Assembly: GCF_900178525.1 (NCBI RefSeq)
Contig: NZ_FXDJ01000007.1
Coordinates: forward strand, 496,001 to 560,000
DNA length: 64,000 bases
From: Massilibacteroides vaginae
Lineage (GTDB): Bacteria; Bacteroidota; Bacteroidia; Bacteroidales; Tannerellaceae
Direction: 5' to 3'
The notes under the pieces were generated by a model, which worked only from the letters and a program-made list of their open reading frames with translations, searched no databases and was not told the origin of the DNA. A program made the translations under genes and the position numbers. Below are positions 1 through 64,000 of this stretch, piece by piece. Every line of letters begins with the position of its first letter. The stretch's first letter is position 1.

Positions 1-682
1 GAACAACTGATAGTTTATTGTTAATACGTACAGCTTGTTTATTGGGTATAAGAGATATGATCTCGTTTGTTACATGATCTGAAACTTCGATCTTACCTGT
101 TAGCAAGGCTGTTTCAAAGTGTGGTGTTTGTTTGTAGGCCTTTACATTAAAAGAAGTACCTAATGCTTTAATATCATAATTGGCAGTAGAAACGATAAAA
201 GGTCTGTCAGGATTTGTCTTTACTTCAAAAAAACCTTCTCCATCCAAATAGATTTGCCGTTTTCCATCAACGAAATGAGAAGGAAATCTCAATGTACTAC
301 CAGCATTCAACCAAACTTGAGAACCATCAGCTAAGGTTAGCTGGGCATTTTGTCCCGGTGGAACATGCATAGTCTGCATAACCACATCATCTTGTATTTT
401 AGTAGACAACGGATTTATCCAGTTATGCAACGCAAATCCTAAAATAAAGACTGCAGCTATTTTCATAAATTCCATCCATATGTCTTTTCTCTTCAGTCTA
501 TTGGGGCGGGACTCCATACTAATCTCCGGACTCTTTTGCCAGTAACTTATTTCGTACAAACGACACATTTGCTGATAATATTTCAGGTTTTCCACATCAG
601 CATCCAACCACTCCGTAATCAAACGGGATTGTTCATCGGTTATGCGTCCTTCAAAATATAATTGTAATAAATTATCATCCAT
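1..682 (-). CDS. FecR family anti-sigma factor, partial (3' end beyond left edge)
   Basis: Reading the minus strand from the ATG at 682 gives an open frame of 227 codons that runs off the window. The N-terminal part is the short cytoplasmic sigma-binding domain (starts MDDNLLQLYFEGRI). A single membrane segment lies near residues 70-90 (FMKIAAVFILGFAL). The periplasmic FecR domain follows, with the family signatures LADGSQVWLNAGSTLRFP and DGEGFFEV. FecR proteins hold an ECF sigma factor at the inner membrane and release it when a TonB-dependent receptor signals substrate binding. The cognate sigma gene lies 67 bp upstream on the same strand. The regulated SusC/SusD genes would be expected beyond the left edge. 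The C-terminal signalling end is not visible. Confidence 0.92.
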   Translation of the reverse strand, partial: MDDNLLQLYFEGRITDEQSRLITEWLDADVENLKYYQQMCRLYEISYWQKSPEISMESRPNRLKRKDIWMEFMKIAAVFILGFALHNWINPLSTKIQDDVVMQTMHVPPGQNAQLTLADGSQVWLNAGSTLRFPSHFVDGKRQIYLDGEGFFEVKTNPDRPFIVSTANYDIKALGTSFNVKAYKQTPHFETALLTGKIEVSDHVTNEIISLIPNKQAVRINNKLSVV

Positions 683-749
683 TTATTTTCCGTTTTACAT
701 ATATAAGACGACAGCAAAAGAAAGTTCACTAGTCGTAAACGTATCTTTT

Positions 750-1301
750 TTAATGTAAAAACAAAAAATAAAATAAAGGCAGGTAATCTTTCAGAGAAAT
801 CCGCAATGCTTTCAGCACTTTTGCTATATGATAATCAACACCTTTAACAGTAATCCCTAAAGACTCCGCAATCTCTTTCCCTGACTTCTGCTCAAAACGA
901 CTCAGCATGAAAACTTTTCGGGTTTGAGCAGGAAATTCATTTAACGTACGAGTAATGATCGTTTGTATTTCTTTTGAAAAAATATCATCCGGATTACATC
1001 CTTCAAGTGTAGATATACGAATAGACAGTTCTCGTTGCTGCCACTTCGCCATTGCTTCAAAAGCTTCGTCTGTTCGAATCTGTTTTTTCAGGTAGTCTAA
1101 CGATTTGTACTTAAGTATTGTCAATAATAAAGCTAAGGGTTTCTCAACAGGTTCTTTTTTCATAGTCTCCCATAACTTGATCAAAGATTCTGCTGCTATG
1201 TCTTCAGCAACCTGATCATTACGCACGTACATCCAAGAAAAACGATATGCTTTCTGATAGTATCGTACATATATACCATTAAACTGTTCAACTTGTGGCA
1301 T
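750..1301 (-). CDS. ECF RNA polymerase sigma-70 factor (Bacteroidetes family)
   Basis: This 183-residue protein has the two-domain layout of extracytoplasmic-function sigma factors. Region 2 occupies about residues 8-75 (AYRFSWMYVRNDQVAEDIAAE, then LIKLWE). Region 4 covers about residues 120-170 and carries a helix-turn-helix ending in GKEIAESLGITVKGVDYHIA. There is no region 3. It is transcribed just ahead of the FecR gene, which is the usual sigma/anti-sigma order for control of SusC/SusD loci. It would redirect RNA polymerase to a target promoter once FecR lets it go. The C-terminus ends in a hydrophobic, Phe/Leu-rich tail (PLFYFLFLH), a minor variation. The target operon is not in view, so substrate assignment is not possible. 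Confidence 0.93.
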   Translation of the reverse strand: MPQVEQFNGIYVRYYQKAYRFSWMYVRNDQVAEDIAAESLIKLWETMKKEPVEKPLALLLTILKYKSLDYLKKQIRTDEAFEAMAKWQQRELSIRISTLEGCNPDDIFSKEIQTIITRTLNEFPAQTRKVFMLSRFEQKSGKEIAESLGITVKGVDYHIAKVLKALRISLKDYLPLFYFLFLH

Positions 1302-1577
1302 TTGGGATATTTTAGTATTTGTGCAAAACTTACAAAAACTTAATTAATATCATGTTTTATAAAATTCTCATCATAACAAAGGTATATATCTTTTTGAACT
1401 TATCAATTCGAAAGAGTAACTTAATATATCATTCAGGCAGGCTTTTGTTTGATTCAAAAAGCAGATCAAATGATTAAAACAGACTTCCATTCTTCCCTCG
1501 CCATACGCTTTTAGTAAGCGAGGGGTAGAGGCTATGCTTTTTTTTACTATTATTGCATCAAGCTAAACTCTAAGATT
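1302..1577. other. Intergenic region between divergent sigma-factor and HerA-like ATPase genes
   Basis: This AT-rich spacer must hold both divergent promoters. No perfect TAnnTTTG box is seen. A hairpin pairs CCCTCGC (1495-1501) with GCGAGGG (1518-1524) and is followed by a T-rich run at about 1538-1546. It resembles a weak terminator or a leader structure ahead of the gene at 1578. No open frame or RNA gene is recognised here. Confidence 0.4.
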
Positions 1578-3080
1578 ATGTTTGATCAGGACAAAAGGGC
1601 ATTTATTGCGATAGCCGAAAGTAAAGAAGTATGTCTTCTGCCGAAAATGGCCAACCGACATGGGTTAATAACAGGAGCAACAGGTACCGGAAAAACTGTT
1701 ACGCTTCAAACAATGGCTGAAACATTCAGTCAAATGGGAGTTCCCGTTTTTGCGGCAGATATCAAAGGTGATCTTTCCGGTGTTGCAAAGGTTGGAGGTA
1801 ATAAAGAAAGTGTTACCAAACGTGTTGATTTGTACGGTCTGAAAGAGAAGGGCTTCGATTTTCAGGCATTCCCGGTTCAGTTTTGGGATGTGTTTGGCGA
1901 ACAAGGTGTAAATATTCGTGCCAGCGTTACAGAAATGGGTCCGATTCTGATTAGTAGACTTTTGTCTTTGAACGATACCCAAAGTGCCGTACTTACGCTG
2001 ATTTTTAAAATTGCCAAAGATGAGTCACTTGCGCTGATCGACTTGAAAGACTTGCAGAAAATGCTGGAATATGTGGGTAACAACAACGCGAAATTCACCA
2101 CCAACTACGGAAATATATCTGCGGCCAGTATCGGAGCTATTCAAAGAGGCTTATTACAATTAGAGCATGAAGGTGCCGGAGCTTTTTTCGGCGAACCGGG
2201 ATTAAACTTAGATGATTTCCTGCAAACAGATGGCTCCAAAGGGGTTATCAATATTCTGGCTGCTGATAAATTAATGAATTCGCCACGCGTTTACAGCACC
2301 TTCCTTCTTTGGATGTTAACCCGTTTATTTGAAACATTGCCGGAAGTAGGTGATATGGAGAAGCCTAAGCTCGTTTTTTTCTTTGATGAAGCGCATTTAT
2401 TATTCAGTGATTCTCCCAAAGCTCTAATCGAAAAAATAGAACAAGTTGTACGCCTGATTCGATCTAAAGGGGTAGGTGTTTATTTCATTTCTCAAAACCC
2501 TTCAGATATTCCAGATTCAATCCTCGGTCAATTAGGAAACCGCGTTCAACACGCATTACGCGCCTACACACCTAAAGATCAAAAAGCCGTCAAAACAGCC
2601 GCACAGACATTTCGTCCTAACCCGGCATTCGACACGGAAACAGCCATTACAGAATTAGGTACAGGAGAAGCATTGACCTCTTTCCTCGATGGAAAAGGAG
2701 CTCCTCAGCCTGTAGAACGTGCGTTTGTACTCCCGCCTCAATCCCAAATAGGACCAATCACTGCGGAGGAACGAAGCAAGATAACGACCACCTCCCTACT
2801 CTATCGTCATTATTCAGAAACCATTGACAGAGAATCGGCCTACGAAATACTTCTTGAACGCCTGAACAACATTCAGCAAGAAAAAGACGCCGCTGCACAG
2901 GCGAAAGCGGATGAGAAAACGCGAAAGGAACAGGCAAAAGTACAGAAGGCTCAAGAGAAAGCGGACGCTCAAGCCTCAAAAGCCAAGAAAAAATTCTGGG
3001 GAGCTTTGGCTACATCAGTCTTACTACCCGTTGCCCGCACAGCAATTAACGCGTTAATAAAAGGGGGAAAGAAGAAGTAA
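1578..3080 (+). CDS. HerA-like (DUF853 family) ATPase
   Basis: This 500-residue P-loop ATPase belongs to the DUF853/YjgR group, related to the HerA-FtsK helicase fold. The Walker A motif GATGTGKT is at residues 33-40. The Walker B segment [13 protein letters not shown] is near residues 265-277. A further conserved stretch, [20 protein letters not shown], follows near residue 300. The region from about residue 425 to 475 is rich in Lys, Ala, Glu and Gln and probably forms a coiled coil. The protein ends in a hydrophobic helix ([13 protein letters not shown]) and a Lys-rich tail. The cellular role of DUF853 proteins is not well established; DNA translocation or unwinding is inferred from the fold. 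It appears monocistronic, followed by its own downstream promoter for the next gene. Confidence 0.85.
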
Positions 3081-3130
3081 TTGTATAGTATACCATACCC
3101 ATGGTATTGTACGTATCGGAAAAGCATTCT

Positions 3131-3138
3131 ATTTTTGT
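3131..3138 (+). promoter_or_regulatory. Promoter -7 box (TATTTTTG) of the thioredoxin-fold lipoprotein gene
   Basis: TATTTTTG matches the Bacteroidetes -7 consensus TAnnTTTG. A TTG at 3107-3109 lies 21 bp upstream, in the correct position for the -33 element. The ATG is 28 bp downstream of the box. Confidence 0.7.
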
Positions 3139-3165
3139 ACAAAATCATTTAAACAGGTTGAAAAT

Positions 3166-4155
3166 ATGGGCATTAAGAATGTAACAGCTTTACTTTTGGC
3201 TGGCGTCGCTTTGGTATCGTGCGGTAAACAAAACAACCTTTCTATTGAAGGTGTATTAGTGGACTCGCCTGCAGAAAAGGTTTATCTGCAAAAATTTAAT
3301 AACAAGCAGTTTCTCTCGATAGATTCTGCTGTAGTAAAAGATGGTAAATTCAGTTTTTCAAAGCAAGTTGAGATTCCGGAAATATACGGGCTTTCTCTTG
3401 ATCCTGCTAAATCGTCTTTTTTATTGTTCCTTGATGGAAATCCGGTGACAATCCAACTTGATTCCGCAAAATGGTATGGAAATACAACAGTCAGCGGTTC
3501 CGCTTTGCATGACAAATTTGCCGCTTACAAACAATTGGAAGAGGTGAAAATTGACGAGTTTATTAAAGCGGATCCGGCTTCGTTAGTGTCGGCTTATGTA
3601 CTTTACCGCGACTTTTCATATCGTTTGTCTCCGGAGGAAATCAAAGCAAATGTTGCTTTATTAGACACATCGTTACTGAAAACACCCTATGTAGCCGTGT
3701 TACAAGACCTTGTTGCTAAATTAGAAAAACTAAGCCCGGGAAATAAAGCTCCGGATTTTTCATCAACCGATCTTCAGGGAAATACGGTAAAACTTTCTGA
3801 TCACTTTGGAAAGAGTTATATCCTCCTCGATTTTTGGGCTTCATGGTGTGGTCCGTGTCGACGTGAAAACCCGAATATTGTTGCTGCCTACAACGAATTC
3901 AAGGATAAAGGATTTGATATTTTCGCTGTTTCTTTAGACAGAGACAAGAGTGCCTGGGAAAAAGCAGTCGAAAAAGACAACTTAACATGGACACATGTTT
4001 CTGATCTGAAACTCTGGGATAGTGAGGCGGCAAACCTCTATGGTGTTCGTGCTATTCCGGCAAATTACTTATTGGATTCTGAGGGTAAAATCGTTGGAAA
4101 GAATCTGCGTGGAGAGGATTTGCTGAGCACACTAAAAGATTTATATGGGAAGTAA
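3166..4155 (+). CDS. TlpA-like thiol-disulfide oxidoreductase lipoprotein (DUF4369 plus thioredoxin domain)
   Basis: This 329-residue exported lipoprotein has a signal peptide ending at lipobox VALVSC, so Cys19 would be lipidated. Residues about 25-120 look like the DUF4369 beta-domain that precedes thioredoxin modules in many Bacteroidetes proteins (KVYLQKFNNKQFLSIDSAVVKDGKF). The C-terminal half, from about residue 190, is an AhpC/TSA-thioredoxin fold with the redox motif WASWCGPC. A cis-Pro region is seen near the end (VRAIPANYLL). The protein probably reduces or resolves disulfides on the periplasmic or outer-membrane side. It is a single gene with its own promoter. Its electron donor and substrate are unknown. 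Confidence 0.88.
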   Translation: MGIKNVTALLLAGVALVSCGKQNNLSIEGVLVDSPAEKVYLQKFNNKQFLSIDSAVVKDGKFSFSKQVEIPEIYGLSLDPAKSSFLLFLDGNPVTIQLDSAKWYGNTTVSGSALHDKFAAYKQLEEVKIDEFIKADPASLVSAYVLYRDFSYRLSPEEIKANVALLDTSLLKTPYVAVLQDLVAKLEKLSPGNKAPDFSSTDLQGNTVKLSDHFGKSYILLDFWASWCGPCRRENPNIVAAYNEFKDKGFDIFAVSLDRDKSAWEKAVEKDNLTWTHVSDLKLWDSEAANLYGVRAIPANYLLDSEGKIVGKNLRGEDLLSTLKDLYGK

Positions 4156-4204
4156 TTAACCATCACCAGCTTTGATCTTCTTAGGATATAAGTATTTATT
4201 TTAG

Positions 4205-4212
4205 TATATTTG
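4205..4212 (+). promoter_or_regulatory. Probable promoter -7 box (TATATTTG) of the KamA-like gene
   Basis: TATATTTG fits TAnnTTTG and lies 53 bp ahead of the ATG at 4266. No TTG at the ideal -33 spacing is seen, so the call rests on the -7 box alone. Confidence 0.5.
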
Positions 4213-4265
4213 TTGGGTTTACTCGCTTACTATAACTCGAAACATTCAAATAAAACATATTGCTT

Positions 4266-6383
4266 ATGACTAAAAGAAAGAAGCTGGACCTATCTATCAC
4301 TGAACTACAAAACAAGTATAAACAAGATTTCCCTCAATTATGCGAGATTGCGGAATCCTGCTCGGATGAAGCACAATTTAAAAAGCATCTGCACACTCTT
4401 ATTTTAACAAAAAAACAAGAAAAGAATTGCACTTTTAGTGATGAGGCGGGCACAAGAATTCTTCTTTTAATACAAAATGACAACACGATTGTAGATGAGC
4501 TATCCACCGGACAGCAATTAAATATTAAGACTATAACCTATTTATGGAGATTCCTGAAGGGTATTGTTGAAGCATCTACCCTAACGGATCTTTATCTTGA
4601 TCTTTATTATCAATTTAAACTTTTATTTTATCCGGAACTTAATACGCCTGATGCGGATATGGTTAAACGGTATATGAATCGTTGGCCTGATGGATCAGAT
4701 CCTGTTGTTTTGCGTATCAGAAACGAAAACAAACGGTTTATTATTGATAAGCTGATAAAGAAGATTGAAAACAGAACAACTTCCGGTTCAAAATATGTAT
4801 TCACCGCCAATATGTCTCGTGAGGAAAAGACATCCTTAGTTGAACGTTGGTGGCAAACCAGCCGTTTTCATTTGGCTATGGCCATAAAAAGTCCGACTGA
4901 GCTGAACGCGTTCCTGAACAATTCGTTATCTCCGGAAACAATCGAACGCTTGACAAGGGCAAAGAAAAAGAAAATGCCGTTTTTTATCACACCCTATTAT
5001 CTTTCTCTTTTAAATCCGGGTAAAGAAGGATACGATGACGAAGCAATTCGTTCGTATATACTATATTCTGAAGAGCTTATTGAAACCTACGGAAATATAC
5101 GTGCCTGGGAAAAAGAAGATATTGTGGTAGGTGGAGAACCGAATGCCGCCGGTTGGTTATTGCCGGGCGGTCATAACATTCACCGCCGCTATCCGGAAGT
5201 AGCGATCCTTATTCCGGATTCTATGGGACGGGCCTGCGGAGGTTTATGCGCCTCTTGCCAACGTATGTATGACTTCCAGAGTGAACGCCTCAACTTCAAC
5301 TTTGACGAATTAAAACCGAAAGAAACATGGGATAAAAAGTTACGTCGGTTAATGGGTTATTTCGAACAAGACACACAATTAAGGGATATACTGATCACCG
5401 GTGGAGATGCTTTTATGAGTCAGAATGCTACGCTACGCAAAATCTTAGACGCAGTGTTTGTCATGGCTAAACGAAAGCAAAAAGCAAACGAACTACGACC
5501 GGATGGTGAAAAATATGCGGAATTACAGCGTGTTAGGTTAGGTTCGAGATTACTCGCTTATCTTCCTCAGCGGATTACGCCAGAATTGACAGATATCCTC
5601 CGCGAGTTTAAAAAGAAAGCTTCCACAATCGGAGTTTCCCAATTCTACATACAAACGCATTTTCAATCTCCCCTGGAGGTTACTCCTGAAGCCAAACAGG
5701 CTATAGAAGCCATTTTGGCAGCCGGATGGACTATTACCAATCAGTTGGTTTATACGGTAGCGGCTTCACGTCGCGGACACACGGCTCGTTTGCGTGAGGT
5801 ACTGAACAGCCTTGGAGTTGTATGCTACTATACTTTTTCCGTGAAGGGATTTCTTGAAAATTACGCTGTGTTTACACCTAACAGCCGTTCTCTACAGGAA
5901 ACGTATGAAGAAAAAACCTTGGGCTATCTTACTCCGGAACAGAATGAGGAGTTGGATGCTTTGATCAGATCGGATCAGCCTACAAATAAGCTTTTACCAC
6001 TCTTTTTGAAGAAGCATAAGCTGCCTTTCGCAGGTACGGATCGAAATGTTCTTAACCTGCCGGCAATCGGTAAAAGCATGACGTTTAAATTGGTAGGGAT
6101 AACGGCCGAAGGAAAACGCATCCTTAAGTTTGACCACGATGGAAACAGAAAGCACAGTCCGATTATCGATAAAATGGGCGAAGTTTATATTGTAGAAAAC
6201 AAATCGATCGCCGCCTACCTGTCCAAACTGGAAAATATGGGAGAAAAAATCGAAGAATACAGTTCGATCTGGCATTATGGTGAAGGGGTTACAGAAGCCC
6301 GATTCAGCATTTACGACTACCCGGCTTACGATTACAAACTAACGGAAAAGATGAGCAACTTACAGCTTTCTACTGATAATTAA
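4266..6383 (+). CDS. KamA family radical SAM protein (lysine 2,3-aminomutase-like)
   Basis: From the ATG at 4266 the protein has 705 residues. A TTG six bases upstream is less likely to be the start. The radical SAM cluster motif CGGLCASC (CxxxCxxC) is at about residues 324-331, after a KamA-like approach region (GGHNIHRRYPEVAILIPDSM). The glycine-rich SAM segment ILITGGDAFM follows. Classical lysine 2,3-aminomutases have about 420 residues and carry a PLP lysine in PGGGGK. Here there is a N-terminal extension of some 240 residues, and no PGGGGK is visible; the nearest C-terminal counterpart reads LNLPAIGKS. The protein is therefore a KamA-family enzyme whose reaction may differ. The following DUF2148 gene has its own promoter. 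Confidence 0.85.
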   Translation: MTKRKKLDLSITELQNKYKQDFPQLCEIAESCSDEAQFKKHLHTLILTKKQEKNCTFSDEAGTRILLLIQNDNTIVDELSTGQQLNIKTITYLWRFLKGIVEASTLTDLYLDLYYQFKLLFYPELNTPDADMVKRYMNRWPDGSDPVVLRIRNENKRFIIDKLIKKIENRTTSGSKYVFTANMSREEKTSLVERWWQTSRFHLAMAIKSPTELNAFLNNSLSPETIERLTRAKKKKMPFFITPYYLSLLNPGKEGYDDEAIRSYILYSEELIETYGNIRAWEKEDIVVGGEPNAAGWLLPGGHNIHRRYPEVAILIPDSMGRACGGLCASCQRMYDFQSERLNFNFDELKPKETWDKKLRRLMGYFEQDTQLRDILITGGDAFMSQNATLRKILDAVFVMAKRKQKANELRPDGEKYAELQRVRLGSRLLAYLPQRITPELTDILREFKKKASTIGVSQFYIQTHFQSPLEVTPEAKQAIEAILAAGWTITNQLVYTVAASRRGHTARLREVLNSLGVVCYYTFSVKGFLENYAVFTPNSRSLQETYEEKTLGYLTPEQNEELDALIRSDQPTNKLLPLFLKKHKLPFAGTDRNVLNLPAIGKSMTFKLVGITAEGKRILKFDHDGNRKHSPIIDKMGEVYIVENKSIAAYLSKLENMGEKIEEYSSIWHYGEGVTEARFSIYDYPAYDYKLTEKMSNLQLSTDN

Positions 6384-6385
6384 TC

Positions 6386-6393
6386 TATCTTTG
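6386..6393 (+). promoter_or_regulatory. Promoter -7 box (TATCTTTG) of the DUF2148 gene
   Basis: TATCTTTG lies directly after the upstream stop codon and 27 bp before the ATG at 6421. It overlaps the TTG at 6391 that could be read as a start, which supports initiation at 6421. Confidence 0.65.
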
Positions 6394-6420
6394 AACGTTA
6401 TTCGTATAAACCTATTTAAT

Positions 6421-6969
6421 ATGATACTGAACGAAAGAGAAGTACGACGGGACACCGTGTTAGACGCAGCCCGTCAAATCATGTTATCAGCCCGTACCGC
6501 TCCAAAAGGTAAAGGGATAGATATCATTGAGATCGCAACAGTTACAGACAATAAAATCAAAGAGCTATCAGCTGAAATGTATCGCTTATCTGAGGAAACG
6601 GGAATGAAATTTCTGATGCGCGATGCCGATAATATTTTAAGCGCTGAAGCAGTTATTCTGTTAGGCACCGCACAAAAAACACAAAGTCTGAATTGCGCTT
6701 ACTGTGGATATGCCACCTGCTTAGCTAAACCTGAAGCTGTGCCTTGTGCTATTAACACGATAGACTTAGGGATTGCTATTGGTTCCGCTTGCGCAAAAGC
6801 ATCAGACCTACGCGTAGACACTCGCGTGATGTTCAGTGCCGGTCTTGCGGCCGAACGATTAGGTTTTCTGGGAGAAAAATCAAAATGCATTATCGCAATT
6901 CCGTTGAGTGCCTCATCAAAAAACCCGTTCTTTGATCGCAAACCCAAAACACCACCGGTAGTGCCCTGA
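6421..6969 (+). CDS. DUF2148 (ferredoxin-like domain) protein
   Basis: This 182-residue protein starts at the ATG at 6421 (MILNEREVRRDTVLDAAR). A longer in-frame reading from TTG 6391 falls inside the promoter and is rejected. It carries the Cys pattern of DUF2148: NCAYCGYATC near residues 90-100, VPC shortly after, and SACAKASD. It ends with a conserved segment, FDRKPKTPPVVP. The family is predicted to bind an iron-sulfur cluster, with no assigned reaction. The gene follows the KamA-like radical SAM gene closely but has its own promoter, so a functional link between the two is only suggestive. Confidence 0.8.
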   Translation: MILNEREVRRDTVLDAARQIMLSARTAPKGKGIDIIEIATVTDNKIKELSAEMYRLSEETGMKFLMRDADNILSAEAVILLGTAQKTQSLNCAYCGYATCLAKPEAVPCAINTIDLGIAIGSACAKASDLRVDTRVMFSAGLAAERLGFLGEKSKCIIAIPLSASSKNPFFDRKPKTPPVVP

Positions 6970-6995
6970 AACAACAAGATATTATATTCATAGTT

Positions 6996-7028
6996 AAAGC
7001 CTCGGAAGATTATTTCTTTCGAGGCTTT
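6996..7028 (+). terminator. Probable terminator hairpin after the DUF2148 gene
   Basis: AAAGCCTCG at 6996-7004 pairs with CGAGGCTTT at 7020-7028 around a 15-base loop. The 3' arm ends in TTTAT, so the U tract is short. It lies 27 bp past the stop codon. Confidence 0.6.
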
Positions 7029-7057
7029 ATGTTTTCCGCCGGGCAACACCTACACCT

Positions 7058-7240
7058 CATTTTTAAGTTAAAAACAGGTCTTAAATTCCCTTTTTTTAGC
7101 ACGCTTGCATATCGCTGATAACCAGCGCATTGTGCATACCTGAAAACATAAAGGTTATTTTTCGAAAAATAAAGGATATCTTTTTAAAAATAAAGGATAT
7201 CTTTTTAAACATATAGTAATGTAAAAAACTGACCCCGTTT
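7058..7240 (-). repeat. Interspersed triple-unit repeat, copy 1
   Basis: Read on the minus strand, this segment begins TTACATTACTATATGTTT. It continues through three AT-rich units of about 22 bp: ATATCCTTTATTTTT twice, then ATAACCTTTATGTTTT. It then carries CTGGTTATCA and ends in the palindrome TTTTTAACTTAAAAA (near 7060-7075). Copies with the same order of blocks occur at about 28134-28340 and 50948-51160. It fills most of the 438-bp gap between the DUF2148 gene and clpB. It has no coding potential. Confidence 0.75.
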
Positions 7241-7407
7241 TTAAGGAGAATTTTAGGCTTTAATTATATACAAAAACCGGATTTCATTGGATTACTTCAG
7301 ATTTTAACAGAATGCCATTTTGGCAGTATATATTAGTGGCATTTATTTTGCAGCTTCATATATAGTAATACAAAAAAATAAACAAGCAAGAAAGGAGATT
7401 TAAATAT

Positions 7408-9996
7408 ATGAATTTAAGCAATTTCACAATCAAAGCACAAGAAGCGGTTCAGCAAGCCGTTCAGTTGGTTTCTCAGCGGAATCAGCAGGTAATTGAAGCT
7501 ACTCACCTACTTAAATCGGTCATAATGACAGGTGAAAGTATGGTCAACTTTCTCTTTCAGAAACTGGGCGTAAACTCGCAAAATCTGAACTTAGTCTTAG
7601 ACAGGCAACTGGATTCATACCCGAAAGTATCAGGAGGTGAAGCTTATTTATCTTCCGAAGCAAACGCCGTACTCCAAAAAGCAATCGATTATTCCGGGAA
7701 GATGGGTGATCAGTATGTTTCTCTCGAGCATATTATGCTGGCCTTATTAACCGTAAAAAGCGTTGCTTCCCAGATGTTAAAAGATGCCGGTGTTACGGAA
7801 AAGGATCTTCGCCTGGCAATTGACGAATTACGGAAAGGAAACAAAGTAACCAGTCAATCGGCCGAAGACACCTATGATGCTTTGGGCAAATACGCCATCA
7901 ACCTGAACGAACGGGCAAGAAGCGGCAAACTCGATCCCGTAATCGGACGTGACGACGAAATTCGGCGTGTATTACAGATATTGAGTCGCCGAACGAAAAA
8001 CAACCCAATCCTGATTGGAGAACCCGGTGTAGGTAAAACAGCCATTGCCGAAGGTTTGGCTCATCGTATCATACGGGGCGATGTGCCCGAGAATCTGAAG
8101 TCAAAACAGATATTCTCGTTGGATATGGGAGCGCTTATTGCCGGTGCAAAATACAAAGGTGAGTTTGAAGAAAGATTAAAGTCTGTCGTAAACGAGGTAA
8201 CAAAATCGGAAGGAGAGATTATTCTTTTTATTGATGAGATACACACGCTTGTTGGTGCCGGGAAGAGTGACGGTGCTATGGATGCGGCAAATATTTTAAA
8301 GCCGGCGTTAGCACGTGGCGAGTTACGTTCTATTGGCGCGACAACGCTGGACGAATATCAGAAATATTTTGAGAAAGACAAGGCGCTTGAGCGTCGTTTC
8401 CAAATCGTGTTGGTAGAAGAACCGGACGAGTTAGACACCATTTCCATTTTGCGTGGGTTGAAAGAGAAATACGAAAACCACCATAAGGTACGTATCAAAG
8501 ACGACGCGATCATTGCGGCCGTTCAGCTATCTTCCCGTTATATTACGGATCGTTTTCTGCCGGATAAAGCAATCGACCTGATGGACGAAGCGGCTGCACG
8601 TTTGCGTTTACAGGTAGATTCTGTTCCCGAATCTTTGGACGAGGTTACGCGCCGTATCAAACAATTGGAAATTGAACGCGAAGCAATCAAACGGGAAAAC
8701 GATCAGGTGAAACTTGAATCGTTGAACAAGGAGATTGCCAACCTTAAAGAAGACGAGCAGAATCAGAAAGCGAAATGGGAAAGCGAAAAAGAGCTGATAA
8801 ACAAAATTCAGCAAAATAAAATAGACATTGAAGATCTTAAATTCGAAGCCGACAAAGCCGAACGGGAAGGCGACTATGGTAAAGTGGCCGAAATCAGGTA
8901 TGGTAAGGTAAAGAGTAAAGAAGAAGAGATAAAAGATGTTCAAGAAAAGCTGCACCAAATGCAAGGTGGTGAAGCCATGATCAAGGAAGAGGTAGACAGC
9001 GAAGATATCGCGGATGTGGTATCCAGATGGACAGGTATACCTGTAAACAAAATGTTGCAAAGCGAACGTGAAAAGCTATTGCACCTCGAAGATGAGCTAC
9101 ATAACCGGGTAATCGGACAGGAAGAAGCAATCACGGCAATAGCCGATGCCGTACGTAGAAGCAGGGCAGGCTTGCAAGATCCGAAACGACCGATCGGTTC
9201 TTTTATATTCTTAGGTACGACCGGGGTAGGTAAAACAGAATTGGCAAAAGCATTAGCTGAATATTTGTTTGACGATGAGAACATGATGACCCGTATCGAT
9301 ATGAGCGAGTATCAGGAAAAATTCAGCGCTACCCGACTTATCGGAGCACCTCCGGGATATGTAGGATACGACGAAGGTGGACAATTAACTGAAGCTATCC
9401 GCCGCAAGCCTTATTCCGTGGTTTTGTTTGATGAAATCGAAAAAGCGCACCCGGATGTATTCAATATTCTTTTGCAAGTATTGGATGATGGCCGTTTGAC
9501 GGATAATAAAGGTAGAATTGTGAACTTCAAGAATACGATCATTATTATGACCAGCAACTTAGGTTCATCACTGATACGGGAAAACTTTGAAACGCTGACC
9601 AAGGATAATCGGGAAGAAGTGATAGAAAGCACCAAAGGGCAAGTAATGGAGTTGTTGAAAAAAACAATTCGTCCGGAATTGCTAAACCGTATTGACGAAG
9701 TAATCATGTTTACTCCGTTGAATGAAGAGGAAATCAGGCAAATTGTAACACTTCAGTTGAATAACCTGAAGAAGATGCTGGAGAAGAATGAGATCATACT
9801 CAATTTCACGGATGAAGCCCTGAGCTTTATTGCCGAAGAAGGATACGATCCGCAATTTGGCGCCCGTCCGGTAAAGCGTGTGATTCAGCGATATGTATTG
9901 AATGAATTGTCAAAAGAGATTTTGGCAGCGAAGATTGACAAGAGCCGCCCAATCACTATTGAACGTGTAGGGGATGGATTAAGATTTAAGAACTAA
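7408..9996 (+). CDS. clpB: ClpB, ATP-dependent disaggregase
   Basis: This 862-residue protein has full-length ClpB architecture. It comprises the N-terminal Clp domain (residues 1-150), nucleotide-binding domain 1 with Walker A GEPGVGKT near residue 204 and [13 protein letters not shown], a long coiled-coil middle domain (about 400-525, rich in Lys and Glu), and nucleotide-binding domain 2 with Walker A GTTGVGKT near residue 602 and pore loop GYVGYDEGG. The middle domain separates it from ClpA and ClpC. It threads aggregated proteins through its hexameric pore in partnership with DnaK. A strong ribosome site, AAAGGAG, precedes the ATG. The upstream 400-bp gap holds repeat copy 1 and about 170 bp of AT-rich leader. 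No heat-shock operator such as CIRCE was recognised. Confidence 0.97.
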
Positions 9997-10009
9997 CTTA
10001 ATGACTAAC

Positions 10010-11793
10010 AAAAAGAGGGTGTCCCACAAGGGCACTCTCTTTTATCTTTTTATGCTGCGTTCTTTTGTTGATTTAGCTTTGTCAGATTTATAATCTGAGT
10101 TTTTCTCTCTTCGTGGTGTTGATAGACTCTAAAAAGTTCTACATTCTTGTTTTTTACCGTTCTTTTTTGAGCAAAAACTGCCTTTTTCTGCTTTCGATAT
10201 AGTTTGAGCAGGTTAAAGGCTATAGCAAAGACAGCAAAATCCATTGCCACTTTCTCTTTTGATTGATGGCGGAACCGATTGTAAGCTTTATTGTATTTGA
10301 TTTGACCGAAAACAGCTTCGGGTTCTATGGGGCGTCGCTTTCGCATTCGTAGACCTTCTTCCGAGGTAAGCCTTTCACGGGCTTTCCGTTTATACTCCCT
10401 TAGCTTATGATTAACCTGTATTTGTCTGTCGTTTTCTGACTTATGGCATAAACTCCTGAGCGGACAACCTTGACAACGGCTGGCTTTGTAAACACTTATC
10501 TCTGAAACAAAGCCACTTTGAGTTTTACGATTTGTCGTATAAATCTTTTTCATTTGTTGCCCCATCGGACAGATGAAATAGTCTTTCTCCTTATTGTAAT
10601 AGAGGTTGTCCTGTAGAAATGCATTGTTTTTAAAGGAACGTTTCTCTTCTTTGTGAAAATAATTGTATTTTACATAAGCCTCGATTTCTTTCTTTTCCAG
10701 GTAAGTATAATTCTCTTCACTTCCATAACCCGAGTCGGCACAAAGCTGTTCAGGACGTATCTTGTAGTTGCTTTCAAATCCATTCATAAAAGGGATAAGA
10801 GTCAATGTGTCTGTTGGATTAGGAAAGAGATCATAGTGTGTTATAAATTGGTTTTCTGTACCTATTTGAAGATTATACGCGGGCTTTAACTGTCCGTTTC
10901 TCATATGGTCCTCTTTCATGCGCATAAAAGTTGAATCCGTATCGGTTTTGCCAAAGCTATTACGCTCCCCCAGAGTATCCAACTTTTCTTCGTACTCCTG
11001 AAGTTTTGGCAAATGTTTATCTTCCAGCGTTTTGATTTGTTTAAGTTCTTCTTTACTACGGTTCTCCCGGTTTATCTGCTGTATCCTTTCTTTCAATTCC
11101 CGACTGTTGATGGGGGTAGGAGGCTCATCATCGGGAGCATTGTCTTGAGTAATACCGTCTTCTATCTGAGAGAGAATACCATGTATTTTAGATTCCAGCT
11201 TAGCCTTATTTCTTTCAACGCTTTTGCGCCATACAAAAGTGTATCGGTTAGCACGGCTCTCCAACTTAGTGCCATCTACATAGAGTTCTTTCAAACTGAT
11301 GTAGCCCATATCTACCAGAATGAAGACGATCTGAACAAATAGCTTATGGATACTCTGCTTTAGACGAAGCGAACGGAAGTTGTTTATTGTCCTGAAATTA
11401 GGCTGTTGATCGCCAGAGAGCCAGATGTAATAAATGTTTTGTTCTAATTGAGCGGCTATTTTTCGACAGGAATAGACATTGTTCAGATAGGCGTAAAAAA
11501 GAATCTTTAGCAACATCCGGGGGTGGTAACTACTATTGCCTCCTCCTTTATATCCAAAATCAATGTCGGATAAGTCAAGCTCGTCAACAATATGATTGAC
11601 TAAACGAACGGGGTGATCTTCAGGTATCTTACTGTCTATACTTACCGGAAAAAGAACACCTTGCCCCTGATTGTAGGGTTTCCATGATATTTTGGCCATA
11701 AAGCAATGATTGTCTTTGTTTTATGACTTAAATATAATAAAAAAAGAGCAATAAAAAAAGGATGTCCAAAACTTTTTGGACACCCTCTTTTTT
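10010..11793 (-). mobile_element. Insertion sequence of the IS1182 family
   Basis: A single transposase gene is bounded by inverted terminal repeats. The left end reads AAAAAGAGGGTGTCC (about 10010-10024). The right end, read inwards on the minus strand, starts AAAAAGAGGGTGTCC (about 11792-11778). Next to each end is a short self-complementary segment: GTGTCCCACAAGGGCAC at the left and GTCCAAAACTTTTTGGAC at the right. These can act as hairpins or terminators at the element borders. No clear target-site duplication was found in the flanks. The element sits between clpB and pfp and interrupts neither. Confidence 0.82.
10050..11699 (-). CDS. IS1182 family transposase
   Basis: This 549-residue DDE transposase is intact from the ATG at 11699. 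The N-terminal DUF772-type domain (YNQGQGVLFP, then HPRMLLKILFYAYLNNVYSC) is followed by the catalytic part. Acidic residues are seen in ELYVDGTKLES and LCADSGYGSEENY. A C-terminal Cys-rich patch (CQGCPLRSLCHKS) and RRPIEPEAVFGQIKYNK precede the last helices. A central Glu/Lys-rich region near residues 165-245 looks like a coiled coil. The frame has no lesion, so the element may still be mobile. It is the only gene in the IS. Confidence 0.93.
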   Translation of the reverse strand: MAKISWKPYNQGQGVLFPVSIDSKIPEDHPVRLVNHIVDELDLSDIDFGYKGGGNSSYHPRMLLKILFYAYLNNVYSCRKIAAQLEQNIYYIWLSGDQQPNFRTINNFRSLRLKQSIHKLFVQIVFILVDMGYISLKELYVDGTKLESRANRYTFVWRKSVERNKAKLESKIHGILSQIEDGITQDNAPDDEPPTPINSRELKERIQQINRENRSKEELKQIKTLEDKHLPKLQEYEEKLDTLGERNSFGKTDTDSTFMRMKEDHMRNGQLKPAYNLQIGTENQFITHYDLFPNPTDTLTLIPFMNGFESNYKIRPEQLCADSGYGSEENYTYLEKKEIEAYVKYNYFHKEEKRSFKNNAFLQDNLYYNKEKDYFICPMGQQMKKIYTTNRKTQSGFVSEISVYKASRCQGCPLRSLCHKSENDRQIQVNHKLREYKRKARERLTSEEGLRMRKRRPIEPEAVFGQIKYNKAYNRFRHQSKEKVAMDFAVFAIAFNLLKLYRKQKKAVFAQKRTVKNKNVELFRVYQHHEERKTQIINLTKLNQQKNAA

Positions 11794-11798
11794 ATCCC

Positions 11799-13445
11799 TT
11801 ATTTACCTTGTTCAAGCAATAATGTTTTTGTAGGCTGGTCGCATACTTCAGTTGGGCCGAAGTATTGGATTGGTCCCGGATATACATAGTCCGTATTAAC
11901 CGCCCATTTTTCACGTTGTGAAGCGTACTTTTTGAAAGGAGCGCCATCCAGTTTCACTAATGCTTTCTGGATTACAGGCTTCATTTCGCCATGACGTTTT
12001 TCCATGTTCATCATCATCGTTACAGGAATACCTCCGGCAACCCACTTATCAGCAGAAGCAGTAGTGTTACGTACGGAAGACATATAACCTGTCTTTCCAG
12101 ACGCAATCAAACAAGAAGCCGTATATCCTAATGAATAGCAGTAGTCCGCATCATAATTTGATGGAGCCGCGCAACGACCTTCATAGCCGAAGAAGTGTAC
12201 CTGACTTGCGAACTTACCAACATATTGTCCTTCTTTTTTCCATTCAGCCAAACGGTTTCCTACCATTTCAGCCAATAGTTTTTCGGTTTCGATCAATGAC
12301 ACCTGTACGTTTCCATGAGGGTCACGATCCAAAGTTAACTGACGTGCCACGCCTTCAGGAAGGCTTGCGTAAAGCTCTGAATTATCTTTTGTAAGTTTGC
12401 TGATAACATAGTTACGTTGTTCAGAACGTTTGATCAGTTTGAATTCAGCTTCGTTCTTTGCAAGGAAGTCGTTCAATTCAGCGATCAGTTTTTTCATTGC
12501 CGGAATAAACTCTACCAATCCTTCAGGAATAAGTACTGTTCCGAAGTCATTTCCATCTGCGGCACGTTTTGCCACTACAGCAGCAATTTGATTTACCACA
12601 TCGTCCAAGGTTAGGTTTTTAGCTTCTACCTCTTCAGAGATAATACATACGTTCGGATGTGTTTGCAATGCGCATTCCAAAGCGATGTGAGAAGCAGAAC
12701 GCCCCATTAATTTGATAAAGTGCCAGTATTTACGCGCTGAATTACAGTCACGTTGGATATTACCGATTACTTCCGAATACACTTTACAAGCTGTATCAAA
12801 ACCAAATGATGTTTCGATTTGCTCGTTTTTCAGGTCACCGTCAATAGTTTTAGGACAACCTATTACCTGCACACCGGCATTGATCGACTGGTAATATTCA
12901 GCCAACACGCACGCGTTAGTGTTAGAGTCGTCACCACCGATAATAACAAGCGCTTTGATACCTAATTCTTTTAATATTTCAAGACCTTTATCAAACTGAG
13001 CTGTTTCTTCCAGTTTTGTACGTCCTGATCCAATCATATCGAAACCACCGGTATTACGATATTCATCGATAATATCAGCAGTAAGTTCCATATAATTATG
13101 ATCTACTAAACCGCCCGGTCCGAGGATGAATCCGTACAGACGAGAATCTTTATTGATCGCTTTCACGCCATCAAACAAACCGGCAATCACGTTGTGCCCT
13201 CCGGGCGCTTGTCCTCCTGAAAGAATTACCCCTACGTTAATAGCAGGAAGCGTAACAGCTTCTTTACTTTTTTCAAACGTAATAATAGGCATACCATACG
13301 TGTTCGGGAATAATTTTTTAATTTCTTCCTGATCTGCTACAGATTGTGTATACTCTCCGTCAACAGCTTCTACCTGACCTTTCAGAGCAACCGGCACTTT
13401 AGGCTGATAAGCTGCTCTTGCGATTTGTAATGCACTTTTTGTCAT
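11799..13445 (-). CDS. pfp: Diphosphate--fructose-6-phosphate 1-phosphotransferase (PPi-PFK)
   Basis: This 548-residue enzyme phosphorylates fructose 6-phosphate using pyrophosphate, a reversible cytosolic step of glycolysis. The PPi-type signature is clear. GGDDSNTNA carries Asp where ATP-dependent enzymes have Gly, and PKTIDGDL contains the Lys/Asp pair that goes with PPi use. [14 protein letters not shown] contributes to sugar-phosphate binding. The length fits the long clade-II PFPs common in Bacteroidales. The IS element ends just 5 bp past the stop codon, so the native terminator of pfp may have been displaced or replaced by the IS end hairpin. The gene appears monocistronic. Confidence 0.95.
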
Positions 13446-13582
13446 TTCTAAATTGATTATATTTGGATAATATTGTTTATTAACGAATACTCTTCAAGGA
13501 TCATAAACCATTTGATAGCACTTACTATACGGCGCATTTTTGTTCCTATACCTATCTTTCTTTCCTTACAACCTTTATTTCT

Positions 13583-13687
13583 CTTTTTCTATAGCTGTGG
13601 AAAAACTTTTCTACATCTGTGGTAAAGTTTTTCTATATATATAGAAAAAGGAAAATATCCTTTATTAAATAAAAGTCATCCTTTATA
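13583..13687 (+). repeat. Tandem palindromic units (about 22 bp) with CCTTTATT tail
   Basis: Unit 1 is TTTTTCTATAGCTGTGGAAA. Unit 2 is TTTTCTACATCTGTGGTAAA. Unit 3 is TTTTTCTATATATATAGAAA. They are followed by AATATCCTTTATTAAAT and GTCATCCTTTATAA. The units are partly self-complementary and separated by about two helical turns. The CCTTTATT part resembles the interspersed repeat seen elsewhere in the window. Confidence 0.5.
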
Positions 13688-13811
13688 ACGAGTAATTAAT
13701 TGCTTTATAAACTACTCCGGATGTATCCTTTTTCAAAGCCATGCAAATATCGCTTTTTTTCTCCAATTATGAAAGTTCCCTAAGTTATCTCGTAACGCCC
13801 TGTTTTTTTTG

Positions 13812-13819
13812 TAAGTTTG
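13812..13819 (+). promoter_or_regulatory. Promoter -7 box (TAAGTTTG) of the lipoprotein gene
   Basis: TAAGTTTG matches TAnnTTTG and lies 24 bp before the ATG at 13844. No good -33 TTG was seen. Confidence 0.6.
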
Positions 13820-13843
13820 CATATCAAGAAAAATAAATAATTT

Positions 13844-14677
13844 ATGAGAATAATAGCAACTTTTATAATTCTGGCAGGGATCATCCTTAGTAGTTGTGGT
13901 AATCAGGAAAAAGAAGCGAAAGCCAGGTTACAGAAAGCGCGTGATATGTATGCGGCAAATGAGTTTTTTGCTGCAAAGAGTGAAATTGACAGTATTCGGA
14001 TACTGTATCCCAAGGAGTTTAAAGTACTGAAGGAAAGCCTTACCTTGATGCGAGAGGTAGAAATAAAGGAGGCCGAACGAACATTAGCCTATTGCGATAG
14101 TCTGCTTCCTATCCGTATCGCTGAAATTGAAACGCTACGAAAGGATTTTGTGTATGAGAAAGATTCTGTTTACGAAGAAATCGGCACTTTCATTTGGAAA
14201 CAACAAACTATAGAGCGAAACATCAATCGTTGTTATATTCGCAGCGGCGTAAACGAAAAAGGCGAAATGTATTTAGCGAGTGTTTACTACGGAGCCAACC
14301 CGATCAACCATACTTCAATAAAACTCAGCGCGCCCGGAGAATTATTCGCCGAGACGGCTTCGATCCCTTATGATGGCGGCGTAAACTACCGGTTTAAAGA
14401 CGAGGGCTTTACCACCGAGGTTGTAACGTATAAGGGTGAGGCAGGGTTAGACGCGATCAACCTGATCTATAACAACGAAAAGGAACGCATCAAGGTTGAG
14501 TATACCGGAGGTAAGCCGTATATTATCTATATTGCTGATGCAGACAAAAAAGCACTTGTCGCCACCTTCAACTTAGGCACGGTGCTGAGCGACGTAAATC
14601 GCATGACGCTCGAAATGAATAAAGCACAGAAACGATTAGAGTATTTAGGTGCCAAGTTGGGTACCCCTGTTGAGTAA
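13844..14677 (+). CDS. Conserved hypothetical lipoprotein
   Basis: This 277-residue protein has a signal peptide and lipobox GIILSSC, with the lipidated Cys near residue 19. Residues about 25-125 are strongly helical and charged (KEAKARLQKARDMYAANEFFAAKSEID), resembling a TPR-like or coiled-coil unit. The second half is beta-rich (GEMYLASVYYGANPINHTSIKLSAP). A final helix is LEMNKAQKRLEYLGAKLG. No catalytic motif is visible and I cannot name a family. It has its own promoter and ends 1 bp from the convergent mscS gene. It is probably a periplasmic-facing structural or scaffold lipoprotein, but that is only inferred from composition. Confidence 0.75.
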   Translation: MRIIATFIILAGIILSSCGNQEKEAKARLQKARDMYAANEFFAAKSEIDSIRILYPKEFKVLKESLTLMREVEIKEAERTLAYCDSLLPIRIAEIETLRKDFVYEKDSVYEEIGTFIWKQQTIERNINRCYIRSGVNEKGEMYLASVYYGANPINHTSIKLSAPGELFAETASIPYDGGVNYRFKDEGFTTEVVTYKGEAGLDAINLIYNNEKERIKVEYTGGKPYIIYIADADKKALVATFNLGTVLSDVNRMTLEMNKAQKRLEYLGAKLGTPVE

Positions 14678-14678
14678 A

Positions 14679-15539
14679 TCAGCTTGGTTTATGCACCAAC
14701 ACTTTAGGAATGGGAAACTCAATTCCCTCCCGACTAAAGGTGTCGTAGATCTCCTTGTTTATATCAAAATAAACCGACCAATAGTTTTCCCGTTTAACCC
14801 AGACACGGGCAACAACATTTACGCTCGTGTCTGTCATTCCATGAAGAGCAATAAATGGTTCGGGCGAGAGTAAAACACGGGTATCGTTTTTAATGATATT
14901 TTCAATAATTCCATGCACCACGGTGTAGTCTTGTCCGTAGGTAATACCAATTATCCACTCTACCCGACGTGTGGGTAAATTATTGAAATTGGTAATAATA
15001 CCGCTACTCAACGCGCCGTTTGGTGCAAAAATTTGCTTATTATCCGACGTATTCAGTATGGTATGGAATATTTGTATTTCCTGAACCGTACCCCCTACTC
15101 CCTGTGCCTCAATAAAATCTCCCACTTTAAACGGTTTAAAGAGCAAAATTACAATTCCGCCAACAAAATTAGAGAGATTTCCGCTCATAGCCACACCGAT
15201 AGCCACACCGGCAGAAGCAAGCAAAGCCGCAAAGGAAGCTGTTTCGATTCCTAAAGCCCCAATAACCGAAACAATCAGTAAAACAGTTAACGTAATATTA
15301 ACTAAACTTAAAAAGAAAGACTTAACCGACGGATCGATTTTTCGTTTTGTCAGTATTCTGTGAACTAATTTATTTAACAGAGTGATCAGGATTTTACCAA
15401 TTGAAAAAACAATCAATCCCTTTAATATAGCCCAACCCAACTCAGCTCCATCTTGTATAAGAGTCTGAATATATGTTTGAATTTGTCCCGAATCCGGATT
15501 TTCGGGTGTTATAGTCAACAGTTTCAAGAAACAGATCAT
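14679..15539 (-). CDS. mscS: MscS family small-conductance mechanosensitive channel
   Basis: This 286-residue protein has the same length as E. coli MscS. Membrane segments lie near residues 30-50 and 80-100. The pore helix TM3 follows, with the Gly/Ala pattern AALLASAGVAIGVAMSGNLSNFVGG. The MscS beta-domain comes next (LLFKPFKVGDFIEAQGVGGTV, then FAPNGALSSGIITNFN). A C-terminal alpha/beta domain ends PIPKVLVHKPS. The channel opens on membrane tension and releases small solutes during hypo-osmotic shock. It is a monocistronic gene converging on the upstream lipoprotein gene. Confidence 0.94.
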   Translation of the reverse strand: MICFLKLLTITPENPDSGQIQTYIQTLIQDGAELGWAILKGLIVFSIGKILITLLNKLVHRILTKRKIDPSVKSFFLSLVNITLTVLLIVSVIGALGIETASFAALLASAGVAIGVAMSGNLSNFVGGIVILLFKPFKVGDFIEAQGVGGTVQEIQIFHTILNTSDNKQIFAPNGALSSGIITNFNNLPTRRVEWIIGITYGQDYTVVHGIIENIIKNDTRVLLSPEPFIALHGMTDTSVNVVARVWVKRENYWSVYFDINKEIYDTFSREGIEFPIPKVLVHKPS

Positions 15540-15613
15540 AAATTGTGAATTCTTATAATTTGTAGTAAAGATATAAATAATTCTTATTCATACCGGAAGA
15601 GTGAATTATTACG

Positions 15614-15621
15614 TAATTTTG
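15614..15621 (+). promoter_or_regulatory. Promoter -7 box (TAATTTTG) of the TPR gene
   Basis: TAATTTTG matches TAnnTTTG and lies 20 bp upstream of the ATG at 15642, giving a very short leader. Confidence 0.6.
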
Positions 15622-15641
15622 CAACAGACAAATAGAATCAG

Positions 15642-16460
15642 ATGAGACTTGCAATCCTGTTCATATACATGTTTTTATCTTCCACTTGCTACGCGCAAAC
15701 ATACGAAGAGTTAATAAATAAAAGTTACGACTATCTTGAGAAAGACGACTTAGTGGCCTCAGAAGAAAGTCTGCGAGCCGCTATGCGACTGGAACCTGGC
15801 AATCCGCATAATTATGCACTCCTGTCTAATCTGGGCACCATCCAACGAAGACAAGGAAAACGTGAAGAAGCCCTCTTTTCCTATTCCACCGCATTAAGCC
15901 GCCGCCCGCAAGACATTACCTTATTAGCCAATCGTGCATCGCTTTACGCCGAAATGGGTGAAACGGATAAAGCCATAGCGGATTATAACATTCTGCTATT
16001 GTCTGAACCGGAAGAGCAGAACGCACTATACAACAGAGGAATACTCTTTCTTCAAAAGAAAGACTTCATCGCTGCGGAATCAGACTTTGACAAGATTCTG
16101 GAAGTAAACGACAAGACCGTTTACGGACGTTTAGGGCACGCGATCATGGAAAAAATGCGCGGAAACTACAATGAAAGCGAACGTATATACAATTACCTGA
16201 TCAATGAAATGCCAAAAGACTGGCAAATGTATGAAGGACGCGCCGAACTGTATTTTATGATGGGAAAGAATGCCCGCGCCAAAGCAGATATTAACAAAGT
16301 AATTATAGAATCCGGTCCGAAGGCTTCTCTTTATGTTCTAAGAGGAAAGATAAACCTCGCTCAATACGAAAAAGAAGCCGCCCTAAAGGATTTTCATAAA
16401 GCACAGGAATTAGGATATGATCCGGCAATTATTGATGAATTGCTGAGGATGTCGAAATAA
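15642..16460 (+). CDS. Tetratricopeptide repeat protein, exported
   Basis: This 272-residue protein begins with a signal peptide (LAILFIYMFLSSTCYAQ). At least five consecutive 34-residue TPR units follow. Examples are NPHNYALLSNLGTIQRRQGK, DITLLANRASLYAEMGETDK and QNALYNRGILFLQKKDFIAA. TPR arrays bind other proteins and build periplasmic complexes. The partner is not evident: the gene has its own promoter, and the downstream gene is convergent. No enzymatic domain is attached. Confidence 0.85.
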   Translation: MRLAILFIYMFLSSTCYAQTYEELINKSYDYLEKDDLVASEESLRAAMRLEPGNPHNYALLSNLGTIQRRQGKREEALFSYSTALSRRPQDITLLANRASLYAEMGETDKAIADYNILLLSEPEEQNALYNRGILFLQKKDFIAAESDFDKILEVNDKTVYGRLGHAIMEKMRGNYNESERIYNYLINEMPKDWQMYEGRAELYFMMGKNARAKADINKVIIESGPKASLYVLRGKINLAQYEKEAALKDFHKAQELGYDPAIIDELLRMSK

Positions 16461-16476
16461 GTCAGGATAACAAAAA

Positions 16477-16506
16477 AGAGACACACGGTTGTGCGTCTCT
16501 TTTTTT
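16477..16506. terminator. Bidirectional terminator between the TPR gene and leuB
   Basis: AGAGACACAC and GTGCGTCTCT form a ten-bp stem with one mismatch around loop GGTT. It is flanked by six A on the left and a T run on the right, so it can stop transcription from both converging sides. Confidence 0.85.
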
Positions 16507-16527
16507 ATTATCACAGGATGTCTTGTT

Positions 16528-17598
16528 TTATTTTTTGCTGATATAAGAAGCTACCCACTCGCCTACTTCGGAGGTTTTATAAGCTTTACCTTCTCCGGCA
16601 ATATCTTCGGTTACTACTTTCGCATCCATTGACGCATCTACAGCTTCACGAATCAGAGCTCCTTCTTCCATCAGGTTGAAAGCATATTCAAACATTAGCG
16701 CAGCACTCAAGATCGTAGCTAACGGGTTAGCGATATCTTTTCCGGCAGCCTGTGGATACGAGCCATGGATTGGTTCAAATACAGAAGTGTGAATTCCGAC
16801 TGACGCCGAAGGCAACATACCCAATGAGCCTGTAATAACAGAAGCTTCATCCGTCAGAATATCTCCGAACATATTTTCTGTTACCATCACATCAAAGCTT
16901 TTAGGCCATTGGATTATACGCATGGCCGCATTGTCCACAAACATGTATTCTGTTTCAATCTCCGGATATTCTTTTTCTATCTCCTGAGCTACTTGACGCC
17001 ACAAACGGGAAGTTGCCAAAACATTCGCTTTATCAACGATCGTTACTTTCTTTCTGCGTTTACCGGCGTACTCATAAGCTAAACGAACTATACGTTCTAT
17101 TTCTTCCCGGGTATAAACACAAGTATCATACGCTGTATCGCCGTCTTCGCTTCTGCCTTGCGGACGACCGAAATACATGCCTCCTGTTAGTTCGCGTATA
17201 CACATAAAGTCGGCACCATCTACCAGATCAGAACGCAAAGGAGACTTATGTAATAAGGAAGGAAAAGTAGTTACAGGACGTATATTGGCAAACAAGCCCA
17301 GTTTTTTACGCATGGCAAGTAAACCCTGTTCAGGTCTTACTTTTGCAGATGGGTTATTGTCATATTTTGGAGAGCCAATCGCGCCGAACAATACGGCATC
17401 ACTCTTCATACATAATTCGTGCGTTTCATCAGGGTATGGATTACCAACCTCGTCAATGGCACATGCACCGGTCAGTGCGTATTCGTAACTCAGTTCGTGT
17501 CCGAATTTATCACAAATAGCCTTTACGGCTTTCATTGCCTGTTCTACAATTTCGGGACCGATTCCGTCTCCCGGTAGTACTGCTATATTAAGTTTCAT
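16528..17598 (-). CDS. leuB: 3-isopropylmalate dehydrogenase
   Basis: This 356-residue enzyme oxidises and decarboxylates (2R,3S)-3-isopropylmalate with NAD+ to give 2-ketoisocaproate, the last committed step to leucine before transamination. It shows the family motifs [10 protein letters not shown] at the start and GAIGSPKYD. The substrate-binding [10 protein letters not shown] is present, as are the metal-binding segment around [10 protein letters not shown] and the cofactor region [12 protein letters not shown], then [19 protein letters not shown]. It is the last gene of the operon leuA-leuC-leuD-cimA-mgsA-leuB, 34 bp after mgsA. A bidirectional terminator follows. Confidence 0.97.
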
Positions 17599-17632
17599 TT
17601 ATATTAGTTTGTAATTGTTCTTTTCTACGTTA

Positions 17633-18076
17633 TTAACGATTGAAAAAGACATAACGAGGTTCGGTTGGTATATAGTCATCATCGTCCCAAAGACTACTGG
17701 TAAGCATCAGGTCGGCACTATAGCGATTGCAGGCAATCGGCACATTATGCACGCGGCATTGGCGTAATAACATTTGAATATCCGCCTCATGAGGTTGAGG
17801 ATTCAAGTCGTCGATCAGGAATATTGCCAGGTTAACTTCTTTACGAACAACCATAGCCGCAATTTCAGCATCACCTCCCATTGGTCCGGAATGCATGCGC
17901 GTTATATCCGCGTCAATACCTTTCTCATTAAAAGCCTCCGCGATAAGTCCTCCGGTTGTTCCGGTACATACCAAATGATGCACAGCAAGGAAATCCGCGT
18001 TATGCACTGCCCATTCTACCATATCAGCTTTGCGGTTATCATGCGCAACCAAAGCAATCGTCAATTTCTTTTTCAT
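17633..18076 (-). CDS. mgsA: Methylglyoxal synthase
   Basis: This 147-residue protein converts dihydroxyacetone phosphate to methylglyoxal and phosphate. The family hallmarks are present: IALVAHDNRK at the N-terminus with His12, the phosphate-binding TGTTGG at about 38-43, SGPMGGDAEI with the probable catalytic Asp69, and IDDLNPQPHEAD with Asp89 and His96. Length is close to the 152 residues of the E. coli enzyme. Its place between cimA (18 bp) and leuB (34 bp) in a leucine operon is unusual, since its reaction is a glycolytic bypass. It would be co-transcribed with the leu genes under the same attenuator. Confidence 0.93.
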   Translation of the reverse strand: MKKKLTIALVAHDNRKADMVEWAVHNADFLAVHHLVCTGTTGGLIAEAFNEKGIDADITRMHSGPMGGDAEIAAMVVRKEVNLAIFLIDDLNPQPHEADIQMLLRQCRVHNVPIACNRYSADLMLTSSLWDDDDYIPTEPRYVFFNR

Positions 18077-18094
18077 ACTTATTGTATTTATTAG

Positions 18095-19606
18095 TTATCC
18101 TTCAATCCGGTTCAGCATTTTCAATGTTGCCTTAATAGCAGCTTCCGTCTGGTCTGCATCAAGTCCTCTCGTTTTGAAATCCACCCCCGCGTAATTCCAA
18201 CTAATAATTGTTTGCACAAAGGCATCTGTTCGCCCACCCGGCGGAATAGAAACCGAATAGTTGGTTAACATCGGGAAAGGTCTTCTCAGGTCGGCATAGA
18301 TTTTACGGAGAGCTCTTACAAAGGCATCATACTGTCCGTCTCCGGAAGCAGACTCTTCATAAGCTACCCCTTCAATCTCTATCTTCAAAGAAGCGACCGG
18401 CTTTAAACCTTGTGCCAAAGATAACGAATAATTCAGTATCTTAATCTTCTGATCTTCCATCCCGTCATGGTTCAACACATCACTAACGATGTAAGGCAGG
18501 TCTTCACTGGTAACCATTTCTTTGCGGTCGCCCAGTTCGATGATACGCTCTGTCACTTTACGCATGGATTCTTCATCCAGTTCTATACCCAGCGCTTCTA
18601 AATTTTTACGGATATTCGCTTTTCCCGATGTTTTTCCTAACGCATATTCACGAACGCGTCCGAAACGTTCCGGCAGAAGCTCATTACAGTAAAGATTATT
18701 CTTATTATCGCCATCCGCATGAACACCTGCACATTGTGTAAACACATGTTCGCCAACAACCGGCTTATTCGGAGATAAACGTATTCCTGAATAAGTTTCA
18801 ACCATGCGGCTGATCTTATTTATTTTAGATTCTTTCAGGTTTGTTTCCTCTCCCAATTGATCTTTGAGGACTGCCAGCACACTACTCAGGGGTGCATTTC
18901 CGGCACGTTCTCCCAAACCGTTAACCGTTGTATGAATGCCTTTAATACCCGCCCGGACTGCCGAATAAACATTAGCCACAGCCAGATCGTAATCATTATG
19001 CGCATGAAAATCAAATCGGATATCCGGATATTTCTTTACCATTAGCGAACAGAAATCAAACGTTTTCCACGGATCCAGAACGCCTAAGGTATCAGGAAGC
19101 ATAAAACGTTTGATCGGTAAATCCTTCAATCCGTCTATGATCTGATAAACATACTCCGGAGAGTTCTGTATCCCATTCGACCAATCCTCCAGGTAGATAT
19201 TGATACCGATATTTTTCTGATCTGCAATCGCTATAACCGCCCGTATATCCTCAATATGTTGTTCCGGGGTTTTGCGTAATTGTTCGGTCACGTGTTTGTA
19301 TGATCCCTTACAGAGCAGATTCACCACGCGACAGCCGGCATCCTCAATCCATTTGATCGAGGCTCCTCCGTCAACAAAACCCAGCACTTCCAGCTTATCT
19401 AAATAACCTGATCGTCGTCCCCAATCCGCCAGCTTTTTAACAGAGTCATACTCACCGTTGGACACCCTGGCCGAGGCAATCTCAATCCGGTCTACTCCCA
19501 CTTCAGACAGAAGCATCTGGGCAATCCCGAACTTCTCATGCGGTGCAAAAGACACACCAGACGTTTGTTCCCCGTCCCTTAGGGTGGTATCCATTATTTC
19601 TACCAT
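18095..19606 (-). CDS. cimA: (R)-citramalate synthase (LeuA-like family, probable CimA)
   Basis: This 503-residue member of the isopropylmalate/homocitrate synthase family starts [17 protein letters not shown]. The metal-binding segment is DFHAHNDYDLA (near residue 200). GLGERAGNAPL and VGEHVFTQCAGVHADGDNKN follow. A C-terminal LeuA-type allosteric domain starts near residue 385. The run RIEIASARVSNGE, VLGFVDGG, YLEDWSNGIQNSPEYV and LLPERFGR follows the Leptospira CimA sequence as I remember it, much more closely than LeuA. It would condense pyruvate with acetyl-CoA to citramalate, opening a threonine-independent route to isoleucine that reuses LeuC, LeuD and LeuB. Assignment by motif, not by alignment; a second leuA is the alternative. 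Confidence 0.82.
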   Translation of the reverse strand: MVEIMDTTLRDGEQTSGVSFAPHEKFGIAQMLLSEVGVDRIEIASARVSNGEYDSVKKLADWGRRSGYLDKLEVLGFVDGGASIKWIEDAGCRVVNLLCKGSYKHVTEQLRKTPEQHIEDIRAVIAIADQKNIGINIYLEDWSNGIQNSPEYVYQIIDGLKDLPIKRFMLPDTLGVLDPWKTFDFCSLMVKKYPDIRFDFHAHNDYDLAVANVYSAVRAGIKGIHTTVNGLGERAGNAPLSSVLAVLKDQLGEETNLKESKINKISRMVETYSGIRLSPNKPVVGEHVFTQCAGVHADGDNKNNLYCNELLPERFGRVREYALGKTSGKANIRKNLEALGIELDEESMRKVTERIIELGDRKEMVTSEDLPYIVSDVLNHDGMEDQKIKILNYSLSLAQGLKPVASLKIEIEGVAYEESASGDGQYDAFVRALRKIYADLRRPFPMLTNYSVSIPPGGRTDAFVQTIISWNYAGVDFKTRGLDADQTEAAIKATLKMLNRIEG

Positions 19607-19612
19607 AGCTTT

Positions 19613-20200
19613 TTACAATGCTTTTTCGTACGCTTCGATTTTTTGTCTGTTCGAAAGTAGATAATCGATATCGTCGAGTCCGTTTACCAGACAATCCTTC
19701 TTATATGCGTTGATTTCAAAATGCTCAACACGCTTTGTCTTATTATTTGTGATCGTTTGATTCGGCAAATCTACTGTCAGTGTAACAGCAGGATCAGCCT
19801 TTACATTATCAAACACTTCAGACAAAAACTCCGGAGAGACAACCACGGGCAATAAGCCGTTATTCATCGAATTGTTTTTGAATATATCCGCGAAGAAGCT
19901 ACTCACGATAACCCGGAATCCATATCCACCAATTGCCCAAGCTGCATGCTCACGACTACTGCCACTACCAAAATTCTTTCCGCCCACCAAAATTTCACCC
20001 TTATAGGTATCCTGGTTCAGCACAAAATCAGGATTTGGCTTATCGTTCTTATCATAGCGCCAGTCACGAAACAAATTATCACCGAAACCTTCTTTCGTTG
20101 TTGCTTTCAAAAATCGTGCCGGAATGATCTGGTCGGTATCCACATTTTCCAAAGGAAGAGGAACACATGTGGATGTTATTACTGTTACTTTATCTTTCAT
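19613..20200 (-). CDS. leuD: 3-isopropylmalate dehydratase, small subunit
   Basis: This 195-residue swivel-domain subunit carries [14 protein letters not shown] near residue 20 and the phosphate/substrate loop [13 protein letters not shown] near residue 75. With LeuC it forms the isomerase that interconverts 2- and 3-isopropylmalate. The same pair is expected to isomerise citramalate to 3-methylmalate for isoleucine. It lies 24 bp after leuC and only 6 bp before cimA, so translation in this part of the operon is probably coupled. Confidence 0.96.
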
Positions 20201-20224
20201 TTTTGCTTATTTTCAGCATTCTAC

Positions 20225-21625
20225 TTAATTCATCAACTCTCTCGGATCGGTAATTACGCCTGTTACAGCAGCGGCAGCAGCCACAAGAGGACCGGCTAAA
20301 ATTGTGCGGGCTCCCGGTCCCTGACGACCTTCAAAGTTCCGATTAGACGTTGATACCGCGTATTTTCCGGCAGGCACTTTGTCATCGTTCATCGCTAAAC
20401 AAGCCGAACAACCCGGCTGACGCAATTGGAATCCTGCCTCTTCCAGAATCTTATCGATACCTTCATCTTTCAGTTGTTTTTCCACGGCCCAGCTACCGGG
20501 CACAAGCCAAACAACAACATTATCCGCTTTCTTGCGTCCTTTCACGATAGATGCAAACGCGCGGAAATCTTCAATGCGCCCATTTGTACAACTACCTAAA
20601 AACACATAATCAATCGGTTTTCCCTGTATAGGGTCACCACCATTGAATCCCATGTACTCTAACGATTTCTTAAATGAAATACGCCCGGCTTCATCCACAC
20701 TTTCTACCGTAGGGATATTTTCTTTGATACCGATTCCCATTCCCGGGTTCGTACCGTAAGTCACCATGGGTTCAATATCTTCAGCACGATAATGCACTTC
20801 TTTATCGAATACGGCGTCATCATCCGTACAAAGCGTTTTCCAATAAGCTACCGCCTCATCCCACTCTTTTCCCTTCGGAGAATATTCGCGCCCTTTCAAG
20901 TACTCGAATGTAACTTCGTCCGGAGCTATCATACCACCACGAGCACCCATTTCGATTGAAAGATTACATATTGTAAGACGCTCCTCCATCGTTGTGTTTC
21001 GTATTGCTTCTCCCGCATATTCTACGAAATAACCGGTAGCACCCCCTGTCGTCATTTCACTGATTATATACAGTGCTATATCCTTAGCCGTTACTCCATG
21101 CTTTAGTTTGCCATCAACAACGATACGCATTGTTTTTGGTTTGCGTTGCATGATACATTGCGTAGCCAATGTCATTTCCACCTCACTCGTTCCGATACCG
21201 AAAGCAATAGCGCCCATCGCTCCGTGAGTAGACGTGTGCGAGTCTCCGCAAACAAGTGTCATTCCGGGTTGAGTCAATCCGTTTTCCGGCCCTACCACAT
21301 GGATAATACCGTTCTTCGGGTGATTCATTCCATAATAAGTCAGGCCGAACAACTTCGCGTTCTCCTCTAACGTTTCCACCTGTTTTCTTGAAACCGGATC
21401 TTCTATCGGGCGCTCCTGTCCTAATGTTGGAATATTATGGTCAGGCATACAAGTAATCCTGTCCGGGCGGAAAGGTTTCAAACCTCTGCTACGCAATCCG
21501 GCAAAAGCCTGTGGACTGGTCACTTCATGACAATACAAGCGATCGATATACAACTGTATTGTTCCATCGGGAAGCGTGTCAACAACATGCTTTTCCCATA
21601 TCTTTTCAAATAACGTTTTACTCAT
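20225..21625 (-). CDS. leuC: 3-isopropylmalate dehydratase, large subunit
   Basis: This 466-residue aconitase-superfamily subunit holds the [4Fe-4S] cluster. The ligands are in [11 protein letters not shown] (near residue 350) and GCSACLAMN (near residue 410). Other family motifs are [32 protein letters not shown] and [15 protein letters not shown]. The C-terminus has [20 protein letters not shown]. It pairs with LeuD encoded immediately downstream. Length is normal for the bacterial two-subunit enzyme. Confidence 0.97.
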
Positions 21626-21701
21626 TCTATTGTCTACACTATTTAATATTGTTTCTTATCCTTTTTCTGTCTTTCCGAATCCGGGATGACAGCGTAAAAT
21701 C

Positions 21702-23198
21702 TTATTTCACAAACTTATTTATCGCGTCAATAAAAGCCTCTACCGAAGCGGCAATTATATCGGTATTAGCAGAAAATCCATAATAATGATTTCCTTCATA
21801 TTCCACCTGCATGTGTACTTTACCTACGTCGTCACTACCCTTATTGATCGCCTGAATCAGGAATTCCTGAATTACCATTTGCCGATGAATAATTGTTTTG
21901 ACAGCTTTAATAGCCGCGTCTACCGGTCCGTTTCCTGAAGCAGCCGCTTCAAACTTCTCTCCGGCAATATCCAGACAAACACTGGCAACAGACTGCACGC
22001 CCACTCCGGAAGTTACCTGCAAATAATCTAACTTGATGCGGTGCATAGCAGTACGGTCTTTTCCAACCAACATTAACACATCATCATCATTGATATCTTT
22101 TTTTCGGTCAGCCAATTTAAGGAATTCTTCGTAAACCGTGTCTAATTTCTCCTGACTTAGTTCTACCCCTAAAATCTGCAGACGATGTTTCAATGCCGCA
22201 CGTCCGCTACGGGCAGTCAACACAATCGCGTTGTCATCTATACCTACGTCTTTCGGATCGATAATCTCATAACTCTCACGATTTTTCAATACCCCATCCT
22301 GATGAATACCGGAAGAGTGCGCAAAAGCATTTCGCCCTACAATCGCCTTATTCGGTTGAATAGGCATATTCATCAGGCTGGAAACCATCCGGCTCACATT
22401 ATATATACGTTTTGTATTTATATTGGTTTCAATGCCCCGTTCCTTGTGGCTTTTAAAGATCATGGCAATCTCCTCCAAAGAAGTATTACCGGCCCGTTCG
22501 CCTATACCATTCATGGTTACCTCTACCTGACGGGCACCGTTAAGTACTCCCTGAATTGTATTTGCAGTAGCCATACCCAAGTCGTTATGACAATGAGTAG
22601 AAAGAATCGCGTTATGCACACCGTTTACATGTTCCATCAGGTACTTAATCTTCGCGCCGTATTCATCGGGCAGGCAATAACCGGTTGTATCCGGAATATT
22701 CACAACTGTTGCTCCGGCTTTAATTACCGCCTCAACCACACGAGCCAGATAAGCATTGTCGGTACGTCCGGCATCTTCACAATAAAACTCTACGTCTTCA
22801 ACAAATTGCTTGGCGTATTTTGTCGCTGCAATAGCCCGTTCCAGAATATCGTCCTGATTGGAGTTAAATTTATGTTTTATATGATAATCCGAAGTTCCGA
22901 TACCTGTATGAATACGTCCTCTTTTTGCATACTTAAGCGCGTCTGCCGCCACCTCAATATCTTTCTCTACCGCACGGGTTAGCGCACAAATCACCGGCCA
23001 GGTTACCGCCTTTGAAATCTCAACCACACTACTAAAATCACCCGGACTGGAGACAGGGAATCCTGCTTCAATCACATCAACACCTAATTCTTCCAAAGCC
23101 TTTGCCACTTGAATTTTTTCTACTGTATTCAATTGACATCCGGGCACCTGCTCACCATCACGCAGCGTTGTATCAAAAATAAACAATCTGTCAGACAT
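21702..23198 (-). CDS. leuA: 2-isopropylmalate synthase
   Basis: This 498-residue enzyme condenses 2-ketoisovalerate with acetyl-CoA, the first step of leucine synthesis. It starts with [18 protein letters not shown]. The metal-binding segment is [15 protein letters not shown] and [16 protein letters not shown] follows. [16 protein letters not shown] marks the (beta/alpha)8 barrel end. The last 120 residues form the LeuA allosteric domain that binds leucine ([14 protein letters not shown]). It is first in its operon and is preceded by a leader peptide and attenuator at 23241-23388. It is thus likely to be controlled by leucine both by feedback and at the level of transcription. Confidence 0.97.
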
Positions 23199-23240
23199 AA
23201 TATTTCTATTCTATAATTTGTTAATATTCTTTTATCATGC

Positions 23241-23280
23241 AAAAAAGCCCTTCTCACAAGGAAGTGAGAAAGGCTTTTTT
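23241..23280 (-). terminator. Attenuator terminator of the leu operon
   Basis: On the minus strand the RNA reads AAAAAAGCCUUUCUCAC, loop UUCCUU, then GUGAGAAGGGC with a U6 run. The stem is strong and lies between the leader peptide stop codon (23314) and leuA (23198). The 5' arm plus loop, CUCACUUCCU (23268-23259), is perfectly complementary over 10 bases to AGGAAGUGAG at the leader stop codon (23322-23313), giving a mutually exclusive antiterminator. Being bidirectional in sequence, it also has an A run on the opposite side. Confidence 0.88.
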
Positions 23281-23313
23281 ATATTTTCATACGCTCAATT
23301 AAGCACAACAATC

Positions 23314-23388
23314 TCACTTCCTAACCTGTATCCAGAGTAGAATATTAATTAGAGAAATAAGGAGATTATTTGTTGTTACACTTATCAT
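23314..23388 (-). CDS. leuL: Leader peptide of the leu operon (attenuation peptide)
   Basis: This short ORF starts with ATG at 23388 and ends with TGA at 23314-23316, giving 24 residues. Five are Leu, five Ile and two Val. They are concentrated in the segment LLISLINILLWIQV. The ORF starts about 30 nt downstream of a TAnnTTTG promoter and ends 33 bp before a terminator hairpin. Its last codons, AGG AAG and the stop TGA, are part of the antiterminator sequence. Stalling at Leu/Ile/Val codons would leave that sequence free to pair with the terminator arm. Normal translation would cover it and let the terminator form. The composition and the fit of pairing and position make chance unlikely, but no expression data are available. 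Confidence 0.85.
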   Translation of the reverse strand: MISVTTNNLLISLINILLWIQVRK

Positions 23389-23417
23389 CGCGTCTTTATT
23401 ATCTTTATTTGATAATG

Positions 23418-23425
23418 CAAAGATA
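23418..23425 (-). promoter_or_regulatory. Promoter -7 box (TATCTTTG) of the leu operon
   Basis: On the minus strand TATCTTTG precedes the leader peptide start by about 30 bp. A TTG on the minus strand at 23444-23446 lies 18 bp upstream, near the -33 position. The predicted leader RNA is about 215 nt before leuA. Confidence 0.75.
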
Positions 23426-23590
23426 TATCTTTTTTGAAACAAACAATACGAAATTGATTTTTTTATTGATTTTTTCTTTTAAATCATAACCGGCAAGGGT
23501 CTTTTTATCCTGAACTATCACATAGTACTTTTGGGGGTAATTCTATTTGGTAAAGGGCGAATGATTTTTCGCCCCTACGAACACCGGATT

Positions 23591-24093
23591 ATCTCCTTGT
23601 CATCTCGACCTCCCTCTTTGTCTTTCCGACCATCTTCTTTGTCATCTTGACCTCCCTCCCTGTCATCTCGACCGAAGTGGAGAGATCTCTGCATGGAGCT
23701 TCGTTAAAGAATAGTCAGATGGGATGAGATGCTTCGGCAGGCTCAGCATGACAATGGATGGGATGAGATGTTTCGACAGGCTCAACATGACAATGGGAAG
23801 GAACCGTTCCTTCTTTTCAACCCGACCGTCCCTATTTTGTCATCTCGACCGAAGTGGAGAGATCTCTGCATAAAGCTTCGTTAAAGAATAGTCAGATGGG
23901 ATGAGATGCTTCGGCAGGCTCAGCATGACAAGGGATAGTATGAGATGTTTCGACAAGCTCAACATGACAGTGGGGTTGCCGTGAGATGCTTCGACAAGCT
24001 CAGCATGACAAGGGGATGGGATGAGATGCTTCGACAGGCTCAGCATGACAGTGGGGTTGCCGTGAGATGCTTCGGCAGGCTCAGGATGACAAT
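23591..24093 (+). repeat. Cluster of dispersed repeats (93-bp units and about 38-bp units)
   Basis: Two nearly identical 93-bp units begin TGTCATCTCGACCGAAGTGG, at 23661-23753 and 23839-23931. Each ends in a shorter element, GAGATGCTTCGGCAGGCTCA plus GCATGACAA. That shorter element (GAGATGYTTCGRCARGCTCA) occurs seven times in the cluster and three more times at 27932-28108. Small frames across it spell CHAELVEAS or MLSLSKH peptides; these are known by-products of such repeats and not genes. The rest of the 1-kb gap (23426-24225) contains no gene. Confidence 0.85.
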
Positions 24094-24225
24094 AATAATA
24101 TCATTATTATCAGATTGTTTTTTGAATAAGAGGAACGTTTTTTTTGAAGGCTACGAACTTCACAGCTGGTAGCCTTCATTAGTCTCTATTTGTATATAAC
24201 GAATACGTTTACCTATGGTTTGCTA

Positions 24226-27200
24226 CTATTCTTTAACGCAACGCAGGGAAAATCCATTCGCACGGCCGAAGGCATTGTTGTTGCTTGTAATCAAGCTACT
24301 GTTGTTGAAGTTCATGAAGTACCCGAAGGCTCCATTTGGCGTGGCCGACCAGTAGTATCCGTTTGTTCCCACCTGAATCAACCCACCATTGGTAGCATTA
24401 CGATATCCCGGAACGGGGTAGAAACCTCCTACATTGTCATTGGTACGTCCATTATTTTCCCATTTAAAACTTGAGAGGGTTAATCCGTCCCATACTCCGT
24501 TCTTCAGCACATGCCAGCCGGCAGGACATGGGTCATAAACTGTTTTAGTTAGACCTTGCCCCCAAAGCGCATCATTGCGAGTACCTGAACCACTGCAATA
24601 CCAATCTAAATTATTTCCATCATAATAGAACGTCGCCGGATTAGCAATCGCATTAGCCAGGTTGTTAGCTACCGCAACTTTCGTTTTAGTAATTGATGTA
24701 GTACCTGATGCGTTGTAAAGGGTTGGTTCAGCATTAGGGTTGGTATTTGAAGATCCCGGGAAAGCGTCTTTACGCCCCCACTGGTACAACAATCCTTTAG
24801 TGCCAACTTGACCCGGAATATTACCGATAGCACCTAAGTTGCGATCCATAAAGCCATTCGTACCAATAGCCACAGGCGTATAATCTGTTACCCAAATATG
24901 CCATGACCAAAGAATCTCACTTCCCGGTTTTTTGATTGCAACAACCGCGTTACCTTCGGCTGATCCCGGCATTACCAGCACATAACCCGAACTACCTTTG
25001 CCCACTTCGGTTATTAAGTTAATAGTAGAATTCGCTGCAATTTTATTTGCATTATCCGTCCAAACCAATTCAGCCGTATAAGCTTCGGTTTCGTTCAACT
25101 GCTCTCCTATTGCCGACTCATTCGCTCTTTCTACAGGTATCAGAATAGGTATACCATTCGGAGCTACAATGTATGAATTTGCCTTTGGCTGTTTCATTCC
25201 CGATATAGCATTTACTTGCAGCTGAATTGGATCGAAATGCCGATCCGGATCCGTACAGGTGATTGTAAAGAACACATCTGCCAGTGGCGTGCCAGTGTCT
25301 CCACTTCCTATTTTATCTTTCAGCTGAAATCTTACTTCCTCTCCTGTTGTTGTGTTATCACCGCCGGTTAGGGGCGTAAAAAACTCGACAACACCTTTTG
25401 GATCTCCGGTCGAACCGTTCGTTTTTTTAAGTTCTATTTTCCAGGAACTGTTCGATCGTATACGAAACGAATATGTTGTGCCATCCATCAGGTAGTGTGA
25501 GTCAAGACCGGCAACCGCGTTGTAATGCACCTGTTTTAGCAACAGTGTTTTCGTATCCATATCATCGCCGCTATTTACCATATAGGTATACAGTGTCGAT
25601 TTCTCCAAAAACTCATTCGGTGCGGCAATATCTGCTGTCGTAAAATCGTTTGGTTTGATATTCAGGTATGAAACCTTCCCATTGGGATCGGTGAGTGAGG
25701 TCGCTGAAGTGGGCATCGAACCGCCCGTTCCGAAATCGAAACCTTCATCACTCACTACGCCGGGTATAGAGGCACAAGCATGACTCTGGTCATACGGTGC
25801 CCAATTCACAATAATACTTTTTGCAATCACAGGATCGTTCGTCCACAGTCCACTCGGAAATACCAATCTACTAATATCGGCTACCGTACTGCCACCCTTA
25901 ACTTCATCCACGCGGACAAACACTTTCGATTTTATGCCCTGTGTTACCTTTATCTTAATTATCTGCCGTCCGGCTTTCACATAGAAATAGCCGACACGTA
26001 CTTTGCCGGTTGTATTGTCGGCAACAGTCAGCTTTACAGTTACCGTCGTCTCACCACTTCCGTATAAATCACTTACAGTTTTATCGGTAAACAGCCAACC
26101 ACCCGTTACAGCCTGTTCGTCTGTGCCGTTGTCTGCCTGTTCGGTCAGTTTCAGAAACTCCCAACCATCGGGGTAATCGGTCTGAATATCCACTGTTTGC
26201 GTTTCAGTTTCTTTGTCAAACTCAAATTCGCTTTTAGGTGAAACTTTGATGTAATAACCCTCATTAAAATAAACATCTCCCAAATCGCCATCGTTCCACT
26301 CTTTCACTTCCACCTCCATATTCAAGGGGTGCGCGTTAAACGCTTCGTTGGGGTTAGCATAGCCGCTACCCGACACACTTTTTATATTCACAGTGTATTT
26401 ATGGTTACGCAAGATATCCCGATAGGTCTTTTTATCCGCCTTAAAGAAATCTAAGCGGTAATAGGTAGGCTTAAGATCTGTACCTTAGGTACCTCCCACC
26501 ACGATACAGGTAGCCTCCGACGCCTTTCCCGGTGCTACTGCTTTTGCTTCATACAGGTAGATAGAACGCAGAAAGGCTTGACCCATTTCGGCAGGAACTG
26601 TATAATCAAGCGCATCCGTATTATTAATACTCCCCGTCGGTATTGTGGCGGCTGTAGCTTCACCAGCTGTAATATTAACTGTGTCGGGAACGATACGCCC
26701 CTTATTCTTACTGTTGTAGATATATACTTTGTTCAGCTTGAAGTTGGCGGCCGAGACAACGTCAGCATCCAGCACCACCTCCACCCGCGCAATGGCGCGC
26801 AGCATGTTGATTCCCGCTATTTGGGTAGTAGCATCTGTTACCGAAGCAATCTTTTCTCCCCACATCGGGAAGGCGGTGAATGTACCGCTTCCGCCCTCCT
26901 TGGCATCCCATTTCCCGGAGTTACTGCTTACAAGTCTTTGAAGCAACTGGTCCTTATCTGTCCCTTGTGCGATCTGTCCCAAGACGGCAAGCTCGCTGCG
27001 CACGTTGCCAAGGACTACTAAACGCTGTGGGTCGTTGCTCTTGATCAGGGTAACCTCAAATTGTTTTTTCGACTGGTTCGTTCCTCCCATATCGGATATA
27101 GAACTTCCTTCAGCCCTGTAATCGAAGGCCCATCCCGAAGGTTTAGCAGCATCTGCCTTAAACGCCAGTACGTCGATTTGAGTAACCGAATTTTCGTCTA

Positions 27201-27402
27201 CTTCTGAAATAGCATACGTTTTCGGATCGGTTGGAGTAGCCGGTTGAGCTGCTTGCGGCATACTTAGGGTGATTTTTACCTGTTTCTTGTTCTCCTTGGT
27301 TTCTCGTTCATGCTCTATCTCGTCCGAAACGCAGGAGGTAAGTAGTCCTGTCATTCCCACCAATGCAAAACAGAAAGTGCGTAGTTTTCTAAACTGTCTC
27401 AT
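24226..27402 (-). pseudogene. Fimbrillin-like lipoprotein with FISUMP-type C-terminus, split by one in-frame TAA
   Basis: A single reading frame of 1,058 codons starts at the ATG at 27402 and ends at 24226, broken only by TAA at 26485-26487 (codon 306). The upstream part has a lipobox (GLLTSC) and an Mfa1/FimA-like N-terminal domain. It stops at TCIVVGGT. The reading resumes, in the same frame, as GTDLKPTYYRLDFFKADKKT and RNHKYTVNIKSVSGSGY, the usual end of the fimbrillin fold. The C-terminal 200 residues resemble the FISUMP domain (MDRNLGAIG, YQWGRKDAFPGS, DPCPAGWHVLKNG, GYYWSATP, FSLRCVKE). No base is lost or gained. The stop lies in a palindrome, GTACCTAAGGTAC. It may be a true loss of function, an error or a suppressible stop. 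Confidence 0.85.
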
Positions 27403-27708
27403 GTCGTTTATTTATCGTTAAGTTTTTTGGTCTTGCAAGGCTGATTTTAGTTTTATTCATCCTATTATAGTAATTGGATTTTGCACGATACCGACAAACA
27501 TTTACACACAAAGCAAATTCCAATTTCATCTTAAAAATAATCGTAATTGCGTTCTACTCTTGCTTCAATAATTACGTTATTTTTTCAATCATTTCTTTTT
27601 ACTGATAATAGTCAACAATTTTTATAGTCAATGATTACTAAAAAAGGCCTATACAATATATAATATCTAATATGTAATAACGTCTAATATAGCTATAATT
27701 TCTTGCTG

Positions 27709-27716
27709 CAAAGATA
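27709..27716 (-). promoter_or_regulatory. Promoter -7 box (TATCTTTG) upstream of the fimbrillin-FISUMP gene
   Basis: TATCTTTG on the minus strand lies about 307 bp upstream of the ATG at 27402, leaving a leader of roughly 300 nt. No TTG is found at the -33 position, where the tandem AT repeat begins instead. Confidence 0.6.
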
Positions 27717-27734
27717 AATTCACCACGCTATAAT

Positions 27735-27833
27735 TTATTATCATTTTGTTGTTTTTTATTATCTTTTTGTTGTTTTGTTTATTATTATTTTGTGGTTTTT
27801 TATTATCATTTTGTAGTTTTCTATTATCATTAT
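27735..27833. repeat. Five tandem 21-bp AT-rich units
   Basis: Degenerate direct repeats with consensus TTATTATCATTTTGTTGTTTT. Successive units differ at a few positions (for example CTTTTTG and TATTTTG in the middle), and the last unit is truncated. The period of about 21 bp equals two helical turns. The array adjoins the TATCTTTG promoter of the fimbrillin-FISUMP gene. Confidence 0.75.
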
Positions 27834-27931
27834 ACACCTGCTGTTTTTAACTTAGAGCCTGTTTTAAAGAGAAGAATATGCGCCCCTACATACACTGACC
27901 GACATTCTTTTTCAACCCGACCAACCTTCCC

Positions 27932-28108
27932 TGTCATTCCGACCGAAGTGGAGAGATCTCTGCATAAAACTTCGGTTAAGAATAGTCTGACGCGGTGAGA
28001 TGCTTCGACAAGCTCAGCATGACAATGTGGTGGGATGAGATGTTTCGATGGGCTTAGCATGACAAGGGGTTGGGATGAGATGTTTCGACAGGCTCAACAT
28101 GATAAGGG
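27932..28108 (+). repeat. Second cluster of dispersed repeats
   Basis: One copy of the 93-bp unit (27932-28024, beginning TGTCATTCCGACCGAAGTGG) is followed by two copies of the GAGATGTTTCGA-type short element. It has the same orientation as the cluster at 23591-24093, so the two lie as direct repeats on either side of the fimbrillin-FISUMP gene. Confidence 0.8.
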
Positions 28109-28133
28109 GTGGCATATATATTGATTCTTGCTT

Positions 28134-28340
28134 TTTAACAATTCAAAATTGACCTTGAAATGGAGGTGTTATTTTGCATTACTATTTGTTTGAAAAGATA
28201 TCCTTTATTTTTCCGGAAATATCCTTTATTTTTGAGAAAATAACCTTTATGTTTTTCGGCATAAACAACCGACTGATTATCAACAACATAAAAAACCACT
28301 CAAAAACAGACAAACAAGTGCCGTTTTTAACTTAAAAAGT
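28134..28340 (+). repeat. Interspersed triple-unit repeat, copy 2
   Basis: It contains CATTACTATTTGTTTGAAAA, three units (GATATCCTTTATTTTTCC, ATATCCTTTATTTTTGAG, ATAACCTTTATGTTTTTC), the segment CTGATTATCAACAA, and the terminal palindrome TTTTTAACTTAAAAA (about 28324-28338). Block order and spacing match copies 1 and 3. Confidence 0.8.
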
Positions 28341-28387
28341 TTTAAAAAAGGTTTGTTGTTAACCGGATATTTCAGCTGGCTGTTTGT

Positions 28388-31219
28388 TTATTTGATCAGG
28401 ATACGTTTGCTTACATTTACTTTTTGGGTTCCAATTAGTTTAATAATGTATACTCCGGTTTGCCAACCTGTGCTGTTTTGGATATATTCGGTTGCAGAGG
28501 TTGCGACAGTACGTTGTGACAACGCGCGCCCGGTCAGATCATACAATACTGCCGTGCAGTTTTCGTTTGATGAGTTTACGATACGGATTGAGTTATCCAC
28601 AACCTCAACCTCTACTAAATTAATCCCTAACGTATCATCCAGTTTTGCGATGTCGGAAACTATTGTGAAGCGTTTACTTGCAGCGGGCTTTCCTCCTACG
28701 ATCACGTACCCGGCGTTATTACGAATCGGATAGGTTCTCTTGCTTAAACGATCGTACAGATATAAACCACGCGCTTCCACTTCCGGCAACACGGAAAGAT
28801 GTAACGTATAGTCATTTTCACTATCTGGAGTAAGTCCGATATCGGTACCTTCCAATTCGGGAACTGTAGCTACCTGGTATTTATTGTCATCACCGTCAAC
28901 GTAGATCTGTACCAATCCTTTTTCTATTATTTTCCGCCCATCCCATCCATTATCAAAGCTACGGGTTGTCAGGATATTTTCAAACAACCAAACACGGTCT
29001 GCCGATTCGTCTCCGATAACGTCCATTACGATATAAGGTAATTTTTCTTTTACTTCTCCGGCAGAACGGGTACTAACTCCATCAGCAACTAATTCATTTT
29101 TTACTAGTTTATCATACTTTAGCGTCAGATCATTACCTGAAGGAACAGAAACCATAAAAGCATGCATAGAAGGTATTACTCCGGGCACTCCCGCTGATCC
29201 GGCCAATTGTAGTGGAACTGCAGTATAGCCTCCGCTTTTTATTTCAGAAGAGCCAAGAGGCACTCCACCTAATTTACGCCATTGATCACGAGTACCGGTA
29301 TTGAATAAATACACAGTTTGCGTACCAGCGAAGTCTATCGCTTCACTTGTAATCGGAATCGCGGCTGTATAAGAGTTTCCAATCAGATTCATACCCGGAT
29401 AATTCACGCTCGCAGTATAAGTCAATGGCACAGAAGCATCTCCTACATTAAGTGCTCCTTCATAACGATAGTTGCCAGTAGGTGGTGCTTTCAGATCATT
29501 GGTCATCTCATATCCTTTGAAGGCCTCTAATAGAGTTGCCGGCTCAATCAAAACCCATTTGTTTCCATTGGTTGGCTCATCCCATCTATTTACTGTTTCA
29601 TCACCTTCCACATCGTCATACGGGAATACAGAAGACTGAACAGGAACGCCAAAATACTGCCAACTACGGGTATAAAATCCGCAGGTTGCGCAATCATACG
29701 CTTTATTATAAAACTCAACCGTAGCCTGTACATTTTTATTTTTATCCGGATCTCGAAAGATCAACGAACCGGCAGGTTCTGTTGGCGAAGCCTTTATAAT
29801 AATTGTTCCGGAATCAGAATTATCATCCTTTACTTCTCCATTTATTTTTAGCTGGTTGCCTCCTGTAGGAATAATCAAATCTTTATCAGAGTTATTAATA
29901 AGGTCACCGATTACACGATCAGTATCCAAATAAAGATCATTTACTGCTGGCTTTCCCTTATTATTTTCAACCGTAGCAAACTCCACATTCTCTCCTTCAA
30001 CAGGCACCTTTTTGCCCGTCCAGTTCCTTTCTTTATCCCAATCCTGACCTTCCGGATCATTCCCTCCGATCCAGTAATTGACTGAATCCGGTTCAGGTTC
30101 CGGGTCCGGTTCTTTTTCTCCTGTTTCGGGATTAAAACATCCCGCACCAGTGAAATTAACTTTACAATCAGCACAGTCTCCCCATTGAATATTCGGTTCG
30201 GGTTCAGATTCAAGAGGTTTAATAGCACTAGTATTATCAAGCATTTCTTGTATATTTGACCCCCCGCCTGTCTTTGTGTTCTTGAACAACTGATTGCCGG
30301 AAACCCTAATATTATTTACTCCTCCTACTTTTCCATTCCAACTAAACTCTCCATAAACACCAGGGACTGTTGGCCCCAAAACATCCATATCCACAAGGGT
30401 ATTAGAGAGAACCTCAACCTTACCATGGTTGTAAAAACTCTTTCCACTACCTTGTATTTTCGAAAGAGTTATTACTCCATAATTATAAACATCTCCTGAA
30501 CCGTCTAGATTCTCTTCGATAAGCATTTGTCCCGTATTATAGATCTTTCCTCCCTGAAGATTAAAACCTTTAGTAGTGATAATTCCACAATTTGAATACA
30601 CACTCTTAGGAGATAATCCAAATTGAGATTTAATGTCCAGTTTTCCTTGATTTTGGAAATGCAGAGCTGTTGAAGATCCAACATTCAAGTTCTCCTCTAT
30701 TATAAATTGGGCTTTCGGATTATTATTAATTGATATTTTAGAGTCATTACCATTTAGGTTCAACACGTGGACATCAAACTTCCCATCGTTGTTTATGGTT
30801 ACATTTTCACCTTTAAAAGCGGTGTTACCAGTTGTCGTAAATTCACCTCCGGAATGTACGTTAAGTGTTAAATTGGGGTTAAACTCGGGGTTTCCCATTT
30901 CTAAGACCCCATACAGTTCTATAGTAATATGATAACTACTATTATTATTAGCCATATTATTCCTTATCGTCAATTTCTTACCCGAAGCTACACGTAATGT
31001 TATCCCATCAGCCCAAGAAATATCACTGTATTCCAAATCTCCGGTAATACAGTATATCTTGTTGGCTTTCAAGTCTAACGAATTCTGGTATTGATCTTTG
31101 GCCGCGATTTCAATATCGCACTTATCCGTGGCGGATTGAGCCTGAATTCTTTCTAACGATCCTACAATACATAAGAGAAAGAAAAAGAAAGTAAGGAATA
31201 TATTTTTTTTCATCTTCAT
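28388..31219 (-). CDS. Large secreted surface protein with T9SS type A sorting domain
   Basis: From the ATG at 31219 the protein has 943 residues; a longer reading from 31249 overlaps the upstream gene and starts before the signal peptide. The signal peptide is NIFLTFFFFLLCIVG. Residues about 60-330 form short repeated Asn/Gly-rich beta strands, like a beta-helix (NNDGKFDVHVLNLNGNDSKI). A Pro-Glu-Asp linker (PDPEPEPDS) near residue 380 leads to further beta-rich domains. The last 75 residues match the T9SS type A sorting domain (IRIVNSSNENCTAVLYDLTG, then GVYIIKL). It should cross the outer membrane by the Por system. It follows fimbrillin genes in the same transcription unit, so it may be displayed with the fimbriae. 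No enzymatic domain is evident. Confidence 0.85.
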   Translation of the reverse strand: MKMKKNIFLTFFFFLLCIVGSLERIQAQSATDKCDIEIAAKDQYQNSLDLKANKIYCITGDLEYSDISWADGITLRVASGKKLTIRNNMANNNSSYHITIELYGVLEMGNPEFNPNLTLNVHSGGEFTTTGNTAFKGENVTINNDGKFDVHVLNLNGNDSKISINNNPKAQFIIEENLNVGSSTALHFQNQGKLDIKSQFGLSPKSVYSNCGIITTKGFNLQGGKIYNTGQMLIEENLDGSGDVYNYGVITLSKIQGSGKSFYNHGKVEVLSNTLVDMDVLGPTVPGVYGEFSWNGKVGGVNNIRVSGNQLFKNTKTGGGSNIQEMLDNTSAIKPLESEPEPNIQWGDCADCKVNFTGAGCFNPETGEKEPDPEPEPDSVNYWIGGNDPEGQDWDKERNWTGKKVPVEGENVEFATVENNKGKPAVNDLYLDTDRVIGDLINNSDKDLIIPTGGNQLKINGEVKDDNSDSGTIIIKASPTEPAGSLIFRDPDKNKNVQATVEFYNKAYDCATCGFYTRSWQYFGVPVQSSVFPYDDVEGDETVNRWDEPTNGNKWVLIEPATLLEAFKGYEMTNDLKAPPTGNYRYEGALNVGDASVPLTYTASVNYPGMNLIGNSYTAAIPITSEAIDFAGTQTVYLFNTGTRDQWRKLGGVPLGSSEIKSGGYTAVPLQLAGSAGVPGVIPSMHAFMVSVPSGNDLTLKYDKLVKNELVADGVSTRSAGEVKEKLPYIVMDVIGDESADRVWLFENILTTRSFDNGWDGRKIIEKGLVQIYVDGDDNKYQVATVPELEGTDIGLTPDSENDYTLHLSVLPEVEARGLYLYDRLSKRTYPIRNNAGYVIVGGKPAASKRFTIVSDIAKLDDTLGINLVEVEVVDNSIRIVNSSNENCTAVLYDLTGRALSQRTVATSATEYIQNSTGWQTGVYIIKLIGTQKVNVSKRILIK

Positions 31220-31223
31220 ATCA

Positions 31224-32144
31224 CTACTGCTTAGTTTGTTGCTCTTCAAAGCTTATATCGTACAGATAAAAATCATTACGTATAATCCGGTCCGGAAGGA
31301 ATAATCGGTGCGATTCGTCTCCAAATTCCGGAGGAGGAAGTAAGGAAGAACCTTTACCTGGTATTTTCACCTCAATGGCTGTTCCTTTTACATCGCTTTC
31401 GTTCAAATAGGTTTCTATTGTAAAGGAGGTCACTTTTCCTCCTTTCTCATCAACTTCTGTTAATGAGTACCAATCAGAAGAAACCAGATCAGCTGGTTTC
31501 AAATTGGGCTTTATTACATAAGTTGCCTTATCAAAATTCACAAAACGATATTTGTAGGCCGATTTAACGTCTTGTTGGTCGGTCGATAAATTCACATGCA
31601 ACTGCAATTTTGCTAGCACACGTTTCAACGAAATCTTATTTAACTGATTATTTGTTTCAAAATTATGTGAATTCTTATTTCCAACCATCAGTATAGGTGT
31701 TGTTAGTTCAGGTGACCACGGTAGTGACAACTCTGAGAAAACAGCATTCAGGTCATCAATAGTGTTCACTGCGTCTAACTTAGTCTTTATAGCAGCACAG
31801 TTTGCTACAATATATACGTTGCGTGTTGCTGCTTCTTTCTGGGTTAGCTTTAAAACAATCTTTTCCGCAGTCCAGGCACCTTCACTAAAATCATCATCGA
31901 TATAATAACTCTTCGTATCTGAATCAGAAAACAGAAAAACATATAAATTATCAATTCTCTGCTCCTCTTCGGTACCAATATCAGTCGTTGCTGGGATACC
32001 TGCCCCGTTCTTCGTAAAGGAATTTACAGACAATAATATCTCGACCGGTTTATTTACTGTTTTGCCGACTTCCTCTTCTTCAGAACAGGACATAAGCAAA
32101 AAAGCAAACAAAAGCGCACTAATTAAACCTCTCATAATCAACAT
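31224..32144 (-). CDS. Fimbrillin-like lipoprotein (minor fimbrial subunit candidate)
   Basis: This protein of about 306 residues starts from the ATG at 32144 (a second ATG at 32135 is also possible). The lipobox is FLLMSC followed by an acidic stretch (SEEEEVG). The body shows fimbrillin-fold features: EILLSVNSFTKNG, RIDNLYVFLFSD, NVYIVANCAA and a conserved LKRVLAKLQLHVNLS. This lets it be grouped with Mfa/FimA-like subunits, although family membership is by fold pattern only. It starts directly after the stop of the preceding fimbrillin gene and is followed by the T9SS cargo gene, so it belongs to the fimbrial operon. A role as accessory or tip subunit is inferred from its position. Confidence 0.75.
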   Translation of the reverse strand: MLIMRGLISALLFAFLLMSCSEEEEVGKTVNKPVEILLSVNSFTKNGAGIPATTDIGTEEEQRIDNLYVFLFSDSDTKSYYIDDDFSEGAWTAEKIVLKLTQKEAATRNVYIVANCAAIKTKLDAVNTIDDLNAVFSELSLPWSPELTTPILMVGNKNSHNFETNNQLNKISLKRVLAKLQLHVNLSTDQQDVKSAYKYRFVNFDKATYVIKPNLKPADLVSSDWYSLTEVDEKGGKVTSFTIETYLNESDVKGTAIEVKIPGKGSSLLPPPEFGDESHRLFLPDRIIRNDFYLYDISFEEQQTKQ

Positions 32145-32147
32145 CAA

Positions 32148-33500
32148 TTACTTTAAATAAGTTTTCACTTTAAGATCGTTATAATAAACCTCCATATACT
32201 CGGCACCACTCGCGACCGGCTCATTATTTATTTTATAATCTTCAAAATAACCCTCTTTCATTTTATCTAAATCTAAACCAACATCGTTCATGCTTTCATA
32301 ACCAAAGGTTATTTCCTGTTTCGACGTGTCTCCATCAAAAAAAGCACCGTTCAAAGCCTTGAGCACGACCTTATGCGGCAAACAATCATCAACCGTATTA
32401 ATGATCCGTATACTACCATCATCTCCCGTTTCTATATTAAACCAATACCCCATATACAGTTCTTTTTTCACCCGACTCCAGGGCAGAATACTATATAAAA
32501 TTTCAATTCCCGTAGAAGTTCTGGAAATTCTGTATTTGTAGTGGTCGTTACGAAGTATATTAAAATCAGCTTCCTCTGTCTTCACAAAATCAAGATAATT
32601 AGCTATACTTCCCCCGTTTGTTATGATCGGAATTTTACACGAGTTATTATTAAAGAATACAATTTCAAAATAATTGATCGGTGTTGACGCCTTTGCTTCA
32701 TCCCATACTACATTCTGCGGCATAATCAACTCCGGCATATAGAACAAAAACACGCCTTGCTTGCCGGTTAATGTCGCATAGTCAAATCCCGGAGTAGTAT
32801 AAAAAGGAGAATCACCCGAAGTAGACGCCGGGTATTTTAAATTAAAATTACGATTAGCGTGATAGTAGCGAACAGACGAAACGTCTGTGGCTATCGCACG
32901 CAAATCAATTTCCAATTTTGCTACCGCGCGAATCAGTTTTACGCGCTCTTCACTTACATTATTTATATGTGGTCTGAATGGAACAGGTTGGTAAATCGTT
33001 CCTCCCGCTGTTACTTGTTGGTTGGTATAGATGCGAGACATGGGGAAACCTTTATTCTCTGTGGCACTCGTATATAACGCGTCATCTAAATTTCGCAAGC
33101 CGGACATATAGGTATTCATCACTGCACGGGTAGTGATTCCGGAAATTTCGGATTTGGGTCTGTTTGCTATGAAATAAAAGTCTCGCAAACCGGGAGTCAG
33201 TTCGACCGTAAAGGATTTCGCAATGTCATCTTTTGGTATATGCTCATCAAAATGATTAGCAATCAAGTTGCCCGTATTGGAATCAAAAACCAACATGGCC
33301 AAGTCGTGTACCCGATCTTCAAAGTCGGTATTATCCTTATTTATCGACTCTGTATCCGCCACATGGGCACGGGTAACAGCCAAATAAACAACAGGGCCTT
33401 TCCCGCCGCTATTAAGCGGAATCTCCTCGCTGCAACCCGGCATAAAAAGCAGAAGAGCGACAATAACAGTATATACTAATTTCATACGATTATAGTTCAT
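32148..33500 (-). CDS. Fimbrillin-like lipoprotein with Mfa1/FimA N-terminal domain
   Basis: The protein has 450 residues from the ATG at 33500; an in-frame TTG at 33509 is a less likely start. The lipobox is LFMPGC. The N-terminal part has the FimA/Mfa1 domain pattern: VVYLAVTRAHVAD, RVHDLAMLVFDSNTG, GLRDFYFIANRP and RVKLIRAVAKLEIDL. The C-terminal half is beta-rich (FNILRNDHYKYRISRTSTGI), consistent with the second fimbrillin domain. It lies 114 bp after FimB/Mfa2 and abuts the next fimbrillin gene. In comparable P. gingivalis loci such downstream genes encode accessory subunits at the fimbrial tip. That role is inferred here. Confidence 0.8.
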   Translation of the reverse strand: MNYNRMKLVYTVIVALLLFMPGCSEEIPLNSGGKGPVVYLAVTRAHVADTESINKDNTDFEDRVHDLAMLVFDSNTGNLIANHFDEHIPKDDIAKSFTVELTPGLRDFYFIANRPKSEISGITTRAVMNTYMSGLRNLDDALYTSATENKGFPMSRIYTNQQVTAGGTIYQPVPFRPHINNVSEERVKLIRAVAKLEIDLRAIATDVSSVRYYHANRNFNLKYPASTSGDSPFYTTPGFDYATLTGKQGVFLFYMPELIMPQNVVWDEAKASTPINYFEIVFFNNNSCKIPIITNGGSIANYLDFVKTEEADFNILRNDHYKYRISRTSTGIEILYSILPWSRVKKELYMGYWFNIETGDDGSIRIINTVDDCLPHKVVLKALNGAFFDGDTSKQEITFGYESMNDVGLDLDKMKEGYFEDYKINNEPVASGAEYMEVYYNDLKVKTYLK

Positions 33501-33614
33501 TTTTTTCAATATGGTCGTATTATATAGACCACATAAAGACCAACGGTAACAATTCAGGCGGTATAGCTTATAGAGAATAAATTCATTTCAAAATCGTTCC
33601 GTCGTGTATTTCTT

Positions 33615-34613
33615 TTAAAGTTCTAATTCAGTATCATACGAGTGAACTAACCAGTCATTCACATAAACCGCACAAGAAAAATACGTTTCCGGATCTGTTG
33701 GATGCTCCGGACCACAGGATGCACAATAATCTTTCACTAAAAACTTCACTGTAAAATCATTTTGACAAGCAATATTTACCCCTCCGGCCACAGTGTTCAA
33801 CAGAATACCGGCTATCAGATCTCCATCAAACACTTTCGCTCCTGTTTTAGGGTAGGTGATGGTAAGCCTGTTCGAATAACCGGCAACTAACTCTAACAAC
33901 GTAAAATCCCAGGCTACACTCCTGTCGGCATAGGTTGTATGTTGAACCGGATAAAACAACTGTTGGGAATTTAACGGCATAGATCCGTCAATATTAATTG
34001 TGCCATTGGCTGAAGCCATAGCAATGGTCAAGTCTTTTGGTGTAAGTTCAGTTACACTTTCGTCGAACTCCACCACCACTTTTACGCGATTGGTCTGTTC
34101 GTTCAGATTAATGGCAGTTTGTTTAAACACCTCACCAAATTCGTTTGGGTTTGGTAAAAAAACCGGTGAACTTTGCCCCTGCCATACCCGTGTATCCGTG
34201 AGATCAGCAAAAAAGTTATTCTCCGACTGAATCTTAAACATAACGTCTTTTTTAGTAGTCGTACCTTCCACAAATGATGAGCGGACAAAATGATGGTTCA
34301 CACCGGCCCAGCCAATAAATGTAAAATAACCATCAGCTACAGGCAATAGAAGTTCGTAGTCCGAACGAAGATCCACTTGTTCTTTTGTTACGGTAGTAAC
34401 TAACTTTTCGTCTTCATCAAACGCAAACACAGTAATTGACGAAACATTTCCAATAAACGTTGTATCTTCCGCACAGGGTGTCATGGAATAGAATTTCACA
34501 TATACCCCTTGAGGGCAATCAGCTAATTCATCATAGATCAAGGTATCACACCCCAATAAAATTGTTCCCAATACGAATAGAGGTATCCATATCTTGTTTT
34601 TTAAATTCATCAT
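33615..34613 (-). CDS. FimB/Mfa2 family fimbrial anchor subunit
   Basis: The ATG at 34613 gives 332 residues; the upstream TTG at 34634 is not needed. The lipobox GTILLGC is followed by the family signature IYDELADCPQGVYVKFYS. Other features are VSSITVFAFDEDEKLV, YFTFIGWAG and a Cys-rich end (DYCASCGPEHP). FimB/Mfa2 proteins are outer-membrane anchors that hold the base of the fimbria and limit its length. It follows the Mfa1-like gene by 89 bp. Its last residues, WLVHSYDTELEL, echo the end of that fimbrillin (WTVHSYDIELAY), which may be functionally related. Confidence 0.88.
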   Translation of the reverse strand: MMNLKNKIWIPLFVLGTILLGCDTLIYDELADCPQGVYVKFYSMTPCAEDTTFIGNVSSITVFAFDEDEKLVTTVTKEQVDLRSDYELLLPVADGYFTFIGWAGVNHHFVRSSFVEGTTTKKDVMFKIQSENNFFADLTDTRVWQGQSSPVFLPNPNEFGEVFKQTAINLNEQTNRVKVVVEFDESVTELTPKDLTIAMASANGTINIDGSMPLNSQQLFYPVQHTTYADRSVAWDFTLLELVAGYSNRLTITYPKTGAKVFDGDLIAGILLNTVAGGVNIACQNDFTVKFLVKDYCASCGPEHPTDPETYFSCAVYVNDWLVHSYDTELEL

Positions 34614-34702
34614 TCGTCGCGTTAAAAAAATCAATTGGTTAAGTGAAAAAAGAGGGGTGTCAAAGCATTACGACGCAGACACCCTTCTTTTCATATTTAT
34701 AA

Positions 34703-36164
34703 TCAATAAGCTAATTCAATATCGTATGAGTGGACTGTCCAAGGCAATACTGTTACATCTACAGACAACCAAGTTTCATCCACTGTTAATGGATCAGTTG
34801 GTTTAACCGGATTTCCCGGTTCAGGAATTTCAGTTTTAGGACCAGTCGGATCAGCCGGGTCAGTAGGAATTTCTGTTTTAGGTTTCGGATCCGGGTTAGA
34901 AGGATTTTCAACTCCCGGAGTTTCTGGAAATAGCGGATTCCAGTTTACACCCATTTTCTTGAATCCGGTAATATTTATATGATAGATATTATTACGAACT
35001 ACCGGTGAGTTATATGGCACCGCAACATTATCCGGATTCAGCCAAGCGTAGTAAAGCACTTTGCCACCATCATATTTTCTAACAGTCGTATTTCCGGCAT
35101 CAACGGCAGCCCGGGCGTTTGAATAATACAAACCGTCGCTACCACCTACAAAGAATGTTCCGTCTGACGCAAGAGTTCCACCATTCAAAGCAGCAGGATC
35201 CGGTGTAAATTTAGTACGAATCAGAACATAAGCGGTATTCCCTTTTTTATAGGCTGACGTATCCTCTATTCCGTATTCGTGGGTATTCTCATACAAGAAT
35301 TTACCGGCAAGAGTTTTAAAGTCAGCAGGTTTAACAACCACTTCAGTTTTTGTCGCTGCAAATAAATCATCATATACATAATAGGTAGCAGCGTCACTAA
35401 TATAAGTGGAAGTTGTAGGAAGGAATCCATAAGCAAACCCTTCGTATTCCGGTTGTTTATGTAGATAAACTTTTTTTGTTCCCTGCGCTATTGCATAAGA
35501 AATCTCAGAAAAAGCACCTTTTAACGCCGCTGAGGTTGTTAAAGTGCTACTTTTAGTTACAATAACACGAGACACCAAACGATCAACAGCAACCTTTATC
35601 TGATTGACAACCGAACCTTCTGCCTCAACTTCATCTTTAGCAATATTCGCATGAATGGCTGTTGGGCTTTTAGAACGACCGGTCATCGTAATAAAATCGA
35701 GCACCTTACCATTATCTACTGTTGCTGTATAGTTCAGGTTTTCGATTTCAATCAGTTCCTCATCAGCAGGAATTGTTGTTCCAAGTTCTTCCTTTGCGTT
35801 TAAAACAACATAAGCTGTAGCCGTTCCTTCTGTTGCCTCAATAGCCGAAGCAGGATAAACTAAATTGCCTACTCTCTTTAATGTTTCACCCGAATACCTT
35901 GCCGGCGTTAATAGTGTTCCATTATTAATAATATAAACATCTAAAGTTTTAATCGAATCATTGCCTTCATAAACCCCTGCATCGTTGTAGTCATTAGGCA
36001 AAGAATTACCGGAAGAAGCTTTTGTTCCTGCTGAAGCAGGCAGCTGCACAGCCAATCTCAAATAGGTATTACCCGCTTGCCTGTTGAGGAATATCCTCAC
36101 TATCAGTACATGAAAAGAATGGTATTCCCACTACCATTGCTAATAATAAAGTTCTAATCTTCAT
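34703..36164 (-). pseudogene. Mfa1-like major fimbrillin gene, frameshifted just after the lipoprotein signal
   Basis: The ATG at 36164 opens a normal lipoprotein signal (lipobox FFSC, Cys19, then TDSEDIPQQASG) that ends at TAA 36069-36071. The body of the fimbrillin is open in another frame from about 36075 to 34703 (NTYLRLAVQLPASAGTKAS onwards). Removing one G from the GGG at 36072-36074 joins the two into one protein. The mature part has about 460 residues. It has the Mfa1 N-domain (IKTLDVYIINNG, ATAYVVLNAKE, IKVAVDRLVSRV), the fimbrillin C-domain (VVRNNIYHINITGFKKMG), a Pro-rich TDP linker and final strand LPWTVHSYDIELAY. As read, it cannot be lipidated, so export should fail. Confidence 0.82.
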
Positions 36165-36213
36165 AATCTAAATAATTAATAATTCAAATAGTTCTATTCT
36201 AATTCTTCTTGTT

Positions 36214-37638
36214 TTATCGTGTCTTATTGAGTTCTTCCAGATTTTGTTTCGCGGCATTATGACCGGTATTAATCGCCTTTTCAAATAATTCTGTCGCTTT
36301 TTCTTTGTTTTCTTTCTTAGCATAGGCAACAGCTAAGTTGTTCCATGCCTCCGGTGTATTTTGTTTTTCCAATATCGAAATCGCGCGATCCAAAGAACCG
36401 GCCTCGATATCAGCTGTAGCGGCATTTAATTGAGCCACTTCATCTTGCGGGTAAAGACGGGAAGCAATATCAAATACTTCCTTAAACTCCGCACTTTCTT
36501 TCGGATAGCTGTTCGCTACCAAATACATTTCGTTCAAACTTAAATATTGAGGATTGGTGCGAATAATCGCTTTAGCTTCTTCTATATCAAAAGATTTTAC
36601 TACGAAATTAAGATTCAACTCATTACGACGAAGTTGCGGAAAATAATCGGCCAACAAGGTTTTGTAAGTAGTACCATTGTTCAGTCTCTTTAAAGCCGCC
36701 TCACGTGCATCTTCATCCTGTACAGAAGCAATAGTATTCAACACAGCTTCTTTTTCAGACCAGCTTGTAGCAACAATAGCACTCTTCAAACCTTCCCAGT
36801 CTTCACCTTTCCAGCTTACTGTCAGTTGATTCGCAGAGATAGCATATCGAGTAGTCAGGAAATTAGCAAATGCTTTAGCACGGCTCTCAGACAAACGATT
36901 GTTCGAGGCGGAAGCCCCATCAGGCGAAGCATATCCTGTAACTTCTGCTCCGGTTATAGTCAAGTTTTTATCGGCTTTTACCTCATCAATCAATTCAGTT
37001 AACTCACGAACTACCTGCGCATTATTAGCAAAGTTCGGCAATATGTCATACTTTCCGACCTGATAACTAAACTTGGCCGCATAGCCTTTCGAGCGTGCTT
37101 TTACCTCTTCGGCCTCTGGAGCCAAATAAGTTAATGTATATTCCGGGATATACGGAGTCTGTACAGGCAACACGAACTCCCGGATGTTTGTTAACAGACC
37201 ACAATCCGCGCAGCCGGTTAACTCTTCAACAAAAACTAACTTCGCTTCCCGCATCCAAGGTTGTGCCGGAGCGGAAAATTGAAGAGGAATAACTGCAGAC
37301 GTATTTTTTTTACGCACAAAAACAGGTATGTCTATAGACTTTCCGGACAAAGACTCAGAACGTTTCAATATTTTATGTCGCTTTGACCCACTGATCAGAA
37401 CGGAAGAAAAATTATGTGCAGCACTGCCATCCACAGCCTCCAGACGAGGTGTGATGAGCAGCATGTCATTGCTTCCTAAGTTCAAACGCTGAATAGCTAA
37501 ATTATATTCGGCACGAAAAATATGATCATCTAATGTGTAAGCAACCTGATTATACTCGACAGCCGGAATAACACCCTTACTTTGTGCATAGAGAGTGCAT
37601 GTTGTAAAGGCTATTAATAATGTATAAATGAATTTCAT
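36214..37638 (-). CDS. DUF3868-OmpA-TPR outer-membrane associated protein of the fimbrial locus
   Basis: This 474-residue protein has a signal peptide (FIYTLLIAFTTCTLYAQ). The N-terminal 170 residues match the DUF3868 pattern, with ITPRLEAVDGS, QPWMREAKLVFVEELTGC and a CADC motif. An OmpA-like peptidoglycan-binding domain follows (TGYASPDGASASNNRLSESR). TPR-like helices form the last 130 residues (NTPEAWNNLAVAYAKKENKE). Such proteins sit beside fimbrillin operons in Bacteroidales and may tie the fimbrial apparatus to the cell wall; the exact role is not established. It is 3 bp from the DUF3575 gene and precedes the Mfa1-like gene, so all appear co-transcribed. Confidence 0.85.
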   Translation of the reverse strand: MKFIYTLLIAFTTCTLYAQSKGVIPAVEYNQVAYTLDDHIFRAEYNLAIQRLNLGSNDMLLITPRLEAVDGSAAHNFSSVLISGSKRHKILKRSESLSGKSIDIPVFVRKKNTSAVIPLQFSAPAQPWMREAKLVFVEELTGCADCGLLTNIREFVLPVQTPYIPEYTLTYLAPEAEEVKARSKGYAAKFSYQVGKYDILPNFANNAQVVRELTELIDEVKADKNLTITGAEVTGYASPDGASASNNRLSESRAKAFANFLTTRYAISANQLTVSWKGEDWEGLKSAIVATSWSEKEAVLNTIASVQDEDAREAALKRLNNGTTYKTLLADYFPQLRRNELNLNFVVKSFDIEEAKAIIRTNPQYLSLNEMYLVANSYPKESAEFKEVFDIASRLYPQDEVAQLNAATADIEAGSLDRAISILEKQNTPEAWNNLAVAYAKKENKEKATELFEKAINTGHNAAKQNLEELNKTR

Positions 37639-37641
37639 CTT

Positions 37642-38244
37642 TTATCGGATTATATAGATTAATGACAAAGCAATCCGGTCCGGACCAATATAATTGCGAC
37701 CGCCTTCTTTCAGTTTCTCACCACAACGATTACAGTTGTATTTGTCGTACTCAAAGCGGGTATAGCCTGCGCCTATTCCTAATTCCAAATTCCAGCGTTT
37801 CCCTAAAATCCATTGGTAACCTATACCCAAACCCGCACCATAAAAATAACCTTGATAGCGGTGGTCGTCAAGTGTTGGAAAGGCTCCGAACGGTAGTTTA
37901 ACTCCACCAACATTGAACTGTCCGCCATGCGCGTGAATTCCCCAGAAGAAGCCATTAAACACTTCGCATGACCAAAAACGCAGTTCGGGTTGTACCAGCC
38001 AATGTTTAATTTTTTTATTATCAGAGAAGGTCCAGGGATTCAGATTAAAAGGAACCTCGAGTGTTGTTTTCTTTCCGAATCCGAACTCAGCACCTAAATT
38101 TATTGTAGCCGTTGCGTCATACAGTAAATTGGATTTTACCGCGACAGTAGGATAAGTTAGCGCTTGTACGCTTTCCGCATTTTGAGCACCCAAACAACCA
38201 CCAATACATAAAAAAAGAAGAACGAAGAAAGAGATCATCTTCAT
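37642..38244 (-). CDS. DUF3575 outer-membrane barrel-like protein, first gene of the fimbrial operon
   Basis: This 200-residue protein has a signal peptide and DUF3575 features: VAVKSNLLYDATATINLGAE, WLVQPELRFW, GAGLGIGYQWILGKRWNLEL and IGAGYTRFEY. It ends in alternating hydrophobic strands and SLIYIIR, like a small outer-membrane beta barrel. A Cys pair (CNRCG) is near residue 172. The DUF3575/DUF3868 pair recurs at 42162-43236. This copy is first in the operon that holds the fimbrillins, so it probably has a role in their assembly at the outer membrane. No clear TAnnTTTG promoter is found in the 292-bp divergent spacer on this strand. Confidence 0.85.
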   Translation of the reverse strand: MKMISFFVLLFLCIGGCLGAQNAESVQALTYPTVAVKSNLLYDATATINLGAEFGFGKKTTLEVPFNLNPWTFSDNKKIKHWLVQPELRFWSCEVFNGFFWGIHAHGGQFNVGGVKLPFGAFPTLDDHRYQGYFYGAGLGIGYQWILGKRWNLELGIGAGYTRFEYDKYNCNRCGEKLKEGGRNYIGPDRIALSLIYIIR

Positions 38245-38483
38245 ATACAGTTAATTTAATCAATTCTATCAGAGCAATATTAATGTGTTTAAATCGATAA
38301 AATGGTTGATACGCACAAAAAACGTTACGTTTAAATCAGACCTATTCTATTCTTTTGCCTCATTTTATTTCAATATACTTATTGAAATCAAGTGTTAAAA
38401 TTCCACCTACAAAAATACAGAAATTTTAAAAAATAAAATTGCATAAATCCATACAATCATATACATTACATACCTTTTTTTAA

Positions 38484-38491
38484 TATATTTG
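38484..38491 (+). promoter_or_regulatory. Promoter -7 box (TATATTTG) of the TPR/HTH regulator
   Basis: TATATTTG lies 45 bp upstream of the ATG at 38537 in an AT-rich spacer shared with the divergent fimbrial operon. Confidence 0.6.
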
Positions 38492-38536
38492 TCATATAAC
38501 ATCTCACTTTTTATAACATGTATTAGAATTATCTGA

Positions 38537-40018
38537 ATGAAACATTTGATTTTAAGAACCAGCCTATTAACCTTATTCTTGCTAACCATACCTCACTTTC
38601 TATTTGCAAAGGAGGTTGCTAAGGTGAATAAAAACACGGCAGATAGTCTGCTTGATGTATCATTTGATCAATATGTAAAAGTAGATATTGAGGGCAATAT
38701 CAAAACAGCAAGCGAAGCCCTCAATATCAGTAAAAGTCTGAACTATTCCGCGGGAATATCAAAATCCTATTTCTACTTAGCCAGGGCTTTGACTTATCTG
38801 GGAGAGTATGAAAAGTCATTACACTACCTGCAGTTATGCGAAAAAGAACCTTACACGAAAAAGAGTTTCGATATACATTCCGAATTATGCCGGATCAGAG
38901 GACAGGTATTCACCTATCTCGGACTCCCCTCTGCTGCAATCAACGAATTTAAGAAAGGGCTTCTATATGTTAATCGGATAGAAGATGTAAGCAGAAAGGC
39001 ACGACTAACAAGTCTTGCCTATGAAAACTTGACTGTTTGCTACAAGAACATCGAGGAATATGATTCTATGTACTATTGCATAAAACAAAACAACGACCTT
39101 CTTAACAACTATAATTTCCCGTACCACAACCACAACAAGATCAACCTGTACACCATGTACGGCGATTACTTTACAATAACAGAGAAATACGACTCGGCAA
39201 GCTATTTCTTTAATAAAGCAATACTCATTACGAAAGCCAATAAGATGAATTACACTTCATGGATCCACAAACACTGGGGAGATATGGAAATGAAGCGAAA
39301 TAATCCGGATTCTGCGTTAACATACTACTATCTTGCTTTAGACAATCTAAACAAGACGCAAATGAAAAACGAATTTCAGGAGTTATACCAGCAAATGGCA
39401 AAAGCTTATGAGAAAAACGGTGAAATGGATAGTGCTAACTTCTATAGCAACAATGCGATAAGAACAGAAAACGATGTACTTAACGCAAGAAGGGAAGCAA
39501 CTGAAAACGCGTTAAACTTATTAGTATCTGAGGAAGGAAAAAGACTAAACGATACGTTTACCGGTAAAATTAAAAAATTAGCATACCTCCTGACCGGCCT
39601 GTTGGTTATTGTTGCGATTATATGGTTGAAGTGGAGATCAAACCAGAAACAAAAATTAGAGAAATACGAGAAAAAAGTTGAAGTTCTGCGAGGTAGATTA
39701 AACAACAACATGAAAGAACTGATTGATCTGGCTAAAGCGAACGACAATACGTTTATCACACTCTTTATGAAAACGTATCCTACATTTACCAAGAGTATTT
39801 ATCAATCACACCCCGATTTAATCAGTTCCGAATTTTGGTTCTGTGCCATGTTGTTTATGGATTTTTCATCTAAGGAGATTGCCCAATACAGTTTCGTAGA
39901 ACATCGTTCGATACAAATCAGGAAAAGCCGCCTTAGGAAAAAACTGAAACTCAACTCGAATATTGATCTCTATCAATATATAAAGTCATTTCAGGAAAGC
40001 AGCCAGGCTAACCTATAA
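38537..40018 (+). CDS. TPR-containing membrane-bound transcriptional regulator with LuxR-like HTH
   Basis: This 493-residue protein has a signal peptide (SLLTLFLLTIPHFLFAK), several TPR units in the predicted periplasmic part (SKSYFYLARALTYLGEYEKS, DSALTYYYLALDNLNK), and one membrane segment near residues 345-365 (LAYLLTGLLVIVAIIWLKW). It then has a coiled coil and a C-terminal helix-turn-helix (FSSKEIAQYSFVEHRSIQ, then IRKSRLRKKL). This layout is common in Bacteroidetes regulators that sense outside the membrane and bind DNA inside. It is divergent to the fimbrial operon, separated by 292 bp, which makes it a likely controller of that operon. Ligand and targets are unproven. Confidence 0.82.
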   Translation: MKHLILRTSLLTLFLLTIPHFLFAKEVAKVNKNTADSLLDVSFDQYVKVDIEGNIKTASEALNISKSLNYSAGISKSYFYLARALTYLGEYEKSLHYLQLCEKEPYTKKSFDIHSELCRIRGQVFTYLGLPSAAINEFKKGLLYVNRIEDVSRKARLTSLAYENLTVCYKNIEEYDSMYYCIKQNNDLLNNYNFPYHNHNKINLYTMYGDYFTITEKYDSASYFFNKAILITKANKMNYTSWIHKHWGDMEMKRNNPDSALTYYYLALDNLNKTQMKNEFQELYQQMAKAYEKNGEMDSANFYSNNAIRTENDVLNARREATENALNLLVSEEGKRLNDTFTGKIKKLAYLLTGLLVIVAIIWLKWRSNQKQKLEKYEKKVEVLRGRLNNNMKELIDLAKANDNTFITLFMKTYPTFTKSIYQSHPDLISSEFWFCAMLFMDFSSKEIAQYSFVEHRSIQIRKSRLRKKLKLNSNIDLYQYIKSFQESSQANL

Positions 40019-40020
40019 GC

Positions 40021-40914
40021 TTAGAGCTGTTTAAATTTTCCGGGAATAATGATTTGTTTTCTTAGTTCTCCCGGCGTTCCTCCTAATGTGTTTTTACAGA
40101 AGTTGTTGAAATGAGACGGAGATGAGAAGCCAAAGTCTAAGCTGATCTCTTTAAATGGCTTTGTTGACTTAATTAATTCGTCATAAATATCTATAGATGT
40201 TCGTGCCCTGAGCCATCCGGATGGCGTTTCACCAAAGACTTTGTGAAATTTTTTCTCAAATCCGGTCTGACTGTAATTCGATAGATCAGCCAATTCTTTT
40301 ATATTTCTCACGTTTTTGTAATTGGCATAAATGAAATCCAAAAACACCCGGTCTGTCCCTACAACTGATGCAAAAAAAGAAGTTAGTTCCTCTTTGCTGT
40401 ATTCTTCATTTGCAATCAAGGATAATTCTTTAACTTTCATATCAAAATAAGTGCTATCCATAATTCCAAAATCAATGGTGTGGATTAATATCTTAAAAAA
40501 ATTAAGGATGATCGGGGTAAGTTTTAAATACATTTTATCCTTCTCTGTCTTCACAACGGAATCAGTATTTCGGGGCTCAACTTCAAACATTTCCAATGCG
40601 GAAATCTCACCAATATCTTCATAGTTAAAAATTGGAAGAATGACTATTCGTGAATTTACCAAAGCTTTTCGCTCATAAAAAGTACCTCTTTTAATCAAAA
40701 ACACAGCCGGTGCTTTTAATTCTAAAACATCAGATTTATCCATAGAAAACTGCAAAACACCGTCTAAAAGAAATACAAGAAGATGATCTTCAATAAAAAA
40801 ATCCAGACGATCGTCACGCTCAAGGTTGCAAATAAGAAACATTTTTTTATTTAAATCGCTTAAAAGAGACGATATCATATTGTTATTTGCAATAACACTT
40901 GTATTTGTTTTCAT
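40021..40914 (-). CDS. AraC family transcriptional regulator (first of a tandem pair)
   Basis: This 297-residue protein has a C-terminal double helix-turn-helix with AraC hallmarks: VRNIKELADLSNYSQTGFEK and FKEISLDFGFSSPSHFNNFC, ending GGTPGELRKQ. The N-terminal 180 residues have a cupin-like beta pattern (DHLLVFLLDGVLQF), suggesting a small-molecule sensor domain. It is a close relative of the gene just upstream (40926-41825), probably by duplication. It converges with the TPR regulator, with 2 bp between stop codons. Effector unknown; nearby fimbrial or DUF3575 genes are plausible targets. Confidence 0.88.
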   Translation of the reverse strand: MKTNTSVIANNNMISSLLSDLNKKMFLICNLERDDRLDFFIEDHLLVFLLDGVLQFSMDKSDVLELKAPAVFLIKRGTFYERKALVNSRIVILPIFNYEDIGEISALEMFEVEPRNTDSVVKTEKDKMYLKLTPIILNFFKILIHTIDFGIMDSTYFDMKVKELSLIANEEYSKEELTSFFASVVGTDRVFLDFIYANYKNVRNIKELADLSNYSQTGFEKKFHKVFGETPSGWLRARTSIDIYDELIKSTKPFKEISLDFGFSSPSHFNNFCKNTLGGTPGELRKQIIIPGKFKQL

Positions 40915-40925
40915 GCCATCTTAGT

Positions 40926-41825
40926 TTATCCGTTTTCCTCACGCTTCTTTCTCAACTCTCCGGGGGTTGCGCCAAATACCGACTTGCAGTATTTGCTAAA
41001 ATGCGTCGGAGAACAGAAACCACACTCCAAACTTATTTCTTTCAGTGATTTGTTTGAGTAATACAGATCTCCGCTAATACCTATCTTTTTCTTTTCCTTC
41101 AGCCACAAGGAAGGAGGTGTTTTGAAAATTCTTTTAAATTTCTTATCAAAACCTGATTGACTATAATAAGATAATTCCGCAAGTTCCTTTATGTTGTTTA
41201 CATGTTTATAGTTTGTCATAATAAAATCGGAGAAAAGAAAGACATCATCAATAATCGGTGAAAAGAAACGGATTCTTTCCTCTTCCGAAAACTGCAGTTT
41301 GATAAGATACATTAGTTCTGCCAGCTTCAATTCATAATATGTTTCATTCAAAAGAGAAAAGGAAATAGATTCGGCAAAATACGTTATCAATGTACAACAC
41401 TGTTCGTTGATTAAAAATGAAGGCAAAGAATCACCCACTATTTTATCATCAATTTGATTCTTGGTAAGTGTAAGTAAAGATAAACTTAACTTTTCGCTTA
41501 TAAGCGGAAAACAAAGTAATCGTGTTAGAGCAAGAGTTAACCAGTCATAATGTTTATCTTTTGGCAAAAGAAACATCGTCGGCCTATCAATTACAACTGT
41601 ATTGTCATGATCGACTTTAATGCGAACAGATCCCGACAATAAAAACGCCAACGAATGATTTTCAGCTTCATAATCGAAAGAATATCCCTCCTTTAAAAAC
41701 GAAGTTTTAGTGTTTTTATAATGAGCAAGACACTCTACACCTTTACAATCTGTCATAGCAGTAATTAATATTAAGTTTTTATCTATAAGCTTTTTGTATT
41801 GATCCAAAATACCAACAGGCTCCAT
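40926..41825 (-). CDS. AraC family transcriptional regulator (second of a tandem pair)
   Basis: This 299-residue protein has the same architecture as its neighbour. It has a beta-rich N-terminal sensor region (ENHSLAFLLSGSVRIKVDHD) and the AraC-type DNA-binding domain (NNIKELAELSYYSQSGFDKK, SLKEISLECGFCSPTHFSKY). It ends FGATPGELRKK. An 11-bp gap separates it from the next AraC gene, so the two form an operon. The promoter TATTTTTG (minus strand, 41863-41870) lies 38 bp upstream. It is divergent to a second DUF3575-DUF3868 pair across a 336-bp spacer, making that pair a likely target. Confidence 0.88.
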   Translation of the reverse strand: MEPVGILDQYKKLIDKNLILITAMTDCKGVECLAHYKNTKTSFLKEGYSFDYEAENHSLAFLLSGSVRIKVDHDNTVVIDRPTMFLLPKDKHYDWLTLALTRLLCFPLISEKLSLSLLTLTKNQIDDKIVGDSLPSFLINEQCCTLITYFAESISFSLLNETYYELKLAELMYLIKLQFSEEERIRFFSPIIDDVFLFSDFIMTNYKHVNNIKELAELSYYSQSGFDKKFKRIFKTPPSLWLKEKKKIGISGDLYYSNKSLKEISLECGFCSPTHFSKYCKSVFGATPGELRKKREENG

Positions 41826-41862
41826 CGAAAATATCGTATATTCAAGTTTGTTTTATTGTTGG

Positions 41863-41870
41863 CAAAAATA
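41863..41870 (-). promoter_or_regulatory. Promoter -7 box (TATTTTTG) of the AraC gene pair
   Basis: TATTTTTG on the minus strand, 38 bp upstream of the ATG at 41825. Confidence 0.6.
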
Positions 41871-42117
41871 CGCCATGTTCGGCGCATTCTACCATAAACA
41901 GTTTATCGATCTTACTTATTAGTCCATAGATAAATCATATTCAGTGGTTTGTTATCTATAAAAAGCCGGTGTATAACCGTAAATTAACATGGCAAATGTA
42001 AGATAATTCTATTAAAATTATTGATCCGTTGGTTTTATGTACTTCTAATTCTTCACGAAAAAGGCGACGAAAAGCAATAAGAAATGCAAAACGACAACAA
42101 CTATTAACAAATAAGTA

Positions 42118-42125
42118 TATCTTTG
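42118..42125 (+). promoter_or_regulatory. Promoter -7 box (TATCTTTG) of the second DUF3575 gene
   Basis: TATCTTTG, 36 bp before the ATG at 42162. It overlaps the TTG at 42123 that would give a longer frame, showing that the shorter start is right. Confidence 0.65.
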
Positions 42126-42161
42126 CATATCATTGATAAAACCCAAAAGCATCTGTTTTTT

Positions 42162-42725
42162 ATGAAACGAATGATCCTTTTATTATTAACTGTTTTTTCA
42201 TCCGGTTGCCTTTTCGCACAAAGCATAGCGATTAAAAACAATCTTTTATATGATATTACCGCCACGCCCAACCTTGGTTTGGAAGTAGGCTTAAGTAAGC
42301 ACCTGAGTCTTGACCTTACAGCAGGATATCATCCCTGGACTTTAGGCGACGACAAATCGTTAGAGCACTGGCAGGTGCAACCCGAACTACGCTATTGGCT
42401 TTTTGAACGGTTCGACTCGCATTTTTTCGGACTCCATGGTCAGTATATGGACTATGATTTTCTGGGATTCGATCTTCCTTGGGGTATGAAAAAAGAACAT
42501 GGTTATGATGGTACTTCCTGGGGAGCCGGTATTTCTTATGGTTATCAGCTGTATTTAGGTCCGCGCTGGAATATGGAATTTACAATTGGTGGAGGTTACA
42601 GTAACTTTAAATACACCAAATACGCGATCAACGCAGATGGAGAAAAAATTGACGCCGATCAATTTAAAAGAAACTATTACGGATTCACTAAATTAGGAAT
42701 CAGTATTGTATATATAATAAAGTGA
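42162..42725 (+). CDS. DUF3575 outer-membrane barrel-like protein (second copy)
   Basis: This 187-residue protein from the ATG at 42162 begins with a signal peptide (MKRMILLLLTVFSSGCLFAQ). It shows the same motifs as the fimbrial DUF3575 protein at 37642: AIKNNLLYDITATPNLGLEV, WTLGDDKSLEHWQVQPELRY and GPRWNMEFTIGGGYSNFKY. It also has the terminal SIVYIIK. It is a paralogue rather than a recent copy, as many residues differ. It forms an operon with the DUF3868-like gene 4 bp downstream. No fimbrillin gene follows, so its partner fimbriae may be encoded elsewhere, or this may be an orphan module. Confidence 0.85.
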   Translation: MKRMILLLLTVFSSGCLFAQSIAIKNNLLYDITATPNLGLEVGLSKHLSLDLTAGYHPWTLGDDKSLEHWQVQPELRYWLFERFDSHFFGLHGQYMDYDFLGFDLPWGMKKEHGYDGTSWGAGISYGYQLYLGPRWNMEFTIGGGYSNFKYTKYAINADGEKIDADQFKRNYYGFTKLGISIVYIIK

Positions 42726-42729
42726 TATT

Positions 42730-43236
42730 ATGAGACATTTATTCCATATCTTAATAAGTATATTATTCCTTTCAGGAGGACAAGCTCTGTTTGGACAAAA
42801 GGTGTATGAGGGAATGGTCTGTGTGAAGCAAAACATCGCTGAGGTCAAAAATGATTCCGTCTATCTTGAAATGGATATAAGCATTCATGGATTAAATATA
42901 AACAGCAGGGAAAGTCTGGTATTATATCCTACCCTTTTCAACGACACCGATTCTGTTATGTTGCCTCCGGTAATCATAAACGGAAATACGAAACAGAAAA
43001 AGATAAACCGGGCTATCAAATTAAAAGGTCGCTATCCGTCACAAACAAACGCTTATGTAGTGATTGAAAACAGTCCGGTGATTCATCGGGTTATCGACTA
43101 TGAAAAATCGCTTATTTATGCTCCCTGGATGGAAAAAGCAGGACTGAAACTAATCGGAAAAACAACTAATCAGGATGAGAAAACAGTCAATACTTTTGTT
43201 GATATTCTGACTGATGACTTAAAATTAGGAAACTAA
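42730..43236 (+). CDS. Short DUF3868-like protein lacking the OmpA domain
   Basis: This 168-residue protein has a signal peptide (FHILISILFLSGGQALFGQ). It resembles only the N-terminal DUF3868 part of the 474-residue protein at 36214. Shared features are an N-terminal strand VCVKQNIAEVKNDSVYLEMD, LVLYPTLFNDTDSV and APWMEKAGLKLIGKT. The OmpA and TPR parts are absent, and the frame ends naturally, with no relics of them downstream. It is either a minimal member of the family or a truncated paralogue. It is co-transcribed with the DUF3575 gene. Confidence 0.72.
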   Translation: MRHLFHILISILFLSGGQALFGQKVYEGMVCVKQNIAEVKNDSVYLEMDISIHGLNINSRESLVLYPTLFNDTDSVMLPPVIINGNTKQKKINRAIKLKGRYPSQTNAYVVIENSPVIHRVIDYEKSLIYAPWMEKAGLKLIGKTTNQDEKTVNTFVDILTDDLKLGN

Positions 43237-43302
43237 GGTATTCGGATTTCTCAGTAAACATGTTTTCACATTATAAGGCAGTCTGTATTCACATATTGAC
43301 GT

Positions 43303-43310
43303 TATCTTTG
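43303..43310 (+). promoter_or_regulatory. Promoter -7 box (TATCTTTG) of the PatB gene
   Basis: TATCTTTG, 36 bp before the ATG at 43347. Confidence 0.6.
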
Positions 43311-43346
43311 AGGTCTTAAAACGAGTATATCAAAATTACGATAGAA

Positions 43347-44522
43347 ATGAGACAATACAACTTCGACCAAGTGATCGACCGGAAAGGAACAGACTGCATA
43401 AAAGTAGACCTTCTGGAAGAGCGTTTTGGAACAAAAGACTTGACTACCCTGTGGGTAGCAGATATGGACTTCCGCACACCGGACTTTATCGTTAACGCCA
43501 TCCGCAAACGTTGTGATCATGAAATTTTCGGATACACGTACGCTTCTCCGGATTATTACAACAGCATAATTGATTGGCTTCAATACAAACACAACTGGTC
43601 GGTAAAAAAAGAGTGGTTGTCTTATATACCCGGAATTGTTAAAGGGATCGGGTTTGTTCTTCAATGTTTTACCAATCCAGGAGACAAAGTGATAATTCAA
43701 CCACCGGTTTACCATCCGTTTCGCTTAGTACCCCAACAAATGAAACGTGAAGTGGTAAATAACCCACTGAAAATAGTTGACGGTAAATACACGATGGATT
43801 TTGAGCATCTGGAATCGATTATCGACGATAAATGCAAAATATTGATTCTATGCAGCCCGCACAATCCGGCAGGCATTGTTTGGGACAAGGAAACCTTGAT
43901 TAAACTGGCAGCGATATGTAAACGCAATAACATTCTGGTTATTTCCGACGAAATTCACGCGGAAATCGTTTATCCCCAGTTCAGACATTATCCTTTTGCC
44001 ACCGTTTCTCCGGAAGCCGCGTCGTGCAGCATTACCTTTATGGCACCCAGCAAAACCTTTAATATCGCCGGAATCGTTACTTCGTATGCCATTGTGCCGG
44101 ATGATAAATTACGCTCCGAATTCTACCGTTTTCTTGAAGCAGGAGAACTTGCCGACGGAACGATATTTGCTTATACCGCTACAAAAGCAGCCTACACCTA
44201 TGGCGCCGAGTGGTTACAACAGATGCGGAGTTATGTAATAGAAAATGTAAGAACGGTAGATAATTACCTCAAGGCGTACATCCCTAAAATCAAGGCATAC
44301 CCGCCTCAGGCCTCTTTTCTTGTGTGGTTGGATTGCCGGGAACTAAACCTTAGTCAGGCTGAACTTGTTTACTTATTTAAGGACAAAGCCGGATTAGCTT
44401 TGAACGACGGAAAAATGTTCGGCTCCGGAGGTGAAGGATTTATGCGAATGAATGTAGGCTGTTCAAGACTGATTATTGAACAGGCTTTAGAAGCATTAAG
44501 AAAGGCTGTTACAAAGAAATAA
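43347..44522 (+). CDS. PatB/MalY family C-S lyase (PLP-dependent aminotransferase fold)
   Basis: This 391-residue fold-type I PLP enzyme has the family start DRKGTDCIKVD, WVADMDFRTP, the conserved ILCSPHNPAG and SDEIHAEIVY. The PLP lysine is in APSKTFNIAG near residue 230. The C-terminal Arg region reads EGFMRMNVGCSR. Members cleave the C-S bond of cystathionine or other cysteine conjugates, giving a thiol, pyruvate and ammonia. It is monocistronic. Substrate preference (cystathionine beta-lyase or cysteine conjugate lyase) cannot be told from sequence alone. Confidence 0.9.
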   Translation: MRQYNFDQVIDRKGTDCIKVDLLEERFGTKDLTTLWVADMDFRTPDFIVNAIRKRCDHEIFGYTYASPDYYNSIIDWLQYKHNWSVKKEWLSYIPGIVKGIGFVLQCFTNPGDKVIIQPPVYHPFRLVPQQMKREVVNNPLKIVDGKYTMDFEHLESIIDDKCKILILCSPHNPAGIVWDKETLIKLAAICKRNNILVISDEIHAEIVYPQFRHYPFATVSPEAASCSITFMAPSKTFNIAGIVTSYAIVPDDKLRSEFYRFLEAGELADGTIFAYTATKAAYTYGAEWLQQMRSYVIENVRTVDNYLKAYIPKIKAYPPQASFLVWLDCRELNLSQAELVYLFKDKAGLALNDGKMFGSGGEGFMRMNVGCSRLIIEQALEALRKAVTKK

Positions 44523-44527
44523 TATTG

Positions 44528-44535
44528 TAACTTTG
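44528..44535 (+). promoter_or_regulatory. Promoter -7 box (TAACTTTG) of slyD
   Basis: TAACTTTG, 37 bp before the ATG at 44573 and just past the patB stop codon. Confidence 0.6.
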
Positions 44536-44572
44536 TCCGCATATCATTATCAAAACAACATAAAATTAGAAA

Positions 44573-45178
44573 ATGAAAATTTCAACAAACAAGTCCGTTG
44601 CTGTGACATACGACCTGAACGTAGGCGAAGGAGAAGAACGCGAATTAATGGAAAAAGCAACTGTCGAAGCTCCATTGAAGTTTATTTACGGAACAGGCAC
44701 TATGCTTCCGGCATTTGAAAAGGCATTAATGGGTCTTGCTGTAGGAGATACGTTCTCTTTCTCATTGACTCCGGAAGACGCGTACGGAGAATATAACGAA
44801 GAACATGTTTTGGATTTACCGAAGAACATATTCCTGGTTGATGGTAAATTTGATGACGAAACAATCAAAGAAGGAAATACATTACCTATGATGGACTCAA
44901 ACGGAAGCCGTATGAACGGATCTGTTTTAGAGGTAAAAGAAGATGTGGTTGTAATGGACTTCAACCATCCCTTAGCCGGAGAAACATTACACTTCAGCGG
45001 AAACGTAATTGAGATTCACGAAGCGACAGCAGAAGAAATTGCAGCTCTTACCGCCGGTGGTGGATGTAGTTGTGGTGATGGTGGATGCGGTGACGGCGGA
45101 TGTGGCGAAGGCGGCTGCGGATGCGATAGCGGTGAAGAAGGTGAAGGATGTGGTTGCGGATGCGGTAGTTGTCACTAA
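44573..45178 (+). CDS. slyD: SlyD-type FKBP peptidyl-prolyl isomerase with Cys/Gly-rich metal-binding tail
   Basis: This 201-residue protein has an FKBP domain with the SlyD insertion: VTYDLNVGEGEER, GTGTMLPAFEKALMGLAVGD and SLTPEDAYGEYNEEHVLDLP. The IF domain (residues about 70-130) acts as a chaperone flap. The last 40 residues are almost only Gly, Cys, Asp and Glu, with 10 Cys (GGGCSCGDGGCGDGGCGEGG, then the final GCGCGSCH), a likely nickel, zinc or iron binding tail. E. coli SlyD has a His-rich tail, so this Cys-rich version is a clear variation. It is followed 3 bp later by aroC and may be cotranscribed. Confidence 0.93.
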   Translation: MKISTNKSVAVTYDLNVGEGEERELMEKATVEAPLKFIYGTGTMLPAFEKALMGLAVGDTFSFSLTPEDAYGEYNEEHVLDLPKNIFLVDGKFDDETIKEGNTLPMMDSNGSRMNGSVLEVKEDVVVMDFNHPLAGETLHFSGNVIEIHEATAEEIAALTAGGGCSCGDGGCGDGGCGEGGCGCDSGEEGEGCGCGCGSCH

Positions 45179-45181
45179 TTC

Positions 45182-46252
45182 ATGAATTCTTTCGGAAATA
45201 TATTCAGGCTAACGTCGTTCGGCGAATCACATGGAGCCGGGATTGGCGGAGTGATTGATGGTTGCCCTGCCGGTGTAGAATTGGATATGAATTTTATCCA
45301 ACACGAACTGGATCGGCGCAAACCGGGACAATCCCGTATAACGACTCCACGTAAAGAAGACGATGAGGTGCAGTTTCTTTCCGGCATTTATGAAGGTAAA
45401 ACAACAGGTACACCAATCGGATTTATTATCTGGAATAAAAATCAGCATTCAGCTGATTACGACAACATGAAGACGGTTTACAGACCGTCTCATGCTGATT
45501 ATACCTACCAAACCAAATACGGCATTCGAGATCCTCGCGGTGGCGGACGTTCGTCGGCTCGCGAAACAATCGCGCGATGTGTGGCAGGAGCTATTGCTAA
45601 GCTAGCGCTTAAACAATATAACATTCAAATTCAGGCTTACACTTCGCAAGTAGGTGAGATCAGGCTCGAAGAAAACTATACGGCATATAACCTGAACATA
45701 GCTGAAACAAATGCTGTTCGTTGTCCGGATCCGGATAAAGCAATGGAAATGGAGCATTTAATCGCTGAAGTTAAAGCCAAAGGAGATACCATCGGAGGAA
45801 TTATCACTTGCGTAGCAAAGGAAGTTCCTGTAGGCTTAGGTGAACCCGTATTTGGTAAACTTCACGCGGCATTAGGACACGCGATGCTTACCATAAACGC
45901 TGTAAAGGGATTTGAATATGGCGATGGCTTTGAAGCAGCACGTTACAGGGGTTCTGAACGGAATGACCGTTTCTTTAATGATAACGGAAAAATCAATACA
46001 CGCACAAATAACTCCGGAGGGATTCAGGGAGGAATTTCAAACGGGCAGGATATTTATTTCCGGGTAGCGTTTAAATCAGTCGCGACAATTCTAATGGAAC
46101 AAAACACGGTTAACATGGAATCCGAAGAGACTGTTTTAAAAGCGAAAGGACGCCATGATCCGTGTGTATTACCCAGAGCTGTGCCTATTGTAGAGGCCAT
46201 GACAGCCATGACGTTACTGGATTTTCTATTGATACAGAAAACACGTAGTTAA
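45182..46252 (+). CDS. aroC: Chorismate synthase
   Basis: This 356-residue enzyme converts 5-enolpyruvylshikimate 3-phosphate to chorismate with reduced FMN. The signatures are [19 protein letters not shown] at the N-terminus, the conserved [20 protein letters not shown] and [20 protein letters not shown], then [19 protein letters not shown] and the end [16 protein letters not shown]. It catalyses the final step of the shikimate pathway, giving precursors of aromatic amino acids. It follows slyD with a 3-bp gap. A terminator hairpin lies 30 bp past its stop. Confidence 0.97.
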
Positions 46253-46282
46253 GATTTTCTTTACTATATTCAGATACCATGT

Positions 46283-46308
46283 AGAGACGCGCGAAATAGT
46301 GCGTCTCT
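46283..46308. terminator. Terminator hairpin between aroC and rlmH
   Basis: AGAGACGC at 46283-46290 pairs with GCGTCTCT at 46301-46308. It separates convergent genes. The following bases are ATATATTTT, a weak U tract. Confidence 0.6.
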
Positions 46309-46326
46309 ATATATTTTACAGCCTAT

Positions 46327-46800
46327 CTATTCATGATGATAAGGCTCATTATTCAAAATAGTCATGGCACGGTAAAGCTGCTCGGTAAAGACAAGCCGGA
46401 TCATTTGATGAGAAAAAGTCATCTTGCTTAACGATATCTTTTCCCGGGCAGCGGCATAAACGGATTCACTGAAACCATAAGGGCCGCCAACCATAAAAAC
46501 CAGTCGCTTGGGAACTGTATGCATTTTCTTCTCTATGTAATCGGCAAACTGCATGGAAGTAAATTCCTTTCCTTTCTCATCCAAAAGAACAAGATAATCT
46601 CCCGGCTGTAGAAACTTCAATATTTGCTCGCCTTCTTTTTCTTTCTGCTGTTCCTTTGACAGGTTTTTTACATTCTTAATATCCGGTATAACAGACATTT
46701 CGAACGGGATATAATGATTCAAACGACCTTTATATTCATTGGTCGCATCCGCGAAATAACCGGCATCCGTTTTACCGATAACACATAGCACAATCTTCAT
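46327..46800 (-). CDS. rlmH: 23S rRNA pseudouridine(1915)-N3-methyltransferase
   Basis: This 157-residue SPOUT methyltransferase is of normal length for RlmH. It shows LDEKGKEFTSMQFADYI, the SAM-binding knot region FMVGGPYGFSESVY, and the final FSHQMIRLVFTEQLYRAMTI and NNEPYHHE that fit the family end YHR/YHH. It methylates pseudouridine 1915 in helix 69 of 23S rRNA, on assembled 70S ribosomes. It is divergent from the DUF4783 gene across an 89-bp spacer. Confidence 0.95.
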   Translation of the reverse strand: MKIVLCVIGKTDAGYFADATNEYKGRLNHYIPFEMSVIPDIKNVKNLSKEQQKEKEGEQILKFLQPGDYLVLLDEKGKEFTSMQFADYIEKKMHTVPKRLVFMVGGPYGFSESVYAAAREKISLSKMTFSHQMIRLVFTEQLYRAMTILNNEPYHHE

Positions 46801-46848
46801 TTACGTCGATTTACAGATTATAAACCGCTAAATTATAGGAAAAATACA

Positions 46849-46856
46849 TACCTTTG
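46849..46856 (+). promoter_or_regulatory. Promoter -7 box (TACCTTTG) of the DUF4783-nadC unit
   Basis: TACCTTTG, 33 bp before the ATG at 46890. The ATG is preceded by a good ribosome site, AAAGGAGGAAAA. Confidence 0.65.
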
Positions 46857-46889
46857 TGCCAGATACTAACAAAATAAAGGAGGAAAATT

Positions 46890-47261
46890 ATGAAACGATT
46901 ATTATTTACGTTTGCATTCATACTCTCTGTTTTGAGCCTTAATGCCGCTGACATAACCAATATATCAAACGCTTTTAAGGGAGGTAACGCTTCATCTATT
47001 GCAGCCCTGATGGACGCAGAAGTAGATCTTGCCATTCCGGGTGCAACCAAAAAATGTAATGGAGCCGAAGCAGTGTCGGCATTAAATAACTTTTTCAATG
47101 CCAACAAACCGACCGACTTTTCGGTTGTTCATCACGCTGACAAAAAAGAAAATGGATTCTTTGTAGGTAAATTACCTACCGCAAGTAAAGCTTTTCGCGT
47201 TAACATTACTTACAGAAGCGAAGGAAACAAAGCGATTATTCAATCAATCAGAATCGAATAA
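46890..47261 (+). CDS. DUF4783 family small exported protein
   Basis: This 123-residue protein has an N-terminal signal peptide (LFTFAFILSVLSLNAAD). The mature part resembles a cystatin/NTF2-like fold: ISNAFKGGNASSIAALMDA, VDLAIPGATKKCNGAEAVSA and the final strands RVNITYRSEGNKAIIQSIRI. DUF4783 is found in Bacteroidetes and has no known function. It is encoded 18 bp before nadC, a pairing that suggests translation within one message but no shared chemistry. Confidence 0.82.
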   Translation: MKRLLFTFAFILSVLSLNAADITNISNAFKGGNASSIAALMDAEVDLAIPGATKKCNGAEAVSALNNFFNANKPTDFSVVHHADKKENGFFVGKLPTASKAFRVNITYRSEGNKAIIQSIRIE

Positions 47262-47279
47262 AATAACAGAAAGAGATAA

Positions 47280-48119
47280 ATGGATCATTTAATTGAAGAT
47301 TTGATTAAGCTTGCTTTTGCCGAAGACATTGGCGATGGCGATCATACAACTTTGTGCAGCATCCCGGCAACTGCCATGGGTAAAAGCCAGTTAATTATTA
47401 AAGAAGATGGTGTATTAGCCGGAGTGGATATGGCGAAGCGTATTTTCCATTACTTTGATCCCGGACTAAAGGTAACTGTATTTATTCATGATGGAGCAGA
47501 AGTAAAGAAGGGTGATATTGCTCTTACCGTAGAAGGCAAAGTACAATCTCTGTTGCAAACAGAACGATTGATGTTAAACGTAATGCAACGCATGAGTGGT
47601 ATCGCAACGACCACAAGACGCTACGTGAAAGCGTTGGAAGGCACAAATACTCGCGTTTTAGATACCCGTAAAACAACGCCGGGTATGCGCATGTTGGAAA
47701 AAGAAGCGGTTAAGATAGGTGGTGGAGTGAATCATCGTATCGGTTTGTTTGACATGATCCTGCTGAAAGACAATCATGTGGACTTTGCCGGAGGTATAGA
47801 GAACGCGATAACCCGGGCACAAAGCTACCTCAAAGAAAAAGGAAAGAAGCTGAAGATCGAAATTGAAGTGCGTAACTTCAATGAACTGGAACAGGCTATG
47901 CAGGTAGGAGGAATTGACCGCATCATGCTGGACAACTTCAACATTGAAGACACCAAAGAAGCTGTGCGCAGAATCGGCGGACGTTTTGAAACCGAATCAT
48001 CCGGAGGTATCACCTTCGATACGCTAAGAGCGTATGCCGAATGTGGCGTTGATTTTATTTCCGTAGGTGCTTTAACTCACTCCGTAAAGAGTTTGGATAT
48101 GAGTCTGAAGGCCTGTTAA
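47280..48119 (+). CDS. nadC: Nicotinate-nucleotide pyrophosphorylase (carboxylating)
   Basis: This 279-residue quinolinate phosphoribosyltransferase makes nicotinate mononucleotide in NAD synthesis. Key motifs are FAEDIGDGDHTTLCS, LLQTERLMLNVMQRMSGIA with catalytic residues, VLDTRKTTPGMRMLEKEAVK, GGGVNHRIGLFDMILLKDNH and the C-terminal SGGITFDTLRAYAECGVDFI. It is fully intact with a normal length. The partner genes nadA and nadB are not in the window. Confidence 0.96.
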   Translation: MDHLIEDLIKLAFAEDIGDGDHTTLCSIPATAMGKSQLIIKEDGVLAGVDMAKRIFHYFDPGLKVTVFIHDGAEVKKGDIALTVEGKVQSLLQTERLMLNVMQRMSGIATTTRRYVKALEGTNTRVLDTRKTTPGMRMLEKEAVKIGGGVNHRIGLFDMILLKDNHVDFAGGIENAITRAQSYLKEKGKKLKIEIEVRNFNELEQAMQVGGIDRIMLDNFNIEDTKEAVRRIGGRFETESSGGITFDTLRAYAECGVDFISVGALTHSVKSLDMSLKAC

Positions 48120-48160
48120 ATCAATTGATTAAGCCAACCAATCATCTTTATTATTAATAA

Positions 48161-48200
48161 AACGCTATAAAGACGTACGATCGTGCATCTCTATAGCGTT
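48161..48200. terminator. Hairpin between nadC and the acyltransferase gene
   Basis: AACGCTATA (48161-48169) pairs with TATAGCGTT (48192-48200), with extra pairing inside. The TAG stop of the minus-strand acyltransferase lies in the left arm. It probably terminates both converging messages, though the right side has only a short T tract. Confidence 0.55.
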
Positions 48201-48752
48201 TCCTTTTAATATGTAACACTCATTGGTTTCGGGGCAAAGGGCTATTCCACGGGCATCAAAATGCAAACGATGACCGTACTTGCTTACCCAACCATCTTGT
48301 TTGCCGGGGTTGCCTATCACCAAAGCATAAGGAGGAACGTTTTTTGTTACCACTGCTCCTGCCCCAATAAGCGCATACTCACCGATGGTAAGTCCGCAAA
48401 TTATTGTGGCATTGGCTCCGATAGATGCCCCTTTCTTAACAATGGTTTTCTCGTATTTTTCCTTACGCGGAACTGCACTCCGGGGGTTTAAAATATTTGT
48501 AAAAACACAGCTTGGCCCGAGAAACACATCGTCTTCGCAGGTAACTCCTGTATAAATAGATACGTTATTCTGCACCTTCACATTTTGTCCGAGAATTACG
48601 CCGGGCGAGATGACAACATTTTGTCCGATATTACAATTTCTACCCACAACGGCACCTTCCATAATATGCGAAAAATGCCAGATCCGCGTGCCTGATCCGA
48701 TAATGCACCCATCATCTATTACCGCGGTTTCGTGCGCCTGATAACTAATCAT
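48165..48752 (-). CDS. Left-handed beta-helix acyltransferase (WbpD/WlbB-like)
   Basis: This 195-residue protein is built of hexapeptide repeats forming a left-handed beta helix: GCIIGSGTRIWHFSHIMEGA, VGRNCNIGQNVVISPGVILG, KGASIGANATIICGLTIGEY and LIGAGAVVTKNVPPYALVIG. It ends in GNPGKQDGWVSKYGHRL. This matches acetyltransferases that modify the 3-amino group of UDP-sugars in surface polysaccharide synthesis. No glycosyltransferase or nucleotide-sugar gene is next to it, so substrate is unclear. It is 9 bp from the upstream methyltransferase gene. Confidence 0.85.
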   Translation of the reverse strand: MISYQAHETAVIDDGCIIGSGTRIWHFSHIMEGAVVGRNCNIGQNVVISPGVILGQNVKVQNNVSIYTGVTCEDDVFLGPSCVFTNILNPRSAVPRKEKYEKTIVKKGASIGANATIICGLTIGEYALIGAGAVVTKNVPPYALVIGNPGKQDGWVSKYGHRLHFDARGIALCPETNECYILKGNAIEMHDRTSL

Positions 48753-48761
48753 AAGCTGTTA

Positions 48762-49466
48762 CTATTTATAGATTAAAAAAATCGTTGGTTTTTTATTCAG
48801 ATCGGGTAGTTTACCTTTCCAGGCCTTTATGCTTTTCGTTTTGATGTATTCGCCCTCACACGTTATGTCGGAAGCAATACAGAGTTTAGTTAAAGGACGA
48901 CAGGTACGCAGGAGTTCTTCCGCCAGTTTATTATTCCGGTAAGGTGTTTCTATAAAAAGTTGCGTCTGGTTTTCCGAGTAAATACGCCCTTCTAATTTTT
49001 TAAGCAGGGCTGTACGTTCATTTCCTTCTATAGGCAGGTAGCCATGAAAAGCAAAACTTTGTCCGTTAAAGCCCGAAGCCATAATTGCCATCAACAGGGA
49101 GGAAGGACCTACAAGCGGAACTACCGGATAACCTTTTTGTTGTGCAATGGCAACCACATCAGCTCCCGGATCGGCAACAGCAGGACAACCGGCTTCTGAA
49201 ATAACGCCTATGGATTCTCCCTTTGAGAGTGGCGCCAGATAACCGGCTACATCATCCGGTGATGTATGCTTGTTCAACTCGTAAAACGTAAGGTCATCAA
49301 TAACGATAGAAGGTTCTGTTTTCTTCAAGAAACGACGAGCCGTACGAATATTTTCAACCACAAAGTGTTTGATTCCTACTATTACTTCACGGTTGTATTC
49401 CGGCAATACCCGGCTGTGTTCTGTTTCTCCTAAAGTTACAGGAATAAGGAAAAGAGATGCTTGCAT
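48762..49466 (-). CDS. RsmI-like (tetrapyrrole methylase fold) SAM-dependent methyltransferase
   Basis: A start at ATG 49466 gives 234 residues (MQASLFLIPVTLGE). A much longer frame opens further upstream, but it would run into the divergent gene at 49519 and lacks homology. Family motifs are IGVISEAGCPAVADPGADVV, the SAM-site loop VGPSSLLMAIMASGFNGQSF, FAFHGYLP and the Thr-Pro-Tyr-rich LFIETPYRNNK. RsmI methylates the ribose of C1402 in 16S rRNA. This short Bacteroidetes form is a relative, so its exact target is less certain. It forms a unit with the acyltransferase gene, 9 bp downstream. Confidence 0.85.
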   Translation of the reverse strand: MQASLFLIPVTLGETEHSRVLPEYNREVIVGIKHFVVENIRTARRFLKKTEPSIVIDDLTFYELNKHTSPDDVAGYLAPLSKGESIGVISEAGCPAVADPGADVVAIAQQKGYPVVPLVGPSSLLMAIMASGFNGQSFAFHGYLPIEGNERTALLKKLEGRIYSENQTQLFIETPYRNNKLAEELLRTCRPLTKLCIASDITCEGEYIKTKSIKAWKGKLPDLNKKPTIFLIYK

Positions 49467-49518
49467 ACTGTCTGTTTTAGGCAAAAATAGTATTTTTACG
49501 GCAAACAAGTTGAAAAAT

Positions 49519-50898
49519 ATGGAACTTCCTGCTGATTTTGTACTCCGCACACGCACTCTTTTGGGCGACGCATACGAGCAATTTGAAAAATCGCTTGATG
49601 CGGAAACGCCTGTTAGCATTCGATTAAACAACCGTAAAGGACTTGCTCCTCCTTCATCCGGCGAAACAATTCCGTGGTGCAATGCGGGCTATTATCTTCC
49701 CAACCGACTGACATTCACCTTCGATCCGTTGTTTCATGCCGGAGGGTACTACGTACAGGAGGCTTCTTCCATGTTCTTGGAGCAAGCGATAAAAACCTAT
49801 ATTTCACAACCGGTAAAGTGCCTTGATCTTTGTGCTGCTCCCGGCGGTAAGTCGACTCACTTGTTAGACTTGCTCCCCGAAGGCAGTTTGTTAGTCAGTA
49901 ATGAAGTAATCCGCAACCGCTCTCTTGTGTTGGCCGAAAATATAACCAAATGGGGACGATCAAATGTAATCGTCAGCAATGATGATCCGCAAAAGATTGG
50001 TCAGCTTACTCATTATTTCGATCTGATAGTTGCCGATGTACCCTGCTCCGGAGAAGGTATGTTTCGAAAAGATGAATACAGTCGCCAGGAATGGAGCATG
50101 GCAAACGTAGAACTATGTGCTTCTCGTCAAAAGCGTATTATACACGATATTTGGAATGCGTTGAAACCCGGAGGTCTATTAATATACAGTACCTGTACCT
50201 ATAATACAGCAGAAAATGAAGAAAACATACAATACATAGCCGAAAACTTAGGTGCGGAAATACAACCACTTCCCCTACCCGACGAATGGAAAGTATGTGG
50301 TGCTTTAAAAGGAAATATCCCTGTATCCCGTTTTCTGCCACATAAAACGAGAGGAGAAGGATTTTTTCTTGCCGTGCTTCGCAAAACCGAAGACGATTCC
50401 GGCCCTGTTATCTTCAAAACCAAAAGTTCAAAGGATAGGAAAAAAGAATCAATCCCTTCAGCCATTCAAAACTGGCTGAAAAACTCATCCGGTTTTCATT
50501 TCAATATACATAACGGAATCGTTCAAGCCTATCCCATAATCTTTAAAGAAGATTTTTTATACCTGACTGAGAAATTAAAAATTATTTCAGCCGGTGTAAA
50601 AGTAGGAGAAAGTAAGGGGAAAGACTTAATACCTCATCCGGCATTGGCGTTAAGCGATGATTTAGACCAAAATTCATTCCACCGAAGTGAGATTTCCTGG
50701 GAAGAGGCGATCCGTTACCTTCGGAAAGAAGCAATAACAATTGATTCGGAAGCTAAAAAAGGCTATCACCTAATCACGTATAAAAACCTGCCATTAGGTT
50801 TTGTAAAGCATTTAGGAAATCGTTCAAACAACCTTTATCCCTCCGAATGGCGCATCCGCACAGGGTATAATCCTGAGCATTTACTTCTTTTTGAATAA
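49519..50898 (+). CDS. RsmF-like rRNA cytosine-C5-methyltransferase
   Basis: The ATG at 49519 gives 459 residues; the frame extends upstream to 49369 but that part overlaps the divergent gene. The catalytic core has PVSIRLNNRKG, CLDLCAAPGGKSTHLLDLLP (SAM site), DVPCSGEGMFRKDEYS and the catalytic STCTYNTAENEENI. A PUA-like C-terminal domain begins near residue 300 and ends RSNNLYPSEWRIRTGY. These are the features of NOL1/NOP2/Sun family enzymes of the RsmF/YebU type, which methylate C5 of cytosine in 16S rRNA. It is divergent from the RsmI-like gene by 52 bp, a tight two-rRNA-methylase promoter region. Confidence 0.9.
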   Translation: MELPADFVLRTRTLLGDAYEQFEKSLDAETPVSIRLNNRKGLAPPSSGETIPWCNAGYYLPNRLTFTFDPLFHAGGYYVQEASSMFLEQAIKTYISQPVKCLDLCAAPGGKSTHLLDLLPEGSLLVSNEVIRNRSLVLAENITKWGRSNVIVSNDDPQKIGQLTHYFDLIVADVPCSGEGMFRKDEYSRQEWSMANVELCASRQKRIIHDIWNALKPGGLLIYSTCTYNTAENEENIQYIAENLGAEIQPLPLPDEWKVCGALKGNIPVSRFLPHKTRGEGFFLAVLRKTEDDSGPVIFKTKSSKDRKKESIPSAIQNWLKNSSGFHFNIHNGIVQAYPIIFKEDFLYLTEKLKIISAGVKVGESKGKDLIPHPALALSDDLDQNSFHRSEISWEEAIRYLRKEAITIDSEAKKGYHLITYKNLPLGFVKHLGNRSNNLYPSEWRIRTGYNPEHLLLFE

Positions 50899-50947
50899 AA
50901 AGGGTCAAGAAGAAAATCCGGTTGACGAATATGTAGCGTCTAACAAA

Positions 50948-51160
50948 TTAACAATTCAAATTTTAACGCTGAAATGAAGGTTGTTTTTAGCAATACTATA
51001 TGTTTGAAAAGATATCCTTTATTTTTCAAAAAATATCCTTTATTTTTCCAAAAATAACCTTTATGTTTTTCGACACACACAATGCCCTGATTATCAATAA
51101 TATACAGAGTTGCCAAAAACGGGAAGAAAAGTGGCGTTTTTAACTTAAAAAAGGGTGTAA
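50948..51160 (+). repeat. Interspersed triple-unit repeat, copy 3
   Basis: It contains CAATACTATATGTTTGAAAA, three units (GATATCCTTTATTTTTC, ATATCCTTTATTTTTCC, ATAACCTTTATGTTTTTC), CTGATTATCAATAATATA, and the terminal palindrome TTTTTAACTTAAAAA near 51137-51151. Block order is the same as in copies 1 and 2. It is followed by a perfect 8-bp hairpin at 51173-51191. Confidence 0.8.
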
Positions 51161-51313
51161 ATTAATTGTCGCCAACCGGATTTTCCGGTTGACCCAATAA
51201 AAACCGGCAATCAAGCATTCGAAAATGTAAGCTATTAACGATTAAATATTGATAAATGAAAGAGGCAATAGTGTTTTTCTTTTAAATTATTTTGGCGAAA
51301 TAAATTATTATTC

Positions 51314-51321
51314 TACATTTG
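51314..51321 (+). promoter_or_regulatory. Promoter of the ilv operon (TACATTTG)
   Basis: TACATTTG fits TAnnTTTG. A TTG at 51292-51294 lies 19 bp upstream, which fits the -33 element. The leader peptide start is 34 bp downstream of the box. Confidence 0.8.
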
Positions 51322-51354
51322 CATCATCAAACAAGTGATTAAAAATTGAAATTA

Positions 51355-51417
51355 ATGACAAACAGTATTTTACATAACATTATTCTCGTGGTGGTCCTTC
51401 TAGTCATTAGTAGGTAA
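51355..51417 (+). CDS. ilvL: Leader peptide of the ilv operon (attenuation peptide)
   Basis: An ATG at 51355 opens a 20-codon frame ending with TAA at 51415-51417. Thirteen of the 20 residues are Ile, Leu or Val, ten of them in the unbroken run IILVVVLLVI. It is very similar in type to the ilvGMEDA leader of enterobacteria. It lies between the ilv promoter and a terminator ahead of ilvD. The bases just after its stop (GAGAAAGG, 51420-51427) pair with the terminator arm CCTTTCTC (51468-51475). This allows an antiterminator when ribosomes stall in the Ile/Leu/Val codons. Too short for standard gene finders and not found by homology; composition and position carry the call. Confidence 0.88.
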   Translation: MTNSILHNIILVVVLLVISR

Positions 51418-51463
51418 GCGAGAAAGGTGTGTAAGATGTTGTATGCGTAATTAAGATATACTT

Positions 51464-51496
51464 AAAGCCTTTCTCAAATTAGAGAAGGGCTTTTTT
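51464..51496 (+). terminator. Attenuator terminator of the ilv operon
   Basis: AAAGCCTTTCTC (51464-51475), loop AAATTA, then GAGAAGGGCTTT and a T run to 51496. The stem is nearly identical to that of the leu attenuator. CCTTTCTC in the 5' arm can pair instead with GAGAAAGG at 51420-51427. Confidence 0.88.
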
Positions 51497-51548
51497 ATTG
51501 TTACTTAGTGAGAGCTTAAACATAAACTAATAGGTAGAAATTGATATA

Positions 51549-53384
51549 ATGAAAGATTCGTTGAGGAGTTCGTTCAGCACACAAGGTCGCCGCATGGCGG
51601 GAGCACGTGCACTCTGGCGTGCCAACGGCATGAAGGAAGAGCACTTGGGAAAACCAATTATCGCGATTGTAAATTCGTTTACTCAATTTGTTCCGGGACA
51701 TGTACATCTGCATAATATCGGACAAATGGTTAAGGAGGAAATCGAAAAGTTGGGTTGCTTCGCGGCTGAATTCAATACAATTGCGATTGACGATGGAATT
51801 GCAATGGGACATGATGGCATGTTGTATTCACTGCCTTCGAGAGATATCATAGCGGACAGTGTAGAATATATGGTAAACGCTCATAAGGCGGATGCGATGA
51901 TATGTATAAGCAATTGCGATAAGATAACGCCGGGAATGCTCATGGCAGCCATGAGATTAAATATTCCGGCGATTTTTGTATCCGGAGGTCCGATGGAAGC
52001 CGGAAACGCAGAAAACGGAAAGCACCTTGACTTGATTGACGCCATGGTAAAAGCGGCTGATGACAATGTGTCTGATGAAGAGGTGAATAAAATTGAACGC
52101 TCGGCATGTCCTACATGCGGCTCTTGCTCCGGCATGTTTACGGCAAATTCCATGAACTGTCTGAATGAAGCAATAGGGCTCGCGCTTCCGGGAAACGGAA
52201 CTGTACTTGCAACTCACGAAAACCGTTTTCGCTTATTCAAAGATGCTGCCGCTATAATTGTTAAGAATGCTTATAAATACTATAGTGAAGGAGACGACAG
52301 TGTGTTGCCTCGATCAATCGCCACAAAGACCGCGTTTATGAACGCAATGGCGCTGGATATTGCTATGGGCGGCTCAACCAATACGGTTCTTCACCTTTTA
52401 GCGATAGCCCACGAAGCAGAAGTTGACTTCACGATGGATGATATGGATAAACTTTCACGTAATACGCCTTGTTTATGTAAAGTGGCTCCGAATACTGATA
52501 AATATTACATTCAAGATGTAAACCGCGCCGGAGGTATTCTCTCCATCATGGGAGAATTAGCCAAAGGCGGTTTAGTCGACACTTCGGTAAAGAGAGCCGA
52601 TGGTTATACGCTGGCTGAAGTGATTGCCAAATACGGCATCACAAGTGAGCAGGTATGCGAAGAGGCACTAAACTTATATAAATCCGCACCCGGCAATAAA
52701 TTCAATATTGTAATGGGATCTCAGAATGCTTATTATGACACATTGGATGATGATCGTGCAAACGGTTGTATCCGCAGTGTTGATCATGCTTACACAAAAG
52801 ATGGCGGATTAGCTATTTTGAAAGGAAACATCGCATTGGATGGTTGTGTTGTTAAAACCGCCGGTGTAGATGAAAAGATATTAAAATTTACCGGTCGCGC
52901 GGTGGTGTTCGATTCACAAGACGCGGCTTGCTATGGAATATTACGTGGTGACGTTAAAGCCGGTGATGTGGTAGTTATTACCTATGAAGGTCCGAAGGGC
53001 GGACCGGGTATGCAGGAAATGCTCTACCCCACATCGTATATCAAATCCCGCCATTTGGGTAAAGAGTGCGCGCTGATTACAGACGGACGTTTCTCCGGAG
53101 GAACTTCCGGTCTTTCAATCGGGCACATTTCACCGGAGGCAGCTGCCGGAGGAGCTATTGGCTTGGTCAGAACAGGAGATATTATTGAAATAAACATTCC
53201 TGAACGTAGTATTAATGTAAAACTAAGTGATACAGAATTAGCCACACGTCGTACTGAAGAGGAGGCAAAAGGGAATAAAGCTTTTACCCCTCCGGTGCGT
53301 GAACGTAAAGTGTCCAAGGCCTTACAAGCGTATGCTAAGATGGTATCATCCGCAGATAAAGGGGCGGTACGTATTTTTGATTAA
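51549..53384 (+). CDS. ilvD: Dihydroxy-acid dehydratase
   Basis: This 611-residue Fe-S dehydratase makes the 2-keto acids of valine and isoleucine from their dihydroxy precursors. Family motifs are [29 protein letters not shown], the second Cys region [51 protein letters not shown] and [20 protein letters not shown]. Three Cys-containing segments provide the cluster. It is the first structural gene after the attenuator and is followed by ilvB at 17 bp. Length is typical of the bacterial enzyme. Confidence 0.97.
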
Positions 53385-53401
53385 AATTAAAGTTTTGTGA
53401 T

Positions 53402-55102
53402 ATGGAGAAACAGATGATAACCGGTTCGGAAGCTTTACTGAAGACTTTGGTTGCTGAAGGTGTAGATACAATATTTGGTTACCCCGGTGGGGCGATTATG
53501 CCCGTTTACGATTGTTTATACAGCTATAGAGATAAGATTCGTCACGTGCTTGTAAGACACGAACAAGGTGCTACACATGCTGCTCAGGGATACGCACGTG
53601 TATCCGGAAAACCAGGCGTTGCATTGGTAACTTCGGGTCCTGCGGCTACAAATGCTATAACCGGAATTGCGGATGCATTGATGGATAGCACTCCGCTTGT
53701 TGTGATTTCCGGACAAGTGGCATCGCCTTTGTTAGGTTCTGATGCCTTTCAGGAAATAGATGTTATCGGAATTACATTACCCATTACAAAATGGGCGTAT
53801 CAGGTACGACGTGCCGAAGATGTAGCCTGGGCTATCTCGCGTGCTTTTTATATAGCTTCTTCCGGTCGTCCGGGACCTGTGGTTATTGATATTGCCAAAG
53901 ATGCTCAGATAAATAAGGTAGAATATGAGTATAAAAAAATAGATTATATTCGAAGCTATCAACCACGTCCGGATGTAAATACAGACCATATATCCGCAGC
54001 AGCAGAGTTAATTAATCAGGCAAAAAAACCGTTGGCTTTAGTTGGTCAAGGTGTAATTTTAGGAAATGCCGAAAAAGAATTAATCAACTTCCTTGAAAAA
54101 GCGGATATTCCTTTTGGTTCAACCATACTCGGACTTTCTGCAGTGCCGACCGATCATCCATTAAATAAAGGTATGCTGGGTATGCACGGTAATGTAGGTC
54201 CTAACCGTAAAACAAACGAATGTGATTTGCTGATTGGTATAGGCATGCGTTTCGACGACCGTGTTACCGGAGATTTGAAAACATACGCTAAACAAGCGAA
54301 AATCATTCACTTTGATATTGATCAGGCAGAGATCGGTAAGAATGTATTGCCTACCGTTCCTGTACTGGGAGATGCGAAAGATACTTTAGCCGCGGTAACC
54401 AAACTCCTAAATCCGGCTAAACATACAGAATGGATTGCAACCTTTCAACCGGACGAACAGGAAGAAGATCAGAAAGTTATTCAAAAAGAATTATTTCCTG
54501 AAACAGGTCCCTTGAAGATGGGCGAAGTGATCAATAAAGTATCAGAAGCGACCGGACACGATGGTATTCTGGTTACTGATGTAGGTCAGAACCAAATGAT
54601 GGGTGTTCGCTATTTTAAATATAAACGTACACGTAGCGTAGTAACTTCCGGAGGATTAGGCACGATGGGCTTCGGACTTCCTGCGGCTATCGGAGCAAAA
54701 ATTGGTGCTACCGATCGTACTGTGTGTTGTTTCCTTGGTGACGGTGGATTTCAGATGACAATTCAGGAACTGGGCACCATCATGCAGGAAAATACAAATG
54801 TGAAGATCATTGTTCTAAACAACAACTTCCTCGGGATGGTACGCCAATGGCAGGAATTGTTTTTCGACGAACGTTATTCGGAAACAAATATGCTGAATCC
54901 GGACTTTGTGGCCATTGCGAAAGCCTATAATATAGAGGGACGTGTGGTAGAAAAACGCGAAGAACTGGATGGTGCTATTCAGGAAATGCTAAACCATGAC
55001 GGTGCATATCTGTTAGTGGCAACCATTGAAAAATGCGGTATGGTGTATCCTATGATACCAGCCGGATCAACTGTTACGAATATAATAATGGGCGATAACT
55101 AA
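53402..55102 (+). CDS. ilvB: Acetolactate synthase, large catalytic subunit
   Basis: This 566-residue thiamine diphosphate enzyme joins pyruvate with pyruvate or 2-ketobutyrate. Seen are the N-terminal TPP domain GVDTIFGYPGGAIMPVYD, RHEQGATHAAQGYARVSGKP, TSGPAATNAITGIADA and the C-terminal domain with GTMGFGLPAAIGAKIG, GDGGFQMTIQELGTIMQENT and NNNFLGMVRQWQELFF. The TPP-binding GDG...NN pattern is intact. It pairs with the regulatory subunit encoded 12 bp downstream. As the first committed enzyme it is expected to be under valine feedback and ilv attenuation. Confidence 0.97.
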   Translation: MEKQMITGSEALLKTLVAEGVDTIFGYPGGAIMPVYDCLYSYRDKIRHVLVRHEQGATHAAQGYARVSGKPGVALVTSGPAATNAITGIADALMDSTPLVVISGQVASPLLGSDAFQEIDVIGITLPITKWAYQVRRAEDVAWAISRAFYIASSGRPGPVVIDIAKDAQINKVEYEYKKIDYIRSYQPRPDVNTDHISAAAELINQAKKPLALVGQGVILGNAEKELINFLEKADIPFGSTILGLSAVPTDHPLNKGMLGMHGNVGPNRKTNECDLLIGIGMRFDDRVTGDLKTYAKQAKIIHFDIDQAEIGKNVLPTVPVLGDAKDTLAAVTKLLNPAKHTEWIATFQPDEQEEDQKVIQKELFPETGPLKMGEVINKVSEATGHDGILVTDVGQNQMMGVRYFKYKRTRSVVTSGGLGTMGFGLPAAIGAKIGATDRTVCCFLGDGGFQMTIQELGTIMQENTNVKIIVLNNNFLGMVRQWQELFFDERYSETNMLNPDFVAIAKAYNIEGRVVEKREELDGAIQEMLNHDGAYLLVATIEKCGMVYPMIPAGSTVTNIIMGDN

Positions 55103-55114
55103 GGAGGAAAGAAT

Positions 55115-55669
55115 ATGTTTACAAGAAAATTATATACAGTGATCATCTTTTCCGAAAACACGGTAGGTTTATTAAATCAGATAGCGATTATCTTTACTCG
55201 TCGTCAGTTAAATATTGAAACACTATCGGTTTCGCCTTCTGCAATTGAGGGCATCCATAAGTTTACGATCACAACTTTCTCCACGGAAGAGATCATGGAT
55301 AAAGTGGTTAAGCAAATAGACAAACGAGTAGATATTCTGAAAGCGTATTACAATACGGATGAAGACCTTGTTTTTCAGGAAATCGCACTTTACAAACTAA
55401 GCACTGAGTCATTCCTGAAGATGGGAACAGTCGAAGAGTTGATCCGCAAGTACAACGCGCGTATTCTCGAGATGAACGAAACCTGTGTTGTGCTTGAAAA
55501 GAGCGGTCATTATGAAGAAACGCAAGGGCTCTTCAAAGAATTGAGTAGTACGATCGGTGTATTGCAATTTATCCGTTCAGGACGCGTGGCAATTACAAAA
55601 AGTAAAGTAGAACGCTTGAGCGATATGCTTGCCCAAATGGAAAGCAAGCTCGAAAAGAAGCATTCCTGA
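55115..55669 (+). CDS. ilvN: Acetolactate synthase, small regulatory subunit
   Basis: This 184-residue regulatory subunit has an N-terminal ACT domain (YTVIIFSENTVGLLNQIAII, then RRQLNIETLSVSPS), which binds valine, and a C-terminal ACT-like region (LEKSGHYEETQGLFKELSST, then GVLQFIRSGRVAI). It activates the large subunit and gives end-product inhibition. The ATG has a strong ribosome site, AAGGAGGAAAG. It is directly after ilvB and is followed 12 bp later by the thioesterase gene. Confidence 0.95.
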   Translation: MFTRKLYTVIIFSENTVGLLNQIAIIFTRRQLNIETLSVSPSAIEGIHKFTITTFSTEEIMDKVVKQIDKRVDILKAYYNTDEDLVFQEIALYKLSTESFLKMGTVEELIRKYNARILEMNETCVVLEKSGHYEETQGLFKELSSTIGVLQFIRSGRVAITKSKVERLSDMLAQMESKLEKKHS

Positions 55670-55681
55670 AATATATAAATC

Positions 55682-56407
55682 ATGGTAAAAGAAGGCGTAT
55701 TTCATTTTATTACCGAATCGTATCTTTTAGACTTCAAAGGAAGGGTTCCTCTTCCTATGATCGGCAATTATTTACTACATGCGGCATCTTCACACGCCGG
55801 CGAACGGGGCTTCGGCTATACCGATATGACTAAAAAGCATACCGCCTGGGTACTTTCCCGCATGGCTGTTGAGATGTATGAATATCCCAAAATGTCAGAA
55901 GAAATAACATTGCTTACTTGGGTGGGTGATGTAGGACGGTTGTTTACGGAGCGTTGCTTTGAACTGCAGAACAAAGACGGCAAACCGTTTGGGTTCGCCC
56001 GTTCTATCTGGGCAGCTATTGATCTCGAAACACGCAGGCCAACCATTCTTGATGTTGAAGGATTGAGTTCATACATCAGCGAACGAACCTGTCCGATAGA
56101 AAAACCCGGTAAGATACATGCAGTAGAAAGCAATACGCCCGACACTTCTTTTACCGTGAAATACAGCGATCTCGACATCAATAAACATTTGAACAGCATC
56201 AAGTATATCGAACACTTGCTGGATAATTTTAACATGAAGATGTTTGAAGAGAAAGAAATTAGCCGATTCGAGATCGCATACCAAGCGGAAGGACATTACG
56301 GAATGGAGTTGAATATCCATTCAAAACAAACAGAAGCTGAACACTACAACATGGCAATCACGCACGACGGGAAAGCGATCTGTAGAGCATCAGTAACCTG
56401 GAAATAA
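55682..56407 (+). CDS. Acyl-ACP thioesterase (FatA/FatB-like double hot-dog fold)
   Basis: This 241-residue protein has two hot-dog halves as in acyl-ACP thioesterases. The first contains HTAWVLSRMAVEMYEYPKMS and LTWVGDVGRLFTERCFELQN. The second contains the catalytic-type segment VKYSDLDINKHLNSIKYIEH with Asn and His. It cleaves acyl chains from acyl carrier protein. Its place between ilvN and ilvC in the isoleucine/valine operon is remarkable, because branched-chain keto acids also prime iso- and anteiso-fatty acids. A role in that overlap is an inference. It is translated with a 12-bp gap from ilvN and lies 46 bp ahead of ilvC. Confidence 0.9.
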   Translation: MVKEGVFHFITESYLLDFKGRVPLPMIGNYLLHAASSHAGERGFGYTDMTKKHTAWVLSRMAVEMYEYPKMSEEITLLTWVGDVGRLFTERCFELQNKDGKPFGFARSIWAAIDLETRRPTILDVEGLSSYISERTCPIEKPGKIHAVESNTPDTSFTVKYSDLDINKHLNSIKYIEHLLDNFNMKMFEEKEISRFEIAYQAEGHYGMELNIHSKQTEAEHYNMAITHDGKAICRASVTWK

Positions 56408-56453
56408 GAGAAAAAATAGTTTTATTAACCCATTATATTAAAGAATAAAGAAA

Positions 56454-57500
56454 ATGGCAATAATGAATTTTGGCGGTGTAGAAGAGAACGTAGTTACCCG
56501 CGAAGAATTTCCTTTGGAAAAAGCAAGAGAAGTATTAAAAAACGAAACCATCGCGATAATTGGTTATGGCGTACAAGGACCGGGCCAGAGTCTTAACCTG
56601 CGCGACAACGGCTTTAACGTAATTGTTGGTCAACGTAAAGGTGGAAAGACTTGGGACAAAGCCGTAGCAGACGGTTGGGTACCGGGAGAAACGCTTTTCG
56701 AAATCGAAGAAGCTTGCGATAAAGCAACCATCATCCAATATCTTCTTTCAGACGCTGCTCAAATTGAAGTTTGGCCACGCATCAAACAATACCTGACTCC
56801 GGGTAAAGCATTGTATTTTTCTCACGGATTCGGAATCACCTATAAAGAACGTACAAATATCATTCCTCCCGCAGATGTTGATGTTATCCTTGTTGCTCCT
56901 AAGGGATCCGGAACAAGCCTTCGTCGTATGTTCCTTCAGGGACGCGGTTTGAACTCAAGCTACGCAATCTTCCAGGATGCGACAGGACGCGCGAAAGAAC
57001 GTGTTGTTGCATTAGGTATTGGGGTTGGATCGGGCTACTTGTTCGAAACAACATTTAAGAAAGAAGTATTCTCAGACCTTACCGGAGAACGCGGTACGCT
57101 GATGGGTGCAATCCAAGGACTTCTTTTGGCTCAATTCGAAGTATTGCGTGAAAACGGTCACTCTCCTTCAGAAGCATTCAACGAAACAGTTGAAGAGCTA
57201 ACTCAATCACTGATGCCGTTATTTGCAGAAAACGGAATGGACTGGATGTATGCCAACTGTTCAACAACTGCTCAACGCGGTGCTTTGGACTGGATGACGC
57301 CTTTCCACGATGCCACTAAACCAGTATTCGCGAAACTATACAACGAAGTAGCCAGCGGAAACGAAGCACAACGCTCAATCGACACAAACAGCAAGCCGGA
57401 CTACCGCGAAAAGCTGGAAGAAGAACTTAAAGCTCTTCGTGAAAGCGAAATGTGGCGTGCCGGAGCCGTAGTACGTAAACTTCGTCCGGAAAATAATTGA
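56454..57500 (+). CDS. ilvC: Ketol-acid reductoisomerase
   Basis: This 348-residue enzyme rearranges and reduces 2-acetolactate to 2,3-dihydroxyisovalerate, using NAD(P)H and magnesium. The N-terminal Rossmann domain has IAIIGYGVQGPGQSLNLRDN followed by VGQRKGGKTWDKA, the cofactor-selecting loop. The C-terminal knotted domain has the catalytic acidic residues in FSDLTGERGTLMGAIQGLLL and FNETVEELTQSLMPLF. The Gly-Pro in the first motif differs from the His-Ala seen in E. coli. It is the last gene in the operon and is followed by a bidirectional terminator. Confidence 0.96.
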   Translation: MAIMNFGGVEENVVTREEFPLEKAREVLKNETIAIIGYGVQGPGQSLNLRDNGFNVIVGQRKGGKTWDKAVADGWVPGETLFEIEEACDKATIIQYLLSDAAQIEVWPRIKQYLTPGKALYFSHGFGITYKERTNIIPPADVDVILVAPKGSGTSLRRMFLQGRGLNSSYAIFQDATGRAKERVVALGIGVGSGYLFETTFKKEVFSDLTGERGTLMGAIQGLLLAQFEVLRENGHSPSEAFNETVEELTQSLMPLFAENGMDWMYANCSTTAQRGALDWMTPFHDATKPVFAKLYNEVASGNEAQRSIDTNSKPDYREKLEEELKALRESEMWRAGAVVRKLRPENN

Positions 57501-57562
57501 TAATTAGAAAAGCAAAATCCCAACAGTTGTAAAATCAGCAACAATCAGGAAATAACTTAAGT

Positions 57563-57599
57563 AAAAAAGCCGTAGAGAATCATTTCTCTGCGGCTTTTT
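57563..57599. terminator. Bidirectional terminator between ilvC and susD
   Basis: AAAAAAGCCGTAGAGAAA-type arm pairs with TTTCTCTGCGGCTTTTT with one mismatch around a short loop. It has A and T runs on the two sides and separates convergent genes. Confidence 0.88.
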
Positions 57600-57633
57600 A
57601 GCATTCACACAGCTATGTATTCATACTTCTATA

Positions 57634-59496
57634 TTAATAGTACCCTTCATTTTGAGCCTCACTTAATTCTGGTTTTGGAGAAAGGCGGTCAATATGGTTT
57701 TGAGGTATAGGACGTAGTTTGTGATAATCCTTAATACCTTTCGCTGCATCAGGATTATACTTCTTCACACGTTCTACGAGCATCTCTGTACGTACAAGAT
57801 CTTCCCATCTATTCATTTCACCGAATAATTCTCGACAACGCTCATCAAGCATAAAGTTCACAAAGTCTGAATCAATCTTTGCAGCTGTCACCATCATTGC
57901 ATCTTCTGTTGAGTCGGATATTTTAGCAGGATCTCCACCATCAATAGCAATCCATTCTTGCGGTTTAGCTTCGCCTTGTTTATATGCTGCGCGTTTACGA
58001 ACTGTATTAATATAACTCGCTGCTGTATTCATATCCCCCATTCTTCCGGCGGCTTCAGCAGCAATCAGATAGGTTTCCGCCAGACGCATACGAATGAAAT
58101 TACGCGAACCTTGTTCGTAATTCATATCAGGCCGTTCGGGATCAAGCCATTTAAGCAGACAAGGGAAGAAATGGTTTGTGTTGTTATCTACAGGAATCAA
58201 CGTATAGGTACTCTTTGCGATATCTGCTTGCATTTGTTTGTCTTTTTCAACATCAATCACTTTGTTCGTGTTATCTTTAGCACCATAATATTTCGAAGTG
58301 AAATAGGCAGCCGTATCGCCAACAGCAAACTTCTTTTTACCGACCAAATCAGTGGGAGTTGTGTATAGCAGATCAGTTGTCGTTTTACCATTCTCATCAA
58401 CATAATAATACTTGTCCTTCCATACAGGAATTGAAGATTCTTTGTTTGCCCAAAATACCCATTTGAACATTTTCTGCAAACGAGAGTCATTTTTTTTATC
58501 AAATAACTCGGTCTGGAAGTAAGGCGTAGGGCGAACACGTTTCCATGCACGACCTTGCTCCAGGTCACGCTGTAATCCTGGTATATTCTCATAAGTAGGA
58601 ACCCAATAGAGATGCATTTTATTTCCATCACCATTGAAGAGGATCTCCTGAGTAAACTCAATGCCGAAAATTGTCTCTGTAGAATTCTTTTGCAGTTGCT
58701 GATCAATTGTTGTTTTATAATCCGCTTCAAGCGAATATTTCCCGGATTCGATCACTGTTTTCGCATACTTAAGAGCATTCTGCATATCAGTCTGCTGTTG
58801 TCCGCGTTGATCTTTCACTGCACTTCCGCGAGTTAGGTATACCTTTGCAAGAAGATGTCCCGCCGCTCCTTGAGTAGCTCGCCCGCGTTGGCTCTGCTGC
58901 GCCACATTTGGTAATGCATCATAAGCAAATTCAAGGTCTGATATTATAGCATTATAAACATCTGCAATAGACGCACGTTTAAAATCAGTCACAATCTCAG
59001 ACACATTCCCTTCTAACACTAAAGGAATCCGACCAAACTGCTGAACAAGGTCAAAATAGAAGTATGCACGCATAAATCTTAGTTCTCCTTCACGACCTTT
59101 TTTCTCTTCGTCAGTCATATCTTTTACCTTGGGTAGATACATCAACGCTGTATTAATACGATTGATTCCTTTATAATTGTTTTCCCAAAAATCATATAAC
59201 ATACCAAAACTAGAGTTCATCTGTACACTATACTTATTGAAGGCATCCTTGTTTCCTCCGTCAGCACCTTCCCAAACGTAATCAACCCCGTATTCGTTCA
59301 GACAGTAATAACGCTCACCGCCAACGTACCAGCGCATAGTCGTATACGCACCGTTAACAGCTGTTTCTATACCAGTCTTTGTTTCAAGGAAATCATAAGA
59401 CACTCCACTGACTACCTTTTCATCAAGAAAAGAGTCACAAGAAGTAATAGATGCGAAAAGGACCGTAAGGAGGCCATATTTTAATATATTCTTCAT
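57634..59496 (-). CDS. SusD/RagB family outer-membrane nutrient-binding lipoprotein
   Basis: This 620-residue lipoprotein has a signal peptide and lipobox FASITSC. The N-terminal SusD segment ISRV/GVSYDFLETKTGIETAVNGAY is followed by TPR-like helices (RINTALMYLPKVKDMTDEEK, MRAYFYFDLVQQFGRIPLVL), and the SusD C-domain includes RMRLAETYLIAAEAAGRMGD and DERCRELFGEMNRWEDLVRT. It forms a lid over its SusC partner, binding glycans or peptides. The partner gene lies 28 bp upstream on the same strand. The ligand cannot be named: no glycosidase or sulfatase is in view. Confidence 0.94.
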   Translation of the reverse strand: MKNILKYGLLTVLFASITSCDSFLDEKVVSGVSYDFLETKTGIETAVNGAYTTMRWYVGGERYYCLNEYGVDYVWEGADGGNKDAFNKYSVQMNSSFGMLYDFWENNYKGINRINTALMYLPKVKDMTDEEKKGREGELRFMRAYFYFDLVQQFGRIPLVLEGNVSEIVTDFKRASIADVYNAIISDLEFAYDALPNVAQQSQRGRATQGAAGHLLAKVYLTRGSAVKDQRGQQQTDMQNALKYAKTVIESGKYSLEADYKTTIDQQLQKNSTETIFGIEFTQEILFNGDGNKMHLYWVPTYENIPGLQRDLEQGRAWKRVRPTPYFQTELFDKKNDSRLQKMFKWVFWANKESSIPVWKDKYYYVDENGKTTTDLLYTTPTDLVGKKKFAVGDTAAYFTSKYYGAKDNTNKVIDVEKDKQMQADIAKSTYTLIPVDNNTNHFFPCLLKWLDPERPDMNYEQGSRNFIRMRLAETYLIAAEAAGRMGDMNTAASYINTVRKRAAYKQGEAKPQEWIAIDGGDPAKISDSTEDAMMVTAAKIDSDFVNFMLDERCRELFGEMNRWEDLVRTEMLVERVKKYNPDAAKGIKDYHKLRPIPQNHIDRLSPKPELSEAQNEGYY

Positions 59497-59524
59497 TTTC
59501 GTATTCTTTTATATTGTAATACAA

Positions 59525-62500
59525 TTAGAAACTAAGGTTTAAACCAACCAGATAAGTTCTTGGAACAGGTTCATTATACCCTTTATTATCTTCGGTATTT
59601 CCTAATTCAGGGTCAATTCCCGGATAGCTTGTAAAGACATGTAAATTCTGTACTGTTCCGTATACCCTCAGGCTTCCTACACCCCATTTCTTGGTTAAAG
59701 AAGAAGGAAGAGTATACCCTAAAGTAACCTGCCCGATACGTAGGAAAGAAGATTTATTATAATACAATGACGTAATATAGTTAGGGTTCTCAAAGTCTCT
59801 ATTCGGTCTTGGAGCTGCATTACTCTTGTTACTGATTGGATTTCCATTTCCGTCTTCACCTATAATACGCCAATAATCTACTTTCGCACTATTGTATCTT
59901 CCATTCAGACTCCAACCTCTATCGAATACACGCATTTGTCCAAATGCTCCATTCAGGAAAAAATTTAAGTCAAAATTTTTATAACTGAAGTAGTTACTGA
60001 TACTTAGCGTATATTTGGGCTCTACCTGTCCAAGAATAAAACGATCTTCAGATGTGATCTTATAGTCACCATTACGGTCTACTATTTTAATGTCACCCGG
60101 TTTAAATGCACCACCCCATTTATCTAGTTCAGATTGATCTTCAAGTTGCCAGATACCATCTGCCTTATAGTCGTAGAATACTCTTACCGGCTTACCTATG
60201 AACCAGCTGTTTCCTTCATCGTCTTCCTTACCATTGTACAACTCACTGATTTCTTCCTTATTAGTAGCAAAAACAATATCGGTATTCCATTTAAAGTTCT
60301 TTGTATCAACATTAATGGTATTAAGTGTAATTTCCAATCCTTTGTTTTTAATCTTTCCGATATTAGACATTACATTCGGAAATCCGGAAACAATCGGCAA
60401 CTGACGCTCCATCAACAAGTCTTTTGTTTCCTGCACATAGAAATCGACAACTCCTCCAATACGTCCATTAAAGAACCCAAAGTCAAACCCGGCATTCCAT
60501 TGTGTTGTTTTCTCCCAAGTAAGATAAGGATTAGGCATTTCATTTTGAAAAAACGAAAGTACGCCCTGACTGCCATATGAATAACGCCCATATTCGAGGC
60601 TACCTTGTGTTTTGTATGGGTCAATAGCTGTATTACCGGTAATACCATAACCAAGTCTTAATTTCAAGTTGCTTAGTACCTCCACATCTTTCAGGAAGGA
60701 TTCTTCTTTCATACGCCAAGCTAAAGCTGCAGACGGGAATAACACCCACTTATTATCTGGAGCCAAACGGGAAGAACCGTCATAACGAGCAGAAATAGTC
60801 AACAAATATTTATCTTTCAGACTATAGTTTACACGCCCCATGAAAGAAGCCAGACGCCAACGAATATAATTACTTGCGACTGATTCTATCTCTTGCGCAG
60901 ATCCGACATTATGCCATTCCTGATTTTCATAAGGTAGTTCACGTACCTTTATCTCAGCTGTTTCCTGCGTTTCTTGCTGGATTGACTGAAGGAAAGTTAC
61001 ACCAATATGATTATCCGCGTTGATCTGTTTGTTATAGAATAACAAGTTCTCCCATGTATACATAGTACGGGTATCTTTCCGGTTGATTGCTCTAGCCGGA
61101 CTACCTGCGCGGTCAGAACTAAGGGCACCATAGAACTCATTGTCATAATATGGACCAACATCTAAACCAAAATTTGAACGGTAAGTAATATCAAATGGCA
61201 ACTTAGCTTCAACATAATAGCTACCAATAAAGCGGTCTTTTGATTGTTCTCTTTTTCGATGATCAAGATTCAGAAACTGGTTCCATAGCTGCGGGTCATT
61301 ACCCGGACGCTCTATTCTATAGCTTCCATCTTCATTATATATATCTGCTAACGGATAGATACCTCTTGTATCATGATATAAGTTATTCCCCGCGTTCTTA
61401 TCGAAATGAGAGAACTGTGTATTACCTCCAATCTTTATATAATCATTCAAATCCCAATCAAAGTTCACTCTGACAGAATAACGTGAATAATCCTGCCCTT
61501 TTACAACACCTTCCTGATTAAAATAGGTAGCAGATGCAAGCAACTTGATCTTATCTGTTCCTCCACGTACGCTTACTTCGTGATTCTGAATAGGAGCCGT
61601 TTGCAATGTTTCACCCATCCAATCGGTATAAGGCACTCTGTCCGGATGCCAGTTCCCACTTTCATCATATCCCATTTCTATTTTACTTAAGACATTCTGA
61701 TCTGCCGTAAAATACCCAACCTTCTTATCCCAATCAAGCGTAGGAACAAGCGGATAAGGGGTTGTCTTACTTGTTGCACGGTTTGCTTCACGAACCAACT
61801 CCACCCATTCAGCTCCATTCATCATATCAATCTTTCGTGTAGCCTCTTGCACGCCATAGTATCCATTATAGCTAATTTGAGCTTTTCCTGATTTTCCTTT
61901 CTTTGTCGTAATCAGAATAACACCATTGGCCCCACGAGATCCATAAATAGCCGTTGCTGAAGCATCTTTCAATATCTCGATAGATTCAATATCAGAAGGA
62001 CTCATTTCATCCAAACCTGTAACGATAGGAATACCATCTACAACATAAAGTGGATCATTGGTTGCCTTAAGAGAACGATTTCCCCTGATTCGGATAGAGC
62101 TTTTTCCTCCGGGTGTTGAGTTCGTACGCATAACAGTAATACCGGCAGCACGCCCTTGTAATGCTTCTGTCGTACTAAAGGAAGCTGTTTCTTGTAGCTT
62201 GTCTCCTTTTACAGAAGCTACGGAACCGGTTAGGTCACGTTTTTTAACCACACCATAACCTACCACCACCACTTCTTCCAGATTCTGTAGGTCTTCTTTA
62301 AGTTCAATCGTAACCTGTGATTTCCCGTTCAATGGAAAGACCAGGCTTTGATATCCGATATAGCTGATATGAAGGGATACGTTAAGATTAGACACAGACA
62401 AAGTGAATCTTCCATCCATATCAGTAATAGAACCGTTTGTTGTTCCTGCTTCAACAATATTTGCTCCAATGATCGGTTCACCCGTAATGTCATTCACCAC

Positions 62501-62596
62501 ACCGGTTACAGCATGCTGAGCATAAGCACTGGTCGCAATCGAAGCACTTAGAAGAAGGCTCAATAGTAACAAATAAAAATGTTTTGCTTTTTGCAT
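59525..62596 (-). CDS. SusC/RagA family TonB-linked outer-membrane transporter
   Basis: This 1023-residue protein starts with a signal peptide (FYLLLLSLLLSASIATSAYA). It then has a carboxypeptidase-regulatory-like domain (GVVNDITGEPIIGANIVEAG, GRFTLSVSNLNVSLHISYIG), the TonB region LEEVVVVGYGVVKKRDLTGS, a plug domain (GRAAGITVMR, GSRGANGVILITTKKGKSG) and a 22-stranded barrel to the end (RTYLVGLNLSF). It imports a large nutrient across the outer membrane, energised by TonB-ExbBD. It pairs with the SusD gene 28 bp downstream. A closely related second susC lies 177 bp upstream, without its own SusD. No recognisable promoter is seen in that spacer. Confidence 0.95.
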   Translation of the reverse strand: MQKAKHFYLLLLSLLLSASIATSAYAQHAVTGVVNDITGEPIIGANIVEAGTTNGSITDMDGRFTLSVSNLNVSLHISYIGYQSLVFPLNGKSQVTIELKEDLQNLEEVVVVGYGVVKKRDLTGSVASVKGDKLQETASFSTTEALQGRAAGITVMRTNSTPGGKSSIRIRGNRSLKATNDPLYVVDGIPIVTGLDEMSPSDIESIEILKDASATAIYGSRGANGVILITTKKGKSGKAQISYNGYYGVQEATRKIDMMNGAEWVELVREANRATSKTTPYPLVPTLDWDKKVGYFTADQNVLSKIEMGYDESGNWHPDRVPYTDWMGETLQTAPIQNHEVSVRGGTDKIKLLASATYFNQEGVVKGQDYSRYSVRVNFDWDLNDYIKIGGNTQFSHFDKNAGNNLYHDTRGIYPLADIYNEDGSYRIERPGNDPQLWNQFLNLDHRKREQSKDRFIGSYYVEAKLPFDITYRSNFGLDVGPYYDNEFYGALSSDRAGSPARAINRKDTRTMYTWENLLFYNKQINADNHIGVTFLQSIQQETQETAEIKVRELPYENQEWHNVGSAQEIESVASNYIRWRLASFMGRVNYSLKDKYLLTISARYDGSSRLAPDNKWVLFPSAALAWRMKEESFLKDVEVLSNLKLRLGYGITGNTAIDPYKTQGSLEYGRYSYGSQGVLSFFQNEMPNPYLTWEKTTQWNAGFDFGFFNGRIGGVVDFYVQETKDLLMERQLPIVSGFPNVMSNIGKIKNKGLEITLNTINVDTKNFKWNTDIVFATNKEEISELYNGKEDDEGNSWFIGKPVRVFYDYKADGIWQLEDQSELDKWGGAFKPGDIKIVDRNGDYKITSEDRFILGQVEPKYTLSISNYFSYKNFDLNFFLNGAFGQMRVFDRGWSLNGRYNSAKVDYWRIIGEDGNGNPISNKSNAAPRPNRDFENPNYITSLYYNKSSFLRIGQVTLGYTLPSSLTKKWGVGSLRVYGTVQNLHVFTSYPGIDPELGNTEDNKGYNEPVPRTYLVGLNLSF

Positions 62597-62773
62597 AATA
62601 ATAAGTTTTTCTGTTTATCAACAAGTCAATTATTCTCTGATGTAAGCTCGGTTTTATTGAGTCCGAACCATATAAACTCATTCTTAAATTGGTTTCTTCA
62701 TCTTTCTTTTTTTTCTGTTAGACATAAATTTTTTATTGTTTTTGTTTGCGAGCACATTAGTTTATTGAAAGAA

Positions 62774-64000
62774 TCATAGAAAACTGACATTCAGCCCCAA
62801 AATAAAACTTCGGGGACGAGGCTCATTGAAATTCATTTCCGTCTCCGGATCTGTACCAGGATAATTAGTAAACACATGCAAGTTCTGTACAGTAGTATAG
62901 ACTCTCAACTTACTTATCCCTGCCCATTTAAGACAAAAGTCAGGAAATGTATACCCAAGAGTGACTTGTCCAATCCGTAAGAATGAAGATTTCAGGTAAT
63001 ACAAGGAAGTTATATAATTAGGGATTTCATAATCAATATTTGGTCTTGGTGCCTCATTGCTTTTATTACTTACTGGTTTGCCGTTTTTGTCCTCTCCAAT
63101 GATTCGCCAGAAGTTAACCCGTGCCCCATTATACCGTCCATTCAAAGACCAATTCCTGTCAAACATTTTCATTTGACCGAGTGCACCATAAAGAAAAAAA
63201 TTAAAGTCAACGTTTTTATAAGCAAAGTAGTTACTCATACTTACTGTAAACTTAGGCTCTGCCTGTCCTAAGACAAAACGATCTTCAGATGTAATCTTGT
63301 AATCATTATTTCTATCAATCACTTTTATTTCTCCAGGTTTAAACGCACCACCCCATTTATCCAGTTCAGCCTGATCTTCAAGTTGCCAGACACCATCAGA
63401 TTTATAGTCATAAAAGATACTGACAGGCTTTCCTATAAACCATTTGTTTCCTTCGTCATTTTCTTTCCCATTATACAAATGCACTATTCGCTCTTTGTTT
63501 TTGCTGAAAACGATATCAGTCATCCAGTTATAGTTTGCTGTCTTTACATTTACAGAATTAACAGACAACTCAACACCACGATTCTCTATTTCACCAATAT
63601 TAGCCATAACACCCGGGAACCCGGATACAACAGGCAATTGACGCTCCATTAATAAATCCGTTGTTTTCTGTCTGTATAAATCTAATGTACCTCCGAAACG
63701 ATTATTGAACAGATTAAAATCAATTCCAAAATTCCATTGTTTTGTTTTCTCCCAAGACAACTCTCCGTTTGGCATTTCATACTGAAAGAAAGCCAGCACC
63801 CCTTCCGAATTATATGAGTATCTTGCAAAATCCAATAGTCCCTGCGTTTTATAGGGATCGATAGAAGTATTCCCGGTAATACCATAACCTAAACGCAACT
63901 TAAGATCGTTAAGTTCTTCTACACGCTCAAGGAAGGGCTCTTGATTAAGTCTCCAGGCAAACGCACCGGAAGGGAATAAAACCCATTTATGTCCGGGAGC
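62774..64000 (-). CDS. Second SusC/RagA family transporter, partial (5' part beyond right edge)
   Basis: The last 408 codons of a SusC gene are in the window. The frame stays open to the right edge, where it reads APGHKWVLFPSGAFAWRLNQ. The end SSFLRIGQVTLGYTFP, VQNLHVFTNYPGTDPE and RSFILGLNVSF match the C-terminus of the neighbouring SusC (SSFLRIGQVTLGYTLP, VQNLHVFTSYPGIDPE) almost residue for residue. The two are therefore tandem paralogues. No SusD gene lies between them, so this one may share the downstream SusD or be an orphan. Its plug and N-terminal domains are outside the window. Confidence 0.93.
   Translation of the reverse strand, partial: APGHKWVLFPSGAFAWRLNQEPFLERVEELNDLKLRLGYGITGNTSIDPYKTQGLLDFARYSYNSEGVLAFFQYEMPNGELSWEKTKQWNFGIDFNLFNNRFGGTLDLYRQKTTDLLMERQLPVVSGFPGVMANIGEIENRGVELSVNSVNVKTANYNWMTDIVFSKNKERIVHLYNGKENDEGNKWFIGKPVSIFYDYKSDGVWQLEDQAELDKWGGAFKPGEIKVIDRNNDYKITSEDRFVLGQAEPKFTVSMSNYFAYKNVDFNFFLYGALGQMKMFDRNWSLNGRYNGARVNFWRIIGEDKNGKPVSNKSNEAPRPNIDYEIPNYITSLYYLKSSFLRIGQVTLGYTFPDFCLKWAGISKLRVYTTVQNLHVFTNYPGTDPETEMNFNEPRPRSFILGLNVSFL

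Follow-up and report, generated by a model that had tools for sequence, protein, structure and literature searches.

The 64,000-nucleotide stretch of DNA analysed here (hereinafter the window) carries on its plus strand an operon with the order ilvD-ilvB-ilvN-(acyl-ACP thioesterase)-ilvC, namely ilvD (dihydroxy-acid dehydratase; 51549-53384; NCBIfam TIGR00110), ilvB (acetolactate synthase large subunit; 53402-55102; TIGR00118), ilvN (acetolactate synthase small subunit; 55115-55669; TIGR00119), the thioesterase gene between ilvN and ilvC (55682-56407; Pfam PF01643 and PF20791) and ilvC (ketol-acid reductoisomerase; 56454-57500; NCBIfam TIGR00465), all assigned above the respective cut-offs. 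Upstream of ilvD lies a predicted leader peptide frame, MTNSILHNIILVVVLLVISR (51355-51417, plus strand), which opens with ATG and runs for 20 codons to a TAA stop exactly where the first-pass annotation had placed it, and whose putative regulatory codons are those for Ile, Leu and Val; by the NCBIfam assignments, the products of ilvD, ilvB, ilvN and ilvC synthesise the very amino acids that it encodes. Ile, Leu and Val make up 12 of the 20 residues, a correction of the 13 counted earlier, and include the unbroken 10-residue run IILVVVLLVI that had been reported. When the intergenic region was shuffled 3000 times, a short ATG frame with an Ile/Leu/Val run of at least 10 arose once. The frame is preceded by a predicted Bacteroidota-type promoter (51292-51321, plus strand), in which a TTG (51292-51294) is separated by a 19-nt spacer from TACATTTG (51314-51321); both of the elements first proposed for it are therefore present. 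Among 107 loci examined, a TAnnTTTG motif lies at most 110 nt 5' of the leader ATG in 100 (9.4 expected from shuffles), at a median distance of 30 nt, with a TTG at promoter spacing upstream of it in 96.

Within the frame and between it and ilvD we recognise, all on the plus strand, the segments of a candidate attenuator. Segment 1 (UUCUCG, 51383-51388) is part of codons 10-12 and pairs in the minimum-energy fold with segment 2 when the ribosome is absent. Segment 2 (CGAGAAAGGUG, 51419-51429) begins one base past the stop codon; its core, GAGAAAGG (51420-51427), begins two bases past it. Segment 3 is the 5' arm of the terminator (51464-51475) and contains CCUUUCUC at 51468-51475, while segment 4 comprises the 3' arm and the U-tract (51482-51496); both are recognised from sequence, fold and relatives, and segment 3 is the pairing partner of segment 2. 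The terminator annotated ahead of ilvD at 51464-51496 was recovered as a hairpin of 12 pairs (51464-51493) followed by the U-tract, and is the sole one in the region (0.4 expected in shuffles). The 176-nt leader as a whole folds with z = -5.0, and the pattern GAGAAAGG-N20-50-CCTTTCTC, of which the second element is the partner at 51468-51475, occurs once in the 3.71-Mb genome, in this leader.

We compared the ilvD upstream regions gathered from both named and same-family genomes, as the first-pass annotation had proposed, and found the leader frame conserved in relatives. Of 87 usable same-family loci, about 74 have a leader before ilvD, typically MMNNVLHIILVVVLLVISR; two of these leaders, one of which begins with GTG, were identified by eye. 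Diverged versions precede ilvD in Bacteroides and Phocaeicola (NLAVLHIIRVVVV), and other diverged leaders in Paludibacter, Alistipes, Odoribacter, Marinifilum and Prolixibacteraceae; nearly all leader-bearing relatives keep an intrinsic terminator after the leader and ahead of the first gene. The leader is missing before similar ilvD genes in Desulfobulbaceae, spirochaete and rumen Prevotellaceae-type loci, and some same-family genomes also lack the element. Seven such Prevotellaceae-type loci, and others like them, have a closely similar ilvD with no recognisable leader, which suggests that the leader was lost or replaced in this branch. We also observed tandem leader-terminator units before ilvD or another ilv-type gene at six loci, each unit with its own Ile/Leu/Val-rich peptide. 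The earlier caution that no homology can be claimed stands for the enterobacterial leaders considered below; within Bacteroidota it was excessive, since leader, frame and alternative pairing are conserved in the family, recur in diverged form across Bacteroidales and stand next to ilv genes in further classes of the phylum, and homology is evident.

The substitutions in these leaders bear on a rival explanation, namely that the strong terminator preceding ilvD is constitutive, unregulated and partial, and that the short frame is incidental. Across 32 distinct family leaders, 68% of single-base codon differences are synonymous in frame; read in either of the other frames, 17% and 4% are. Third codon positions are the most variable, and the stop alternates between TAA and TGA. 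A coding constraint of this kind on the leader frame, an Ile/Leu/Val richness that survives heavy sequence divergence, and a stop codon held beside segment 2 would be hard to account for were the terminator merely constitutive, and we consider this explanation very improbable. Attenuation by a ribosome translating the leader, the reading that we favour, depends in addition on an alternative fold that excludes the terminator.

Such a fold, in which GAGAAAGG pairs with CCTTTCTC of the terminator arm, had been predicted at the outset and does exist by folding, with its pairs standard in 96% of alignment cells. In the 58-sequence alignment, 96.3% of cells at the 8 core pairs of the 2:3 helix hold standard pairs; two-sided changes occur at 4 core pairs versus 0.7 in shuffles (e.g., GAGAATGG/CCATTCTC in locus L066 and GGGGAAAGG/CCTTTCCCC in L130). 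These changes are few, with one sequence each, because the core of the switch is nearly invariant, and the overall covariation score of this alignment is not above that of its shuffles. Indeed, GAGAAAGG (within 51419-51429) and CCTTTCTC (51468-51475) are nearly invariant across Bacteroidales, which may reflect bases serving several alternative pairings, or an extra constraint. For the idea that GAGAAAGG is a Shine-Dalgarno-like site pairing with the 16S 3' tail, the tail pattern assumed was not found in the genome sequence, and we do not claim such a role. In most loci GAGAAAGG starts between -5 and +4 nt relative to the end of the stop codon, and its partner is the terminator 5' arm. Folding further uncovered a third state beyond the two of the first-pass annotation, in which the leader codons pair with GAGAAAGG when the ribosome is absent.

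The ribosome states were modelled by folding the truncated transcript with the ribosome footprint masked, a thermodynamic stand-in for co-transcriptional kinetics. At the ilv locus, the probability of 2:3 pairing in this model is about 0 for the ribosome-free transcript and about 0.88 with the ribosome at codons 1-17; with the ribosome at the stop codon it is 0 by construction, since segment 2 is masked, and the evidence for that state is accordingly the conserved spacing between the stop codon and segment 2. Over 103 loci, the median values are 0.05 ribosome-free, 0.70 averaged over the Ile/Leu/Val run and 0.00 at the stop codon. In the ribosome-free ilv transcript, segment 2 is paired to the leader with a probability of 0.83-0.86. 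Shuffling the codon order abolishes this 1:2 pairing (0 of 100 shuffles match the observed value), and shuffling segment 2 together with the spacer abolishes the 2:3 pairing (0 of 100 reach the observed value); the state-dependent pairing thus rests on the actual sequence. In several relatives (e.g., L001, L003 and L120) the 2:3 helix is already formed ribosome-free in the model, and the 1:2 state is accordingly not shared by all loci.

The covariance model built from the ilv leader also matches a second region of the same window, at 23388-23239 on the minus strand (56 bits, E 1.9e-10), where sequence and mask folding indicate an attenuator built like the ilv one ahead of leuA. Its predicted components, all on the minus strand, are a -7 box TATCTTTG (23418-23425; by consensus only), a leader frame MISVTTNNLLISLINILLWIQVRK with 5 Leu, 5 Ile and 2 Val (23314-23388), a segment 2 (GAAGTGAGA, 23312-23320) that overlaps the TGA stop codon and whose pairing partner in the terminator is TCTCACTTC (23269-23261), and the terminator itself (23241-23280; sequence and fold). 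Mask folding puts the probability of 2:3 pairing at 0.01 ribosome-free, at 0.97-0.99 when the ribosome occupies codons 4-19, and at 0.00 once it is on the stop codon. The downstream gene, leuA (21702-23198, minus strand; NCBIfam TIGR00973 above cut-off), is the first of a leuA-leuC-leuD-cimA-like-mgsA-leuB cluster, in which leuD is named by position and sequence only. Within this cluster lie, again on the minus strand, a methylglyoxal synthase gene (17633-18076) and a citramalate synthase-like gene (18095-19606), the protein of the latter scoring below its family's cut-off. Thirty same-family loci were examined, and most have a comparable leader (e.g., NSLIISLNIILLWERDRK) before leuA. The leader residues track the cluster products: Ile, Leu and Val for ilv, and Leu with Ile for leu, whose cluster includes the citramalate (isoleucine-route) enzyme, assigned below its family cut-off. 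The same genome further encodes a match to the Bacteroid-trp leader, MNRNIVNTYWWRFLQLQRS, at C2:655709-655844 (77.9 bits). We also observed a histidine leader, MKRINLHHHHHCIADIVR, about 150 nt 5' of hisG (contig C1 near 641 kb, minus strand). With ilv, leu, his and trp leaders in one genome, leader-peptide attenuation looks like a general device there.

The leu, his and trp leaders of this genome carry residues that change with the pathway; this is consistent with codon sensing, and speaks against the proposal that the ilv frame encodes a functional hydrophobic small protein to which the RNA fold is secondary. The peptide is indeed hydrophobic and conserved in the family; between genera, however, it is chiefly the composition that is kept (MKFNLSLILNIIIILVVIIRT, MTNLSLHLINILMLVVLCHDVRKVYLME), its length varies while its position relative to segment 2 is retained, and it has no Pfam match, so that a small protein of this kind appears a most doubtful candidate. 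Control of branched-chain genes in other phyla is exerted by T-boxes or protein regulators, yet a ligand-binding riboswitch, T-box or protein-bound leader acting here in place of ribosome stalling is scarcely credible, given the strong codon content of the leader, an alignment that shows nothing resembling a conserved aptamer core beyond the leader frame and segments 2-4, and no Rfam match at gathering score here or in 18 loci of relatives.

What we propose instead, with a probability of roughly 0.94, is that the leader acts on the ilvD-ilvB-ilvN-thioesterase-ilvC operon as a ribosome-mediated transcription attenuator. It combines the features by which such attenuators are recognised: an Ile/Leu/Val-rich frame predicted to be translated, a terminator and a 2:3 pairing exclusive with it, a stop codon placed to block segment 2, and downstream genes of the same pathway. 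Anatomy, conservation and the model folding of three states all uphold the original reading of the region as an ilv leader peptide with an attenuator. We infer the transcription start, the translation of the leader, the stalling and the regulated readthrough from sequence. RNA polymerase would start about 25-30 nt 5' of the leader ATG, with a ribosome trailing it into the 20-codon leader. A shortage of charged Ile-, Leu- or Val-tRNA would stall the ribosome at codons 5-17, so that it covers segment 1 and leaves segment 2 (GAGAAAGG) free to pair with segment 3 (CCUUUCUC), whereupon no terminator would form and the operon would be transcribed. When Ile, Leu and Val are all plentiful, the ribosome would reach the stop codon and cover segment 2, and segments 3 and 4 would fold into the terminator; in an untranslated leader, segment 1 would pair with segment 2, again giving the terminator.

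We used the same covariance model to survey a wider range of genomes. It matched 145 of the 295 genomes searched in the order and 97 of the 296 searched in the phylum, where the weaker hits include partial ones that are possibly plain terminators. All 30 loci returned in the order survey lie before one of two genes, 28 before ilvD and 2 before leuA. Twelve loci were examined at the phylum level; in 7 of them the contig carries a divergent ilvD, at about 34-41% identity, and leaders of the type of MLNNLLLINVILLVLISKPR or MQISIIIISVVVVNVFSTSAAGMV occur there. On balance we lean towards a single ancestral family of branched-chain attenuator RNAs in Bacteroidota, outside Rfam 15 and with a near-invariant GAGAAAGG/CCTTTCTC core in Bacteroidales, which would control ilv and leu operons across classes and, in several lineages, would have duplicated to give tandem attenuators. 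If this is true, transcription and translation would have to be closely coupled on leaders whose start lacks a Shine-Dalgarno sequence. Bacteroidota are a dominant gut phylum, the regulation of amino-acid synthesis in them is poorly mapped, and their genes mostly lack Shine-Dalgarno sequences. Classical attenuation requires a ribosome close behind the polymerase, and such leaders therefore make the question of coupling directly testable in the phylum.

Searches of Rfam 15 at gathering score gave no match for the ilv leader or the window, nor for 18 loci of relatives; a T-box identity was likewise rejected, there being no match at gathering score to a T-box or any other Rfam family. The weak matches (E up to 10) were to Bacteroid-trp (23.5 bits) and Phe_leader (23.2 bits), both far under the cut-off, which for Bacteroid-trp (RF01692) is a gathering score of 49 bits. 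This tryptophan peptide leader RNA of Bacteroidetes shares with the ilv leader a short frame, a hairpin over the codons and a terminator, and differs from it in codons and core sequences. Among branched-chain systems, the Corynebacterium ilvB-II/ilvBNC upstream frame is likewise a conserved frame regulating ilv genes, albeit actinobacterial and with a different first gene (PMC10272879); the Staphylococcus aureus leucine-rich peptide also attenuates branched-chain genes, in a Firmicute and together with CodY (PMC5794164). The open literature searched contained no ilv or leu leader of Bacteroidota, though Vitreschak 2004 and Lopatovskaya 2010 (Mol Biol 44:128, cited in PMC4833913) may hold predictions for Bacteroidetes. 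Signs of leader-peptide attenuation at amino-acid operons in Flavobacterium psychrophilum (PMC9723704) and short frames in long leaders of Bacteroides thetaiotaomicron (PMC7366714) are mentioned in no detail. A 2013 survey that names an Ile/Val attenuator class proposed a gamma-proteobacterial origin for amino-acid attenuators, transfers being very few (PMC3766115). Against this background, we find one attenuator design widely before the ilv and leu operons of Bacteroidota, alongside his and trp leaders in one genome. The mechanism is classical, and its phylum-wide ilv example is absent from the RNA family database Rfam. In enterobacteria, the ilvL leader of ilvGMEDA is a multivalent attenuator responding to Ile, Val and Leu. 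Like the leader described here, it has an Ile/Leu/Val-rich peptide and competing antiterminator and terminator folds, and serves the same pathway. Our leader is shorter (20 codons versus about 32), is preceded by a predicted Bacteroidota promoter, and heads an operon of a different gene order, which starts with ilvD and includes ilvB, ilvN and ilvC.
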